A stretch of DNA of 45,081 nt from IMG/VR virus record IMGVR_UViG_3300022746_000031, positions 1-45,081 of that record. One strand, given 5' to 3'. Below, piece after piece: positions 1-45,081 of the stretch (its first letter is position 1; every line of letters starts with the position of its first letter). The translations under genes were made by a program, and so were the position numbers. The notes below the pieces were generated by a model. That model made no database searches, was not told where the DNA came from, and saw only the letters and a list, made by a program, of their open reading frames with translations. The stretch comes from a virus.

Positions 1-82
1 TGAGAGGCTTATCGGCAACTTTTGCTTTCCATCCGGAACGTGCCAACTCATCCTTGATCCACTTGGGAAGTTGCTTAGCCAT
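1..82 (-). CDS. Small hypothetical protein, 5' part (gene crosses the window join)
   Basis: This is the start of a leftward gene whose remainder is at 44886-45081. The ATG is at 82, overlapping the end of the DUF2283 gene by 8 bases. The first residues read MAKQLPKWIKDELARSGWKA. Joining through the 31-bp end repeat gives an 81-residue protein ending in VIHY. It is basic at the N-terminus with no membrane segment or recognised domain. Its place between two genes that overlap or nearly touch it makes it part of the long leftward early operon. No function can be assigned. Confidence 0.75.
   Translation of the reverse strand, partial: MAKQLPKWIKDELARSGWKAKVADKPL
2..32. repeat. Terminal 31-bp direct repeat, left copy
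   Basis: Bases 2-32 are identical to 45051-45081, the last 31 bases of the window. Base 1 is T whereas the base before the right copy is A, so the match starts exactly at base 2. A leftward reading frame stays open when the two ends are joined through this repeat. The simplest reading is an assembly overlap of a circular or circularly permuted genome; a true short terminal repeat is less likely because it would cut a gene. Confidence 0.85.
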
Positions 83-302
83 TGGCATTTTCCTTCAACT
101 CAAATGCGGGACCATGTATAGCTAGTGGTGGGCAGTCAAGAATCTCCATGCCAACCACTTCGCCTGCGTCATTGAGATCTAGGTTTATTTGACGTGTGAC
201 AGTTTTACGGCTTACTCCGCCGCCGAAATGGAATGAGATGTAGGCAGAGCCATGCTCGTCTGGGTGCCAGACTGCGGCTAGAGCGTGTTCAAAATTAGGC
301 AT
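75..302 (-). CDS. DUF2283-like small protein
   Basis: A 75-residue protein. The ATG at 302 overlaps the stop of the preceding gene (TAA at 297-295), which is why it is preferred over the in-frame ATG at 326. The central part carries the alternating beta pattern of DUF2283, ending in INLDLNDAGEVVGMEIL, close to the family pattern of a D-rich turn followed by a GIEIL strand. DUF2283 proteins are small, of unknown biochemistry, and found in bacteria, phages and archaea. Here it lies in the accessory leftward operon. The family call rests on the C-terminal motif only. Confidence 0.65.
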   Translation of the reverse strand: MPNFEHALAAVWHPDEHGSAYISFHFGGGVSRKTVTRQINLDLNDAGEVVGMEILDCPPLAIHGPAFELKENANG

Positions 303-498
303 TAGCGAGCTTCTCCCAGGCATCATCAGTCATAGCCAGCACGTCACCAGAAGCCGACTTACGGGGCTGCAACTCAGTGAATTGCTTATTGGTAGTAATC
401 AGAATGCCAACCTCGTTACCGCCCTCATAGACGTAGTAACGGCGAATCAGATTACGCTCACGGATCGAAGCCGAGAAAAGAGAAACGTGAATACTCAT
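295..498 (-). CDS. Hypothetical protein, 67 aa
   Basis: It starts at ATG 498, just after the stop of the next upstream gene, and ends overlapping the DUF2283 gene start. It begins MSIHVSLFSASIRERNLIRR and has a strand-rich middle and an acidic end with a DDAWEKL helix. No domain is recognised. Tight packing on both sides supports it as a real operon member. Confidence 0.65.
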   Translation of the reverse strand: MSIHVSLFSASIRERNLIRRYYVYEGGNEVGILITTNKQFTELQPRKSASGDVLAMTDDAWEKLANA

Positions 499-708
499 TT
501 AGATTGTCCTAAAGATTAGGTAAAGAATGACGACTAAGGTAGCGGTTGCAACAGTCAAAACTATTTTAGCTGCAAGCAAGGCAGGGTCCTTGGAGATTGA
601 AGGAAGCCCAGACTTGCGATGTTTAGCGTGTTGCGGGTCATACTTGCGTATGTTCCAGGTTATCTGGTTGAATAGGTAGCGAAGGCGTGGTTGCCCTTTT
701 GTGTTCAT
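499..708 (-). CDS. Small basic membrane protein, 69 aa
   Basis: The frame is open further upstream, but ATG 708 is chosen because GAAAGG lies 11 bases before it and the upstream extension would translate a GC-rich stem-loop (732-763). The product is basic at the N-terminus (MNTKGQPRLRYLFN) and has one clear C-terminal membrane segment of about 20 residues rich in V, A, L and I (near residues 47-67) followed by RTI. This suggests a single-pass inner-membrane protein with the basic part in the cytoplasm. Such small proteins often act in host takeover or superinfection exclusion, but nothing here shows which. Confidence 0.65.
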   Translation of the reverse strand: MNTKGQPRLRYLFNQITWNIRKYDPQHAKHRKSGLPSISKDPALLAAKIVLTVATATLVVILYLIFRTI

Positions 709-731
709 TAGTGAACATACCTTTCGGTTAG

Positions 732-763
732 CCCCCGTCCAGTTATCGTTCACTGGGCGGGGG
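732..763. other. Strong intercistronic stem-loop
   Basis: CCCCCGTCCAGT at 732-743 pairs with ACTGGGCGGGGG at 752-763 (12 bp, one mismatch, 8-base loop). It lies between two leftward genes, just after the stop at 773. No T-run follows on the minus strand, so it is not a standard intrinsic terminator. It could protect or process the mRNA, or act as an attenuator ahead of the membrane-protein gene. Confidence 0.6.
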
Positions 764-772
764 TCGAATGTT

Positions 773-1111
773 TTATCGGGGATTCCCGAAGCGGTCGGAT
801 AGGTCATCGCCAATCTGGTATGAACCATCATCAAGGTTCACATACATTGACGGATTATCAGCCCAACTAGCGGCTTCATAAGGATCAGCGACTGAGCTAA
901 CCCCGAAACTCAACTTGCCGTCATAGCCCAAGCTAGTGAAGACAGCGTTGATTATCTGAGCCGTGAGGTAGGCACTATCACCAATACAACTAGACGTAGC
1001 GAGAATCTCTTTCACAGGATCATAAACCTCCTCACCCGCAGAGAAACTATAGACCTCAATCGGGTTAGGGAATGAGCTTGACTCAAGGAATACATGAACA
1101 CGGTCACCCAT
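773..1111 (-). CDS. Hypothetical acidic protein, 112 aa
   Basis: The ATG at 1111 overlaps the TAA of the upstream gene in a TAATG arrangement, indicating coupled translation. It begins MGDRVHVFLESSSFPNPIEV and is acidic, with two central cysteine/serine-rich and alanine-rich stretches and a C-terminal tract GSYQIGDDLSDRFGNPR. No membrane segment or known motif is visible. It belongs to the accessory block of small leftward genes. Confidence 0.7.
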   Translation of the reverse strand: MGDRVHVFLESSSFPNPIEVYSFSAGEEVYDPVKEILATSSCIGDSAYLTAQIINAVFTSLGYDGKLSFGVSSVADPYEAASWADNPSMYVNLDDGSYQIGDDLSDRFGNPR

Positions 1112-1383
1112 TAGTTGATACCCCGATTCTCAATAATCTGCTCAATGTAGTAGTTCTCAGTTTCGTTGGCGTTATCGAAATAAGGATCGTCATTCTCGAT
1201 GTATTCAACAAAACGAGCAAACTCGTCATTGGTAATGGGAGCTGCAACTGGCTCATCGGTGAAAGCCAGTTGCTCGTTGAGCGATGCGGTTGAGTAAACG
1301 AGTGGCACATAAATTAAGTCGTTAGCGTCATAACGCTGCTTCAACTGTTCGATGTATTCATCTCTGGTTTTTACTGCATACAT
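1111..1383 (-). CDS. Hypothetical acidic protein, 90 aa
   Basis: It starts at ATG 1383 behind GAAAGG in a CCAACC-rich leader. It begins MYAVKTRDEYIEQLKQRYDA, a probable helix, and the second half is very acidic (FVEYIENDDPYFDNANETEN). The composition and size resemble phage proteins that mimic DNA or bind host factors, but this is only a general impression. It is translationally coupled to the next gene. Confidence 0.7.
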   Translation of the reverse strand: MYAVKTRDEYIEQLKQRYDANDLIYVPLVYSTASLNEQLAFTDEPVAAPITNDEFARFVEYIENDDPYFDNANETENYYIEQIIENRGIN

Positions 1384-1402
1384 GGCGTGGTTGCCTTTCT
1401 TT

Positions 1403-1418
1403 GGTTGGGTTGGGTTGG
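1403..1418 (+). other. G-rich TTGGG repeat, possible G-quadruplex
   Basis: The plus strand reads GGTTGGGTTGGGTTGG, four G-runs of two to three spaced by TT. It lies in the 35-base gap between two leftward genes, so the mRNA carries the complementary CCAACCC tract immediately before the GAAAGG ribosome-binding site. A two-tier quadruplex could form on the template strand; equally it may simply be an unstructured leader. Confidence 0.35.
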
Positions 1419-2072
1419 TTAGTAGGGTAGGTCGATTAGGTCGGATACGTCTAGATCCCAGCCGTAGTGCCTAGCGCAAAACAGACGGGCAATGTTCACG
1501 CGCATAAAAGCTGCACGCTCAGCCTCGGCGGGCGGTGCTTCCCAACGGAAGGCAGGAAACCATCCGTTGAGCTCTAGAGGGTTAGGCTTACTGAATGGCA
1601 CCGGGGTTTCACCCTTGAACCAGGCTTCAGTAAGTGCAGGGGCAAACTCCCTCACCAACTGGTAAGGAATGTTGCGGTTGTCTAAGTCCTTAGCCGCTTT
1701 CATACGAAGCTCTTCGTGATTGTGGCGGTTGAATTTGCGAGCCTCGGTCAAGGCTTGGTGTTTGCGTGGATCGATGCCCTCGGCTATCTCAGCCAGTGGA
1801 GCGCGAACACCATTAGGTGCTTCGACTCTAGTGAACATCGTTCGGTTGCCCTGAACGTCCTTACCGTTAGCGCGTAGCCAGTTTTCAACGTCCGCTAGAC
1901 GATACCAAACGGCGTTGGATGACTCGTGGGTGTATTCGTCAAACTTAGCCAGGTGTCGGTATTGGTCCCTGCGCCACAGACGGATGGTTGATTTGGGGAT
2001 GCCCGTGAGGCTAGAAACATCTTCAATTTTTATGAGAGTGCCTAGCTGCGGATCTTCGATGCGTGTTGCCAA
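1419..2072 (-). CDS. Winged helix-turn-helix (MerR/excisionase-like) regulator, 217 aa
   Basis: It starts at TTG 2072 behind AAGGAAG. Residues 14-34 (IKIEDVSSLTGIPKSTIRLW) form a helix-turn-helix of the MerR/AlpA/excisionase type, followed by VWYRLADVENWL near 55-66, the usual wing-and-helix end of this fold. The rest (about 80-217) is helical and charged with no recognised domain. It is the first gene after a 260-base regulatory region with a good promoter and several inverted repeats, so it may regulate itself and nearby accessory genes. It is too long for a simple excisionase, and no integrase is present. Regulator role is inferred from fold and position. Confidence 0.7.
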   Translation of the reverse strand: MATRIEDPQLGTLIKIEDVSSLTGIPKSTIRLWRRDQYRHLAKFDEYTHESSNAVWYRLADVENWLRANGKDVQGNRTMFTRVEAPNGVRAPLAEIAEGIDPRKHQALTEARKFNRHNHEELRMKAAKDLDNRNIPYQLVREFAPALTEAWFKGETPVPFSKPNPLELNGWFPAFRWEAPPAEAERAAFMRVNIARLFCARHYGWDLDVSDLIDLPY

Positions 2073-2126
2073 TTTTCTTCCTTACTCTAGGATTCTAATA
2101 CTACCTATGGTTTTGTTAGTGTATTG

Positions 2127-2155
2127 AGTGTAACTCGGGGGACTTTGCTTGTAAA
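2127..2155 (-). promoter_or_regulatory. Putative promoter of the 217-aa regulator
   Basis: On the minus strand, TTTACA (2155-2150) is followed after 17 bases by TACACT (2132-2127), about 55 bases before the TTG start at 2072. The -10 overlaps two units of the 9-bp element (AATACACTA at 2125-2117 and a TTACACTC-type unit before it) that also forms arrays at 3752-3787 and 3917-3943. Confidence 0.6.
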
Positions 2156-2163
2156 GGGGTTTT

Positions 2164-2181
2164 AGGGGTCAAAATACCCCT
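2164..2181. repeat. Inverted repeat just upstream of the -35 box
   Basis: AGGGGT (2164-2169) and ACCCCT (2176-2181) are perfect arms around a 6-base loop. It sits nine bases upstream of the putative -35 of the 217-aa regulator promoter, a normal place for an operator. Confidence 0.45.
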
Positions 2182-2234
2182 TATTTAGCCATAAATTGCA
2201 ATTTTCTTATTAGTTCCTATGATTTTTATGTTGG

Positions 2235-2270
2235 GTGTTGGTTTTCTTAGAGTTATAGGAAAACTAACAC
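2235..2270. repeat. 12-bp inverted repeat in regulatory region
   Basis: GTGTTGGTTTTC (2235-2246) and GAAAACTAACAC (2259-2270) are inverted copies with one mismatch and a 12-base AT-rich centre. It lies in the promoter region between the second zinc-ribbon gene and the 217-aa regulator and may be an operator or a structured leader. Confidence 0.45.
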
Positions 2271-2319
2271 TCAATGTGTGATTTTGGCTAAGGGCTTGCG
2301 GAATGTTTTTTGCGTAATA

Positions 2320-2338
2320 AGTGAGAATCATTCTCACT
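2320..2338. promoter_or_regulatory. Fur-box-like palindrome
   Basis: AGTGAGAAT-C-ATTCTCACT is a perfect 9-1-9 palindrome. Its core TGAGAATCATTCTCA has the 7-1-7 layout of Fur-family operators (TGATAATNATTATCA), with one G/C substitution in each arm. It overlaps the stop of the second zinc-ribbon gene and lies about 170 bases upstream of the regulator promoter. No T-run follows on either strand, so it is not a terminator. A metalloregulator site is an inference from the pattern alone. Confidence 0.4.
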
Positions 2339-2480
2339 AAGGGGAGGGCTGATTGACGTTTCCATTCGGCACGTCATCGCCGAAGAATACGGGGGAGCAT
2401 GACGGGTAGGCGCAACTGGTGCAGAGCTGTGTAAGGTTCACCTCGTCACAGAATGGGCAACAGTAAAAGTCTGGGCGCAT
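2337..2480 (-). CDS. Small zinc-ribbon protein 2, 47 aa
   Basis: It starts at ATG 2480 in a TAATG overlap with zinc-ribbon protein 1. It begins MRPDFYCCPFCDEVNLTQLC and has a CPFC pair followed by LCTSC and a further cysteine, enough for one treble-clef or rubredoxin-like zinc site. The C-terminal tail is short, FFGDDVPNG then NVNQPSP. Two adjacent mini zinc-binding proteins suggest roles as nucleic-acid or host-protein adaptors. Function unknown. Confidence 0.65.
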   Translation of the reverse strand: MRPDFYCCPFCDEVNLTQLCTSCAYPSCSPVFFGDDVPNGNVNQPSP

Positions 2481-2599
2481 TAGATAACCTCCCATCGGTA
2501 AAAGTCCTCATCGCATTCAGGGCAAAAAGCGTAGTAACCGGGAGTTGCGTTATTCAAGTCCACTGCATTGTGGCAACGTGGGCATTCAGGCGCGTTCAT
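2480..2599 (-). CDS. Small zinc-ribbon protein 1, 39 aa
   Basis: The ATG at 2599 overlaps the stop of the 196-aa gene (TAATG). It begins MNAPECPRCHNAVDLNN and holds two CxxC pairs, CPRC and CPEC, separated by about 20 residues including GYYAF, a compact zinc ribbon. It ends YRWEVI at a TAATG that starts the next zinc-ribbon gene. The unbroken coupling of three genes is good evidence that it is translated. Confidence 0.7.
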   Translation of the reverse strand: MNAPECPRCHNAVDLNNATPGYYAFCPECDEDFYRWEVI

Positions 2600-3189
2600 T
2601 ACTCCACCTCTATTTCAAAGGCGAGCTCAAGAGCCTCGGCGCAAGTGTTCAGCGAGGGTGTCCAAAACTCATCGGTCAAAGACGGAAGCACAAAGTCACG
2701 GCGATAATCAGGATCGGATTCCCAGGTGAGGTGCTTGCGAGTGTAGCCAGCATCCTCATTGGTCCAGACGGTGGCACGCTCAAGGAAGACGGTGTAAAGG
2801 TCATTCCGTAGAAAGGATTCAGTTTCGTGGATGAGCTCAGGCAAAACTGATTCGTTTTTGTAGTAGTAGAAAACGCGCCAGTAATCCCCCTGAGAATAGC
2901 CACGGGCATCTTTGAAGCCAGAGGCATAGCCCTCATTGGCGACAAGGTTCGACAAGGCACTTTCAAACTCTGGTCCGTAGTCGTTTCCAGGTTCGGCTAT
3001 CTCGGCCGCGAGACTGGTAACGTCAAGTGGTCCAACGTCTGCGCCATAACTACGGCGGGTTGCTGCGATCCAGACACCCCAGGTATCGGATTCCCCGAGG
3101 ATTTCCTCAAGGGAAACTGAATACTGGTTATCCTCAACGCGGATACGGGTGAGACTGTCGATTTCGTAAAGCTGCACTGCATCGTTCAT
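2599..3189 (-). CDS. Hypothetical acidic protein, 196 aa
   Basis: It starts at ATG 3189 and ends in a TAATG overlap with the zinc-ribbon gene. It is acidic and aromatic, beginning MNDAVQLYEIDSLTRIRVED, with a central GYASGFKDARGYSQGDYWRV and an acidic C-terminal helix (AEALELAFEIEVE). It has no membrane segment and no motif I recognise. It is one of the largest proteins of the accessory block, and its length and coupling argue that it is real. Confidence 0.75.
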   Translation of the reverse strand: MNDAVQLYEIDSLTRIRVEDNQYSVSLEEILGESDTWGVWIAATRRSYGADVGPLDVTSLAAEIAEPGNDYGPEFESALSNLVANEGYASGFKDARGYSQGDYWRVFYYYKNESVLPELIHETESFLRNDLYTVFLERATVWTNEDAGYTRKHLTWESDPDYRRDFVLPSLTDEFWTPSLNTCAEALELAFEIEVE

Positions 3190-3194
3190 TGTGA

Positions 3195-3374
3195 TTATTC
3201 CTTTACTAGGGTTTGGTTGTTGCTGGTTAGGCGGTCAAGAAAAAGGGACTTGGCTTCGGCTTTGGTGTAGCCCATAAACTGTGCGTGTTCGTAGTATTCA
3301 AAGCCCGTGTATGGATCGGATACGAGGGCAGACAACTCCCAGGCACCTTGAAAGGTTCGGCGATAGGTAATCAC
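3195..3374 (-). CDS. Hypothetical protein, 59 aa (GTG start)
   Basis: GTG at 3374 overlaps the TGA of the upstream gene (GTGA). It begins VITYRRTFQGAWELSALVSD and continues with GFEYYEHAQFMGYTKAEAKS, a pattern of strands followed by a helix that looks like a folded small domain. It fills the space between two well-supported genes with proper coupling. It has no recognised family. Confidence 0.65.
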   Translation of the reverse strand: MITYRRTFQGAWELSALVSDPYTGFEYYEHAQFMGYTKAEAKSLFLDRLTSNNQTLVKE

Positions 3375-3706
3375 GCTTCAACCCCCTTTAGGTAGCGGTT
3401 GAGAGCTGCAACGGCTTGGTCACGGGTGGCAAACTCGCGAAACGCTCCAATAGTGCTAATGCCCTCATCCGAATAACGGCGGAGAGTGTAAAGGCGTGGT
3501 TCGGCGGGGTAGTAAGGCATCGAAGTGTCTTCAGAGGTAACGAAAAGGTAAGCCTCGCCTGAGTCGTGGGTGAGGGTTGCCCAGAGGATACGCGACTTGA
3601 AGAATGCCATTGTGGACTTGCTGAACCAATAGCCAGAGTTTGCGATGATCTGCGCCCAGGCAGTGTCCGCATAAGCTGCGGGGGGTGTGATTAGGTTGTC
3701 GTTCAC
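3371..3706 (-). CDS. Hypothetical protein, 111 aa
   Basis: It starts at GTG 3706 with GAAAGG eight bases upstream. It is strand-rich in the middle (ILWATLTHDSGEAYLFVTSE, then PRLYTLRRYS) and ends with a helix, ATRDQAVAALNRYL. This architecture resembles small proteins found in many phages and plasmids, but I cannot name the family with certainty. It is the first gene after the 400-base iteron region, so it is probably expressed from the promoter at 3742-3771. Confidence 0.7.
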   Translation of the reverse strand: MNDNLITPPAAYADTAWAQIIANSGYWFSKSTMAFFKSRILWATLTHDSGEAYLFVTSEDTSMPYYPAEPRLYTLRRYSDEGISTIGAFREFATRDQAVAALNRYLKGVEA

Positions 3707-3741
3707 TTTGTAGCCTTTCGGTTGGTGTTGCTGGTTGGTTA

Positions 3742-3771
3742 GTAATACTCTAACACACTCAACACACTAAA
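3742..3771 (-). promoter_or_regulatory. Putative leftward promoter for the 111-aa gene
   Basis: On the minus strand, TTTAGT (3771-3766) is followed after 18 bases by TATTAC (3747-3742), giving a leader of about 30 bases before the GTG at 3706. The -35 and spacer lie inside the first array of 9-bp repeats, as expected for operator control. Match to consensus is only moderate. Confidence 0.4.
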
Positions 3772-3787
3772 TACACTCAATGCACAA
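3752..3787. repeat. Iteron array 1: four 9-bp units
   Basis: Four contiguous units read AACACACTC, AACACACTA, AATACACTC and AATGCACAA. They overlap the putative leftward promoter. The same unit recurs in array 2 and, inverted, over the promoter at 2127-2155. Confidence 0.75.
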
Positions 3788-3792
3788 AGTTT

Positions 3793-3844
3793 TTTGGTAA
3801 CAGTTTGGTAACGCGGGTGAGGTGGGCAAAGTGTGGCAAAGTGT
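3793..3844. repeat. Two further tandem direct-repeat pairs
   Basis: TTTGGTAAC occurs at 3793-3801 and 3804-3812, spaced by 11 bases, one helical turn. GGCAAAGTGT occurs twice in direct tandem at 3825-3844. Together with the 9-bp arrays they make this a dense field of potential protein-binding sites. Confidence 0.7.
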
Positions 3845-3916
3845 GCGTGGCTAGCCAAACCCCCTCACGCTTGCACAATTTTTGATTTGCCACGCAACCG
3901 CACCCGTCTAGCACGC

Positions 3917-3943
3917 AACACACTCAACACACTCAACACACAA
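3917..3943. repeat. Iteron array 2: three 9-bp units
   Basis: Three contiguous units read AACACACTC, AACACACTC and AACACACAA, in the same orientation as array 1, about 130 bases to its right. Array 2 has no obvious promoter over it. Confidence 0.75.
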
Positions 3944-4020
3944 GGTAAGCACCGCCGGACGCGCCTGGATCGCGATCCCTGGACGCAACCTGGGCAGCTC
4001 GCTCAGCGGTCGCAACGCGG

Positions 4021-4041
4021 CGCACATTCCAGCCGTCCCCT
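4021..4041 (-). repeat. 16-bp element, copy A
   Basis: On the minus strand the core reads AGGGGACGGCTGGAAT (4041-4026), and five more bases (GTGCG) match copy B. It lies just past the terminator of the preceding leftward gene and before the iteron region. Confidence 0.75.
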
Positions 4042-4061
4042 AAGAAAGCTGTCCGGGTATG

Positions 4062-4098
4062 CTAAAAGCCCCCTAGCAGGTCGCTAGAGGGCTTTTAG
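4062..4098 (-). terminator. Terminator after the 133-aa gene
   Basis: Two 16-base arms (4062-4077 and 4083-4098) pair with one mismatch around a 5-base loop. The arms carry CTAAAA at one end and CTTTTAG at the other, so each strand has a short T-run. It lies eight bases past the stop at 4106 and probably works in both directions. Confidence 0.8.
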
Positions 4099-4105
4099 AG
4101 GGTGT

Positions 4106-4507
4106 TTAGGCTATCACCTCTTGCCAGAGTGCGTTGTCCATCTCACGGGTTTCTCCGCCTCTCCACTGCCAATCAAAATAAGGCTCGCGAGTCTGCAAAC
4201 CCTCGATTGCCCAGTAGAGGAAAGAGAACGGGCTGAAAGTGAAACTTTCGCCAGTGGGTGGCTCTTCGATGAGTTCGTTTAGGCTCTCGTCAAGTTGCTG
4301 GGCAAACTCCGTTGCCTTGTGCCAGTCAAAAGCATCTAAGCCGTTCAGCAATTCAACGGTGGCATCAAAGTCAAGGATGCGTTGAACGCCTCCCTTAGTG
4401 GCGTAGGGATGCACCTCGACACTGATAGCGAAGGTGAAGCCCAACACACGGATAAGGCAAACATTGCGGTGGGTCGGGTGTAGTTCATCGGGGTTGATAA
4501 AGCCCAT
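4106..4507 (-). CDS. Hypothetical protein, 133 aa
   Basis: ATG 4507 is chosen over an in-frame ATG at 4549 because GAGGAG lies ten bases upstream. It begins MGFINPDELHPTHRNVCLIR, has a strand-rich first half, a helical acidic middle (ATEFAQQLDESLNELIEEP) and an aromatic end with YFDWQWRGGE. It stands alone as a transcription unit bounded by terminators, headed by 16-bp element copy B. Function unknown. Confidence 0.7.
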   Translation of the reverse strand: MGFINPDELHPTHRNVCLIRVLGFTFAISVEVHPYATKGGVQRILDFDATVELLNGLDAFDWHKATEFAQQLDESLNELIEEPPTGESFTFSPFSFLYWAIEGLQTREPYFDWQWRGGETREMDNALWQEVIA

Positions 4508-4571
4508 TTTTTCTGCTCCTCTGCCAGGTGGTTGTGTCTGGCAATACAATTCAAACTGCTAAACGGCGCAA

Positions 4572-4592
4572 CGCACATTCCAGCCGTCCCCT
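4572..4592 (-). repeat. 16-bp element, copy B
   Basis: The same minus-strand core AGGGGACGGCTGGAAT (4592-4577), plus GTGCG shared with copy A, lies between the terminator of the 156-aa gene and the start of the 133-aa gene. Confidence 0.75.
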
Positions 4593-4600
4593 TGTCCGGC

Positions 4601-4636
4601 GGGCAAGAGAAAAGAGCCAGTTTTACGACTTGGCTC
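4601..4636 (-). terminator. Intrinsic terminator after the 156-aa gene
   Basis: On the minus strand GAGCCA (4636-4631) pairs with TGGCTC (4619-4614), followed by TTTTCTCTT. It starts 19 bases after the stop of the 156-aa gene and precedes element copy B. Confidence 0.75.
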
Positions 4637-4655
4637 AGGTCGCTTGGGGAGCAAG

Positions 4656-5126
4656 TTAGTTGCGAGTGATGGTGATGTCACTGTCATCGTGGTCGCCATC
4701 TTCACCGCTGAGTTCAACGCTGTCGATGTCCACACTGAAAGTTGGGTTCTTGTCCCAGTCGAGGTTACTGCGGATGTAATCAGCGTCCATACCGCGAGGT
4801 GCAGTGACGGTGAAGGAATAGGTCAAGACAACCTCAACCTCAAACTCATTGGTGAGATCCACACCCAGGTGAGCTGCAAGCGGCGCCATTGCGTCGAGTC
4901 CGGCGAGGGTGTCGGTGTCATCGCTGTCCAGGAGGTCATTGAGGTATTTCTTAGCATTGCCACGGAAGGCCGCGTAACCGTTGCGGAGGTCATCAAGGCG
5001 AAGGCGGAGACTCTCAACCTCTGCCATTGCTCGCTCTGCGGTTGCAGTCTGCTCAGATGCGATGGCGATGATGGTGTTGGTGTCGTTGTTCTCTACTGCC
5101 TGCTGAAGTGTTTCGTGGATGTTCAT
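4656..5126 (-). CDS. Hypothetical coiled-coil protein, 156 aa
   Basis: ATG 5126 is preferred (GGGAG nine bases upstream) over an in-frame upstream start at 5183. The N-terminal half is helical with heptad-like character (MNIHETLQQAVENNDTNT, then TAERAMAEVESLRLRLDDL), suggesting a coiled coil around residues 25-60. The C-terminal half has beta strands (EFEVEVVLTYSFTVTAPRG) and a very acidic end (GEDGDHDDSDITITRN). It is the first leftward gene of the accessory block, divergent from the double-HTH regulator, and is headed by 16-bp element copy C. Probably an early protein; function unknown. Confidence 0.7.
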   Translation of the reverse strand: MNIHETLQQAVENNDTNTIIAIASEQTATAERAMAEVESLRLRLDDLRNGYAAFRGNAKKYLNDLLDSDDTDTLAGLDAMAPLAAHLGVDLTNEFEVEVVLTYSFTVTAPRGMDADYIRSNLDWDKNPTFSVDIDSVELSGEDGDHDDSDITITRN

Positions 5127-5210
5127 CTTTATTGCTCCCTTAGTTGGTGGTGCTTTGTCGCCAGCGATTTGCTGACAAGACAAGTCTGCCCTGTTTGATG
5201 TTGTGAAAAT

Positions 5211-5226
5211 ATTCCAGCCGTCCCCT
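5211..5226 (-). repeat. 16-bp element, copy C
   Basis: The minus-strand core AGGGGACGGCTGGAAT runs from 5226 to 5211. Here it begins at the last bases of a putative -10 box (TATAAG), so it would lie at the very start of the transcript. Confidence 0.75.
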
Positions 5227-5252
5227 TATAACTAGCCATCCTCCTCCAAAAA
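5225..5252 (-). promoter_or_regulatory. Putative leftward promoter for the accessory block
   Basis: On the minus strand TTTTTG (5252-5247) is followed after 16 bases by TATAAG (5230-5225). The expected start falls inside 16-bp element copy C, giving a leader of about 90 bases before ATG 5126. Confidence 0.5.
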
Positions 5253-5265
5253 TGTAACTAAAAAT

Positions 5266-5294
5266 ACTTGTCTAACAACATTGCCTGCTACACT
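5266..5294 (+). promoter_or_regulatory. Putative leaderless promoter of the double-HTH regulator
   Basis: TACACT at 5289-5294 ends six bases before ATG 5301. A weak -35 can be placed as ACTTGT (17-base spacer) or TTGTCT (15-base spacer). The expected transcription start falls on the A of ATG, so the mRNA would have no leader. No ribosome-binding site precedes this ATG. Confidence 0.6.
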
Positions 5295-5300
5295 GGCACT

Positions 5301-5804
5301 ATGAGCCGAATACCAGATCATCCGCTACGCCTGGCACGCATCAGAGCCAATCTGAGCCAGCAGGCTTTGGCGAAGAAGGCAGGGGTGCAACGCTCTGCTA
5401 TTACTGCTATTGAGGATGGCAGAACTCAGGTGCCTACTCAATCTCTTAGTGCCAAACTAAATGCAGCTCTCAATACTGATGACATTCGTGAGGAAATCAG
5501 ATTATGGTCAGAAAAGCCCTTGCAGCCTTCTTTGCGACTATCAGCACAAAACTTGATGCTGATACCGCCGTACACACTTGGGCAGTATTACAGGACATTT
5601 CAGCAGTGGAGATCCGACGTTGCTCCTACCCAGACAGCGTTTGCGAGTATGTTGCGTATCAATCCTGCGATTGTTCGTGATTATGAGTCCGGTAAATATG
5701 CCTCCCTACCCGATGGTCTAGCAAGCAGGATGCTAGACGCATTCAAGCCATACGGTTTTTCGCCTGAATACCTAGTAGCCCTGGAAGGACTTTATCGCTC
5801 ATGA
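5301..5804 (+). CDS. XRE-family regulator with two helix-turn-helix domains, 167 aa
   Basis: The ATG at 5301 is chosen because a TACACT box ends six bases before it and there is no ribosome-binding site, the layout of a leaderless actinobacterial gene. Residues 10-58 are a canonical XRE domain (LSQQALAKKAGVQRSAITAI, then EDGRTQVP). Residues about 97-150 form a second, more diverged HTH (TQTAFASMLRINPAIVRDYE). It heads the rightward cluster and is divergent from the accessory block, the place of a phage switch regulator. No integrase accompanies it, so a temperate lifestyle is not supported. It could repress early leftward or late rightward genes. Confidence 0.8.
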   Translation: MSRIPDHPLRLARIRANLSQQALAKKAGVQRSAITAIEDGRTQVPTQSLSAKLNAALNTDDIREEIRLWSEKPLQPSLRLSAQNLMLIPPYTLGQYYRTFQQWRSDVAPTQTAFASMLRINPAIVRDYESGKYASLPDGLASRMLDAFKPYGFSPEYLVALEGLYRS

Positions 5805-6079
5805 TGTTTCCCTATGACCCTCGCATTGATGTTCCGTTGAATCCGGAGTCGTTCAAGGAAACCGTACTTGTGTCGGTTCCTGACCCTGTACATAATCCTG
5901 TTCACTACAAGCAGTTCCCTGTAGAGGTTATTGAGATTACTGAGCATTTGAACTTCTGCCTTGGAAACGTGGTCAAGTACGTCTGTCGCGCCGATTTCAA
6001 GGGCAATAAGCTCGAGGATTTGAAGAAGGCTCGCTGGTATTTGGATAGGGAGATTTCTAATCTTGAGCGCAAAGGATAA
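5801..6079 (+). CDS. DUF3310 protein
   Basis: A 92-residue protein overlapping the regulator stop by four bases. It has the DUF3310 signature: HNPVHYKQFPVEVIEITEH, then FCLGNVVKYVCRADFKGN and LEDLKKARWYLDREI. DUF3310 is common in phages and forms part of T7 gp1.7, described as a nucleotide kinase, although the small stand-alone versions have no demonstrated activity. Here it lies between a regulator and the probable small terminase. Either of two adjacent ATG codons could be the start. Confidence 0.85.
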   Translation: MMFPYDPRIDVPLNPESFKETVLVSVPDPVHNPVHYKQFPVEVIEITEHLNFCLGNVVKYVCRADFKGNKLEDLKKARWYLDREISNLERKG

Positions 6080-6803
6080 CTATGATGTCACGAAGTTTGA
6101 ATCGAAACTTGATAAGCCACGAAGAACTCGGGAGCAGGATTTATTCGAGCGCGTCCTTGCCGCCGCAATCGCCGCCGACCGTCAAGGTCTCTTCTGTGAA
6201 ACTTCCGTTATTTTGGATCAAGATGAGACTCTTACAAAGCCTGACGTCGAACTGGTATGGTCCTCAACTAAGCTCCAAAACGCTCTTGAGGCTCGCGGAA
6301 TCCGTACGACTAAGAATCCTAATCTCACTCTGCGTCAGGAAATGCTTCTCCAGGCTTATCTCTCGCCGCTAAATCTGAAGCCGATTCAGACGGTTGCTAA
6401 GCAACTGAAAATCACTTCTAACGAGCTTGATGGCTGGTTGCGTCAAAAAGAGTTTGCTAGTGCGATGTCGGCTAAGTCGGCTGAGAACTTGAAGTCTTAT
6501 ATTCCGATGGCTGATAAGGCGTTGGGTGATTTGGTTCAGCAGGGTGACATGAAGGCGATTCAGTTCTTGAATCAGTTGACTGGTCGCTTTGATCCTAATG
6601 CTAAGAGCCAGGTTGATTTGCCTGCAATCTTGTTGCAGGTCCAGGACATTATTCTCCGTTATGTGACTGATGCTGCGACGAAACGCAACATTGCTCGTGA
6701 ACTTATTGCACTCGCCACGGGGCAGTCGCATTTCGCTGCACTTCCTGAGCCACAATCGACTAGTATTGAGGTTGAGGCGACAACTATCACTATTGACGAA
6801 TAG
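6063..6803 (+). CDS. Probable terminase small subunit, 246 aa
   Basis: It starts at TTG 6063, with GGGAG nine bases upstream, and overlaps the DUF3310 gene by 17 bases. Residues about 85-175 match the small-terminase pattern: LTLRQEMLLQAYL, an HTH-like VAKQLKITSNELDGWLRQKE, then helices and GDMKAIQFLNQLTGRFDP. The C-terminal helix region and acidic tail fit an oligomerising subunit that binds DNA and delivers it to the large subunit. The large terminase lies some 19 kb away on the other strand, so pairing by position is absent and the call rests on sequence pattern. Another DNA-binding protein is possible. Confidence 0.55.
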   Translation: MSAKDNYDVTKFESKLDKPRRTREQDLFERVLAAAIAADRQGLFCETSVILDQDETLTKPDVELVWSSTKLQNALEARGIRTTKNPNLTLRQEMLLQAYLSPLNLKPIQTVAKQLKITSNELDGWLRQKEFASAMSAKSAENLKSYIPMADKALGDLVQQGDMKAIQFLNQLTGRFDPNAKSQVDLPAILLQVQDIILRYVTDAATKRNIARELIALATGQSHFAALPEPQSTSIEVEATTITIDE

Positions 6804-6811
6804 AGATCCGA

Positions 6812-7135
6812 ATGTCTTATACGACTACTACTCGCCTCGCACTCCAGAAGGCTGTGCCTGGTTCTTCGCAACCTTTCGAGACTAGCGTTATCAACAGCAA
6901 CTGGGACAAGGTTGATGCTGATTCGGTTTCGGCTAACTCGCGCATCTCGACGCTTGAGACTACTGTTACTGCTGGTAACGTGAACTCGGCTACTACTGCT
7001 ACTACTGCTACTACTGCGACTACTGCAACTAAGGCTAGTAAGGTCACTGCTAGTGGTCTTGACCGTACTTTTTTCGTGGCTTCTACCGCTCCTACTTCCG
7101 GTATGGCGACCGGGGACATTTGGATCAAGGCATAA
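6812..7135 (+). CDS. Small fibre-type virion protein with repeat tract, 107 aa
   Basis: It begins MSYTTTTRLALQKAVPGSSQ, and the first 50 residues (FETSVINSNWDKVDADSVSA, ISTLET) resemble proteins that trimerise at the start of phage fibres. A threonine/alanine tract (repeated ATT) follows, encoded by a 9-bp DNA repeat. The C-terminus reads FFVASTAPTSGMATGDIWIK, a common ending in tail-fibre accessory proteins. The next gene is an Ig-fold fibre protein, so a role in the adsorption apparatus is likely. Confidence 0.6.
   Translation: MSYTTTTRLALQKAVPGSSQPFETSVINSNWDKVDADSVSANSRISTLETTVTAGNVNSATTATTATTATTATKASKVTASGLDRTFFVASTAPTSGMATGDIWIKA
6989..7024 (+). repeat. Tandem 9-bp coding repeat
   Basis: Four units of GCTACTACT (the last GCGACTACT) encode the Ala-Thr-Thr tract of the fibre-type protein. 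Nearly perfect units of this kind can change copy number by slippage, in steps of three codons without frameshift. Confidence 0.75.
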
Positions 7136-7138
7136 CGC

Positions 7139-8035
7139 ATGGCGTTTTCAATGTCGGTAGCTTCGGTTGGGCAGAACTCTGCCACAATCAACTGGAGTGT
7201 TTCTGGCATTTCTTCCACTAACTATGCGTGGGATGTTTTCTTTACTGCTTCTGGTGGAACGCTTAGCCAGTCTGGTTTTGGTCCGTATTCTACGTCAACA
7301 CAGAATGGCTCGTTTACGATTACTGGCTTGGCTAGCGGTACTTCGTATCAGGTCAATGGTGACCTAACTCTTCAGAACGGTAACGTCGGTGGCGGTAGTA
7401 CTAGCACTAGTTTCACCACTACTAGTCCCCCAGTTACTTACACTGGTTCTTGGGATTTGGCTGGCGGTTCTGGTGGTGGCTCGTATCCTACTAGCGTCAC
7501 TGCTGGTTCGTCGATTTCGGCTCCTGGAACTAACCCGACTCGTTCTGGCTACACTTTCAGTGGCTGGTCGGTTGGCTTCCCGTACACTCCTACTGGCTCT
7601 GGCTGGGTTATTTCGGCTTCTTGGACTGCTAACGCCACTTACCCGCCCACTTGGACGGATAACACGCTTGGCTCGGCTCAGACGACTGTAGCCTATTCTG
7701 ATGGCGTTTCTGCCACGAATATGAACTATTCTGGCTCGTATTCGGTTTCTGCTGGAACGCTTCCTGCTGGTTTGAGCCTGAATACGGCTTCTGGTGCGAT
7801 TACTGGTACCCCCACTACTGCTGGTTCTTTCAACTTCACTATCACCGCAACGAACTCTTATGGCTCGATTAGCCAGGCGTTCACTTTCGTAGTTTCAGTA
7901 GCACCGTCTGGTGCGATGAATGTTTACAACGGGTCTACCTTTGTGCAGGCTCCGGTGTATGTCTATAACGGAACTACATGGGTGCAGGGGGCTGTATATG
8001 TGTGGAATGGGTCTAGTTGGGTGATGGCGCTATGA
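7139..8035 (+). CDS. Receptor-binding type fibre protein with Ig-like domains, 298 aa
   Basis: The domains in order are: residues 1-95, fibronectin-III-like (NSATINWSVSG, FTITGLASGTSYQV); about 98-165, an InlB B-repeat-like unit (NPTRSGYTFSGWSV); about 166-255, a putative Ig domain of the He_PIG type (LPAGLSLNTASGAITGTPTT, then AGSFNFTITATNS); 258-298, three short VYxYNGxxWV repeats ending WVMAL. These folds are typical of surface-binding phage proteins. It precedes the lysis genes and follows a small fibre-type protein. Binding to the host surface is inferred; the actual ligand is unknown. Confidence 0.75.
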   Translation: MAFSMSVASVGQNSATINWSVSGISSTNYAWDVFFTASGGTLSQSGFGPYSTSTQNGSFTITGLASGTSYQVNGDLTLQNGNVGGGSTSTSFTTTSPPVTYTGSWDLAGGSGGGSYPTSVTAGSSISAPGTNPTRSGYTFSGWSVGFPYTPTGSGWVISASWTANATYPPTWTDNTLGSAQTTVAYSDGVSATNMNYSGSYSVSAGTLPAGLSLNTASGAITGTPTTAGSFNFTITATNSYGSISQAFTFVVSVAPSGAMNVYNGSTFVQAPVYVYNGTTWVQGAVYVWNGSSWVMAL

Positions 8036-8283
8036 CAATTGAGCAGCAGGTACATGTAAAAGTGACAATCAATGATCTTTACAAGGAGCAACAGGAGACT
8101 AATAAACTTCTGATTCAACTTGCTTCCGAGTTGAAGAATCTCAGTGACTTGCCTGACCGTGTAGCCAAGTTAGAGATTCAGGCAGCTACAAACTCGTGGT
8201 TGCCGAAGATTGTTTGGACGGCTATGGCTGCGTCTGTTACTTCTGGTATTGCCAGTTTCTGGCAACTAATGACGGGGAACTAA
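8032..8283 (+). CDS. Coiled-coil protein with C-terminal membrane segment (XhlA/holin-type), 83 aa
   Basis: The ATG at 8032 overlaps the stop of the fibre gene (ATGA). It begins MTIEQQVHVKVTINDLYKEQ, followed by a coiled coil with leucines and a final hydrophobic stretch (IVWTAMAASVTSGIASFW). This arrangement is that of XhlA-like lysis accessory proteins, which associate with the membrane and cooperate with holins. The gene is directly coupled to the endolysin by TAATG, which supports the lysis role. Confidence 0.65.
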   Translation: MTIEQQVHVKVTINDLYKEQQETNKLLIQLASELKNLSDLPDRVAKLEIQAATNSWLPKIVWTAMAASVTSGIASFWQLMTGN

Positions 8284-8720
8284 TGGACATTCACAATTTT
8301 CAGATGCCGCTGAAGAAGTTCAAGTTAGGCACTGCTTTTGGTGTAGTAGATGATGCCCACCCTAATGGTCACCGAGGTTGTGACTTCAATGGTGTCCCTG
8401 AAGGTACTGAACTGCTTGCTGTAGCCGATACTGTTGTTGCGAACATTCTCACTAGCAAGGTTTTGGGTAACATTGTCACCTTGCAGGTTGGTGACAAGTT
8501 CTTTAGTTACTGCCATATGCAGAAGCCAACTAAGTTGAAGTTGAAGCAGAAGGTGAAGGCTGGCGAGGTTGTCGGCTACCTGGGTAATACTGGTACTGCT
8601 TCGTCTGGTCCGCACCTGCATCTGGTGCTTGGTTTTGATAAGTTTTCTGCGATTACTGGATCCGTTATGGACGCCCACAAGTTCTTGCAGGATAAGATAG
8701 AACTAGAAAAGAAGGCATAA
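8283..8720 (+). CDS. Endolysin: M23-family peptidase, 145 aa
   Basis: ATG 8283 overlaps the stop of the membrane-protein gene; longer in-frame starts would read through that gene. Zinc ligands of the lysostaphin-type M23 fold are visible: H30xxxD34 (NGHRGCDFNG), H78 in SYCHM, and H111-L-H113 in SGPHLHLVL, with the usual GEVVGYLGNTGT before it. The enzyme would cut peptidoglycan peptide bridges. It consists of the catalytic domain and a short tail, with no cell-wall-binding domain and no signal peptide, so it should depend on the holin for export. Confidence 0.9.
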   Translation: MDIHNFQMPLKKFKLGTAFGVVDDAHPNGHRGCDFNGVPEGTELLAVADTVVANILTSKVLGNIVTLQVGDKFFSYCHMQKPTKLKLKQKVKAGEVVGYLGNTGTASSGPHLHLVLGFDKFSAITGSVMDAHKFLQDKIELEKKA

Positions 8721-8721
8721 T

Positions 8722-8898
8722 ATGACCCCTGAAAAGCGTTCCATTGTTTACACCAGCGCCGCTGGTCTCGTCCCTGTTCTTGTTGCTGCGGGCTTCCTTA
8801 CCGATGCTCTTGGTCAGGCAATCCTGAACCTCATCGCTGCTGGCATCTCGGTTTACGCACTGCTGCTTGCCAAGAAGCACGTTCCAAAGGCTAAGTAA
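8722..8898 (+). CDS. Putative holin, 58 aa
   Basis: It begins MTPEKRSIVYTSAAGLVPVL and has two hydrophobic segments (about residues 8-26 and 33-50) joined by a short turn (LTDALGQ), and a basic tail KKHVPKAK. This is the layout of a class II holin. It lies one base after the endolysin stop and overlaps the next gene in TAATG. Confidence 0.8.
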   Translation: MTPEKRSIVYTSAAGLVPVLVAAGFLTDALGQAILNLIAAGISVYALLLAKKHVPKAK

Positions 8899-9089
8899 TG
8901 GCTACTCCAGCAGAAGCAAAAGCAGCACTCGCCAAGGAGATGGCTAAGAAGCCTTCGCCTAAGCCCACCTCGGTTACTCAGAAGCGTGATCCTGCTCCTG
9001 CTGGCGTCACCCAGAAGAACTGGAACAACAGCAGGAAGGTTCCTGCTTCTGTCCAGAAGTTGTTTGATAAGTACAAGAATGCAGACTAA
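8898..9089 (+). CDS. Small basic protein, 63 aa
   Basis: It is coupled to the holin by TAATG. It begins MATPAEAKAALAKEMAKKPS and is rich in K, P and A, with two TQK-type repeats (SVTQKRDPAPAGVTQKNW) and a final helix VQKLFDKYKNAD. It is probably disordered and DNA- or protein-binding. No family recognised. Confidence 0.65.
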   Translation: MATPAEAKAALAKEMAKKPSPKPTSVTQKRDPAPAGVTQKNWNNSRKVPASVQKLFDKYKNAD

Positions 9090-9229
9090 TGCCGTACAAG
9101 TTCACTGATAAGCAGGCTTACCATATGAAAGATGGTAAGCGCGATTACCTGCCTAAGAAGCAGGCGATTGCTATTCAGTTGAGCAAGTTGCGTGAAGAGG
9201 GCAAGATTCCGCCCCGGAAGGAAAAGTAA
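9089..9229 (+). CDS. Very small basic protein, 46 aa
   Basis: It is coupled on both sides by overlapping stop/start codons. It begins MPYKFTDKQAYHMKDGKRDY; the second half, KKQAIAIQLSKLREEGKIPP, resembles a short widespread basic phage and bacterial protein family (DUF6496-like QAIAIxLSxxR motif). Function unknown; the tight overlap is the main evidence that it is expressed. Confidence 0.6.
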   Translation: MPYKFTDKQAYHMKDGKRDYLPKKQAIAIQLSKLREEGKIPPRKEK

Positions 9230-9444
9230 TGGCTGAAATCGAGATTAGCGTAGAAGGCGGCGACAGCTGCTGTGATTGCGCTTGCTGTAAGAACTGCCCA
9301 GACTGTGGATCTGCGCCAGAGAATAAGGATGCACTCCTAGCGAAGTTAAAGGATCTTCTGAGCAAGAATGACTCCAACGGTCAGGCACAGAGACAGTTAG
9401 ACATCGACACTCTCATTGAGCAAATCAGTGAGCTAGGCGACTAA
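9229..9444 (+). CDS. Cysteine-rich small protein, 71 aa
   Basis: It is coupled to the previous gene. It begins MAEIEISVEGGDSCCDCACC and continues KNCPDCGS, giving seven cysteines in 14 residues, likely a metal site. A helical region follows (KDALLAKLKDLLSKND, IDTLIEQISEL). It is the last gene of the rightward cluster before the bidirectional terminator. Function unknown. Confidence 0.7.
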   Translation: MAEIEISVEGGDSCCDCACCKNCPDCGSAPENKDALLAKLKDLLSKNDSNGQAQRQLDIDTLIEQISELGD

Positions 9445-9456
9445 GTTCTAAAGGAA

Positions 9457-9482
9457 AAACCCCCGCTATTCGGCGGGGGTTT
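9457..9482. terminator. Bidirectional terminator between convergent operons
   Basis: AAACCCCCGC (9457-9466) pairs with GCGGGGGTTT (9473-9482), a perfect 10-bp stem with a 6-base loop, with T-rich flanks on both strands. The rightward lysis operon ends 12 bases before it, and the leftward structural operon ends inside it (stop at 9468-9466). Confidence 0.9.
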
Positions 9483-9687
9483 CTTCTTGCTCGACGAAGT
9501 TATCGAGTAGCACTTGCGCTGTCCGGCAAGGGTATGGAACTTTGCATTCGGCGCAGGTGTCTTCGTCTGTGATGTCGTGAACCTGGTAAACATGCTGTAG
9601 CACTCCGAATAGGATTGCTGATCCGACTCGCAACTTATCTACGAGGTCGGACATTTCGTCGAAGGTCATCAGTTCTGTCTCGCTCAT
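9466..9687 (-). CDS. Hypothetical protein with CxxC, 73 aa
   Basis: It is the last gene of the leftward structural operon; its ATG overlaps the end of the 2102-aa gene by four bases. It begins MSETELMTFDEMSDLVDKLR and has TCAECKVPYPC, three cysteines that could bind zinc, then an acidic tail ending EETPAE. No family recognised. Confidence 0.65.
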   Translation of the reverse strand: MSETELMTFDEMSDLVDKLRVGSAILFGVLQHVYQVHDITDEDTCAECKVPYPCRTAQVLLDNFVEQEETPAE

Positions 9688-12600
9688 TTGTTTTCTTTCG
9701 GTAGATTCTTGAGGAACGTATTTAGTCTAGCAGTATTGCCCTTTTGAGCAGCGCGAGTTAGGTCGGGGTTCTGGGTGACGAACTGCTTGCCACCAGTGAG
9801 ATACTTCAGAACCTTCAGGTCTTTAGTCTGCTGGGTGTAGCCGTTTGCCTTGTCCATTGGGGTGTAGATTCCCAAACCTTCAGCAAGCTGGGTTGGTCCA
9901 AGGGTTTGCAGGAAGCGATCCCACATAGCAGCGGCGCTACGGTCGGTGTACTTCTTTCCAGTTTGGAAGTCGGTACCGATTACTTCTTGACCAACCTGCT
10001 TGAAGATTGGGTTCAACTGTCCACCAACTAGAGCCTGCCCTGCTTGAGCATTTTCTCCGATGAGGTCACTGATGTTGCCGTTAGCTCCTGGGTCGTAGAA
10101 GAACTGGTAGTTCTCCATTACGTCGAGTGGAGCAGTGTAAGTCTTTATACCAATCTGACCGTACTGGGCAGTGTTGAGCAGTGGACCGTATGGGCTGGTT
10201 AGCATGTTCATTGGGGTGTTTACCCAAGCGTTTGCACCCCAAGGGCTTCCAGGGTTTTGCTGTTCGATGCCCTGCTGCTGGCGGATGTTGTTCATAATCT
10301 TTGGAACGATAGTGACGCCAGCGGTGTGGTTTATGAGTAGGTCGAATAGCATTCCGTGTGCTACGCGAAGCCAAGTATAGTAGCCCACGAATAGACGACC
10401 GTACTTACGCTCACCAGACGACAGCGACTGGATGCTTGGGTGGTATAGGTGGGTGTGCTTAGATACGGCAGCCCACATCTCTTCTTCGCTACTCCAACTG
10501 CGCTTAGACATGATGTCAATGGCACCAGCTGCTCGTGGGTAGTTTGAATAGACTGCCGTGAAGTCACCAAACGGCTTCAGGAAGCCCTCTACGCCCATGC
10601 GTGCGCGAAGAGTTGCACTCTTCACCAACTGCCTATTGGCGCCCGATGCGGTGGTGTCCAGCACTAGGTTTTCGTATAGGGCTGATACTTCATCGTTGTA
10701 GTAACTGTTGGTCAAGATGTTTTTCTGTTGCATCTTGGCAACCAACTCGGCAATACTCATGTGGATGGTCTTGCCGTTGATTACTACTGGAACTACAGTC
10801 TTGCCACCTTTGGTGTAGCGAGCAAACTCAGTAGTCAACTTTTCTGGGTTAGTTTCGTGAGCTAGGAAGCGGTCGATTGCAGGCTGTGCATCCTTGCCTA
10901 GACGCGATAGGTAGTCAGTCTTGAGTAGAGCGCGTGCGCTCTCATTAGCGATGTCCCACGCCAACTTCCAGTGCATTGGGTTCAGGTTGCCGCGAAGCAG
11001 TTCAGCCTGAGTATCGCCAATGAAGTTTCCAATGTGGTGGCGAGGGTTCAGGGTAGTTTGCGAGAACTTCCACCAAGAGATTGCACGCATCATGGTGTGA
11101 ACTTGCTTAGTCCAGCGACCGTAGTCCTGACCCTTCATTAGGGCAGTCCATTCACGGTCAAAAGCGGCAACCTGCTTAGCGATAGTTGGATGGAATAGAA
11201 CATCATCTGGCAGGTTGCTGGAAATCTCGGTAGGTATAGTTGACTTTACTTTTACCCATCCGGCTTTAGCAGCCTGCTCAAAGGTCATTCCGTAACCCTT
11301 ATGGCTAAAGTTGGCAGCCAAAGACGCAGCCATACCCTGAGTAGTCTTGACGTGGTGTACGGCGCTGCCAATCTTGATGAGAGCGTCGACTGGTCGAAGG
11401 CTTGACTCTTCGAACTTCTTCTGGCGACCAGCCCAATCTATGGCATCTGATGAGCCATCTGGAATACCTGCTGGCTTCTCCATGAATGGCAGGTTACGCA
11501 TCAAATCTTCAAGTCTTCCGGTGAGTTTGAAGCCGTCAGATTCTTTTAGTCCGTAGTCTTTCAACCTGCTTGCAAGTGCATCAAGGTTGATGTTATTTTT
11601 CTCTGCATCTCTGAGCAGACTAGAAATTATTTCGTTGACCTGAGCCTGGAACACCTGAATCTCTGGATCAGCCATCTCATTGACTGGCGACTTCGACAGT
11701 GCAAGCGAAATAGCCTCAGACCAGTCTTTGCCTTCAAGTCCCTGGAAGTTCTTGTTGATTTGATTCAGCGAACGGGCAAGGTCACCCTTTACTGAGTGCA
11801 ACTGTGATTCAGCCATCTGGCGAAATCCGGCGAGGTCTCCAGCAGTTCCAGAAGCCTTCTGGGCTATACGCTCGGCAATGCTCAAGCCTTCACCCTTGGC
11901 TGTTACTGGTGAGTAGGTGTAAACCTTTGGCTGGTGTGCTGCTATCTGCTGGTACATGGAGTCTTCCATTGCGCGAATAGCAGTGTCAGTTGGCTCTAAG
12001 CCGAGACCATCATAGACGTCCCAACTCTCGCCAATGCCAGTTGCAGCATCTTCAACATAGGCATTTGCTAGGTCTTCATTGTGCTTGACTACAGCAGCGT
12101 TTGCGGCTGCCTTAGCGGCTGCCTTTTCGCCACCGTTTCCGGCAGTTCCAACTCGCTTGATGGTAGCGGTATCGGTTAGTGTTACACGCTCTAGCGAGTC
12201 ACCAATCAGGCGAGGTGGGTGAGTTTCTGCCCACTTCAACTCAGCTGCGTGGTCGTAAGCCTCTACTGGGATGAACTTGCGGAACTGGTTGCTGTAATGC
12301 TCGATTGGCAACCAAGCCTTGTAAGCGTTGTCGCGTGCCTTGGCTAGGTCTCCTTGAATCTTCTTGGCAGTAGCACGCCACTCTTTCAAGGCTTCCTTGC
12401 TATCCAACTTCAAACCAGCCTTAGCGTGTTCGATGTAGGCGTCCTTAGCCTTGGTGTACAACTTTGAAGCCTCAGCAACAACTTCAGGGCTAGGCTTTGG
12501 CAGGCGCTCACGTCCCACTGGTGCAGACAGCATTGGGTCTTCGTGGCGAGCATAGGAGTTCAGCAACTCTACAAAGTCGCCATGATCCTTGGAGCCTAGT

Positions 12601-15600
12601 TGCGGAACCAGGTGGTAAACCTCAGAGAGAGCATCATTGCCCAGTTCGGTGACTTTGCCATTCTTGACGAATAGCATCGAGGTAGCACGCATTACTGCTT
12701 CTGCTACTCGACCATCAGACTGCCGGATAGCATCGCTGACATAAGCGAATCGGTCAAAGAGCATCTTCAACTGCTGGAACATTTCTTCGTTGGTGTTGTA
12801 GCCACCCTTAGTAGCAGCGTTCCAACCATCGCGAAGAAGCCCAATCATCTGACCGCTAATGTCCTGCGAACGGACTAGCCAGTCCTCTACTGCGCCTTGT
12901 GCGCGAAGCAGGTGGATAGCCTCTAAATCGGGTCCAGCAACGGTTAGCAGGTGGTAAACGAAGTCTTCAGCATAGGTGGCAATGTTTGCCTTGTAGGAGG
13001 CGCTCAGAGCCTCTCCCTTAGCCTTGTATGCGGCAGTCTTAGCGAGAGTAGTAGCATCGTGTGCAATGCCCTTCTCGCGGGCTTCTAGAGCCTGACGAGT
13101 GACATTCAGGATGCTGTTGAAGTCTAGGGAGTCGCGCTTCTCTGGAGAGAAGAGAGCGTTCTCGATGATTCGCTTTCCTTCTTCAGTCTTAGCGAATACC
13201 TGCACAATGTCACCCATGTCGATGTAAACACTGTGACGGTTGGCTACTGCATCAAACTTGAGGTTTTTGACTTCTTTCTGAATGAACATACGCGAGCCAG
13301 TGGTAGCCAGCAAAGTCTCACGCATCTGAGCCATGTGCTGGATAAACCAGTCAATCTTGTTTTCAGCGACATTGTAGGATGCAAATAGTTCGGCATCCAT
13401 CTTCTCCATCTTCTTGCCGATTCGCCAGGTGTTACGACCAAGCAACTTGGCAACAAGTACCGACTGGAATGACTGGTTAGTCTGATCCGCGAGTACAGCC
13501 TCGCCAGTGTGTGGCTTCTCGGCTCCGAGGGTAGCAATGTCGCCAAGGCTGGAAGTTCGAGTGTGTCCGCCCTGCTTCTGGGTGAGGGCTAGCGCCTCGT
13601 CGAAACGCTGACCAAAAGTCTCACGAAGCAACTCAGTCGCATCTTGAACAGTCTTAGCACCCCATCCCGCGAGCGCCCCAGCTGCATACTCACGGCTCGC
13701 ACCGTGAATCATTGGGGTTACGTCAGTCATTCCTAGTGCGCGAGCGTCAAGGTATGCCGAGATAACTTCGTTCTGGGATAGTCCAGTAGCCGATAGGAAT
13801 GTCTTGGTATCAGCCAGGGTAAGACGCTTACGCATCTGGGTGAGTGTGAGTGCTGGACCAGCAGGGTCTTTCAGCATCTCGGTAAGCATCTGCGCGGAAG
13901 GCTTAGTAGCAGACTTCTCAAACTTGACGATGGTCTGGTTGTTTGGATCCAGAGCCTTCATAATTTTGAGTAGCGATTCAGCAGGTACAGCATCTCCTGC
14001 ACGAATACCAGCGATGAGTTCTTCAGCAGAGTTGTAGGCGATTGGCTTTCCGCCAACACCAGACGCCTGTAGGTCGCTCAGAATCTTCTTTACAGCAGTT
14101 CTATCAGCAGCTGCTCCGTTGAGGGCGCCAGCGTCCAGCAGTGCCTTCCTAGCGCCTTCATCTGGTACTAGTTGCGACAACTTGTCCAAGTTTGCCTTGC
14201 TAGAGTCGGCAGTAAACTCCGTTAGACCATTCATAAGGTGCATCTGGTCAGCCTTTGGCAACTTCAAGAAATGAGTGTCGCCGGACTCTGAAAGGTATTT
14301 GCCGACAGTCTTGCTGCCGGTAGAGAACTTGTAAACCTTATTTCCGTAGGCATTTAGGAATGCAACGTTTTCTTTTGCACCCTTCTGAGCCTGCGCCAGA
14401 TACTCGTTGAAGAGTTCTTTTGGCGTGAAGCCGTCCTTCAACTTGATTGCGTCCTGGATGGCAGTCTGAGCCTGTGGCTTCAGTCCCTTGAAGATTGCGT
14501 TGCTCTTATTGTTTACGCCTTCGATGAAGCGGGAAACAGTTTCACTTAGAGCGCCAGCAGATGCACTAGTTCCTGTGGTCTTTTTAGCAAGGGCATCCAC
14601 TTTGCCGAGGATACTCTTTACTGCCTTGATGTCTTGGAAGCCAGCAGACTTCATTGCAGTTTCGTATGCAGTTGGTGCAGACTCCGGCATCGCTACACGG
14701 GAACGCTTAGCACCTGCTGGAGCCTTGATTGCAATCTCGCTGGGCTTTGGTGCTAGAACATCCTCGGTAGCGTTCTGAGCGCCGTGGTAAACGTAATCAG
14801 TGCCTAGACGTGCAGCTTGCTTTAGAACCTGCTTCTCAGCCTTGGCATACTCGCTCAACTTGTAGTTGGCGCGACTCGAGAAGATAACGTCCTTAGCGGC
14901 ACGAATACCGTTATCGACTGCTGAAAGCGTAGCGTCGAAAGCCTTCTCAGCAAGTGAGCGATCCACTGCGTTAGGCAACTTCACCATGTTGGTGTTTAGG
15001 TTTGCCAACTTGTCTAGGTAACGCTTTTGAATCTCAGCACCAACAGAAACTTCTCCGACTGGTCGCCTATTCTGAGGCTTGATGATTCCCTTCTGCTGGA
15101 GAGGGGTAGTCTTTGCCTTAGCTAGGTCTTCAGCGGTTAGTAGTCCCTTTTCGGCAGCAACCTTAGCGCCCTCGCTGGTAACGAGTTTCTTTGCAGCCCA
15201 TTCTGGAACTGAGCCAGCGGCACCACGGATAACACCCTTAGCGGCAGCTGCGCCAGTCTTACCGAGAAGTTCAAAACCCCTGAATATTGGTGCGGCAGGA
15301 ATGTAAGTGGTCGGATCAAGGGCAACATCAATGGCAGTTCCAATGACGGTATTCCATGTCTGTCTGGCAACTTTAGATATGGCATCACCAGCTACTCCGG
15401 TGACATTGCTATTCTTATCAAAAAGTGCCGTAGTAGCATCTACTACTGATTTTGCAGCTGAACCATCACTCTGATTGTTTATAGTCCAGCCAAGTCGCTT
15501 AGCGATAGCACCACCAGTGTGCTTTACTTCGCCACCAGTAGTCCAAGCAGTAGCGTTCTTTGCGGAGGTAGCCCACTCCTCGCCTAGCCAGCCAAGGTAG

Positions 15601-15992
15601 CCGTTCTTAGCAATGGACGCATCCATGCGCTTGCGCTCAGACTGGGTGGTTGGGGTAGCGAGGCGGTAAGCCAAGTCTTCAATCCAGTAAAGTGGCGTTT
15701 GAATACTGTTTAGGACAGTAGATGCAACTGGCAGGATTCCCTGCTGAGTCTCAGCGAAAGTCTTCTTAGCGGGAGCAGTAGTGGTAGTGGTTGCAGTCTT
15801 TGCTGGGCTAGTCGAACCCATTGGAGCGATACCAGCGAGTGGGTCAGCACCTGCACCCGTAGTAACGGTAGAGGTGTTGTTGCCAACGTTCACCGGAGCC
15901 GTTGGCTTAGGAGCAGTTACCTTAGTTTTTGCCCCCATTGGGGCAATGCCAGCAAGCGGATCAGGATTCGGTGTTGGGTTCGACAAGTTCAC
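9684..15992 (-). CDS. Giant virion protein, probable DNA-ejection protein, 2102 aa
   Basis: It takes up about 14 percent of the genome. It starts at GTG 15992; the ribosome-binding site is weak, and the first internal ATG is codon 19. A ten-residue motif DPLAGIAPMG occurs at 11-20 and 50-59 in a disordered P/T/A-rich N-terminus. The body is helical and largely soluble, with amphipathic or hydrophobic stretches (for example near 215-260 and, close to the C-terminus, VGYYTWLRVAHGMLFDLLIN). By position it matches T7 gp16, the last and largest internal protein, which crosses the envelope during DNA entry. No lysozyme, protease or polymerase motif was seen. Ejection function is inferred from synteny and size. 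Confidence 0.7.
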   Translation of the reverse strand: MNLSNPTPNPDPLAGIAPMGAKTKVTAPKPTAPVNVGNNTSTVTTGAGADPLAGIAPMGSTSPAKTATTTTTAPAKKTFAETQQGILPVASTVLNSIQTPLYWIEDLAYRLATPTTQSERKRMDASIAKNGYLGWLGEEWATSAKNATAWTTGGEVKHTGGAIAKRLGWTINNQSDGSAAKSVVDATTALFDKNSNVTGVAGDAISKVARQTWNTVIGTAIDVALDPTTYIPAAPIFRGFELLGKTGAAAAKGVIRGAAGSVPEWAAKKLVTSEGAKVAAEKGLLTAEDLAKAKTTPLQQKGIIKPQNRRPVGEVSVGAEIQKRYLDKLANLNTNMVKLPNAVDRSLAEKAFDATLSAVDNGIRAAKDVIFSSRANYKLSEYAKAEKQVLKQAARLGTDYVYHGAQNATEDVLAPKPSEIAIKAPAGAKRSRVAMPESAPTAYETAMKSAGFQDIKAVKSILGKVDALAKKTTGTSASAGALSETVSRFIEGVNNKSNAIFKGLKPQAQTAIQDAIKLKDGFTPKELFNEYLAQAQKGAKENVAFLNAYGNKVYKFSTGSKTVGKYLSESGDTHFLKLPKADQMHLMNGLTEFTADSSKANLDKLSQLVPDEGARKALLDAGALNGAAADRTAVKKILSDLQASGVGGKPIAYNSAEELIAGIRAGDAVPAESLLKIMKALDPNNQTIVKFEKSATKPSAQMLTEMLKDPAGPALTLTQMRKRLTLADTKTFLSATGLSQNEVISAYLDARALGMTDVTPMIHGASREYAAGALAGWGAKTVQDATELLRETFGQRFDEALALTQKQGGHTRTSSLGDIATLGAEKPHTGEAVLADQTNQSFQSVLVAKLLGRNTWRIGKKMEKMDAELFASYNVAENKIDWFIQHMAQMRETLLATTGSRMFIQKEVKNLKFDAVANRHSVYIDMGDIVQVFAKTEEGKRIIENALFSPEKRDSLDFNSILNVTRQALEAREKGIAHDATTLAKTAAYKAKGEALSASYKANIATYAEDFVYHLLTVAGPDLEAIHLLRAQGAVEDWLVRSQDISGQMIGLLRDGWNAATKGGYNTNEEMFQQLKMLFDRFAYVSDAIRQSDGRVAEAVMRATSMLFVKNGKVTELGNDALSEVYHLVPQLGSKDHGDFVELLNSYARHEDPMLSAPVGRERLPKPSPEVVAEASKLYTKAKDAYIEHAKAGLKLDSKEALKEWRATAKKIQGDLAKARDNAYKAWLPIEHYSNQFRKFIPVEAYDHAAELKWAETHPPRLIGDSLERVTLTDTATIKRVGTAGNGGEKAAAKAAANAAVVKHNEDLANAYVEDAATGIGESWDVYDGLGLEPTDTAIRAMEDSMYQQIAAHQPKVYTYSPVTAKGEGLSIAERIAQKASGTAGDLAGFRQMAESQLHSVKGDLARSLNQINKNFQGLEGKDWSEAISLALSKSPVNEMADPEIQVFQAQVNEIISSLLRDAEKNNINLDALASRLKDYGLKESDGFKLTGRLEDLMRNLPFMEKPAGIPDGSSDAIDWAGRQKKFEESSLRPVDALIKIGSAVHHVKTTQGMAASLAANFSHKGYGMTFEQAAKAGWVKVKSTIPTEISSNLPDDVLFHPTIAKQVAAFDREWTALMKGQDYGRWTKQVHTMMRAISWWKFSQTTLNPRHHIGNFIGDTQAELLRGNLNPMHWKLAWDIANESARALLKTDYLSRLGKDAQPAIDRFLAHETNPEKLTTEFARYTKGGKTVVPVVINGKTIHMSIAELVAKMQQKNILTNSYYNDEVSALYENLVLDTTASGANRQLVKSATLRARMGVEGFLKPFGDFTAVYSNYPRAAGAIDIMSKRSWSSEEEMWAAVSKHTHLYHPSIQSLSSGERKYGRLFVGYYTWLRVAHGMLFDLLINHTAGVTIVPKIMNNIRQQQGIEQQNPGSPWGANAWVNTPMNMLTSPYGPLLNTAQYGQIGIKTYTAPLDVMENYQFFYDPGANGNISDLIGENAQAGQALVGGQLNPIFKQVGQEVIGTDFQTGKKYTDRSAAAMWDRFLQTLGPTQLAEGLGIYTPMDKANGYTQQTKDLKVLKYLTGGKQFVTQNPDLTRAAQKGNTARLNTFLKNLPKENK

Positions 15993-15997
15993 ATCCT

Positions 15998-16016
15998 AAC
16001 TAGATGTAATCTAGTT
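15998..16016. repeat. Intercistronic palindrome
   Basis: AACTAGAT-GTA-ATCTAGTT is a perfect 8-bp palindrome with a 3-base loop, placed between the stop of the 357-aa gene and the GTG of the giant gene. A hairpin here would sit immediately at the initiation region of the giant gene and could limit its translation or be a processing site. Confidence 0.55.
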
Positions 16017-17089
16017 TACTTTGTCGGAGACCAAGTGGTGTAGTAACCAGCCTTTATCGCCTTGTACATCGAGTCACGCATAGGTCCAGATGCGTTAGGG
16101 TTGACCTTTAGCCAGCCGTTGTAAACATCATTCCAAGTGACCTTACCCTTAGTCTTACCAGTGTTCGCAGCCTGAGCATCGGCAGCAACCTGAAGAGCAT
16201 CACGAATAGCAGCGACGTTACGCTTAGCGAGGGTAAGTCCAGCACCAACACTCTGTCCAGGTACAAAGGAAACATTGCTCTGGCGAACCATCTTCTCCCA
16301 AGCAACTGGGCTATCCAACTTGATGTTGCTTGGCTTAGCGCTCTTAGCAAGGCTAGTAGCAGCACGAGTATCAGCAGCGTAGCGAGTAGCGGCAGCAGAA
16401 GTAGCAGCAGCACCCATAGTACCCTGCGCACGCAACTGAGCAACACCAAGGGCAGTCTGGTTCTTAGCATTAGCAAGTGCAGACTCTTGACCCATCTCAG
16501 CCTGCTTTATTCCGGCAGAGATAGCACCCTGAGCCTTCTGAGACTGTAGGTCATTCCAAGCAGTCTGCTGACCAAGAATGTCAGCCTGGTGCTGACGGTT
16601 CAACTGCTGAAGCGCATTAGCAACCTGGAAACCATAACCTGCCTGACGGGCATCGACATTGCCTACCTGTTGCTGGTTCATAGTGTTCATAAAGCCAGTC
16701 CAGTTAGTAAGTGCAGCATTAGACTGCCCAATACCCTGATTGATTGCAGCATTAGACCACGAGTCAGTTGGTGCTGGCATCCCACCGCTACCTAGTTCAC
16801 TGGCGGCACTCTGCGCTCCAGCGTTGCCAGCCTTCTGTTGCTGGCGAGCCTCAGCAGTGCGTGCAGCAACCTGCTCCTGCTGTTGCTGGATGGAACTGGC
16901 AAACTGGTCATTGATGCGCTGACGGTCGAGTGGAGCAACAGAAGTGAGTACTCCAGTGATGCTGGCTACGTCAGCCTTGTTCTGGGCATAACGGTTCTCG
17001 TTAGCAGCTGCCTGGTTCTTTAGGTTCTGCTCAAGTGGAGCATAGACGGCATTAGCGTCTGGGATTGCTGCGAAGTTTGGATCAGCCAT
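16016..17089 (-). CDS. Probable internal virion protein, 357 aa
   Basis: It is rich in A, Q, N and S, almost entirely helical, without cysteine. It begins MADPNFAAIPDANAVYAPLE. The coiled-coil-like core (QQQQEQVAARTAEARQQQK) and many AxxA repeats resemble the helical ejection proteins of podoviruses (T7 gp14 and gp15). It overlaps the upstream gene by eight bases and lies just before the giant protein, which fits that role. Direct sequence similarity to a named family is not apparent. Confidence 0.6.
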   Translation of the reverse strand: MADPNFAAIPDANAVYAPLEQNLKNQAAANENRYAQNKADVASITGVLTSVAPLDRQRINDQFASSIQQQQEQVAARTAEARQQQKAGNAGAQSAASELGSGGMPAPTDSWSNAAINQGIGQSNAALTNWTGFMNTMNQQQVGNVDARQAGYGFQVANALQQLNRQHQADILGQQTAWNDLQSQKAQGAISAGIKQAEMGQESALANAKNQTALGVAQLRAQGTMGAAATSAAATRYAADTRAATSLAKSAKPSNIKLDSPVAWEKMVRQSNVSFVPGQSVGAGLTLAKRNVAAIRDALQVAADAQAANTGKTKGKVTWNDVYNGWLKVNPNASGPMRDSMYKAIKAGYYTTWSPTK

Positions 17090-17819
17090 TTACGCCTGCC
17101 TGTGCTAGTCGATTCTGTAATGCAAGTTGAATTGCTTTTGTACGAGCATCCTGACCCTGAGCAGTACCTAGCCAGTCAGCACCAGCAGTTCCATAGTTAG
17201 AGAGGAAGTCCTGGTTCAAAGATGCAATCTGGTCTTTGATGTCAGTCTGTGCAGTAATCAAAGCAGCATTCTGCTTATCTTGAGCGCGGTAGTAAGCACC
17301 GTAATCACCGCGTTGCATTCCGCGAACTGCGAAAGAGTCGGCGAGCGCCCGATTAGCATCTGGAGCGTTCTGATCCATAGCGAGAATCTGGCTAGTCAAT
17401 GCGTTCTGCTGAGCCTGCATCTTCAGCATCGCATTAGCTTTAGCAGAGTTGAATGCGCTCTGACCGCTCCGCATTGCCTGCTGGTATAGTGGGTCGCCTT
17501 CAAGGCTCCACTTACTTAGCGCGGAATCATTGTTAGGGTTGCTCGTCTTGTTAGGGTTCGACGTGACAATGTTCTCCCCGGTCTGAACATTCTTCTCAGG
17601 GTTCAAGTTCATTGTTGCGTTAGGGTCAATTGCTGGACCCTTGTAGTTAGCAGCAGCGGAATCTAGGGCAGCCTTCTTAGCTGCCATAGCAGCAGCAGCG
17701 GCAGCGGCATTTCCGGTAGGGTCGTTAGCGCCAACAGGGTTAGCGAGCGGAGCCTTTACGCCAGTGATTGGGTTGTATCCGCTTACACCGTATCGGTCTG
17801 CAAGTGCGCTACTAGCCAT
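17082..17819 (-). CDS. Probable internal virion protein, 245 aa
   Basis: It begins MASSALADRYGVSGYNPITG; a low-complexity alanine run (near residues 38-50) is followed by an N/P/T-rich linker and a helical Q/A-rich C-terminal half (SAKANAMLKMQAQQNALTSQ). The composition matches the next gene. It starts within the end of the 75-aa gene and ends within the 357-aa gene. Its position between tail-tube genes and the giant protein suggests an ejection-complex component. Confidence 0.6.
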   Translation of the reverse strand: MASSALADRYGVSGYNPITGVKAPLANPVGANDPTGNAAAAAAAMAAKKAALDSAAANYKGPAIDPNATMNLNPEKNVQTGENIVTSNPNKTSNPNNDSALSKWSLEGDPLYQQAMRSGQSAFNSAKANAMLKMQAQQNALTSQILAMDQNAPDANRALADSFAVRGMQRGDYGAYYRAQDKQNAALITAQTDIKDQIASLNQDFLSNYGTAGADWLGTAQGQDARTKAIQLALQNRLAQAGVNG

Positions 17820-18039
17820 TGATAGTCCTCAGTACGTTTGGGTTCGAGTAAGCGCCAACATTCATAGCCTTCATCTTGGCAAGCAGTGCGCTCTTACGAG
17901 CCTTCAAAGCCATGTCGCGCTGAGCATAGCCAGCCTTGTCATTTGGTCCGATGCTAGGTGCGCCCGATACCTGAGAATAAACCTTGCTACCAGCTGCGTA
18001 TGGGTTGAACGAGAGAGTTCCTAGAACTGATGACTGCAT
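17812..18039 (-). CDS. Small structural-operon protein, 75 aa
   Basis: It begins MQSSVLGTLSFNPYAAGSKV and ends with a basic helical stretch (KARKSALLAKMKAMNVGAYS). It is coupled to the tail-nozzle gene by a one-base overlap and overlaps the next gene by eight bases. It may be a small virion or assembly factor, occupying the place of T7 gp13, but sequence gives no direct evidence. Confidence 0.6.
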   Translation of the reverse strand: MQSSVLGTLSFNPYAAGSKVYSQVSGAPSIGPNDKAGYAQRDMALKARKSALLAKMKAMNVGAYSNPNVLRTING

Positions 18040-19700
18040 TAGTTGGCTCCCTTCGCTACCTTAGCCTTGACCCCAACCATAGGGATGATGTTGAATACCT
18101 GGACTGGTGAAGTGGACGCCGTACCGTCACAGTCCAAGTATAACTCAAAGTAGATTCGGCGGAAGCGGAGGGCGTAGTTCAACTTGATTTCAGTACGAAC
18201 TGGAACGGTAGATACTGCAAGGGTAGTTACTGTAGAAACTCCACCAGTAGTAGCAGTTGGAGCATCCCAAGTACCGTACACTGCGTCTCCAGTGCCATCC
18301 TTCGATAGCGAATCCCAGGTAAGGAATCCGGTTTCATTGGTGTAGTCTTTCGACAACTCATCCCAAGTGGCGGTTGGCTTCACTTCTGGAATCTGTACAG
18401 GGTAAGCAATTGACTTGATTGCATTTGCAGACTGTACGTCAGCACCCCAGTAGTAGAGCCGCTTCCATTCCACAGGAGTATCGAAGTCATAAATCTTGGT
18501 TTGCATACGGCAAGAGATTGCTTCTGATCCAGTTGCGCTAACTGCCTGGTCTTCGATGCGCCAAAGTGAGTGGTCGCTAACGCCAGTTCCAGCAATGCTG
18601 ATTGCACCGGATACGCCGTAGTAGCCAATGTCTGCGGTGTCTTCGTAGAGCTTTGGAGCCATTACGAAGTAGCAGACGTCAGAGAGGGTTTCCCAGCGCG
18701 ACCAAGTATCGGTGTCTAGGTTGTAGACGTAGAGCATTCCGTTATGCCAAACAATACAGCGACGACCGACAATACTTACAGCATTCTGGATACGATGGTT
18801 TGCTGGGTCGCTAGATGCGCCCATCTTCACACGCTGAGCATTCAGTGGATAGAACAGCCAGTTCTGGTATTTGTAGAGAATGCCACCAGATAGAACAAAG
18901 TGTGCGTTCTCAAACTTGACTACTGACCACTTATTCTCAGCACCAATGTCCTGTTGCATTGCCTGCATCTGACCTAGTGCTGGAGTGGAAGTGTAGGAGT
19001 AGCGATAGGTTGACTGGTTGCGGAAGATAACAATGTCGTTGTAGCCGAGAATCATCGAGGTGATCCACTGACCGTCTCCGGTACCAATCTCTACATAGTA
19101 GTAGTTGTTGGTGGAGTCTTTCCAAGACCAGATAGAGGTCAGCTGACCTGAAGCGCCAAAGGTTGTAATGTCTGACCAGTAAACAGTGTTAGCAGTCGAA
19201 GTGCCTTGCACACCGTAGCCAAAGAAGCGGTTCTGGAAAAGTTGCACTCCACCAAGCAGAGGCATCGATGGGATAGCAGTGTAGGTGCCGTTCTCCCAGT
19301 AGCCACCAGAAACAGTAGTGGAGCAGATAAGAATCTTGTTGTCATACTGGGCGCAGTCGGAAGCCTTGAAGGTAGCAATCTGCGTAAAAGTCTTAGTGGC
19401 GATGTTGTAAAGCCAAGTCTTGGCATTAGTAGTAATCACCAGGTAGCGAGTACCGCTAGCAGTAACGTATGAGCCGATAATGTCGATTGGCTCTCCGGCT
19501 ACTGGAGTAGCAATGACAGCGGCACCATTCTTCTCAGTGTAAATAGGTGGACGCGAAGTCAAAGCACCATTGAGTGAAAACTCAAAGTTTACGATGTCTG
19601 CCAGTTCGTTATCTGCAATGGAAGACTGATCCCAGTAGTTGTTTAGTCCACCAGTGAACTTCTGTAGGGCTGCGCTTCTTGCTCGTACGGTACTCGACAT
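18039..19700 (-). CDS. Tail-tube/nozzle protein, beta-propeller type, 553 aa
   Basis: It begins with SAALQKFTGGLNNYWDQSSI, where the phrase of a GGLN stretch followed by NELADIVNFEF and LTSRPPI is typical of podovirus tail-needle, stabilisation and nozzle proteins (P22 gp10 and T7 gp12 types). The rest is strand-rich with repeated short blades (YLVITTNAKTWLYNIATKTF, CIVWHNGMLYVYNLDTDTW), as in a beta-propeller. It directly follows the adaptor gene, the T7 gp11-gp12 order. It would form the lower tail tube that closes the head after packaging. Confidence 0.75.
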   Translation of the reverse strand: MSSTVRARSAALQKFTGGLNNYWDQSSIADNELADIVNFEFSLNGALTSRPPIYTEKNGAAVIATPVAGEPIDIIGSYVTASGTRYLVITTNAKTWLYNIATKTFTQIATFKASDCAQYDNKILICSTTVSGGYWENGTYTAIPSMPLLGGVQLFQNRFFGYGVQGTSTANTVYWSDITTFGASGQLTSIWSWKDSTNNYYYVEIGTGDGQWITSMILGYNDIVIFRNQSTYRYSYTSTPALGQMQAMQQDIGAENKWSVVKFENAHFVLSGGILYKYQNWLFYPLNAQRVKMGASSDPANHRIQNAVSIVGRRCIVWHNGMLYVYNLDTDTWSRWETLSDVCYFVMAPKLYEDTADIGYYGVSGAISIAGTGVSDHSLWRIEDQAVSATGSEAISCRMQTKIYDFDTPVEWKRLYYWGADVQSANAIKSIAYPVQIPEVKPTATWDELSKDYTNETGFLTWDSLSKDGTGDAVYGTWDAPTATTGGVSTVTTLAVSTVPVRTEIKLNYALRFRRIYFELYLDCDGTASTSPVQVFNIIPMVGVKAKVAKGAN

Positions 19701-20359
19701 TAGTAGTCCAGAGGGTCAATCATGACGGTTGGGTAAACCTCAGATGTTGCGACGTTATCCTTCTGGCTTAGGCGGTTCAAACCGTCACGAAACTGAGCAG
19801 CCTTCAAGTTAGCTGCGTCGTAGTTCTCATCCATTTCAAGAGCCTGAGCCATCGTGTAGTTGACCAACTCGTTGAAGTAGCGGTCAGGGATTGCGACAGT
19901 ATCAGTTAGCGAACTAAGTGATACTGGAACCTTGATGTATTCCAACTTCAAACCCTGAGTGTAAGTAGTGTCAGGGATTGGGTAGAACGAGATAACGCCC
20001 GCACGCTCCCACCAGACATCTGGGGTAGCAGCGGTCATTACTCCGTTTGGATCCTGGCTCTTGATGTATTCACGAGCCTCCTGCGGAGTGATGTTGTCGA
20101 TAGGGTAGCCATTGACGTAGATGGCTTCAATAACCAAAACCTTGTCAGATGGGAAAGAGTAGTCCTGCTGACCAGCAGTGTAACTAGTAGTCTTGGTTGC
20201 TCGGAGGATTGGGTTACTATTTACAATCTCTCGCTGACCGTCATTGATCCAGCGAAGGATTGCAGCATCTGCCAGCTGCGCTCCGGAAGAGTCACCGAAC
20301 TGTGCGCGAACACGGTCAGCAATGTCTTGCCCCGTATGAGTGAACTCTTCTGCTGGCAT
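19700..20359 (-). CDS. Head-tail adaptor (T7 gp11/P22 gp4-like), 219 aa
   Basis: It begins MPAEEFTHTGQDIADRVRAQ and contains AAILRWINDGQREIVNSNP, the helical signature of podovirus adaptors, then strand-rich YSFPSDKVLVIEAIYVNG and the late helices DRYFNELVNYTMAQALEMDE with AQFRDGLNRL. It would form the ring joining portal to nozzle. Its stop overlaps the start of the nozzle gene. Confidence 0.8.
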   Translation of the reverse strand: MPAEEFTHTGQDIADRVRAQFGDSSGAQLADAAILRWINDGQREIVNSNPILRATKTTSYTAGQQDYSFPSDKVLVIEAIYVNGYPIDNITPQEAREYIKSQDPNGVMTAATPDVWWERAGVISFYPIPDTTYTQGLKLEYIKVPVSLSSLTDTVAIPDRYFNELVNYTMAQALEMDENYDAANLKAAQFRDGLNRLSQKDNVATSEVYPTVMIDPLDY

Positions 20360-20360
20360 C

Positions 20361-20792
20361 TTACTTCCTTAGAGTCTGACCGTTGTGGCGGTAGGTGTGC
20401 TTCTTTGACGAGAACATGGACTTCATCATGTCCTTCTTCTCGGCAAGTATCTCTTCTTCACGCTTTGCCTCAGTCAGCGCATAAGCCATCTCTAGCAATT
20501 GTATCTTATTGATATCTGCATCGGGGTCGTACATATTGTTGCGAAGCAACTCCGCTAGAAGCCTGTGGTCAATCTCAGATGGAGCTACAGTGCGAATCAA
20601 GTATGGGTGAAGGTTTAGGTCAATCGGTTTGTCGTAAAGCCCGAAAGGACGCTCAGGGTTGAACCCTTCCATACCTTCGTGCATCTGGATTAGATGGACG
20701 TTAGGGAATACGTCGCTGATTACTTGAGCGATTCTGCGGTGTTCTGAATCGTAGAGTCCGTCGATACGGGAGAAGTCGATGTAGTCTGCCAT
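20361..20792 (-). CDS. Hypothetical structural-operon protein, 143 aa
   Basis: It begins MADYIDFSRIDGLYDSEHRR and has a helical acidic-basic C-terminal half (YALTEAKREEEILAEKKDMM) ending with a basic tail. It is the first gene after the capsid terminator and ends one base before the adaptor ATG. A connector or assembly role is possible but not shown. Its initial part, with many histidines, prolines and aromatics, looks like a folded domain of unknown type. Confidence 0.65.
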   Translation of the reverse strand: MADYIDFSRIDGLYDSEHRRIAQVISDVFPNVHLIQMHEGMEGFNPERPFGLYDKPIDLNLHPYLIRTVAPSEIDHRLLAELLRNNMYDPDADINKIQLLEMAYALTEAKREEEILAEKKDMMKSMFSSKKHTYRHNGQTLRK

Positions 20793-20803
20793 AGTTCTAG
20801 TCT

Positions 20804-20847
20804 AATAAGAAACCCCCGGAACCTACGAGACGGATAGGTTCCGGGGG
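20804..20847 (-). terminator. Terminator after the major capsid gene
   Basis: On the minus strand a perfect 13-bp stem (CCCCCGGAACCTA at plus 20813-20825 with its partner at 20835-20847, 9-base loop) is followed by TTTCTTATT. It lies 14 bases after the capsid stop. Partial read-through would set high capsid and lower tail-gene expression. Confidence 0.9.
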
Positions 20848-20861
20848 AGTTCTAGGGACGC

Positions 20862-22058
20862 TTAGAGTTCAGCGATGTTGCTGAGCTTAGCGTGTGCGTT
20901 GCGTCGGTAGGTACCTAGCTCAACGTACTGGAATAGACGTGCCTGGTAGGCGTCGGTCTCACCGACACGGTTCCACATCGAGCCATCGCGGTCCATCCAA
21001 GCCCAGTCGCGCTTACGGTTCAGAACAAGCTCCTGCGACGACAGTGCGTACAGGGTGTTGCTCGGAGCAGCGTAGTCGCTGATGAACTTGATTGGCTTAC
21101 CGAGAGCCTCGAAGGTGAAGGCACGCTGACCACCAGCCAGTGGAGCGGTGTTTACGAACTGGCGCATACCCTGAAGCAGGTTCCAGTAAGCGTTGTAAAC
21201 ACCGGGGGAGGCTAGGAATACGTCCACGTCGCCACCCTGCTTGTCTACCTTCTGAACCAGGTTGATGAGGTTCAGCTCGGTAAGAGTTGCTGGGGTCGGA
21301 GGAGTACCGATGGTCATTTCAGTCGAAGCCCATACTGGGTACGATGCTGGGTCGATACCGTGGAGCGAACCAGTTGCCTTGACGATTGCACCTAGACCAG
21401 TGATCTCCTTGTTGTAGGAGGTTACACCGTTCGAGCTGCGAACCATCTTATCACCAGCGACGGCAGTAACCGAAGCGGAGAAGGTGATGGTCTTGGTCGA
21501 CTCAGCGATGGATACAATGCTTACCTGCGAGCCAACTACCGAACCGGAGCGGATAAACGAGACAGTCATGTCAACGTCAGCCCAAGTTACAGAGTCGAAA
21601 ACAATCGAGGTACCAGTTGCAGTGGTAGCAACAGTAGCGATAGTTCCAGTACCGTCACCGTAAATCTGGCGGTTGAAGTCACGAGCAAGGTCCTTCTTCA
21701 GACCCTTGATTTCGTTGTCAACCACGTTGATGAACGAGTTGTAGTTGTCAGCAGCCTGCTCAAACAGCTGACCGTCAACCTCGATAGCACCGTAAAGGTT
21801 CTTGAGGTAGAGGCTAGCCTGCTTGTACTTCTGAGCGCCTGCCGAAGGGAGGGTTTCGCGGATGTCACGCGCACCGATACCTACGTTGCGACCAACGTGG
21901 GTGTCGAAGCGAGCTTCCTTACCGTTCTGGGTAAGGTTTGCAGCACTGGACTGAATGTAGTCCAACGCCGGGGTCTTGTCTCGGAGCTGCTCGTGAATGT
22001 CGCCATAGACGAGCTTCAGAGCCTCCGAGGCAAAAGTCAGAATGCCCTGACCTGCCAT
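20862..22058 (-). CDS. Major capsid protein (HK97-like fold), 398 aa
   Basis: ATG 22058 with AGGAG nine bases upstream. The N-terminal arm (MAGQGILTFASEALKLVYGD) is followed by FDTHVGRNVGIGARDIRETL, an E-loop-like segment, and a long spine-helix region (NVVDNEIKGLKKDLARDFNR). A beta-rich insertion lies around residues 135-230 (TATGTSIVFDSVTWADVDMT), and the axial domain ends with VELGTYRRNAHAKLSNI. Length and position after the scaffold, between two terminators, fit a highly expressed capsid subunit. The inserted domain may decorate the capsid surface. Confidence 0.9.
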   Translation of the reverse strand: MAGQGILTFASEALKLVYGDIHEQLRDKTPALDYIQSSAANLTQNGKEARFDTHVGRNVGIGARDIRETLPSAGAQKYKQASLYLKNLYGAIEVDGQLFEQAADNYNSFINVVDNEIKGLKKDLARDFNRQIYGDGTGTIATVATTATGTSIVFDSVTWADVDMTVSFIRSGSVVGSQVSIVSIAESTKTITFSASVTAVAGDKMVRSSNGVTSYNKEITGLGAIVKATGSLHGIDPASYPVWASTEMTIGTPPTPATLTELNLINLVQKVDKQGGDVDVFLASPGVYNAYWNLLQGMRQFVNTAPLAGGQRAFTFEALGKPIKFISDYAAPSNTLYALSSQELVLNRKRDWAWMDRDGSMWNRVGETDAYQARLFQYVELGTYRRNAHAKLSNIAEL

Positions 22059-22154
22059 TTTTCACTCTCCTAAAGTGATTGGAAGTTTGTTTGTTTTCTC
22101 GCCCTATGTCCCTGACCTAAACGGCTGTAACGCAGACTCTATTCACACCTTAGC

Positions 22155-22193
22155 ATACAAAAAGAAAATCGCCCCAACTTTTCAGTCAGGGCG
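22155..22193 (-). terminator. Terminator after the scaffold gene
   Basis: On the minus strand CGCCCTGACT pairs with AGTTGGGGCG (plus 22193-22170, 10 bp with two G-T pairs, 4-base loop) and is followed by ATTTTCTTTTT. It follows the scaffold stop at 22207 and separates scaffold from capsid. A promoter for the capsid gene is expected in 22060-22155 but no confident boxes were found there. Confidence 0.8.
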
Positions 22194-22206
22194 GTTTCCT
22201 CTTGGT

Positions 22207-23013
22207 TTAGCGATTCGCGTTGTACTCCGCAAACATCTTGGCAAGCATTTCCTTCTTACCAGCGTCAGTCTTTGGGACACTCAAATCTTGCGCCGGAATG
22301 CCAGCGCCACCGCTGGCACCCACCACAGTTGGAGCATTGGCTGATCCGCCCACCGGAGCGAAGTTACCAACCATCTGCTGTAGTTGCTTTGCAGCTTCTG
22401 CAACAGAAATCGCTTTACCTGCATTGAGCGAGGCGTTCATCAGGTTGTAGATAGCAACCTCGTGTGCCTCAGTGAGAGTGTACTGGCTCTTGAGCGTAGC
22501 CATGTCACGGTCGAGTTCGACAGCAGCCTCAGCGGTAGCCTTCTCCAGTTCAATTGCCTGGAAACGCTCCTCCTGCTGAGTCTTGAAACTCTTCAGTTCA
22601 TCAAGTTCCTTGCGAAGTTCAGATGGAATTTCTCCCTCTGATTCGTTGGAAACAATCTCCTCAGCCATCTTCTGAGCATCTGCCTCAAGCATTCCCTGCT
22701 CAGTCAGGTAGTCCTTTAGCGAGTTGAAAACCTCGAGTGGGTTCTGCTCAATAGCGTTAGCGAGGTTTAGTCCGCCGTTGATTACGTCAGGCGAAATGCC
22801 CTGGTCAACGAAGTTCTTGAAAGACGAATACTTCTCCAGCTGCTGCTGGAAGTAACGGTCTTGCTCCTGAAGGTGTGGAGTAATCTTCGAGTGCCAAGCC
22901 TCTGGAATCTCCTGAAGCAACTTCTCGTAGGCTGGGTGAACCTTAGCCTCTTCGACTACTGGCGTTTCTACTACGGGCGCATCTGGCTGCGTCTGCGTCT
23001 CTTGTTCAGACAT
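22207..23013 (-). CDS. Scaffolding protein, 268 aa
   Basis: It is acidic, helical and rich in Q and E, beginning MSEQETQTQPDAPVVETPVV. The middle is a long coiled coil (SELRKELDELKSFKTQQEE, FQAIELEKATAEAAVELDRD), and the C-terminus has a G/A/P-rich linker then a basic helix (DAGKKEMLAKMFAEYNANR), as in podovirus scaffolds that contact the capsid through a basic end. It lies directly between portal and capsid. Confidence 0.85.
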   Translation of the reverse strand: MSEQETQTQPDAPVVETPVVEEAKVHPAYEKLLQEIPEAWHSKITPHLQEQDRYFQQQLEKYSSFKNFVDQGISPDVINGGLNLANAIEQNPLEVFNSLKDYLTEQGMLEADAQKMAEEIVSNESEGEIPSELRKELDELKSFKTQQEERFQAIELEKATAEAAVELDRDMATLKSQYTLTEAHEVAIYNLMNASLNAGKAISVAEAAKQLQQMVGNFAPVGGSANAPTVVGASGGAGIPAQDLSVPKTDAGKKEMLAKMFAEYNANR

Positions 23014-23022
23014 TATTTTCCT

Positions 23023-25104
23023 TTACTGTCCTGGTGGTGGGGTTGGTCCACCAGGGATTCCTGGTGCTGGAGGTTGTGCGCCCTGGTCTGGTGCGCCCTG
23101 ACTCAGCATCATCTGCTGAGCAAGTTTAGCCTGAAGCGCGGTTTCGTGCATAGATACGTGCTTCTGGAACTCTGCCTTGACTGCATCCGACAGGTTATCG
23201 AATGCCTGCGACTTGCGGAAACGGTTATGAACTTCGATGTGAACTGCGTGGTTATCGTACTCGTGAACTGGTACGACTGGAGGAATAGCAAGTCCAATAG
23301 GCTGACCATTTGCGTCAACCTGTCCAGGCATAGTCTTGTCGAGTTGACCAGCAGCTGCGCCCTGCTCCCACTGAGTCTGGTGCATCTGAATCTGCATTGG
23401 ATCCATACGCTTCATCATCAGGTTCTCACGTGAAGCCTGGTTCTCATCCATCTTGATGATGTTGTAGTACTTCTTTAGCATGCCCATGTCGAGGATGCTC
23501 AAGCCGTCCTGTGGGCTAATGAAGCCCATCTTCATCCAGTCAGTAATCAGAGCCTGACGCGCCGACTTACTTGTAGGTAGAGCAGAACCAGACTCAACGC
23601 GAATATCAGTGCCGGAAGCAATATCAGCACCCGAAACAACCAACGCATCGAACGAACCATCATCACCTGTGATCTTGATAATACGAGGCTGGTCAACATA
23701 CTGGACGAACAGACTCAAGGACTGACGGGCAACCTTCTCAACAGCAGCCTCAATAGAAGAGAATACGGTAGTGAGGTAGGCATCATCACGCTCTTGCAGG
23801 TAGTTGATTGCAGTAGCTGCGGTAACGCCACCCGATTCACCACGCGAAACCTGGTGCTGACCAGAGAGGTCTTCAAAGTCTGACTGAAGTTGCTGAACTT
23901 CATTGATTACATAGTTTGGGAGCGGCTGGATTGGCACTGGCTGAGGCATTGAGAAGCCCGGACGTACTGGAATCCAGACGCCAGCCTTAGCAGTAATCTT
24001 GCGTGGCTCTACAGAACCCTCGACGTACATCATCTGAGGCTTAGCCATCATGTTTTTCGCCTGAATAATCTGCGAACGCAGGCGATTGTATTCACGCTGG
24101 ATAGGAATCAGGCTCTTGATGACGCTTCGACGGTAGAACTTTCCAGTCGCAATGCCGTAACTGTGAGCAAAAGGGTACTTGCCGTGAGCATAAGGAATAC
24201 CCTGCTCAGCCAACTGAACGATTTCAGTGTCAACAATGGTGACAAGTCCACCGTTTGGCAGGAATGGGCAACCGTTTGGCTTAGCCCACATCTCGATTAC
24301 GAGAACTGCGTCCGGCTGGGAGGCAGTCTGGCTTGAGCCGTTAGTCAAAGCCGAGTTCATAATCTCACTCGACGCAATCCTGGTTGGCTCATAGCCGTCA
24401 GGAAGGACATTACCGAAAGTTGACTTCACCCACTGAGGAGTTTTGGTGTAGACGTTGAAGATAAACGGCTGAGCCTCAAGGTCTTCTTCCTGAAGGTCAG
24501 GGACGAAGAGGTGGAACGGGGTAACCACTTCATGCTTCACATTTCCGCGTGAAGGCATCATCGAGTTCTGCGATGCCACCTTAGCGTTTGGATCCCAGAA
24601 AGTTTTGATGAATGCGTTTCCGCAAGTTGCACGCCAAAAGTCAGACTTCTGCATGATGTCAGTCTGGAAGTTTGACTCGTCATACATTGACTGCCAAATC
24701 TGCTCAGCAGCCTGAGCTGCCATTAGGTCATCATCATCGTTAGATGCTGGGAGAACAGTTGCGCTAGGGTGACCGGAAGTGGTCTTAGCAATCTCAGTAC
24801 GGATGATTGGTTCGATACGGTTCACAGTTACACGTGGGACGCCAGTGGGGTTTGGCTCTTCAGCAAGTACCTGACCGTTTCCTAAAGTGCGCCAAGAGGA
24901 ATACTGGTGACCGTTGTAGAAGGCGAGCTGGAGATACCATTCTTGCTCATCCAACTTACGGGCAGTCTTAGCTTTGCCGTACTCCTGCTGAATCCAAGCA
25001 ACGAGTTTCTTAGCCTGATCCATCTTCTTGAACTGGTTCACCAGAGCGTCTGGTGCTAGATCAGGGGTAGGTGGAACTAGTGCTGGTGGTACCATGTCAG
25101 CCAT
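23023..25104 (-). CDS. Portal protein, 693 aa
   Basis: It begins MADMVPPALVPPTPDLAPDA; the portal core starts near residue 50 with EWYLQLAFYNGHQYSSW, VPRVTVNRIEPIIRTEIAKT and then an acidic AAEQIWQ helix segment, followed by KSDFWRATCGNAFIKTFWDP. The stem/clip region includes PIQREYNRLRSQIIQAKNM and QLQSDFEDLSGQHQVSRGE. This is the pattern of P22-like portals. The C-terminus is proline/glycine-rich (PGIPGGPTPPPGQ). Twelve copies would form the DNA entry vertex. It overlaps the upstream membrane-protein gene by a TAATG. Confidence 0.9.
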   Translation of the reverse strand: MADMVPPALVPPTPDLAPDALVNQFKKMDQAKKLVAWIQQEYGKAKTARKLDEQEWYLQLAFYNGHQYSSWRTLGNGQVLAEEPNPTGVPRVTVNRIEPIIRTEIAKTTSGHPSATVLPASNDDDDLMAAQAAEQIWQSMYDESNFQTDIMQKSDFWRATCGNAFIKTFWDPNAKVASQNSMMPSRGNVKHEVVTPFHLFVPDLQEEDLEAQPFIFNVYTKTPQWVKSTFGNVLPDGYEPTRIASSEIMNSALTNGSSQTASQPDAVLVIEMWAKPNGCPFLPNGGLVTIVDTEIVQLAEQGIPYAHGKYPFAHSYGIATGKFYRRSVIKSLIPIQREYNRLRSQIIQAKNMMAKPQMMYVEGSVEPRKITAKAGVWIPVRPGFSMPQPVPIQPLPNYVINEVQQLQSDFEDLSGQHQVSRGESGGVTAATAINYLQERDDAYLTTVFSSIEAAVEKVARQSLSLFVQYVDQPRIIKITGDDGSFDALVVSGADIASGTDIRVESGSALPTSKSARQALITDWMKMGFISPQDGLSILDMGMLKKYYNIIKMDENQASRENLMMKRMDPMQIQMHQTQWEQGAAAGQLDKTMPGQVDANGQPIGLAIPPVVPVHEYDNHAVHIEVHNRFRKSQAFDNLSDAVKAEFQKHVSMHETALQAKLAQQMMLSQGAPDQGAQPPAPGIPGGPTPPPGQ

Positions 25105-25448
25105 TATTCATCCAAATCTTCTGCCACTTGCTTCCAACGAGCGTCCAGTTCACGCTCCTGCATCTCCAGCAATTCTAGTTCATCACCAGTCAGATAGATA
25201 CCGTGATGCTCGTGACTAGATTTTACGGGGTCGTCCTGGTTTGTTACGGCTTGAATCTGCTGAAATGCTAGCGGGTCTTTTGTACTCAGAAGATTCGCCA
25301 TGTGCTTCAGGGCTGAAGTCTGCTGGCTTGTCACTTTCGACATCTGCTGACTGACTTGCTCCAGCGTCTTGAATAGGTGCATTGCCATTACGGTTACCGC
25401 TGTCAGAAACAGCAAAGACAAAATCAGCAAGGCTATTACGAACTCCAT
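25104..25448 (-). CDS. Membrane-anchored protein nested partly in another gene, 114 aa
   Basis: ATG 25448 has its own GAAGGA seven bases upstream, inside the coding sequence of the zinc-finger gene. It begins MEFVIALLILSLLFLTAVTV, a clear N-terminal membrane segment (residues 3-24), followed by a helical, Q/S-rich and then acidic cytoplasmic or periplasmic region (ELELLEMQERELDARWKQVA). The first 77 codons or so are read in a different frame from the zinc-finger gene on the same strand; only the last 37 codons are unshared. It is coupled to the portal by TAATG. The layout recalls i-spanins, but a Gram-positive host would not need one. Function unknown. Confidence 0.7.
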   Translation of the reverse strand: MEFVIALLILSLLFLTAVTVMAMHLFKTLEQVSQQMSKVTSQQTSALKHMANLLSTKDPLAFQQIQAVTNQDDPVKSSHEHHGIYLTGDELELLEMQERELDARWKQVAEDLDE

Positions 25449-25719
25449 TTATGAATCCTTCGGTGTAGTTTGGTACGCGGTCAAGTAGCTCGGTTAGTTC
25501 GTCAATCTCTGCGTTCTTACGCTCGATTGCTTCAATGAGCGGTTGCTTAGGCGCCCATCCGATGTTCTCGGCAATCTCACCGACACAGGTAGAGCAAGCC
25601 ATAGCGTCGCCACCTCGCGGGTGTTCAAAGCCCAGCGCCCATAGGTCGCGGGGATTACCACACATGGCACAGGTTCCAGGGAACGGACCGCCATTGGGGA
25701 AGTAATTGAAGTGTCTCAT
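25216..25719 (-). CDS. Zinc-finger protein with AT-hook-like tail, 167 aa
   Basis: ATG 25719 overlaps the large-terminase stop (GGATGA). Cysteine pairs C17xxC20 (TCAMCGNP) and C42xxC45 (CSTCVGE) form a probable zinc finger. A helix follows (IEAIERKNAEIDELTELLDR). The C-terminal part is low-complexity S/A/D/E and ends NKPGRPRKI, matching an AT-hook core (GRPRK). Its last 78 codons overlap, in another frame, the start of the membrane-protein gene. Position next to terminase and the putative DNA-binding elements suggest a role in packaging or DNA binding, which is inference. Confidence 0.75.
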   Translation of the reverse strand: MRHFNYFPNGGPFPGTCAMCGNPRDLWALGFEHPRGGDAMACSTCVGEIAENIGWAPKQPLIEAIERKNAEIDELTELLDRVPNYTEGFINGVRNSLADFVFAVSDSGNRNGNAPIQDAGASQSADVESDKPADFSPEAHGESSEYKRPASISADSSRNKPGRPRKI

Positions 25720-27251
25720 CCTTCTAACTCTCTTACTGAGGAAACTCCTCGCCAGTTCGAACCCCATTCATCCTGGTCGTCATAGTCCTTTGCAGGGTGA
25801 CTAACCGATCCGTAGTGGTCGGTGAACGCAGTGTGGAACTTGTCGTTCTCGCTGGTTACCGCATAACTTTCGGGGGTCAAGTCCGCCATGAATGTCATCG
25901 CGTACTTAAGTGCATCATAGCAGTGGTTATCCTTATCGCGGATATCCTCGAGTTTATTTTTCTGCTCAGCAATCTTTGGGGAAGCATGTCGCTTCCATTT
26001 CAACTTAGGCAACTCGGCAATCAAGTGAGGGCAATCATCCGTAATCATCAGGTAAGGCTTGCCAGTTTTTGGGTTGATTCCAAAGTATTGGCGGATGCGC
26101 TCTAGACCTATGCGACGGTCTGTAGGGATTGAATCGACGTAGATGTTGATGCCGTGTTTCTGGTATTCCTGCTGGATGCTGGTTCCAGTATGTTCCTTGG
26201 TCTGCTTGATAGCCGGATCTCCGGTAGTGAGATAAAGACTGGCACCTGACTCTTTGAGGATTTGCCTCGTAACATCGTTGACCACTTGCGAGTGCTGAGC
26301 CACGTTCCATTTCGTTTGGACGTGTTCGCGGAATACGACAATAGACCCGTCCTCATCGACGGCGAGCCAGAGCCAGGCTGTTGGGTTCGTGTAGCCTGAA
26401 TCCATTGTTCTAATGATTCGATGGCGGCTACTGGGTTTGAACTGCCCTCTAGGAATGCAGTGAGTGACTGGGCTGAACTCTGGGAATACTGAACCACCAA
26501 GATGGATGTATTGTCCGTTCTTGCGGATGAGGCGTTCCTCCTCGCTAAGGTTCTCCATATAGCGGTCGATAGCAGCTTTACTGAGGGACGGGTTGTCCTC
26601 CATGCTTGCTTCAACGATGCCAATGTCTTTAGTTCCTTCTTGCGCGGGTAAGTAAACGTCTTCGTAAATCCACTCCATACCTTCAACTGGAGTCTGGCTC
26701 ATCCACCAGTCGCCATCAGTATCGATGAGACGGGCTAGACATTCTTGCCAAATTGACTTCGGGCATTCCTCATCGAAGTGGACGAAGTGTCGGGATGAAC
26801 CTGCGAACTTATCCAAGTCCTGATCCTGAGACATGAACTCTACAAAAGAGCCATTATTCAAAGTTAGGACGTGGCGTTCACGAGAGTATGAATCTTCCCA
26901 AGAACCGTTCACCAAGTATCGCTTGGGAAGCCACTGCTTCCAGAGCGGAAGAATAATCTTATCTACACCATTGAGGAAGTCCACTGCGACTACTCGACCA
27001 CGGATTGGTCCTTCAGGCAGAGTGCGGAAAGGGTGAGTCTTCGTCACCCACCAGATGCCTTCAATGGTTGAACCTAGCGATTTACCGGAACGGTTACCGC
27101 CAATGTATAGGCGAGCTTTGTTCTGCATCTTGTGGAAGCGTTCCTGCTTATCGCTTGGCTTGTATGAATACAAGTTTGGCTGAGCAGCGGCATCCTGAAG
27201 ACCTTCTCCAAGTTGGAGAAGTAGGTCGGTAAGGTCAGGTTCTTTAGGCAT
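25716..27251 (-). CDS. terL: Terminase large subunit, 511 aa
   Basis: ATPase motifs: Walker A GGNRSGKS (residues 51-58) and Walker B FVHFDEE (156-162). Nuclease motifs: D284 in RTMDSGYTNP, D345 in TTGDPAI, and D446 in DNHCYDALKY. These are complete, so both DNA translocation and head-filling or cos cleavage activities are expected. Length is normal for the family. It overlaps the resolvase-like gene by eight bases upstream and the zinc-finger gene downstream. Packaging type cannot be read from this sequence by eye. Confidence 0.95.
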   Translation of the reverse strand: MPKEPDLTDLLLQLGEGLQDAAAQPNLYSYKPSDKQERFHKMQNKARLYIGGNRSGKSLGSTIEGIWWVTKTHPFRTLPEGPIRGRVVAVDFLNGVDKIILPLWKQWLPKRYLVNGSWEDSYSRERHVLTLNNGSFVEFMSQDQDLDKFAGSSRHFVHFDEECPKSIWQECLARLIDTDGDWWMSQTPVEGMEWIYEDVYLPAQEGTKDIGIVEASMEDNPSLSKAAIDRYMENLSEEERLIRKNGQYIHLGGSVFPEFSPVTHCIPRGQFKPSSRHRIIRTMDSGYTNPTAWLWLAVDEDGSIVVFREHVQTKWNVAQHSQVVNDVTRQILKESGASLYLTTGDPAIKQTKEHTGTSIQQEYQKHGINIYVDSIPTDRRIGLERIRQYFGINPKTGKPYLMITDDCPHLIAELPKLKWKRHASPKIAEQKNKLEDIRDKDNHCYDALKYAMTFMADLTPESYAVTSENDKFHTAFTDHYGSVSHPAKDYDDQDEWGSNWRGVSSVRELEG

Positions 27252-27681
27252 GGCGGATTAGCGTAGTTAGTTCGTCCAAGGTAATACGAGCGATAACACC
27301 ACGAGGAGTAGAGCTGAGACGAGTCCTAAGCCATACCAGGTCAGAAACGTCAGCATACGCCCACCATTGCCCAGATCGGGGATAACCCACTCCTCCTCGC
27401 TGGGTGACGAGGAATCCAAGTTTTGCATGTGCATTGTCGCGCTCCGTTTCTGCTTCATCAAACCAGGAGAGAACCTGATTGTGTGAAGCCTTCTTGGCGG
27501 ACTCTCCGCCTTTTACTTCGAAAACAACCAAGCCAAATGATTCACGAAGCCAGACGTCACCCTCATCGGCTGAGCCTTTGAGGACGTTGCGGTGTGCTTC
27601 TAGTGGGTCGTAGCCCTTTGATAGAAGGTGGTTGCGTACTGCGGTTTCGGCACGAGTGCCTATGTTCTTTGCTTTACTCAA
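27244..27681 (-). CDS. Holliday-junction-resolvase-like PD-(D/E)XK nuclease, 145 aa
   Basis: It starts at TTG 27681, with AAGGAG nine bases upstream. It begins SKAKNIGTRAETAVRNHLLS; the nuclease core is E12 in GTRAE, D42 in DEGDVWL and E55-x-K57 in VVFEVKGGE. This is the pattern of Hjc-like and related resolvases. It is the first gene of the leftward structural operon, next to the terminase, where branched DNA must be removed before packaging. This placement and fold give a reasonable functional inference. Confidence 0.75.
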   Translation of the reverse strand: MSKAKNIGTRAETAVRNHLLSKGYDPLEAHRNVLKGSADEGDVWLRESFGLVVFEVKGGESAKKASHNQVLSWFDEAETERDNAHAKLGFLVTQRGGVGYPRSGQWWAYADVSDLVWLRTRLSSTPRGVIARITLDELTTLIRHA

Positions 27682-27698
27682 GATTCGTCTCCTTGCAT

Positions 27699-27710
27699 TA
27701 CAATGATACT
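27699..27710 (+). promoter_or_regulatory. Putative leaderless promoter of the fibre operon
   Basis: TACAAT at 27699-27704 ends six bases before ATG 27711, exactly the geometry seen at 5289-5301. No ribosome-binding site precedes the ATG. The -35 is unclear. On the opposite strand a TAGTAT (27711-27706) with TTCACT 16 bases upstream could serve the leftward resolvase gene, so the two promoters would overlap. Confidence 0.5.
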
Positions 27711-27956
27711 ATGGCGACTCCGCAGGAAGTGAATGACTTTCACCTGAACTCCGATAAGGACTCAAGTGTATTTGCCCTGCACCATACTCTAGGCGCTGGT
27801 CCAACGCAGGCGGCAGCTGGTAACCACACCCACAATGGAAAAGATTCAGCCCAGTTGGATTTCAATATGCTTCTGAATGGGTGGATCAATATGGACGGCG
27901 GAAAGCCTGACACTGTTTACGGCGGCATGACGGCTATCGATTGCGGAGGAATCTAA
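27711..27956 (+). CDS. Small fibre-operon protein, 81 aa
   Basis: The start is ATG 27711, likely leaderless; longer in-frame upstream codons would run into the divergent gene. It begins [20 protein letters not shown] and contains [15 protein letters not shown], a His-containing turn common in phage fibre and baseplate proteins. The end reads MTAIDCGGI. It is the first gene of the second fibre operon, one base before the collagen-like gene. Probably a fibre attachment or accessory protein. Confidence 0.65.
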
Positions 27957-27957
27957 G

Positions 27958-30129
27958 TTGGCTATTCATCTTCAACTTCGACGTGGCACTGCCGCTGAAT
28001 GGGCTAGCGCCAACCCCACCCTAATGCAGGGTGAGATGGGTGTTGAAAGTGATACCCTCAAGGTCAAGATTGGCAATGGTACTAGCAACTGGGCTTCGCT
28101 TTCCTACTTCACTCAGGGTGCCGCTGGCTTGTCTGCTTACCAGGTTGCTGTTGCTAATGGCTATACCGGAACTGCTACTGCTTGGCTTACCTCGCTGATT
28201 GGTCCCACTGGACCCGCCAACTCACTTGCTGTAGGTACGGTAACTACTGGTGCCGCTGGCTCTAGCGCAGCTGCCAACATTACTGGAACTGCACCTTCCC
28301 AGGTTTTATCGCTTACTATCCCTAAAGGCGATACTGGCGCTACTGGTCCCGCTGGTCCAGCAAACTCACTTGCTGTAGGTACTGTAACTACTGGAGCTGC
28401 TGGTTCAAATGTTGCGGCAACAATTACCGGCACCTCGCCTTCTCAGACGCTAAACCTGACCATTCCCCGTGGCGACACTGGTGCTACTGGTGCTACTGGT
28501 CCACAGGGTCCTATAGGTCTTACTGGACCATCCAACGTCCTAAGCGTAGGTACTGTAACTACTGGCACTGCTGGATCAGCGGCAGCGGCAACTATTACCG
28601 GGACTTCACCTGCCCAGACTTTGAACCTAACTATTCCGAAGGGTGATACAGGAGCTACTGGTGCTACTGGAGCCACTGGTCCACAAGGTCCACAAGGTAT
28701 TCAGGGTTTGACTGGTGCTACTGGACCAACTGGAGCAACTGGCGCTACTGGACCAACTGGTGCCACTGGACCTGCTGGACCTGCCAATACGCTTACTGTC
28801 GGCACTGTTGCTTCGGGAGCTGCACCTGCCGTAACCATTTCAGGTACATCGCCAAATCAGACAATTGATTTTGTATTCCAAAAAGGTGACACTGGGGCAA
28901 CGGGTGCTACTGGAGCCACTGGTGCCACTGGAGCAACTGGTGCTACTGGACCGCAAGGACCACAAGGTATTCAAGGTGCAACGGGCGCTACTGGAGCAAC
29001 TGGTGCTACTGGCGCTGGCGTACAGGTTGGTGGAACTACTAACCAGATCCTTGCTAAGGCTTCTAACACAGACTTTGATACTCAGTGGGTGAATGCGCCA
29101 AACTCGCCTAATGGTATCCCCACTGGCGGTACTGCTGGTCAAATCTTGTCGAAGGTTGATGCAACAAATTACAATGCAACTTGGATTGATAACTACTCAA
29201 CCTCGGTAAGCCACTTAGTCAAAGCCTCTGTTGCAATCAATAAGGGGCAACCTGTTTATGTAAGTTCTGCTGACGGAACAAACATGATTGTTTCACTAGC
29301 TGGAAATGCTTCTGAATCGACATCAAGTAAAACTATGGGTCTCCTTGATGCCACTGTTGCTATCAATGGCATGGCTAACGTAGTTACTGAAGGATTACTT
29401 GCTGGGCTGAATACCTCTACTGCTACTGCTGGTGATCCAGTTTGGCTAGGCGCATCTGGAACCTTGCTGTACGGTCTTGCTAATAAGCCAGTAGCACCAT
29501 TACACATGGTTTTCATCGGTATTGTTACGCGTGTTAGCGCCACTAATGGTGAAATCTTTATTCGACCTCAAAATGGTTTTGAACTTGAAGAACTTCACAA
29601 TGTGCTAATTACTTCTGCTACTAATGGCGATCTAATCAAGTTCGATAGTGCCACTGGTCTTTGGAAGAACACTCCACAATCAACACTAACTGTTGCTGAG
29701 TCTCAGGTCACTGGTCTTGTAGCCGACCTAGCCCTAAAGGCACCTACTGCTTCACCTACTTTTACTGGTACCGTCACCACTCCATTGACTACTGCTGGCT
29801 TTGTAAAAACTTCAGCAGGTGGAGTCCTGTCTTCGGTTGCCGCTATTGCTGAGTCCGATGTCACCAACCTGGTTAGCGACTTGGCGGCTAAAGCACCTAC
29901 CGCTTCACCTACTTTTACTGGAACTGTTACTACTCCACTAACTACTGCTGGCTTCGTAAAGACCTCGGCAGGTGGTATCCTATCCTCAGTCGCCGCTATC
30001 GCGGAGTCTGATGTAACAAACCTTGTTAGCGACCTGGCTGGTAAGGCACCAACTTCTCACACTCATACACTTTCGCAAATCACGGACTATGTAGCACCAT
30101 TGAATCCGTTCATGCTAATGGGAGCATAA
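27958..30129 (+). CDS. Collagen-like tail fibre, 723 aa
   Basis: It starts at TTG 27958, with GGAGG about eight bases upstream. Residues 3-53 ([40 protein letters not shown]) match the N-terminal domain of Mtd-type tropism proteins. Four units of about 50 residues follow, each ending in a collagen-like run of GAT/GPQ triplets, up to about residue 350. The C-terminal third has two near-identical 51-residue repeats (594-695) and the ending [11 protein letters not shown]. The protein would be a trimeric, extended fibre. Receptor specificity is unknown. Confidence 0.85.
29737..30042 (+). repeat. Two tandem 51-codon repeats in the collagen-like fibre
   Basis: The units at 29737-29889 and 29890-30042 encode [20 protein letters not shown] and following residues, differing at only two positions (V/I and A/G). 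At DNA level they differ at many third positions, so the duplication is old and the protein sequence is conserved by selection. A third copy is partial (KAPTSHTH). Confidence 0.8.
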
Positions 30130-30459
30130 ATGCCAACTGTATATAAAGTCCTAGGTCAATCCAACCCGGCTGCGACTACTAATACTGATCTCTATACGGT
30201 TCCAGCATCAACCTCGACCGTGGTCAGTACTATCGTAGTTGCAAACCTAGCATCGACTGATGCCACTTTCCGTATAGCTGTTCGACCAGCAGGTGCTGCT
30301 ATTGCTAACCAGCACTATATTGCATACAACGTGACTGTGGGTGCATCTGATAGCACTACAGTAACTATTGGTGCAACACTGGCTACTACCGATAAGGTTA
30401 CCGTCTACGCATCAACTGCTACTTTGGCGTTCAATATGTTTGGTTCGGAGATTAGCTAA
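30130..30459 (+). CDS. Small beta-rich virion-type protein, 109 aa
   Basis: It follows the collagen-like gene without a gap. It begins MPTVYKVLGQSNPAATTNTD, then a strand-rich domain with VVSTIVVANLASTDATFRIA and a threonine-rich end (TIGATLATTDKVTVYASTAT). This type of small protein is common in fibre clusters and is probably a fibre-associated or head-decorating protein. No enzyme motif is present. Confidence 0.65.
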   Translation: MPTVYKVLGQSNPAATTNTDLYTVPASTSTVVSTIVVANLASTDATFRIAVRPAGAAIANQHYIAYNVTVGASDSTTVTIGATLATTDKVTVYASTATLAFNMFGSEIS

Positions 30460-31769
30460 TGGCAAATACCTCGATAACTAGGTCGAGGATTCGAGCTGGT
30501 ATCAATAAATACGACAGTATGCTCGTCGGCAATGCCAAGTTTGTTGACACTGTAGATGTTTCTGGCGGATTGCTTTCATCTGACTCTACATACTATTACC
30601 GCAGATTTATATCAAGTGGATCATTGGTAATTAGCAATGGTGCTATTCCTATTGAAACCCTAGTTATCGGTGGCGGTGGCGGTGGTCAGTCATTCAACTC
30701 CGGAGTAGCTTGGGGAAAGGGTGGCGCTGGAGGATTTACTGCTGTATCTAGCGCGCAAACTTTTGCCGCTGGAACTTATACCGTAACCATTGGGTCGGGT
30801 GGTGCTGGCGGAACTGGAAATGGTGGAGCAGTTGGAACCGCTGGTGTTGCGTCAAGCATTGTTGGCGGTTCGATTTCTATTACGTCAAATGGCGGTCAGG
30901 GTGGTAATACCACGAGTTCCCCTAACTATTCGGAATACGGTGCTGGAAATACGTATTCAAATACTTCTGGCTTTGGCGGTATCGGTATAACAAGCGGTTG
31001 GGGTATTCCAACTACTAAGTTTGCTGGTGGCGGCTCGAATGGTAACCCAAACTTTGGCGCTCGTCCGGGAGATGATGGATCTTTCTACGGTGGGGGTCTA
31101 AGCCGATCTACCGCTATTCAAAACCTGCCTACTGCTAATACGGGTGGCGCTGGTCAGGGTGGTGGAAATACTGCCGATGGTATGCCAAGTTATTCTGGTC
31201 AAACAGGCGGCTCCGGCATCGTCATTGTGCGTTACCTCAAGAGCGCAGTGCTACCAACTCAGACTGACTTTGAACTAATCGGCACTATCACCCTCAGCGC
31301 AGCGCAGTCGTCGGTGACCTTCACTGGTTTGCCTACCGACTACAAGCACTTGCAGTTGCGGGTAGTGACCAAGTCAACCGCTGCTGGATCTGAAGATAAC
31401 TTCAAGATGCAGTTCAACGGTGATACTGGAAATAACTACATTACCCATAACCTATACGGAACTGGAGCAGCTACAAACTCCAATTGGCCCGGTGGAGCGC
31501 AAAACTACACCCAGCCAGGATCGGTTCTTGGCGCTTCTGCTGGCGCAAGCGTCTTTGGTGTTCATGTAATTGACATACTTGATGCCTTTAGCTCAACAAA
31601 GAATAAGACGGTACGAACCAGTGCTGGCTTTACCGATGCGGCAATTTCTAGACTTTACCTAACTTCAGGCTTATGGATGTCCACAGCAGTACTATCTTCA
31701 ATAGCCTTTTCTACTAATGGAAATATTGCGGCTAATAGCCGTTTCAGTTTGTATGGGGTGCGTGGCTGA
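30459..31769 (+). CDS. Fibre protein: glycine-rich module then beta module, 436 aa
   Basis: It overlaps the previous gene by one base. Residues about 70-260 are glycine-rich (GGGGGGQSFNSGVAWGKGGA), ending GGSGIVIVRYL. Residues about 275-436 are a beta-sandwich-like module (GTITLSAAQSSVTFTGLP, TDYKHLQLRVVTKSTAAG) that recurs in the next two genes. Glycine-rich modules of this type in other phages form polyglycine-II bundles that bind receptors. Likely an adhesin. Confidence 0.75.
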   Translation: MANTSITRSRIRAGINKYDSMLVGNAKFVDTVDVSGGLLSSDSTYYYRRFISSGSLVISNGAIPIETLVIGGGGGGQSFNSGVAWGKGGAGGFTAVSSAQTFAAGTYTVTIGSGGAGGTGNGGAVGTAGVASSIVGGSISITSNGGQGGNTTSSPNYSEYGAGNTYSNTSGFGGIGITSGWGIPTTKFAGGGSNGNPNFGARPGDDGSFYGGGLSRSTAIQNLPTANTGGAGQGGGNTADGMPSYSGQTGGSGIVIVRYLKSAVLPTQTDFELIGTITLSAAQSSVTFTGLPTDYKHLQLRVVTKSTAAGSEDNFKMQFNGDTGNNYITHNLYGTGAATNSNWPGGAQNYTQPGSVLGASAGASVFGVHVIDILDAFSSTKNKTVRTSAGFTDAAISRLYLTSGLWMSTAVLSSIAFSTNGNIAANSRFSLYGVRG

Positions 31770-32227
31770 TGGCTAATGCGATGGTTTCAATCGGTAAAAT
31801 TACTCTCACTTCGGCACAGTCGAGTATCACGTTTGCTAATCTGCCACAGAACTTCAGAGATCTGCGCTTGGTCTGTTTTTTCAACAATATTGCCGCAGGT
31901 ATTGAAACTATCTACTTCAATAATGACACTATTTGGGCAAACTATAGTCGTGTGGCGATGTATGGTGACGGAACTACCGGACAGCCAAGTAGCGGCTCCG
32001 ATCCAAGAATAATGGAGTCTAGCGGCTATGCAGTGCTAACCATTGATTTGCTTGACTACAGTGTTACCGATAAGCACAAGTCTGGTTTAGCTAGAGGTAA
32101 TTCTGCAAGTTTTCAGGTTCGTAGCACAGGGTTCAGATGGTTCAATACTTCTGCTATAAACAGTATTCAGTTACTTGATAGCTTTACTGTCGGCTCAACC
32201 TTTGAACTTTTTGGAGTAAGCGCATGA
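31769..32227 (+). CDS. Stand-alone fibre beta module, 152 aa
   Basis: It overlaps the previous gene by one base. The whole protein is one copy of the beta module: it begins MANAMVSIGKITLTSAQSSI, then FANLPQNFRDLRLVCFFNNI, and ends FTVGSTFELFGVSA. It is clearly related to the C-terminal half of the preceding protein and the N-terminal part of the next. It may form mixed assemblies with them. Confidence 0.7.
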   Translation: MANAMVSIGKITLTSAQSSITFANLPQNFRDLRLVCFFNNIAAGIETIYFNNDTIWANYSRVAMYGDGTTGQPSSGSDPRIMESSGYAVLTIDLLDYSVTDKHKSGLARGNSASFQVRSTGFRWFNTSAINSIQLLDSFTVGSTFELFGVSA

Positions 32228-33540
32228 CCTATGGAACTTTGATTCAAACCGTTACCGTGGGAGCTGGTGGTGCTTCTAGCATTGACCTAACTAGTATCCC
32301 GCAAACCTTCACTGATATCCTCATCGTCTATTCTTTGCGCGATAATCTATCTGGCATTAGTAATGATGCAACGCTTACGGTAAATGGTTCTTTGATTACT
32401 TTTAGGCAACTTTATGGCACCGGAGTAAATGTCGGATCAAATAACCCAGCACAGATAGCGCGACCTATTGTTAGCGCCACGGGTCCGGCTAATACTTTTG
32501 GGAATACTCAGGTTTACATTTCAAACTATTCCAGCACTACGCAAAACAAACCAATCGCGGTTGATTCGGTATGTGAAAATAATGCGTCTGAGTCCTATCA
32601 AGTTCTTGGTGCTGGATTACTTTCGAGTACTTCAGCAGTTACTTCGGTATCGCTAGATAATGGTACTTATACCTTCTCGCAAGGCTCAACCGCATCTTTG
32701 TATGGCATCAACCCAATTCCAGCCGCAACCCAAGGCACTACGCCTACCGTTGACTACCTAGTTGTCGCTGGCGGTGGAGGGGGAGGAGGAAATGAAGGCT
32801 CTGGTGGAGGAGCTGGCGGTTATCGCACAAGCATCACTGGAGAAATGTCTGGAGGTGGAGTAGCTGCATCAAGTTCACTGGCGGTTACCTCTGGAACTGC
32901 GCTGACCGTTACCGTAGGAGCTGGAGGAACTGGCGGTGGGGCTGGAGCAAATGGAACTGCTGGATCGGATTCAGTCTTTTCAACCATAACCTCAACTGGT
33001 GGAGGCCGCGGTGTATATAACACTAGTGGTGGTGCTGGTGGATCCGGTGGTGGAGCTTCTTACAACTGGGCAGTGGGTTCTGGAACCACTGGTCAAGGTT
33101 ACGCTGGTGGACTTTCTATCACTCCAAACTGGTTTGGTGGTGGAGGCGGTGGAGCTGGTGGAGTTGGTAGCAGCTCTGGCTCGACTGGCGGAAACGGTGG
33201 AGCCGGGGTTACTTCTACGATAAATGGATTCAGCCAGACACGCGCCGGAGGTGGCGGAGGTGGATCCAACACTGGAGGAGCCGTTGGAACTGGTGGTTCT
33301 GGTGGTGCCGGTAATGGTGGTGGAGTGAGCGCACTTGCTAATACTGGATCTGGCGGAGGTGGCGGATACTGGAATGGCTCATCTGGAACGTCGGGTGGCG
33401 CGGGCGGTTCAGGCATCGTCATCATCCGTTACCCAGTAACCTACAACCCTCCTAGTGCTACTACTGGCAACCCGGCTGTAAACTATATAAATGGATACCG
33501 AGTTTACACTTGGTACAACTCTGGATCTATCACCTTCTAA
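32224..33540 (+). CDS. Fibre protein: beta module then glycine-rich module, 438 aa
   Basis: It overlaps the previous gene by four bases. Residues 1-165 are the beta module (LIQTVTVGAGGASSIDLTSI, PQTFTDILIVYSLRDN). Residues about 178-405 are glycine-rich (GGGGGGGNEGSGGGAGGYRT), ending GGSGIVIIRYP. The module order is the reverse of that in the 436-aa protein. A final YINGYRVYTWYNSGSITF resembles fibre tips. Likely an adhesin. Confidence 0.75.
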   Translation: MTYGTLIQTVTVGAGGASSIDLTSIPQTFTDILIVYSLRDNLSGISNDATLTVNGSLITFRQLYGTGVNVGSNNPAQIARPIVSATGPANTFGNTQVYISNYSSTTQNKPIAVDSVCENNASESYQVLGAGLLSSTSAVTSVSLDNGTYTFSQGSTASLYGINPIPAATQGTTPTVDYLVVAGGGGGGGNEGSGGGAGGYRTSITGEMSGGGVAASSSLAVTSGTALTVTVGAGGTGGGAGANGTAGSDSVFSTITSTGGGRGVYNTSGGAGGSGGGASYNWAVGSGTTGQGYAGGLSITPNWFGGGGGGAGGVGSSSGSTGGNGGAGVTSTINGFSQTRAGGGGGGSNTGGAVGTGGSGGAGNGGGVSALANTGSGGGGGYWNGSSGTSGGAGGSGIVIIRYPVTYNPPSATTGNPAVNYINGYRVYTWYNSGSITF

Positions 33541-33548
33541 GGAGAAGC

Positions 33549-33782
33549 ATGACTGAGCGACCAACCAAGCTGGTGCATAACTTTGATACTGGCATTACTG
33601 AGGTCATTGAGTTGACCGACGAAGAAATTGCCGACCTAGAAATAGCTCGCCTACAAGCCGAGGAAGAGCGCGCCGCTCAGCAGGCTATTGCTGACGCTGC
33701 TGCTGAAGCCAAGGCTAGCGCCGAGGCTAAACTTGCAAAGCTGGGCTTGACCCCTGAAGAGATTGCGGCATTGAAAGCATGA
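33549..33782 (+). CDS. Probable tail-assembly or fibre-chaperone type protein, 77 aa
   Basis: ATG 33549 is chosen for the AAGGAG just upstream. It begins MTERPTKLVHNFDTGITEVI and then has ELTDEEIADLEIARLQAEEE and a helical A/E/K-rich stretch ending LTPEEIAALKA. Such short proteins following fibre genes are often called assembly chaperones, but the sequence alone shows only an acidic coiled-coil region. Confidence 0.6.
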   Translation: MTERPTKLVHNFDTGITEVIELTDEEIADLEIARLQAEEERAAQQAIADAAAEAKASAEAKLAKLGLTPEEIAALKA

Positions 33783-34126
33783 GCCACTTCGCAGAACTAG
33801 ACAACAATAACGTCGTTACCCGTGTCCTGGTAGGTGACAACAACGACCCACGAGGCGATGAAGGTCACCAGTGGTTTGTCGATAACCTTGGCGGTCGCTG
33901 GGTGCAAACCTCATATAGTGGCAGTTTCCGCAAAAACTACGCTGGCATTGGTTATACCTATGACGAGACTCGAGATGCCTTCATTCCCCCTAAGCCGTAT
34001 CCCAGTTGGGATTTGAATGAGGATACTTGCCAGTGGCAAGCACCAGAGCCATACCCTGCTGACGGTATTTATACCTGGAATGAAGATGCTCTTTCCTGGG
34101 AGTTGGTTGAACTTCCAGCAAACTAA
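33779..34126 (+). CDS. Conserved phage virion-type protein, 115 aa
   Basis: It overlaps the previous gene by four bases. It begins MSHFAELDNNNVVTRVLVGD and contains QTSYSGSFRKNYAGIGYTYD, then FIPPKPYPSWDL and aromatic W-rich repeats to the end. This set of motifs is widespread in cyanophage and other aquatic phage genomes as a small protein near tail or structural genes. Its exact role is not known. Confidence 0.75.
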   Translation: MSHFAELDNNNVVTRVLVGDNNDPRGDEGHQWFVDNLGGRWVQTSYSGSFRKNYAGIGYTYDETRDAFIPPKPYPSWDLNEDTCQWQAPEPYPADGIYTWNEDALSWELVELPAN

Positions 34127-34164
34127 CCTGTAGGCTAAAACTGCAAGCCTAACTGAGGGGAAAA

Positions 34165-34389
34165 ATGCTAGAAGGATTGTCGCCTGTCGTTACAGAACGC
34201 CTGTGCCTAGTTGGAAGCAAAGCTGCCGAACTAGATGCAAGCGACATTGCAATATTGAATGACGCACTAGATGACACGCGTTGGTCAAACACTGCACTAA
34301 GCCTCGCTCTACATGAGCGGGGCTTTACCGTTAGCCGGACACTAATCGGCGAACACCGAGCAAAGAAGTGCCGATGCTTCAGGATCTAA
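34165..34389 (+). CDS. Small helix-turn-helix protein, 74 aa
   Basis: ATG 34165 has GAGGGG nine bases upstream. It begins MLEGLSPVVTERLCLVGSKA. Residues about 38-68 (RWSNTALSLALHERGFTVSR, then LIGEHRAKKC) are an HTH of the type that reads DNA through a serine/arginine recognition helix. The next gene overlaps it and is a metallophosphoesterase; related phages often carry these two parts as one protein, so this may be the split N-terminal half. Confidence 0.65.
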   Translation: MLEGLSPVVTERLCLVGSKAAELDASDIAILNDALDDTRWSNTALSLALHERGFTVSRTLIGEHRAKKCRCFRI

Positions 34390-35336
34390 AGACTCCATCC
34401 CCAGAGTGGGATACCGTCCGTCAATCCACACCAGTAATCATCAAGCCACCAAGAGCAGCAAAGAAACCAGACACTGCACATAAGGTAAATGTTATTTTGC
34501 CTGACCCGCAGATTGGTTATCGCAACCTTGAAGGCGTACTGGATCCATTCCATGATGAGCGAGCAATGAGTGTCGCTCTACAAATCACCGACTACCTATA
34601 TAAGACTGACCGTGTAGATACCGTCATAAACCTTGGCGACTTCCTAGATTTGCCTAGCCAAGGTAAGTATGAGCAGGAACCAGCCTTCGCTGGCACTACA
34701 CAGTTAGCAATCAACCGTGGACACAAGTTCCTTCAAGAGCAACGAGCAGCAGCTGGTGAACAGGCTGAGATTGTTTTGATTGAAGGAAACCACGACCGCC
34801 GAATGGAGAAGTTCATTCTCATCAACTCGGCAGCAGCCTGGGGCTTGAAGCGAGCCAACATGGACATGCTCCCCGTAATGAGTATTCCCTATCTACTTAG
34901 ATTGGATGAAATAGGTGTCAACTACATTGATGCTTACCCTGCTGGTGCTTACTGGCTCAACCGCAACCTTCGCGCTATTCATGGTTATAAAGTTAGGTCG
35001 GGAGGTTCGACAGCTGCGGCGTACACTAACGATACTCCGCACATCTCTACCGTATTCGGGCATATCCATCGTCAAGAGGTCCAGTCAAAGACAGTTTTCG
35101 ACCGTGACGGATCCATTAGATCGTCAGCAATTTCTCCTGGATGTCTTTGCCGAGTAGATGGCGCTGTACCTAGCGTCAATGGTTCAACCAAGATTGATGG
35201 TAGCCCAGCAAAGTTTTGGGAAAACTGGCAACAGGGAATTGCTGTAATCACCACTGAAGGTGACGAGTTTTACACAGAATTGGTGCAAATCAATGACGGT
35301 ATTGCTTGGTTCCGTGGAGTGAAATTTACTGCTTAG
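34368..35336 (+). CDS. Metallophosphoesterase, 322 aa
   Basis: It starts at GTG 34368 or the ATG two codons on. The calcineurin-like motifs are complete: D46 in LPDPQIG, GDFLD (90-94), GNHDR (140-144), H205 in IHGYK and GHIH (231-234). The protein would be a two-metal phosphatase or phosphodiesterase; the substrate is not evident. It overlaps the HTH gene by 22 bases, and converges with the HNH gene at its end. Confidence 0.85.
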   Translation: MPMLQDLKTPSPEWDTVRQSTPVIIKPPRAAKKPDTAHKVNVILPDPQIGYRNLEGVLDPFHDERAMSVALQITDYLYKTDRVDTVINLGDFLDLPSQGKYEQEPAFAGTTQLAINRGHKFLQEQRAAAGEQAEIVLIEGNHDRRMEKFILINSAAAWGLKRANMDMLPVMSIPYLLRLDEIGVNYIDAYPAGAYWLNRNLRAIHGYKVRSGGSTAAAYTNDTPHISTVFGHIHRQEVQSKTVFDRDGSIRSSAISPGCLCRVDGAVPSVNGSTKIDGSPAKFWENWQQGIAVITTEGDEFYTELVQINDGIAWFRGVKFTA

Positions 35337-35880
35337 CGCCTTTTAGTAGATTACATCTAGCATGTGATGGCTTTACATTATCTAAATCATTTCTACCGCC
35401 TTTTGAGATTGGTATCACATGATCTAGATGCAGAGCCATTTCCCATCCAGCCTTGCCGACTGATCTTGGCGCAGAAAAATCTATTTCAATAGAGCAGATG
35501 TGGCATAAAGTACCATAACGATTGATTACATCTACTTCCGTATAAAAGCTACCGGGAATGTTTCTTCTGCGAAGTTTTAGCCTACGGTTTTGGTCTCTAA
35601 GTTTGTCTGGATTTTTGGCTCTCCAAGTTCTAGTTTTTAGTCTTTCAACTTCTAAATCTAGGGTAGCTAGTCGCTTCTTTTTGCGTGCGTCTGCATGTTT
35701 TTGTTTGTTTTCAGCGTGCCACTTTTTACTAGATATCTTATTTCTTTCAGAATGTAATGCTGAATATGCTTTTCTACATTCTTTACACTGAGAATGTAGT
35801 CCATCTTTATTGGATTTATTCTTTCCAAATAAACTTGAGTCTTTTTCGGATTTACAGCAATTGCAAATTTTAGTTTGCAT
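35326..35880 (-). CDS. HNH endonuclease, 184 aa
   Basis: The N-terminus has a zinc finger common in phage HNH proteins (C6, C9 and C32, C35 with SNKDGLHSQCKEC). The middle is very basic (ADARKKKRLATLDLEVERLK). The HNH core is at about 126-176: CHIC, H151-L-D-H154 in HLDHVIPISKGG, N168 and H173-ARC176. The coding sequence is visibly richer in A and T than its neighbours, suggesting recent arrival as a homing-type element. It overlaps the upstream gene by 11 bases and the end of the convergent phosphoesterase gene. Confidence 0.85.
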   Translation of the reverse strand: MQTKICNCCKSEKDSSLFGKNKSNKDGLHSQCKECRKAYSALHSERNKISSKKWHAENKQKHADARKKKRLATLDLEVERLKTRTWRAKNPDKLRDQNRRLKLRRRNIPGSFYTEVDVINRYGTLCHICSIEIDFSAPRSVGKAGWEMALHLDHVIPISKGGRNDLDNVKPSHARCNLLKGAKQ

Positions 35881-36487
35881 TTAGACGCCTAGATTCAAAC
35901 TCGATAATTTCAGTAGTTGTAGCTTTTGTTTTTGGATCATGCGGAAGACATTTCATATCAATAGGAACAAATGGCTCGGTATGATTTGGACGCTCACCAT
36001 AATATGGATCATTTATAGCATGCCAAGTATTATGGCAATGATCACAAATGCGGTGCAAATTCACCCCTAATAGGTTATTCATTGTATTTTTGTCTGGTCC
36101 ATGATGCCTATCTGACGCGGGTCGCCCAATGCAACCAACAATAGGCTTTACACCGCCGCCAGCATACTTTAGCCCAGCCCACTCGCATACTAAGCCTGCC
36201 GATATGGGCGCAATCTGAGCTGCACGTTTGCGTCCGGTGGATACTGGGTCTTTGTACTCGCTGATGTCTTTCTGCGCTTCGTAGCCGTCAGCAATGTAGC
36301 CAGTGTCAGTATCGCCCAACTCTTCAACCATGTCGGCGCTACGCTGCTTTATTTCGCCAGTAGCAGTGAAGATTACCTCACCACCGCAAGCGCAGTTCTG
36401 CGGATCATCGTCACCCCAGTAGGCTAGGCATTCATCGTGGACGGCAGCCCTGCAAAACATGCAGGGGTCAGTTGGTTCGCAACTCAC
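35870..36487 (-). CDS. Zinc-finger/HNH-like protein, 205 aa
   Basis: It starts at GTG 36487, overlapping the primase stop. The N-terminus has a cysteine cluster (C9, C12, C20, C32, C34). Residues about 128-156 are an HNH-type core, RHHGPDKNTMNNLLGVNLHR then ICDHCHNTWH, seen in many actinobacteriophage proteins. The first catalytic histidine pair, N134, C148, C151 and H152 are present. It could be a true nickase or a structural zinc protein; the last third is AT-rich like the HNH gene after it. Confidence 0.7.
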   Translation of the reverse strand: MSCEPTDPCMFCRAAVHDECLAYWGDDDPQNCACGGEVIFTATGEIKQRSADMVEELGDTDTGYIADGYEAQKDISEYKDPVSTGRKRAAQIAPISAGLVCEWAGLKYAGGGVKPIVGCIGRPASDRHHGPDKNTMNNLLGVNLHRICDHCHNTWHAINDPYYGERPNHTEPFVPIDMKCLPHDPKTKATTTEIIEFESRRLNAN

Positions 36488-38988
36488 TTATTCCACCAAT
36501 CTCCCTTTTCCTCAACGATTTCGATGAGTTCTTCAATGGTTGTCGTGTTGTTGTTGGCGTCAATCTTTAGCAAGTCAATGCCAGTGAACATCTTGAAGCC
36601 AGCACTCTGAGTTTCTTGAGCGGTAGTGCGGTTCTTGATTTCACGACCGAGCTGGTTCTGAGTGATAGGGCGCTCGCCGTTCTCTTCACACCATTCGCGG
36701 TATGCCTGGAACAGTGTAGCCTTACCCACTGAGGCTCGGTCAGCGATGATGGTCTTCTCATCCAAGAACTTAGCAATGTGATCTTCTTCATGACGGTAAG
36801 TCTGAGTCGAAAGTTTGATGCTCTCAGGTTCACTCATACCACGGTCAGTGATTCGAACAGCACCATCAATCATCCACTGCAAAATGCCTGGTCCTTCAGC
36901 CTCGACCATAGTAGCTGCAAAGTTTTCTTTGCGACGCTCAACAGGGATGGTCTTGCGGAAGTCAATCTTACGCAGACGACGCCAGAAGCCATCGCCACCA
37001 GACTTTACTTCAGGTAGGTGGTTCACAGCCATGAACAGGGTGTGAGTTGGCTTGAAGTCGAAGAAGTCCTTGTTCATAAAGCGGGCAGAGAGAACATCAC
37101 CACCAGTTAGGGTTTTTACGCGTGATTCATTGAACTTGCCGTCAGGGCGGGTTTCGGAAGCCATAGCGAAACGGACACCGCGGAGTCGTGCAATGTCAGT
37201 AGGGTGGGCTGAACCTTTAGTGTCGATGAGGAAGTCTTCTGGCATAGTAGCCGAATACTCTCCCAAGATATCGCGCACGACGTCGAGGATTGTAGATTTA
37301 CCATTAGCTCCTGTACCAACGAACACTGGCAGCACATGGTAGCGAGAGTCTCCAAAGAGAGCAGCTCCAAGCAGCTCTTGGATGTAGTTGATTCGGTCTT
37401 CATCTTCAATAACGTCCTTTAGGAAGCTGTTCCAAAGTGGGGTAGAGGTTCTTGCAGGCGCAACACTTGTTGCGCGGGTATTGAAATCGACATTCTTGAT
37501 TGCCGGACGCAGTTCACCAGTGCGCAGATTCACAATGCCAGCAGGAGTACAAAGGTCATTAGGGTTACTATCAATGTCAATCGACTTCAACTGCAACTGT
37601 GGGTCAGTCTCGGCAATGGTCAGCATCGCTCGGATGCGGTCAGCATTGGTTGAAGCCTCGAGCCACTTCTGATCCGCTGAGTCGCCAATGAAGTTAGCAG
37701 ACTCGATGCAGGTATCAATATGGTCCTGCCAAGTTTCCTTACCCTCATCAGGGACATAGCGGAAACCATTCCAGCGATACCAGCCAAGCCCAGTAATGTG
37801 CTTGTACTTGTCCTTGGTAAAGGCAATGAACCTAAAGGTATTCATTGAATCAGTGCGACCAAACTTACCAAAACTGCCCTGTAAAGCTGCGGCCAAATCC
37901 CCATCCTGAAGGGTTCCCTCTAATGCCCTGGTTACCTCGGTAGAAGTCTGACCTAACTCAAAAAGGTTGCCGTGTACATGGGCGCGAAGTTCCTCAGCCA
38001 ACTTGGCGTCATTCATTGCCTCTACCTTGGCAATAGCCCAACGGTTTGCACCATTGATTTCACCAGGGTTCATTTCACGGGCTGGAGCCAGCGTTAGAAA
38101 ATGCTGAAACTGAGTGACTACGGAAGTAATACAGGTATCGGCAGTTGTTTTAGTAATGCACCCATTGCGGTGAGCTGCATTGATTCGGATAAGTTGCTGT
38201 AGCAGCCAGCCGTGACGGCTCTTAGGGGGTTGCTGGGGCTGTAGTGAGGCAAATAGATGTCCAGTCCAGGCGCAGTCATCCTCGGCGTATTTCCAGTCGG
38301 ATTCACTTAGGATTGCCTCAAAGCCAGTGGGCATCGTGTTGACGGATACAAAGCTGTGAGCGATAAGGACATCATCAATCTCAAAGAGGCTGAGTGGACG
38401 CCAGTTGTCAGAGAACTCGGCAGTGACTAGAAGCGGAGACTCTTCCTGTTTGCGATTGAATGATCCCGGCGCCCGGAAGATACGAGGAAGGTCGAAAACG
38501 GAATCCAGTTCACCGCCTTGAGATTGCGCGACCCACCGAACAAAACCACCCCAGCGTTGTAGTACGCCTGCCGCCATTTCCTGAGTGAAGTCCTCTTCAG
38601 GATCAATCGCCCAATAAGGTTGTAAACCATGTCCGGAGGCGATGACAGCGGTAGGTGCCACACCGATGAGGTCACTAACCAACTCCACCAGTTGATGCGC
38701 GTTATCTGAAGATTGAACGCCAGTGTCTTTGAAGTCAATGTCAATCCAGAGCGCCGAGAGACGTGTAATGTCGTCAGCTTTGGCGCGTGAATCTGTGCCA
38801 GACGGATTGATTTCATACCAGATGTTCACATCCAAATCGTTCAAAGTCTCAACTACCAGGTCAGCATAAGCGACAGTAGTTCTTTTAGTTCGGAAACCTT
38901 GCGAGGCGCTCTGATAGCAAATGGTTACTTTGTCATCAGCGGTTCGACCGAGGCGCTCAAGCAGTTCCTGAAAAGGTTTGGTTACCAA
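36484..38988 (-). CDS. Primase-helicase: AEP-type primase fused to D5/SF3 helicase, 834 aa
   Basis: It starts at TTG 38988, with GAAAGGA seven bases upstream. The N-terminal part has archaeo-eukaryotic primase motifs: D83-I-D85 in ALWIDIDFKD, SGHG (118-121), and RIFRAPGSFNRK (169-180). The C-terminal part is an SF3 helicase: Walker A GTGANGKST (558-566), RFAMASE near 606, and motif C LFMAVNHLP (651-659). Such fusions start phage and plasmid replication. No phage DNA polymerase was found, so elongation is expected to rely on the host. Confidence 0.9.
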   Translation of the reverse strand: MVTKPFQELLERLGRTADDKVTICYQSASQGFRTKRTTVAYADLVVETLNDLDVNIWYEINPSGTDSRAKADDITRLSALWIDIDFKDTGVQSSDNAHQLVELVSDLIGVAPTAVIASGHGLQPYWAIDPEEDFTQEMAAGVLQRWGGFVRWVAQSQGGELDSVFDLPRIFRAPGSFNRKQEESPLLVTAEFSDNWRPLSLFEIDDVLIAHSFVSVNTMPTGFEAILSESDWKYAEDDCAWTGHLFASLQPQQPPKSRHGWLLQQLIRINAAHRNGCITKTTADTCITSVVTQFQHFLTLAPAREMNPGEINGANRWAIAKVEAMNDAKLAEELRAHVHGNLFELGQTSTEVTRALEGTLQDGDLAAALQGSFGKFGRTDSMNTFRFIAFTKDKYKHITGLGWYRWNGFRYVPDEGKETWQDHIDTCIESANFIGDSADQKWLEASTNADRIRAMLTIAETDPQLQLKSIDIDSNPNDLCTPAGIVNLRTGELRPAIKNVDFNTRATSVAPARTSTPLWNSFLKDVIEDEDRINYIQELLGAALFGDSRYHVLPVFVGTGANGKSTILDVVRDILGEYSATMPEDFLIDTKGSAHPTDIARLRGVRFAMASETRPDGKFNESRVKTLTGGDVLSARFMNKDFFDFKPTHTLFMAVNHLPEVKSGGDGFWRRLRKIDFRKTIPVERRKENFAATMVEAEGPGILQWMIDGAVRITDRGMSEPESIKLSTQTYRHEEDHIAKFLDEKTIIADRASVGKATLFQAYREWCEENGERPITQNQLGREIKNRTTAQETQSAGFKMFTGIDLLKIDANNNTTTIEELIEIVEEKGDWWNK

Positions 38989-39004
38989 TTGAAATCCTTT
39001 CGGG

Positions 39005-39054
39005 AATAAAAAGGGACGCAGGCAACAGGAGAAGGGGGAGCTGCCTGCGTCCCT
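39005..39054 (-). terminator. Terminator between the OB-fold gene and the primase gene
   Basis: AGGGACGCAGGCA (39012-39024) and TGCCTGCGTCCCT (39042-39054) form a perfect 13-bp stem with a 17-base loop. On the minus strand it is followed by TTTTTATT. It lies 12 bases past the stop of the OB-fold gene and immediately before the primase ribosome-binding site. Confidence 0.85.
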
Positions 39055-39065
39055 AGTCTCTAAAC

Positions 39066-39674
39066 CTAGAAGGTCAAGACGCCAGCAACATCAGCGACAG
39101 TGACTCCGAGAGCCTCGGCAATCTCCTCGTGATTGAAGCCAGCAGCATCCAACTTGTTAGCCTTAGCGACCTGTGCATCACTCAGTTTACCAGAAGCAAC
39201 AGGGGTTGCACCCACTTCGAGCAGTGCATCTACAGCAGGATTCGACTTGCCCTTAGCCAGGGTAATCTCATACAACTTGACAGGGTTGAAGCCCTTAGTC
39301 TTCGCTGGCTTCTCACCCGAGAACTTGATGGTGAAGATTGAGCCAAGCTCAAACTTAGCCATGCCGGACTCCTTCAGAGCCTGCTTAGCGGCAGTCAACT
39401 TCTGACCGAACAGGTAGACACGGCGCTCGCCGTTGTCGTCCTCGAGTTCAGGGTCACGCAGCTCAGTATCCAGGGTTACCTGAATCTGAAGCTGAGGCTT
39501 ACCGTCGTCCCAGAACTTAGGGTCTCCGGTTGCGAAGTCACGAACCTGCACAGTCTGAAGGTCAGTGATGATGCCAGTGTAGGAAGTTCCTACCTTGACG
39601 TCCTTGAAGGACAGCGATGGAACCGAAACGCTTGCAAGCAAGTCGTTAGGATCCGGGAGGTTGATCTCTACCAT
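39066..39674 (-). CDS. Putative single-strand DNA-binding OB-fold protein, 202 aa
   Basis: ATG 39674 follows AAAGGAAAAAT. Residues about 25-140 have an OB-fold-like strand pattern (VGTSYTGIITDLQTVQVRDF, LQIQVTLDTELRD, RRVYLFGQKL, SIFTIKFSGEKPAKTKGF). The C-terminal 45 residues contain an HTH-like helix set (LDAAGFNHEEIAEALGVTVA). It lies between the Cas4-like nuclease and primase genes and ends at its own terminator, so high expression is likely. SSB function is inferred from fold and context. It lacks the acidic tail of typical bacterial SSB. Confidence 0.6.
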   Translation of the reverse strand: MVEINLPDPNDLLASVSVPSLSFKDVKVGTSYTGIITDLQTVQVRDFATGDPKFWDDGKPQLQIQVTLDTELRDPELEDDNGERRVYLFGQKLTAAKQALKESGMAKFELGSIFTIKFSGEKPAKTKGFNPVKLYEITLAKGKSNPAVDALLEVGATPVASGKLSDAQVAKANKLDAAGFNHEEIAEALGVTVADVAGVLTF

Positions 39675-39716
39675 TATTTTTCCTTTGTTTAGTGTGTAAC
39701 TGTTTTATTGTTTTTG

Positions 39717-40469
39717 TTAGATCAGCGACGAAATGTCGCCGTCCTCTTCCTGCTCAAACTTTTTACAGTCCCAGCAGAAATCGGCTTTAGGTTGTTTCGC
39801 TATGACAGTATCCCAGTCTGTAACCTCGGCGGCATCAATCAATACCTTTAGCGAAGCAAGTGCCGTCATCGCCACCTGCTTGTCATAGCGGAACATTACG
39901 ACCTGGGCTTCTTCAAGCCTTTGGTCTCGTGGAAGAAAAGTAAGACAGACGTGAGTGGGAGTGTAACCTTTATTCTCCCAGCCCAAGCCATACAGCATCG
40001 CTTGAATGCGATACTGCTGCTTTACCTTACCTTTGGCAGCATCTTTGATGCCTTGCTCTCCCACGACTTTCCAGTCGTTGACAACGATTTTGTCGCTATC
40101 AACGTGGACGGCAGCCATGTCGCAGCTACCGCCTAAAACTAAATCTTTGTATTCCCAAACCTGGAGACGATTCTCCAAGTGGTAGTCGTTCTCCCAACGG
40201 GCAAAACCCTCTTCAAGTGAAGCGTGAACGGCAGTGCCAATGAACGGATACCAGGAACCTTCAGGTTTCTTAGGCTTCAATGCCAACTTGCGGGCAACAC
40301 AGCGACGGCAATCAGATCCAACCTCGCTGATGCCTATCTGGCGTTGGAAACTGCGCTCAGTTAGAAAGAGTTCTGGGATTCGGCGCATCCAACGCTCAGC
40401 AGTTTCATAAGCTGCGTGGTCGGTAGCCGTGTAATCAGGTCGGTCAACGCCGATAATCTTGATTGGCAT
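39717..40469 (-). CDS. Cas4/RecB-like nuclease with four cysteines, 250 aa
   Basis: PD-(D/E)XK core: H82 and E86 in GTAVHASLEEG, D117 in GGSCDMAAV, D132-W-K134 in NDWKVVG and Q152 in QQYRIQAMLYGLG. Cysteines C54, C57 (CRRC) and C232, C235 (CWDC) flank the core as in the iron-sulfur nucleases Cas4 and AddB. Such phage enzymes resect DNA ends for recombination or degrade host DNA. Its place next to a probable SSB supports recombination. Confidence 0.85.
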   Translation of the reverse strand: MPIKIIGVDRPDYTATDHAAYETAERWMRRIPELFLTERSFQRQIGISEVGSDCRRCVARKLALKPKKPEGSWYPFIGTAVHASLEEGFARWENDYHLENRLQVWEYKDLVLGGSCDMAAVHVDSDKIVVNDWKVVGEQGIKDAAKGKVKQQYRIQAMLYGLGWENKGYTPTHVCLTFLPRDQRLEEAQVVMFRYDKQVAMTALASLKVLIDAAEVTDWDTVIAKQPKADFCWDCKKFEQEEDGDISSLI

Positions 40470-40490
40470 TAGTCTCTTTCGGTTAGGTAT

Positions 40491-40739
40491 TTACTCTAGC
40501 ACTGACGTGAGAGTGAAACTAGCAATGGCATGTTTTCCATTAGATGTTTCGTTGATGACATAGTTCACGCCATCGCCGTTTGGGTTCCAACGGAAAGCTA
40601 GGTTGCGCTGAACTAATCCCTTATTGATAAGGATGTTCTGAATCTTAGGGAATACGTCCTCGAGTCGGTTAGGTGCAACGGTTACTGCTGGTAGGTTGCG
40701 CTCGTAGGCGATGTGGATGAACTTGATTTTGGTTGGCAT
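40491..40739 (-). CDS. Hypothetical protein, 82 aa
   Basis: ATG 40739 is in a TAATG overlap with the zinc-finger gene. It begins MPTKIKFIHIAYERNLPAVT and has strands flanking a helix (RLEDVFPKIQNILINKG), ending in a strand-rich tract. No family recognised. Lies in the replication block. Confidence 0.65.
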   Translation of the reverse strand: MPTKIKFIHIAYERNLPAVTVAPNRLEDVFPKIQNILINKGLVQRNLAFRWNPNGDGVNYVINETSNGKHAIASFTLTSVLE

Positions 40740-40999
40740 TAGAAACTCTTCATTCTGTAATTAGCACCATAAATACCCAGGTGCTTAGTGATCCAACGCC
40801 AGAACGCATCATTGTCCGGTGCTGGCTGGTTGTTGAAGTGATGAGCCAGCGACTCATACTTCTTTGGCGAGAAATCCTGCTCCCCTTCAGACTTTTTTAT
40901 CTGACGATAGATGCGCTTGTAATGCTTCTGACACATCCCGTGATAGTTAGCCTGCCCACCACAATCCTCAATGCGACAAGACCCTGCATGAAGCCCCAT
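40739..40999 (-). CDS. Small zinc-finger protein, 86 aa
   Basis: ATG 40999 overlaps the stop of the methyltransferase beta gene. Residues 8-26 carry a phage-type zinc knuckle: C8, C13, C23 and H26 in CRIEDCGGQANYHGMCQKHY. The remainder is basic and helical with aromatic residues near the end (DAFWRWITKHLGIYG). Probably DNA-binding; it may assist the neighbouring methyltransferase or nuclease. Confidence 0.7.
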   Translation of the reverse strand: MGLHAGSCRIEDCGGQANYHGMCQKHYKRIYRQIKKSEGEQDFSPKKYESLAHHFNNQPAPDNDAFWRWITKHLGIYGANYRMKSF

Positions 41000-42129
41000 T
41001 AGAGTACTCCCTCAAGCAGGATGGACAGGGCAAGCATTGCCTGCTGAGGAACAACGCCATTACCACAGGCTTTGAGTTCCTGGTTGCGCTTTAGTCCGCA
41101 GTCAGTGATCCAGCCCTCTGGCAAGCCCATCATCCATTCAGTAAATGAAGACGATAGACGATGCGCTCCGTCCCGACCATCAGGCTTAGTTGGTGCAGGT
41201 GCAGGACGACCTAGAACAGCCTCCCAGCGCCTGATAGCAGGCTCAAACTTACCCCAGTTGGTAATCATTACCTGGTCTTCAATACGAGCCTTTGGTGCGC
41301 CAGCCTCAACCTCCGCAGCTGAGTGTCCGTTAGCCATTGAGGTGCGTGGAGTGCCTAGCAATACCTCGCCACTGTGCAGTACAGCGCGTTCAATTGAGTC
41401 AGTTTGTAGCACTCCATTGCGATAATGAGGCTGAGTGTCACCCTTCCAATCGCGAGACATCGGAGTGGGAAGCAAGTCCTTGACCAACTTGCCATCAACC
41501 ATTGAAAAGGTTTCCCCCTCTTCCCAATCGACGCCAATAGCCTCAGTGAGGTGATTGAGGTTGATGCCACGGTTTTTGCCATTGGCAAGGTTCTCAATGG
41601 CTATGGATCGAAGCACAGTGCCATCTCGCTGGTCGGTAGCGGTTGGGGTGGGAAGTAACCGGACGGCTACACCGAGTGAGACACCAGGCATACCCTTGTA
41701 TTCGCCGTTCTCGAACTTATCGCGACGGGCTAGGTATTCCTCAACTGGCTCATCATGGTTGCGTAGATGGGCAACCGATGGCGTCGGGAGCAGACTCTTG
41801 GTGATGCTCTCAGAAACCTTCAAACCATTCTCGAAAGCAATCTCAGCCGCCTGGTCGGCTACCTTGACCATACGTCCGCGTTCACGAGCCTGTTGCTCGC
41901 TGATAGCACCGCCAGTCGAGTCAGTGACGCTGGGGGTACGCAACAATAAAGACTCGGAATCGGTTGTGGGGAGCGCCAGCGTCAGCTGCTTTGAGACCAA
42001 TCCACTTCGCATCATACCCGAGGTCTGCCAAGTCTCCGAGAACGGCTCCCATGGCTCTGATAGGAGGCTTTCCGGCAAGTATTGCCAAATCTTCTTCTCC
42101 GTATTCCATTCCATTATTTGCTTTGGCAC
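40999..42129 (-). CDS. C5 cytosine methyltransferase, beta part (LLPTP repeats, motifs IX-X), 376 aa
   Basis: It starts at GTG 42129 with its own AAGGGG eight bases upstream, inside the alpha gene; 209 bases are read in two frames. Residues 25-45 (EPWEPFSETWQTSGMMRSG) match a segment of phage methyltransferase proteins. A repeated LLPTP-type motif occurs five times (about 62, 113, 158, 219 and 257), each followed by a short D/G/N-rich loop. The C-terminus has a motif IX-like RLSSSFTEWMMGLPEGW (324-340) and a motif X-like ACGNGVVPQQAMLAL (354-368). It would supply target recognition to the alpha part, as in two-chain enzymes such as M.AquI and M.EcoHK31I. Confidence 0.8.
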   Translation of the reverse strand: MPKQIMEWNTEKKIWQYLPESLLSEPWEPFSETWQTSGMMRSGLVSKQLTLALPTTDSESLLLRTPSVTDSTGGAISEQQARERGRMVKVADQAAEIAFENGLKVSESITKSLLPTPSVAHLRNHDEPVEEYLARRDKFENGEYKGMPGVSLGVAVRLLPTPTATDQRDGTVLRSIAIENLANGKNRGINLNHLTEAIGVDWEEGETFSMVDGKLVKDLLPTPMSRDWKGDTQPHYRNGVLQTDSIERAVLHSGEVLLGTPRTSMANGHSAAEVEAGAPKARIEDQVMITNWGKFEPAIRRWEAVLGRPAPAPTKPDGRDGAHRLSSSFTEWMMGLPEGWITDCGLKRNQELKACGNGVVPQQAMLALSILLEGVL

Positions 42130-42481
42130 TTAGTAAACCCCTTACGTTTTCGATTACTACTAGTTTTGGTTTGATTTCTTCGATTGCACGAGCAAACTCG
42201 CTCCACAATCCTGATCTAGTTCCGTCAGTCAGCCCTGCACGTTTTCCAGCCAGCGACAAGTCCTGACAGGGAAAGCCACCAGTAAGGATGTCTACAGGCT
42301 CGACTTGAGTGAAGTCAATCTTGGTGACGTCACGATAGTTGGGGATACCAGGGAAGTTCTTCTCCAGTATCTTGGCGGGAGCATCGTCCCATTCACAGTG
42401 CCATGCAACGCTGGCACCAGTCATAGCCTCAACCGCTAGGTCAAGTCCTCCGTAGCCGGAGAATAGGCTACCGATTTTCAT
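41921..42481 (-). CDS. C5 cytosine methyltransferase, alpha part (catalytic), 186 aa
   Basis: ATG 42481 with GGGAG eight bases upstream. Motif I is GSLFSGYGGLDLAVEA (4-19), motif IV with the catalytic Cys is GGFPCQDLSLAGKRAGL (C72), motif VI is VVIENVRGLL (E111), and motif VIII is GAPHNRFRVFIVAYP (169-183). It stops shortly after motif VIII and has no target-recognition domain or motifs IX-X, which are in the beta gene. It would bind AdoMet and form the covalent cytosine intermediate. It cannot be complete on its own. Confidence 0.9.
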   Translation of the reverse strand: MKIGSLFSGYGGLDLAVEAMTGASVAWHCEWDDAPAKILEKNFPGIPNYRDVTKIDFTQVEPVDILTGGFPCQDLSLAGKRAGLTDGTRSGLWSEFARAIEEIKPKLVVIENVRGLLSAKANNGMEYGEEDLAILAGKPPIRAMGAVLGDLADLGYDAKWIGLKAADAGAPHNRFRVFIVAYPQRH

Positions 42482-42662
42482 TCAGCAACTCCCTTATCTC
42501 AGTGAAGCTCAGCGTCTGGGAATACAGGCCGCCATTGCTGGCAACGATGCGCTTCGCCTCAATAGCATCAATCATAGTTGCTAGACGGTCGAGTGTGTGT
42601 CTGGCTCCCTGCCTGCGGTAGTTATCGCGGACTGGCTCGCCAATCTTCATTAGGTCAGACAA
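42468..42662 (-). CDS. Hypothetical protein, 64 aa
   Basis: It starts at TTG 42662, with AAAGGGGA six bases upstream, overlapping the helicase stop. It begins MSDLMKIGEPVRDNYRRQGA and is helical and basic, with IDAIEAKRIVASNGG in the middle. It overlaps the methyltransferase alpha gene by 14 bases. It has no recognised family. Confidence 0.65.
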   Translation of the reverse strand: MSDLMKIGEPVRDNYRRQGARHTLDRLATMIDAIEAKRIVASNGGLYSQTLSFTEIRELLNENR

Positions 42663-44172
42663 TTGAATCCCCTTTCAGGATTGCTAGTTTCTTCAGAACA
42701 TTTCGTTCAATGTTGATGCCACGGTCAGCATCAAGAAGTTTGCGGGTAGTTTTGTAACGCTTATTCACAACCTCGGCAATAGCCTCGTCAATGGTGTGAG
42801 TAGCAATCAGATTCCAAATAGTAACGTGGTGCATGTTGCTAGCTCGGTGAACCCGATCCTCAATCTGCTCAATACGGTCAGGATCGTATGGACTATCAAA
42901 CATAATCAAATCATCGGCACGATCCAAGTTGATACCCACACCAAGACCACCAGATAACAACACAACCCGAAGCACCCCAGACTGGAATCTCTCCTGGATA
43001 ACGGCACGACTAGTAACACTAGTGCTACCATCCAAAACGTCACTAACAATACCTCGCGCATACAACTCCTTCTTCAACCAATGCAGCACTGCACTGAACT
43101 GGCTGACAATAACAACCTGAGAGTTTTCAGCCATAGCATCAGCCTCAATAAAGCCACGCTCATCAAGCCACTCCAACAACCAATCAAGCTTGATAGACTC
43201 GCCACCAACAATCGGCTCCGGCTTCTCATCCTCAGTCCAAGAACACGTAGCCAACTGACGTGAACGCAAAGCGAAAAGCATACCCGCAGTGCCATCATTA
43301 GCTTCAGGATCATTCAGCATCTTCTCATAACGCAACTGCGCCATCACATACTTGCCGTATTGCTTAGCACCCAAAGTCAACTCAACATCAACGAAACGCT
43401 TAGGTGGCAGCTGAGCCAACACTTCAGTCTTCGTGCGACGAATCATCCACTTATTACTAAACAACTGCCACTTACGCTCATCCTTCAAGCCGTAAGCAAC
43501 CTTGATGGTTTTACTCCGAGATACTCGTTGCTCACCCATAAAGAAGTTATCTTCAAGCCAGGCATAACGGTTGAAGCCAACGATAGATGGGTAGAGAAAC
43601 TGCCAAGTGCCAAACCGATTCTCCAACTTGCCACGGTCAGGTGTGCCAGAGATAGCAATCCGGTATGCGCCAGTGTGAAAGCAACGCAACTTATTCAAGC
43701 CCTTACGGAACTGAGTCAACGACTTGCCTGTGATAGGTAGCACTAGGTGCGACTCATCAACAATCACAGCATCCCAATACACGTCCGGCAGGACGATCCG
43801 TGGACCATTCTTAGTTAAGTCGAGGGAGTTGTGGTTCAAGACGTAGAACACTGGCTTAGAAGTATCAGCTGCATCAACACGCGCCTGCTTCTGTTTACTC
43901 GTGCCGCTAAACACATCCACAACCTCAACATCATAGCGAGGGCTAATGAAGCGAGCGATGCTATCAACCCAAGTGGTTTGAGCGTTGATAAGTGGAGTAG
44001 TAATCAGGATGCGTGAAGGCTTATTGAGCAAGCCAGCAATCTCCAATGCACCCAAAACTTCTAGAGTCTTCCCAAGCCCAGGCTGGTCAGCCAAGAGAAT
44101 TGCCTTTTGCTCAGCGATCCTCTCAGCTGCCTCAACCTGATACCCGAAGAGAACCTCGGAAATCAGCGTCAT
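42655..44172 (-). CDS. SNF2-type DEAD/DEAH helicase, 505 aa
   Basis: Motif I is DQPGLGKT (29-36), motif II VDESH (138-142), motif III ISGTP (174-178), and motif VI lies in QIEDRVHRASN near 445-455 with a preceding SGGLGVGINL. The arrangement is that of SNF2-like ATPases found in many phages, which translocate on double-stranded DNA. Substrate and task are unknown; it may aid replication restart or remove host proteins. It overlaps its neighbours by one and eight bases. Confidence 0.85.
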   Translation of the reverse strand: MTLISEVLFGYQVEAAERIAEQKAILLADQPGLGKTLEVLGALEIAGLLNKPSRILITTPLINAQTTWVDSIARFISPRYDVEVVDVFSGTSKQKQARVDAADTSKPVFYVLNHNSLDLTKNGPRIVLPDVYWDAVIVDESHLVLPITGKSLTQFRKGLNKLRCFHTGAYRIAISGTPDRGKLENRFGTWQFLYPSIVGFNRYAWLEDNFFMGEQRVSRSKTIKVAYGLKDERKWQLFSNKWMIRRTKTEVLAQLPPKRFVDVELTLGAKQYGKYVMAQLRYEKMLNDPEANDGTAGMLFALRSRQLATCSWTEDEKPEPIVGGESIKLDWLLEWLDERGFIEADAMAENSQVVIVSQFSAVLHWLKKELYARGIVSDVLDGSTSVTSRAVIQERFQSGVLRVVLLSGGLGVGINLDRADDLIMFDSPYDPDRIEQIEDRVHRASNMHHVTIWNLIATHTIDEAIAEVVNKRYKTTRKLLDADRGINIERNVLKKLAILKGDSIV

Positions 44173-44450
44173 TAGTCTTCCATTGCCTCTTCGCGGGCGC
44201 GGTCATAATCCTCATCACAGTGACACAACCGACCACAACGGTAGCAATAGTCCTCAATCTCAAGGACATTCTCACCCTCTTCCTCCGGTTCAGGGACGGG
44301 ACCCTTGCCTTGCAGAGCGAGGTCATAGGCACGCATTTTGTTGCTGAAAGCCTGAGCTTGCTTAAAGAAGTTCTCAGTCAGTTCAACCATGTTGATAAGG
44401 GCATCGCCAGCAGTTGGCTTGCAGTTACAGGATTCGTTCAGGTCGCACAT
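44172..44450 (-). CDS. Cysteine-rich acidic protein, 92 aa
   Basis: ATG 44450. It begins MCDLNESCNCKPTAGDALIN, has a helical middle (FFKQAQAFSNKMRAYDLALQ), a very acidic linker and a C-terminal cysteine set, YCYRCGRLCHCDED. The two clusters could coordinate zinc together. It overlaps the helicase start by one base. Function unknown. Confidence 0.7.
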   Translation of the reverse strand: MCDLNESCNCKPTAGDALINMVELTENFFKQAQAFSNKMRAYDLALQGKGPVPEPEEEGENVLEIEDYCYRCGRLCHCDEDYDRAREEAMED

Positions 44451-44452
44451 GG

Positions 44453-44869
44453 TTATCGCTTGATGTTCAGGCGGGACTTAGCGGTGCGAGTGAACATCTC
44501 AGGGTAATCCGCAACAGCGAAGTTGTCCTTGATGTATTCAGAGTTGATCTGGGTTTCACGCCAGCGAGAAATAGAAGCCACCTCAGCGCCATTCACCAGA
44601 AGAACGTCATCCTTACCGATAGCGTCCTTCAAGACGTCATCTATGGCTTTCTTCTGGGCGGTAAGAGCCTTGATCTGGTCGTCAATGTGACTACGCTGAG
44701 CAAGCAACTCATTAGCGAGGATAGGGTCAGCAGCTTCCACTGCCTTGCGGTCATCAGCAGTAGCCTTTGGCTTGCCAGTGATGAGGGTGTTCTTTGCTTG
44801 AGCGATAATCTCGTCAAGCGAAGCGTCCAGGGACGCAGGCGCAGCTTCAGCTGCCTTTTTGGTTGCCAT
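44453..44869 (-). CDS. Conserved phage protein, 138 aa
   Basis: It begins with a disordered A/K-rich tail (MATKKAAEAAPAS). A helical pair (LAQRSHIDDQIKALTAQKKA) is followed by VLLVNGAEVASISRWRETQI and NSEYIKDNFAVADYPEMFTR, then KSRLNIKR. This last portion resembles proteins widespread in actinobacteriophage replication regions, often near exonuclease genes. Biochemical function not known to me. Confidence 0.7.
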   Translation of the reverse strand: MATKKAAEAAPASLDASLDEIIAQAKNTLITGKPKATADDRKAVEAADPILANELLAQRSHIDDQIKALTAQKKAIDDVLKDAIGKDDVLLVNGAEVASISRWRETQINSEYIKDNFAVADYPEMFTRTAKSRLNIKR

Positions 44870-44885
44870 TTTCGTTTCTTTCGTT

Positions 44886-45081
44886 TTAGTAATGGATTAC
44901 TGGGTTGCGAAGAAGGTTTACAACCTGTTCGCTGTCAATCAGCATAGAGTTTGCCACTGACAATTTAGCCGTCTTGGTTATAACAACTCGATAACGGTGA
45001 TTCAATGACGGAACGATGTCCACCTCGAAGTTGTCCTTGACGTAGGTATAGAGAGGCTTATCGGCAACTTTTGCTTTCCAT
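44886..45081 (-). CDS. Small hypothetical protein, 3' part (gene crosses the window join)
   Basis: This is the rest of the gene that starts at 82. It ends at TAA 44888-44886, 17 bases before the ATG of the next leftward gene. The visible part includes YVKDNFEVDIVPSLNHRYR and VVITKTAKLSVANSMLIDSE, strands followed by a helix. The reading frame is continuous only through the end repeat. Confidence 0.75.
   Translation of the reverse strand, partial: WKAKVADKPLYTYVKDNFEVDIVPSLNHRYRVVITKTAKLSVANSMLIDSEQVVNLLRNPVIHY
45051..45081. repeat. Terminal 31-bp direct repeat, right copy
   Basis: Identical to bases 2-32. It marks the join at which a circular sequence was opened. Confidence 0.85.

Follow-up and report, generated by a model that had tools for sequence, protein, structure and literature searches.

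A same-strand overlapping gene pair, encoding a zinc-ribbon protein and a predicted membrane protein, between the terminase and portal genes of actinobacterial podovirus-like phages

Overlapping genes are already a known kind of arrangement in phages, and the closest described counterparts of the pair reported here are the overlapped spanin genes of the P2 LysB/LysC type (PMC6139136). In these, both genes lie on the same strand and the second starts inside the stretch encoding the disordered end of the first, the second gene is often missed or mis-started in annotations, and related families hold overlapped as well as separated versions (PMC6139136). All of this is shared by the genes that we call ZF, for a zinc-ribbon protein, and TM, for a predicted membrane protein. 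Unlike the overlapped spanins, however, ZF and TM lack a lipobox, the first protein is a predicted zinc ribbon, the pair sits between the terminase and portal genes, and the known hosts are actinobacteria. A second, more distant point of reference is gp40 of phage T4, a membrane-linked chaperone of portal (gp20) assembly on which the membrane-bound portal initiator depends (PMC9958956). As judged from sequence, ZF and TM are an old overlapping pair belonging to the head module of podovirus-like phages of actinobacteria, and it is the protein family that is new.

The window, by which we mean the whole stretch of DNA that was analysed, is a 45,081-base virus record. Its minus strand carries, in order, the genes for the terminase large subunit (TerL; 25716..27251, Pfam Terminase_6N at 2.8e-8 plus Terminase_3C), the 167-aa ZF (25216..25719), the 114-aa TM (25104..25448) and a P22-type portal protein (23023..25104; Pfam P22_portal at 1.6e-30, phrog_156 at 8.7e-62), identities that bear out the original prediction of a nested gene between terminase and portal. 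A Holliday-junction-resolvase-like gene (27244-27681, minus strand; phrog_244, 8e-16) overlaps the start of TerL by 8 nt. The open frame of ZF reaches back to an ATG at 25767 (ORF 25216-25767, minus strand, 183 aa); a start at 25719 is more likely, its ATG sharing an ATGA with the TerL stop and giving the 167-aa product. As had been proposed, 233 nt (25216..25448, minus strand, ZF stop included) are read in two frames of the same strand, and they encode both the C-terminal tail of ZF and the N-terminal two thirds of TM, with TM in the +1 frame relative to ZF. The nested gene does possess an ATG and a GAAGGA Shine-Dalgarno (SD) site of its own, the latter lying within ZF codons (25456..25461, minus strand) 7 nt 5' of the ATG, and its stop overlaps the portal start as TAATG.

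Two C-x2-C knuckles (C17, C20, C42 and C45; 25585..25671, minus strand) give the window ZF the four-cysteine pattern of a zinc ribbon, zinc binding itself being a prediction. Homologues of ZF occur in about 150 loci; the four cysteines are invariant in the 54 Cys-bearing members, are replaced or lost in several lineages, and the motif was scored positive in 126 of 150 loci. The AlphaFold2 model is highly confident for the zinc ribbon and for two helices and shows the tail as disordered, and hydropathy maxima in the family mostly stay below 1.6. Pfam and PHROG searches returned no family that names ZF. When the model was compared with the PDB using Foldseek nothing fell under E 0.1, and the best viral match was a protein of 175 aa (E 0.0035), equal in length to the ZF homologue of Cellulosimicrobium phage DS1. 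The window protein ends in the AT-hook-like sequence NKPGRPRKI (25216..25245 with the stop, minus strand), just as first described, but this ending was seen only in the window and the loci closest to it, L002/L003 and L015, and a Pfam search reported no AT-hook and we found no conserved RGRP-type motif. DNA binding by an AT-hook is accordingly ruled out as a conserved property of the family.

TM consists of one N-terminal helix, a conserved motif and an acidic tail. The strong membrane segment claimed for the nested protein was recovered as a 19-residue hydropathy maximum of 2.8 at residues 3-21 (25386..25442, minus strand), which AlphaFold2 models as one long helix. The motif, NLLSTKDPLAFQQ in the window (25257..25295, minus strand), emerged from alignments and a profile match, and its family consensus reads NLLASKDPxAFQ or LLNRxxSKD. 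The last 40 residues carry a mean net charge of about -7 to -8. Lys and Arg residues are more numerous after the hydrophobic segment than before it in all 51 TM members compared, from which an N-out/C-in topology is predicted. Searches of Pfam, PHROG and the PDB gave no match that names TM; Pfam matches to Ly49, cadherin and DUF948 fell below curated cut-offs and look like the product of membrane or coil composition. One TerL clade, with 12 members, keeps overlap and frame although its second protein has no hydrophobic segment (loci without the hydrophobic N-terminus are L162, L170-L174, L178-L181, L186, L188 and L089), so that membrane anchoring does not appear indispensable to the work of this family. 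Either a loss or a late gain of the anchor would account for this clade.

A small membrane protein encoded in an overlapped architecture brings to mind the overlapped spanins (PMC6139136), and one may ask whether ZF and TM form a two-component spanin or another lysis pair. We regard this as extremely improbable, as a lipobox was found in 0 of 51 TM proteins, ZF has no membrane segment and is modelled as a zinc ribbon with helices, the genes reside in the head module, and the known hosts are Gram-positive actinobacteria. Membership in the two-component spanins is ruled out, given that there is neither a lipoprotein nor an N-terminal membrane segment in the product of the first gene.

The window ZF and TM proteins, when used alone in tblastn searches of 50,697 phage records, gave no match, and relatives were instead reached through TerL. 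A TerL search of viral contigs yielded 80 loci. Counting the window, 70 sequences have ZF and TM homologues that share 137-236 nt at a constant frame difference. Wider TerL searches brought the collection to 150 distinct TerL-portal loci, 149 of which contain the overlapping pair, the second frame being +1 in 149 of 149; the single exception, L232, is an outgroup. The pair, overlapping in this same relation, was present in 21 further loci as well, and the length of the overlap ranges from about 80 to 330 nt across related loci. A search of viral contigs with the TerL of L232 alone gave no match, whereas an alignment-based search did find loci; a match of an outgroup ZF to Mabodamaca was discarded as it falls on unrelated genes. 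One locus (L230) comes from a bacterial genome assembly, namely a podovirus-sized contig of 46,429 bases from Streptomyces griseosporeus (NZ_BNBR01000011.1) with TerL, the overlapping pair and portal, and may represent a Streptomyces phage or prophage.

Could the TM frame simply be a chance opening forced by the composition of ZF? With the ZF protein of the window held fixed and its codons resampled, the TM frame stayed open in 55% of trials, and stayed open with an ATG in 10%. Since ZF-preserving shuffles so often keep the frame open, the single window sequence is by itself unimpressive. In the reverse experiment, with the TM protein fixed, the ZF frame remained open to its observed stop in only 0.9% of trials. 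As a control for the wider comparison, off-frame ATG-initiated ORFs of at least 75 aa with an N-terminal membrane segment numbered 13 in 493 kb of TerL and portal coding sequence. Our scan of the loci takes the best-scoring overlapping pair at each, a procedure with a bias in favour of detecting a pair. Chance is nevertheless ruled out by this control rate together with the constant frame, the shared motifs and the position directly before portal. The ATG, the SD and the sequence motif of TM are conserved, the frame is under purifying selection (see below) and runs on into a part of the gene that is TM only. The original prediction had named relatives without an open frame or start as the observation that would speak against it; no such relative, and no TM-frame stop, was found in the overlapping clade. 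The probability that we would leave to a chance frame is practically nil. Relatives conserve both frames, each of them open over more than 90 nt, and dual coding of this region is, on sequence grounds, almost certain.

TM appears to be translated from a start of its own. The start codon is ATG in 70 of 70 close loci, and in 67 of these 70 a stop in the TM frame lies 0-5 codons 5' of it, which indicates that TM initiates independently. Of 47 distinct upstream regions, 45 contain, within the ZF codons, an SD that exceeds in strength the average obtained when synonymous codons are resampled (mean SD/anti-SD pairing of -6.5 versus -4.5 kcal/mol in the resampled sequences); in the window itself the SD is no better than resampling (P 0.58), because the ZF residues encoded there force the site. 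A fixed +1 relation in all loci would also be expected if ZF and TM were made as a single fused protein by programmed +1 frameshifting, in the manner of lambda G/GT. Set against this are the TM-frame stops just before the ATG and a conserved SD and ATG that serve independent initiation, and we consider a frameshifted fusion very unlikely.

Selection on the two frames was estimated from pairwise counts of changes classified by their effect in both frames, an approach similar to OLGenie. Over the whole overlap omega_TM (dNN/dNS) was 0.39 (0.27-0.58), compared with 0.86 (0.66-1.08) for a virtual TM frame in ZF-only sequence, and omega_ZF (dNN/dSN) was 1.05 (0.72-1.58), compared with 2.38 (1.60-4.15) in TM-only sequence; as loci compared in pairs are phylogenetically non-independent, these intervals are optimistic. 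When the overlap was divided (maxd 0.40), the first 18 TM codons gave an omega_ZF of 0.45 (0.24-0.71) and an omega_TM of 0.38 (0.22-0.64), and the remainder an omega_ZF of 1.54 (1.15-2.08) and an omega_TM of 0.55 (0.42-0.74). Both frames thus appear constrained where ZF EELINGIRSSVTDFVFAVS and the hydrophobic segment of TM coincide, and the ZF tail beyond drifts, its omega_ZF of 1.4-1.5 (versus 1.8-2.4 in the TM-only control) revealing no clear amino-acid constraint. The constraint on both frames that the original prediction had sought in relatives therefore holds for TM throughout the overlap and is clear for ZF just in the first ~18 codons, after which the low-complexity tail, far from being a conserved sequence, changes like a passenger of the TM frame. 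The length of the tail is another matter. Given the TM protein, the probability that the ZF tail survives to its observed stop has a median of 0.05 across loci and is 0.009 in the window, where 0.5 would be expected; ZF tails outrun chance and their length seems to be kept.

Loci in which the two genes are separate bear on how the overlap came about. Six of them (L232, L243, L244, L246, L281 and L240) have a free-standing TM-type gene immediately ahead of portal, and ZF, where recognisable, lies one to several genes upstream. These separate TM proteins match the overlapping ones at profile level through an intermediate group (A5-A8, E 4e-16; A8-A9, E 1.9e-6). On a TerL tree with outgroups, from which L236 was excluded, overlapping and separate loci form sister clades (support 84/96 and 99/96), implying that the overlap either arose once or was lost once; the tree alone gives no direction.

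The birth of TM by overprinting, as originally suggested, would mean that it arose de novo on the tail of an ancestral ZF gene and later came to stand alone in the sister clade. Codon usage favours this order, and has been reviewed as a criterion for identifying the older frame (PMC8227390). The synonymous codon usage of the ZF frame is near-typical in the overlap (0.041, versus 0.117 in ZF-only sequence), that of the TM frame is atypical (-0.227, versus -0.187 for the unused third frame), and the score is lower for TM than for ZF in 50 of 56 cases. Moreover, frames that arise de novo usually stand in the +1 relation, and the proteins born in that frame tend towards hydrophobicity (PMC8227390). 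In an AT-rich lineage (L279, L289 and L297) there is no TM gene, and a protein of 57-75 aa with a Cys-x2/3-Cys pattern is encoded directly before portal; filling the position of ZF, it is possibly a minimal ZF relative, in which case ZF may be the more widespread of the two. On the other hand, codon usage converges as genes grow old, and even the TM-only part scores as atypical (-0.095); the signal may therefore reflect hydrophobic composition and not age. The sister clade also holds a TM gene without any overlap, and one that is a profile-level relative (E 1.9e-6); a comparison of phylogenetic spread is confounded by these separate genes. What survives of the overprinting claim is its agreement with codon usage and with a possible ZF relative in a lineage lacking TM, and we judge it the less probable course of events. 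More doubtful still is the full scenario, which places the event at the root of a large actinobacterial podovirus group: a head-module membrane protein overprinted on the tail end of a zinc-ribbon gene, its fixation in the module and, in one sister clade, a later escape to a locus of its own.

The other order begins with separate neighbours. Loss of the intervening genes and of the ZF stop would have let ZF read into the 5' part of TM, making the ZF tail the newer, overprinted part. The coming together of neighbouring genes is the route that has been argued for overlapped spanins (PMC6139136). Here the separate arrangement is seen in L232, L243, L244, L281 and L240, and TM adjoins portal in every case. 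The separate TM proteins carry their N-terminal membrane segment at the same place, so the segment did not need ZF DNA, and the ZF tail is disordered and drifting. Codon usage points the opposite way, and the separate clade is sister and not basal to the overlapping one, which leaves the tree silent on direction. Because ZF and TM are kept apart in a sister clade, juxtaposition followed by overlap is nonetheless at least as likely as overprinting, and we lean somewhat towards it. The overlap would then have arisen once in the sequence record, most simply by ZF reading on into an adjacent, pre-existing TM gene.

Taken together with its mode of expression, this account of the gene pair has in our estimate a probability of roughly 0.85. 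We envisage one late mRNA that would be read by successive ribosome starts in the order TerL, ZF, TM and portal, with ZF starting through its ATGA overlap with TerL, TM at the internal SD and ATG within ZF in the +1 frame, and portal through the TAATG overlap with TM, an arrangement that would tie the synthesis of TM to that of both ZF and portal. ZF would be a small cytosolic zinc-ribbon and helical protein with a flexible tail, and TM would insert by its N-terminal helix, N-terminus outside, leaving a coiled acidic C-terminal part in the cytoplasm. Although speculative, TM might tether portal, or early head or packaging intermediates, to the inner membrane. The location directly before portal, which holds in both overlapping and separate arrangements, the start-stop coupling on both sides, the acidic tail and the membrane anchor make a tether our best guess, albeit a rather improbable one for which the clade without a hydrophobic segment is the main difficulty. 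The likeness to T4 gp40 (PMC9958956) is one of position and topology only and is drawn as an analogy: TM is encoded just before portal and differs from gp40 in its single N-terminal helix and its acidic tail, predicted to face the cytoplasm.

Isolated phages possess the pair as well, and their records omit or truncate the second gene. In Jasmine, Casserole, Brad and their relatives, which infect Arthrobacter, an unannotated ORF of 151-152 aa overlaps gp12 or gp13 by 329-332 nt. Jasmine gp13 (phrog_37518) occupies the same genome place as ZF, and the 151-aa ORF, which shares 329 nt with it in the +1 frame, contains the motif SLLSARDPLSYQQIQ and is missing from the annotation; gp13 differs from the window ZF in its greater length (226 aa) and in the absence of the four cysteines. 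The virion of Jasmine is that of a podovirus (PMC5513430). Cellulosimicrobium phage DS1 likewise has an unannotated second gene, with an overlap of about 254 nt with its ZF gene. In Microbacterium phage Shocker, gp19 is a TM homologue that overlaps gp18 by 95 nt if read from an upstream ATG preceded by GGGAGG, whereas the annotated start, a TTG 99 nt downstream of this ATG, removes both the membrane segment and the overlap. The second gene of record MW202795 is similarly cut to 47 aa. The second gene is hence omitted in the records of the Jasmine group and DS1, and started too late in Shocker and MW202795, with loss of its N-terminal part (omitted or late-started genes lie at L088 6275-6625, which is Shocker gp19, L089 6316-6600, L083 2810-3265 and L087 about 6720-7118). 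Annotation pipelines thus miss or truncate a pre-portal membrane protein family (amphipathic in one clade) in all isolated relatives examined, and cultured phages such as Jasmine and Shocker make the pair testable at once.

In the core head module of tailed dsDNA phages, ZF and TM provide a well-supported case of dual coding on one strand that extends across a clade. Their relative frame stays fixed even where TerL identity drops to about 30-35%. The overlapping clade, its separate sister clade and the clade without a membrane segment offer a natural comparison, both for how overlaps arise and for the part that a membrane anchor plays when podovirus heads assemble. Elsewhere in the window, the plus strand carries a 723-aa ORF with long GxY collagen-like repeats (27958-30129), probably a tail fibre, and the antisense ORFs in this region are by-products of the repeats.

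Follow-up and report, generated by a model that had tools for sequence, protein, structure and literature searches.

Dual-coded overlap between the two halves of a probable split C5-cytosine methyltransferase in a virus and its actinophage and actinobacterial relatives

Long same-strand overlaps in which both reading frames are selected have rarely been demonstrated in bacteria and DNA phages. The chains of the methyltransferase M.EcoHK31I are said, after Lee et al. 1995, to come from overlapping reading frames. M.EcoHK31I is a two-chain C5 methyltransferase with motif X and the target recognition domain (TRD) on alpha and only motif IX on beta (PMC3404938), whereas in M.AquI (PMC3404938, citing Karreman & de Waard 1990) two genes encode a larger chain with motifs I-VIII and a smaller one with the later variable region and motifs IX-X. 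The Bacillus phages SPR, phi3T and H2 encode multispecific orphan C5 methyltransferases that carry several tandem TRDs between motifs VIII and IX (PMC8936443), and the methylase gene of the actinophage ShiLan contains an out-of-frame HNH element with a GTG start (PMC11855218).

The window analysed here (the whole 45,081 nt stretch of viral DNA, positions 1 to 45,081 of IMG/VR record IMGVR_UViG_3300022746_000031) carries an overlapping gene pair on its minus strand, with the following features:

41921..42481, minus strand: alpha gene, the catalytic half (ORF read from 42481 to 41921; ATG start, 186 aa, C5 methyltransferase motifs I-VIII)
40999..42129, minus strand: beta gene (GTG start, 376 aa, frame +1 to alpha; N-terminal segment, LPTP module array and motifs IX-X)
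41921..42129, minus strand: dual-coded overlap of exactly 209 nt, in frames 0 (alpha) and +1 (beta)
41933..41977, minus strand: alpha motif VIII, GAPHNRFRVFIVAYP, within the overlap
42059..42124, minus strand: alpha residues 120-141, a variable insert relative to M.HhaI, whose bases also encode the conserved W-N-x5-W segment of beta
42138..42143, minus strand: AAGGGG, probable Shine-Dalgarno element of beta, formed by alpha codons V113-R114-G115 (GTA AGG GGT), 8 nt before the GTG
42127..42129, minus strand: GTG start codon of beta, inside alpha codons S118-A119 (S118+1), with a beta-frame TAA directly upstream
41947..42129, minus strand: N-terminal segment of beta (beta-N), residues 1-61, MEWN...W...EPFSETWxTSGMMRSG
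41260..41946, minus strand: beta module array, five LL[RPG]TP modules starting at beta residues 62, 113, 158, 219 and 257
41011..41256, minus strand: motifs IX-X region of beta, WGKFEPAIRRWE ... RLSSSFTEWMMGLPEGW ... LKACGNGVVPQQA, corresponding to PHROG 363 positions 259-309

Elsewhere in the window, the list of ORFs includes a probable HNH endonuclease (35326-35880, minus strand; CxxC pairs and an HNH-like C-terminus) and a long ORF with collagen-like G-x-y repeats, probably a tail fibre (27958-30129, plus strand).

Alpha belongs to the C5-cytosine DNA methyltransferases (PF00145), as its sequence contains, in order, the SAM-binding motif I, motif IV (the PCQ catalytic loop), motif VI (ENV) and motif VIII. 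Its PF00145 match spans positions 1-163 of 324, i.e. the first half of the family (E 2.8e-42), and it further matches TIGR00675 (130 bits) and M.HhaI (E 1e-19), residues 120-141 having no counterpart in the M.HhaI alignment. In the window alpha ends 3 codons past motif VIII; in 128 of 129 split loci it stops 2-14 residues past this motif (with differing tails and stop codons), which indicates that the end of alpha is placed and not random. Beta matches PHROG 1008 ‘DNA methyltransferase’ (E 4.9e-58) and is conserved from its start in an alignment of 96 sequences (A2), in which W8, N9, W15, W34, G38 and G43 are each at least 90% conserved. Its motifs IX and X, which supply those of the PF00145 family, are recognised by homology (through fused homologues and the order of domains in two PHROGs): alpha matches the N-terminal and beta, weakly, the C-terminal parts of PHROG 363 (alpha 54-217, beta 259-309) and PHROG 116 (alpha 208-373, beta 424-482). 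Beta alone has no Pfam match, its profile found no match among PDB sequences, its predicted structure gave no significant PDB fold match, and its direct alignment with M.HhaI over IX-X scores 0.1 bits; the AF2 model has low confidence over most modules, its confident parts being the IX-X region and portions of modules 1 and 2.

Between motifs VIII and IX the tandem modules (about 40 aa each) number five in the window and 0-6 in relatives, an arrangement shared with the multispecific tandem-TRD C5 methyltransferases, in which case each module might read one target. We consider that these L(P/R/G)TP modules probably read the target sequence, since the array sits where target recognition domains lie in C5 methyltransferases. 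The motif VIII peptide IVAYP of alpha, when read in frame +1, becomes the LLRTP signature that opens beta module 1, and many of 181 loci have tetrapeptides of the LPTP/LRTP/LRSP type at this motif. One stretch of DNA (window 41933-41977) thus serves as both motif VIII and the module boundary, and it is possibly a recombination junction.

With motifs I-VIII on one chain and IX-X on another, the pair is of the M.AquI type. The preliminary description had assigned motifs I, IV, VI and VIII to alpha only and IX-X to beta only, and this division stands: the PF00145 match of alpha stops at 163 of 324 and IX-X-like sequence is found only in beta. It had also cited M.AquI and M.EcoHK31I as precedents, of which the former fits and the latter, although likewise two-chained, distributes its motifs differently (in the window it is beta that carries the TRD-like array and both IX and X, and alpha ends 3 codons after motif VIII). 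Although its motif division is that of M.AquI, the window pair differs in the distinctive N-terminal segment of beta encoded on top of motif VIII and in the multi-module array that replaces the ordinary variable region; its 209 shared nt, with both frames selected, may be a further difference. The modules resemble the tandem TRDs of the SPR, phi3T and H2 enzymes in layout, and those enzymes are single chains with no dual coding known. ShiLan resembles the window in that the methylase gene of an actinophage also encodes, out of frame and from a GTG start, a second protein, but there the second frame is a mobile endonuclease inserted into the methylase, whereas in the window it is very probably the other half of the same enzyme. 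The fused ‘DNA methyltransferase’ genes (Tweety gp72 and Streptomyces chromosomal genes) have a homologous alpha, +1 beta-N, modules and IX-X; they differ in that IX-X is in frame with alpha (giving a one-chain catalytic enzyme) and the +1 product ends before IX-X. The open literature searched contained no earlier description of the overlap in this methyltransferase family, although one may exist elsewhere.

Both ORFs that had been proposed to share 209 bases in different frames exist, and the shared bases encode, as had been read, motif VIII in the alpha frame and EPWEPFSETWQTSGMMRSG in the beta frame. For the window sequence alone, resampling of the alpha codons leaves the beta frame free of stops with a probability of 0.005. 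In a set of 94 viral homologues of alpha (mostly 66-86% identity, aligned by codons), the overlap contains one beta-frame stop, whereas resampling the synonymous codons of alpha from each sequence's own usage leads one to expect 275 (never fewer than 244 in 200 trials). As this null keeps codon usage and not phylogeny, the exact ratios are approximate, and the upstream stretch of the same sequences serves as a phylogeny-matched control: in two 66-codon stretches upstream of the overlap the +1 frame contains stops in 93 and 94 of the 94 sequences. Within the overlap the mean identity of +1 residues is 0.46 (null 0.27, sd 0.002), and the conserved beta residues W, W, W and G, which lie at alpha positions 125, 132, 151 and 155, reach pairwise identities of 0.92-1.00 (null 0.28-0.49). 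Furthermore, the synonymous third bases of alpha are more alike in the overlap than upstream (identity 0.64 vs 0.46, p 6.6e-11), and the ratio of diversity at codon position 3 to that at position 1 falls from 2.7 outside the overlap to 0.98 at alpha 120-141 and 1.8 at 142-183, which indicates that beta is the more constrained reading over residues 120-141 and that both readings are held over 142-183. The two genes are thus a dual-coding pair with purifying selection on both frames over the shared bases; the preliminary description had named conservation of a single frame as grounds for rejection, and essentially every relative tested keeps both frames throughout the shared bases. Its claim that beta has its own AAGGGG and GTG inside alpha is correct for the window (8 nt spacing) and does not extend to all relatives: a GTG occupies this position in 57 of the 94, and the remainder appear to start beta at an ATG 18 nt upstream. 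An element of the AGGGG type precedes beta in most of the relatives with a GTG start, and R114 is encoded by AGG in 53 of 94.

The fused form, with IX-X in frame with alpha, occurs in actinobacterial genomes and several phages, and such natural in-frame fusions can cover PF00145 end to end (1-316 of 324 in L158, 1-321 of 324 in L160). In a Tsukamurella locus (L129) one frame holds motifs I-VIII, a beta-N-like segment (GLFGTIPFEDRWPAAGCIVDGVAYEV, a weak match of 14 bits), LPTP modules and IX-X; its AF2 model reaches a pLDDT mostly above 90 in the catalytic domain and the IX-X region, falls below 50 in most of the modules, and resembles M.HhaI over its catalytic domain (E 4.6e-14). A scan of IMG/VR for close relatives of this single chain returned only its own prophage. 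Natural fusions that match the family from end to end are the strongest evidence for a shared function, and from sequence comparison we consider it very likely that alpha and beta together make up a single orphan phage C5-cytosine methyltransferase, as had been suggested before. We infer that a single mRNA would serve both chains, with internal initiation of beta at the +1 GTG inside alpha, which has a ribosome-binding site of its own. Alpha would then supply cofactor binding and catalysis (motifs I-VIII), and beta the conserved N-terminal segment, the tandem modules of about 40 residues that probably read the target, and the IX-X region that would complete the fold. Associated as a two-chain C5 methyltransferase, they would mark the phage DNA with 5-methylcytosine, most likely against host restriction.

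A programmed +1 ribosomal frameshift that joins alpha to beta in one chain would be in line with the existence of single-chain relatives and with the CCC-C run at the end of alpha in the window (TAC CCC CAG), where a +1 slip would lead from motif VIII into module 1. Such a chain, however, would never contain beta residues 1-60, which hold the best conserved part of the overlap, and a programmed frameshift would always lose either motif VIII or the beta N-terminus. Moreover, a by-eye comparison of 129 split loci found variable alpha tails and stop contexts and no shared slippery site joining the frames, whereas the beta start codon and ribosome-binding site are conserved; variable alpha ends together with a conserved beta start fit two initiated chains, and we regard the frameshift as very improbable. 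The existence of single-chain relatives is likewise all that speaks for one gene broken by a sequencing or assembly frameshift, an explanation whose probability is practically negligible: L086, a contig from another metagenome, encodes proteins identical to those of the window (the overlap is therefore no assembly error), roughly 150 other viral loci have the same split geometry, and the genes overlap instead of abutting, with both frames selected. The frame-restoring indel that had been named as a possible refutation was not found, the whole viral clade of the window being split.

There is also a slim chance that alpha is a degenerate methyltransferase and that beta, although its gene overlaps, is an independent protein with another function. 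The phiBT1 homologue of alpha is annotated ‘DNA methylase may be inactive’, beta lacks a Pfam match of its own, and in fused relatives a conserved +1 product without IX-X implies that beta-N and modules can exist apart from IX-X. Against this, the C-terminus of beta supplies the motifs IX-X of this family that alpha lacks, and split and fused forms have interchanged at least 9 times, which would be expected only of functionally equivalent parts.

A survey of 264 loci (some contigs being present more than once) used profiles of alpha, beta-N and IX-X. In this survey 160 matches are split, a single +1 ORF holding both beta-N and IX-X, and 71 are fused, with beta-N nevertheless in +1 over alpha; IX-X lies in frame +2 in about 10. 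Split loci carry the LPTP-type modules in +1, and fused loci have +1 modules first and frame-0 modules after them (patterns such as 1000, 111 and 11000), frame +2 being almost empty in bacteria. The +1 beta-N score exceeds every codon-resampled control in 66 of 71 fused bacterial loci, and 16 fused loci with strong beta-N exhibit freezing of third bases (0.76-0.82 at peaks vs about 0.55). For beta-N of the Streptomyces type the resampling scores are weak (12-28 bits), since the profile was built on other lineages, and a codon-position test on 24 Streptomyces chromosomal loci was used instead. Codons 166-195, just past the catalytic half, have diversities of 0.29/0.07/0.006 and 0.17/0.03/0.04 at positions 1/2/3, which inverts the pattern of a frame-0 gene, so that these 30 codons are selected in frame +1: the +1 peptide PTSQLGRNGGPQHPDKRKAGGHGPTLEDEV varies by 0.01-0.05 and the frame-0 peptide by 0.20-0.33. 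From about codon 205, where LLPTP modules and IX-X follow, the frame-0 pattern returns. In all 24 loci a purine run resembling a Shine-Dalgarno element (mostly GGGGAGGGATCGCCG) stands 8 nt before the +1 GTG and, together with the diversity pattern, indicates that an apparently single methyltransferase gene contains a second, selected frame with its own likely start. The idea that the +1 WPTSGMTRxG is a mere by-product of the conserved alpha GYDAxW and GC-rich codons was ruled out by the resampling and by the inversion of positions 1 and 3 downstream of the conserved domain of alpha; that the fused genes are mere pseudogenes was ruled out by their open frames and by IX-X lying in 0 or +1 and almost never in +2. 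The simplest reading of the persistence of the overlap in fused forms is that beta-N and the leading modules would make a separate recognition chain that acts in trans.

The survey also yielded loci of other layouts. L010 (317-1821), L011, L014 and L237 consist of three pieces, each overlapping the next: alpha is followed in +1 by beta-N and two modules, and these in +2 by modules and IX-X. In L040 (3998-4591) alpha runs directly into the IX-X region, the recognition array being deleted, and the locus looks degraded or TRD-less. Tweety (L100) has two copies of alpha with +1 beta-N (661-1446 and 2001-3113; gp69 and gp72), of which gp69 lacks an in-frame IX-X.

A tree of 123 alpha domains requires 10 split/fused changes, at least 9 of them forced by well supported branches, and the two forms have apparently been interchanged by exchange of modules that changes the frame. 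In two Gordonia phages, the split Geodirt and the fused Stultus, alpha and beta-N are almost the same and modules and IX-X are shared, and the difference between them is exchanged modules that change the frame. Another counted change, Jarcob/ShiLan (98% identical), was given no weight, the frame change inside alpha of Jarcob (before motif VIII) being one that may be a mutation or a sequence error. The window forms a clade with 28 other IMG/VR relatives and one contig from a Microbacteriaceae MAG, all split and near Microbacteriaceae prophages, which makes an actinobacterial host likely. Because the frame-0 catalytic half and the frame +1 beta-N half overlap and are both open, module exchange may leave IX-X in either frame, and we tentatively suggest, as a possibility somewhat short of even, a frame-toggling modular methyltransferase. 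IX-X in +1 would give alpha plus a beta-N-modules-IX-X chain (split); IX-X in 0 would give alpha-modules-IX-X plus beta-N with the first modules (fused), beta-N still being part of a separate recognition chain in trans.

Beta matches 571 GenBank phage records and has relatives in dozens of actinobacterial chromosomes. Their treatment in GenBank is inconsistent, alpha or beta being omitted, trimmed or labelled ‘may be inactive’: the records of Abidatro and Orcanus trim beta to begin after alpha, that of Geodirt is without alpha, and those of Vash and DrYang list two overlapping genes. In phiBT1 (L270) the gene so labelled, gp9.1 (NC_004664 27120-27620), probably encodes the alpha chain of a split enzyme, since beta-N, modules and motifs IX-X lie in a +1 ORF (locus 1917-2849) that has no annotation.

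The preliminary description had regarded a long dual-coded segment with both frames conserved as a notable phage case, which is accurate and understated: this is a widespread actinophage and actinobacterial architecture that persists where the methyltransferase is a single chain. Two-chain C5 methyltransferases were already known; the surprising parts are the length and depth of the overlap, which is unusually long, old and selected, and the proposed frame-toggling. The overlap is testable in the laboratory phages phiBT1, Tweety and Geodirt/Stultus, and the modules may be a source of portable C5 target recognition. The family is a natural setting for comparing one-chain and two-chain forms of a single enzyme and, should frame toggling prove true, two of the three frames would give a working enzyme, making the array tolerant of frame-changing recombination.
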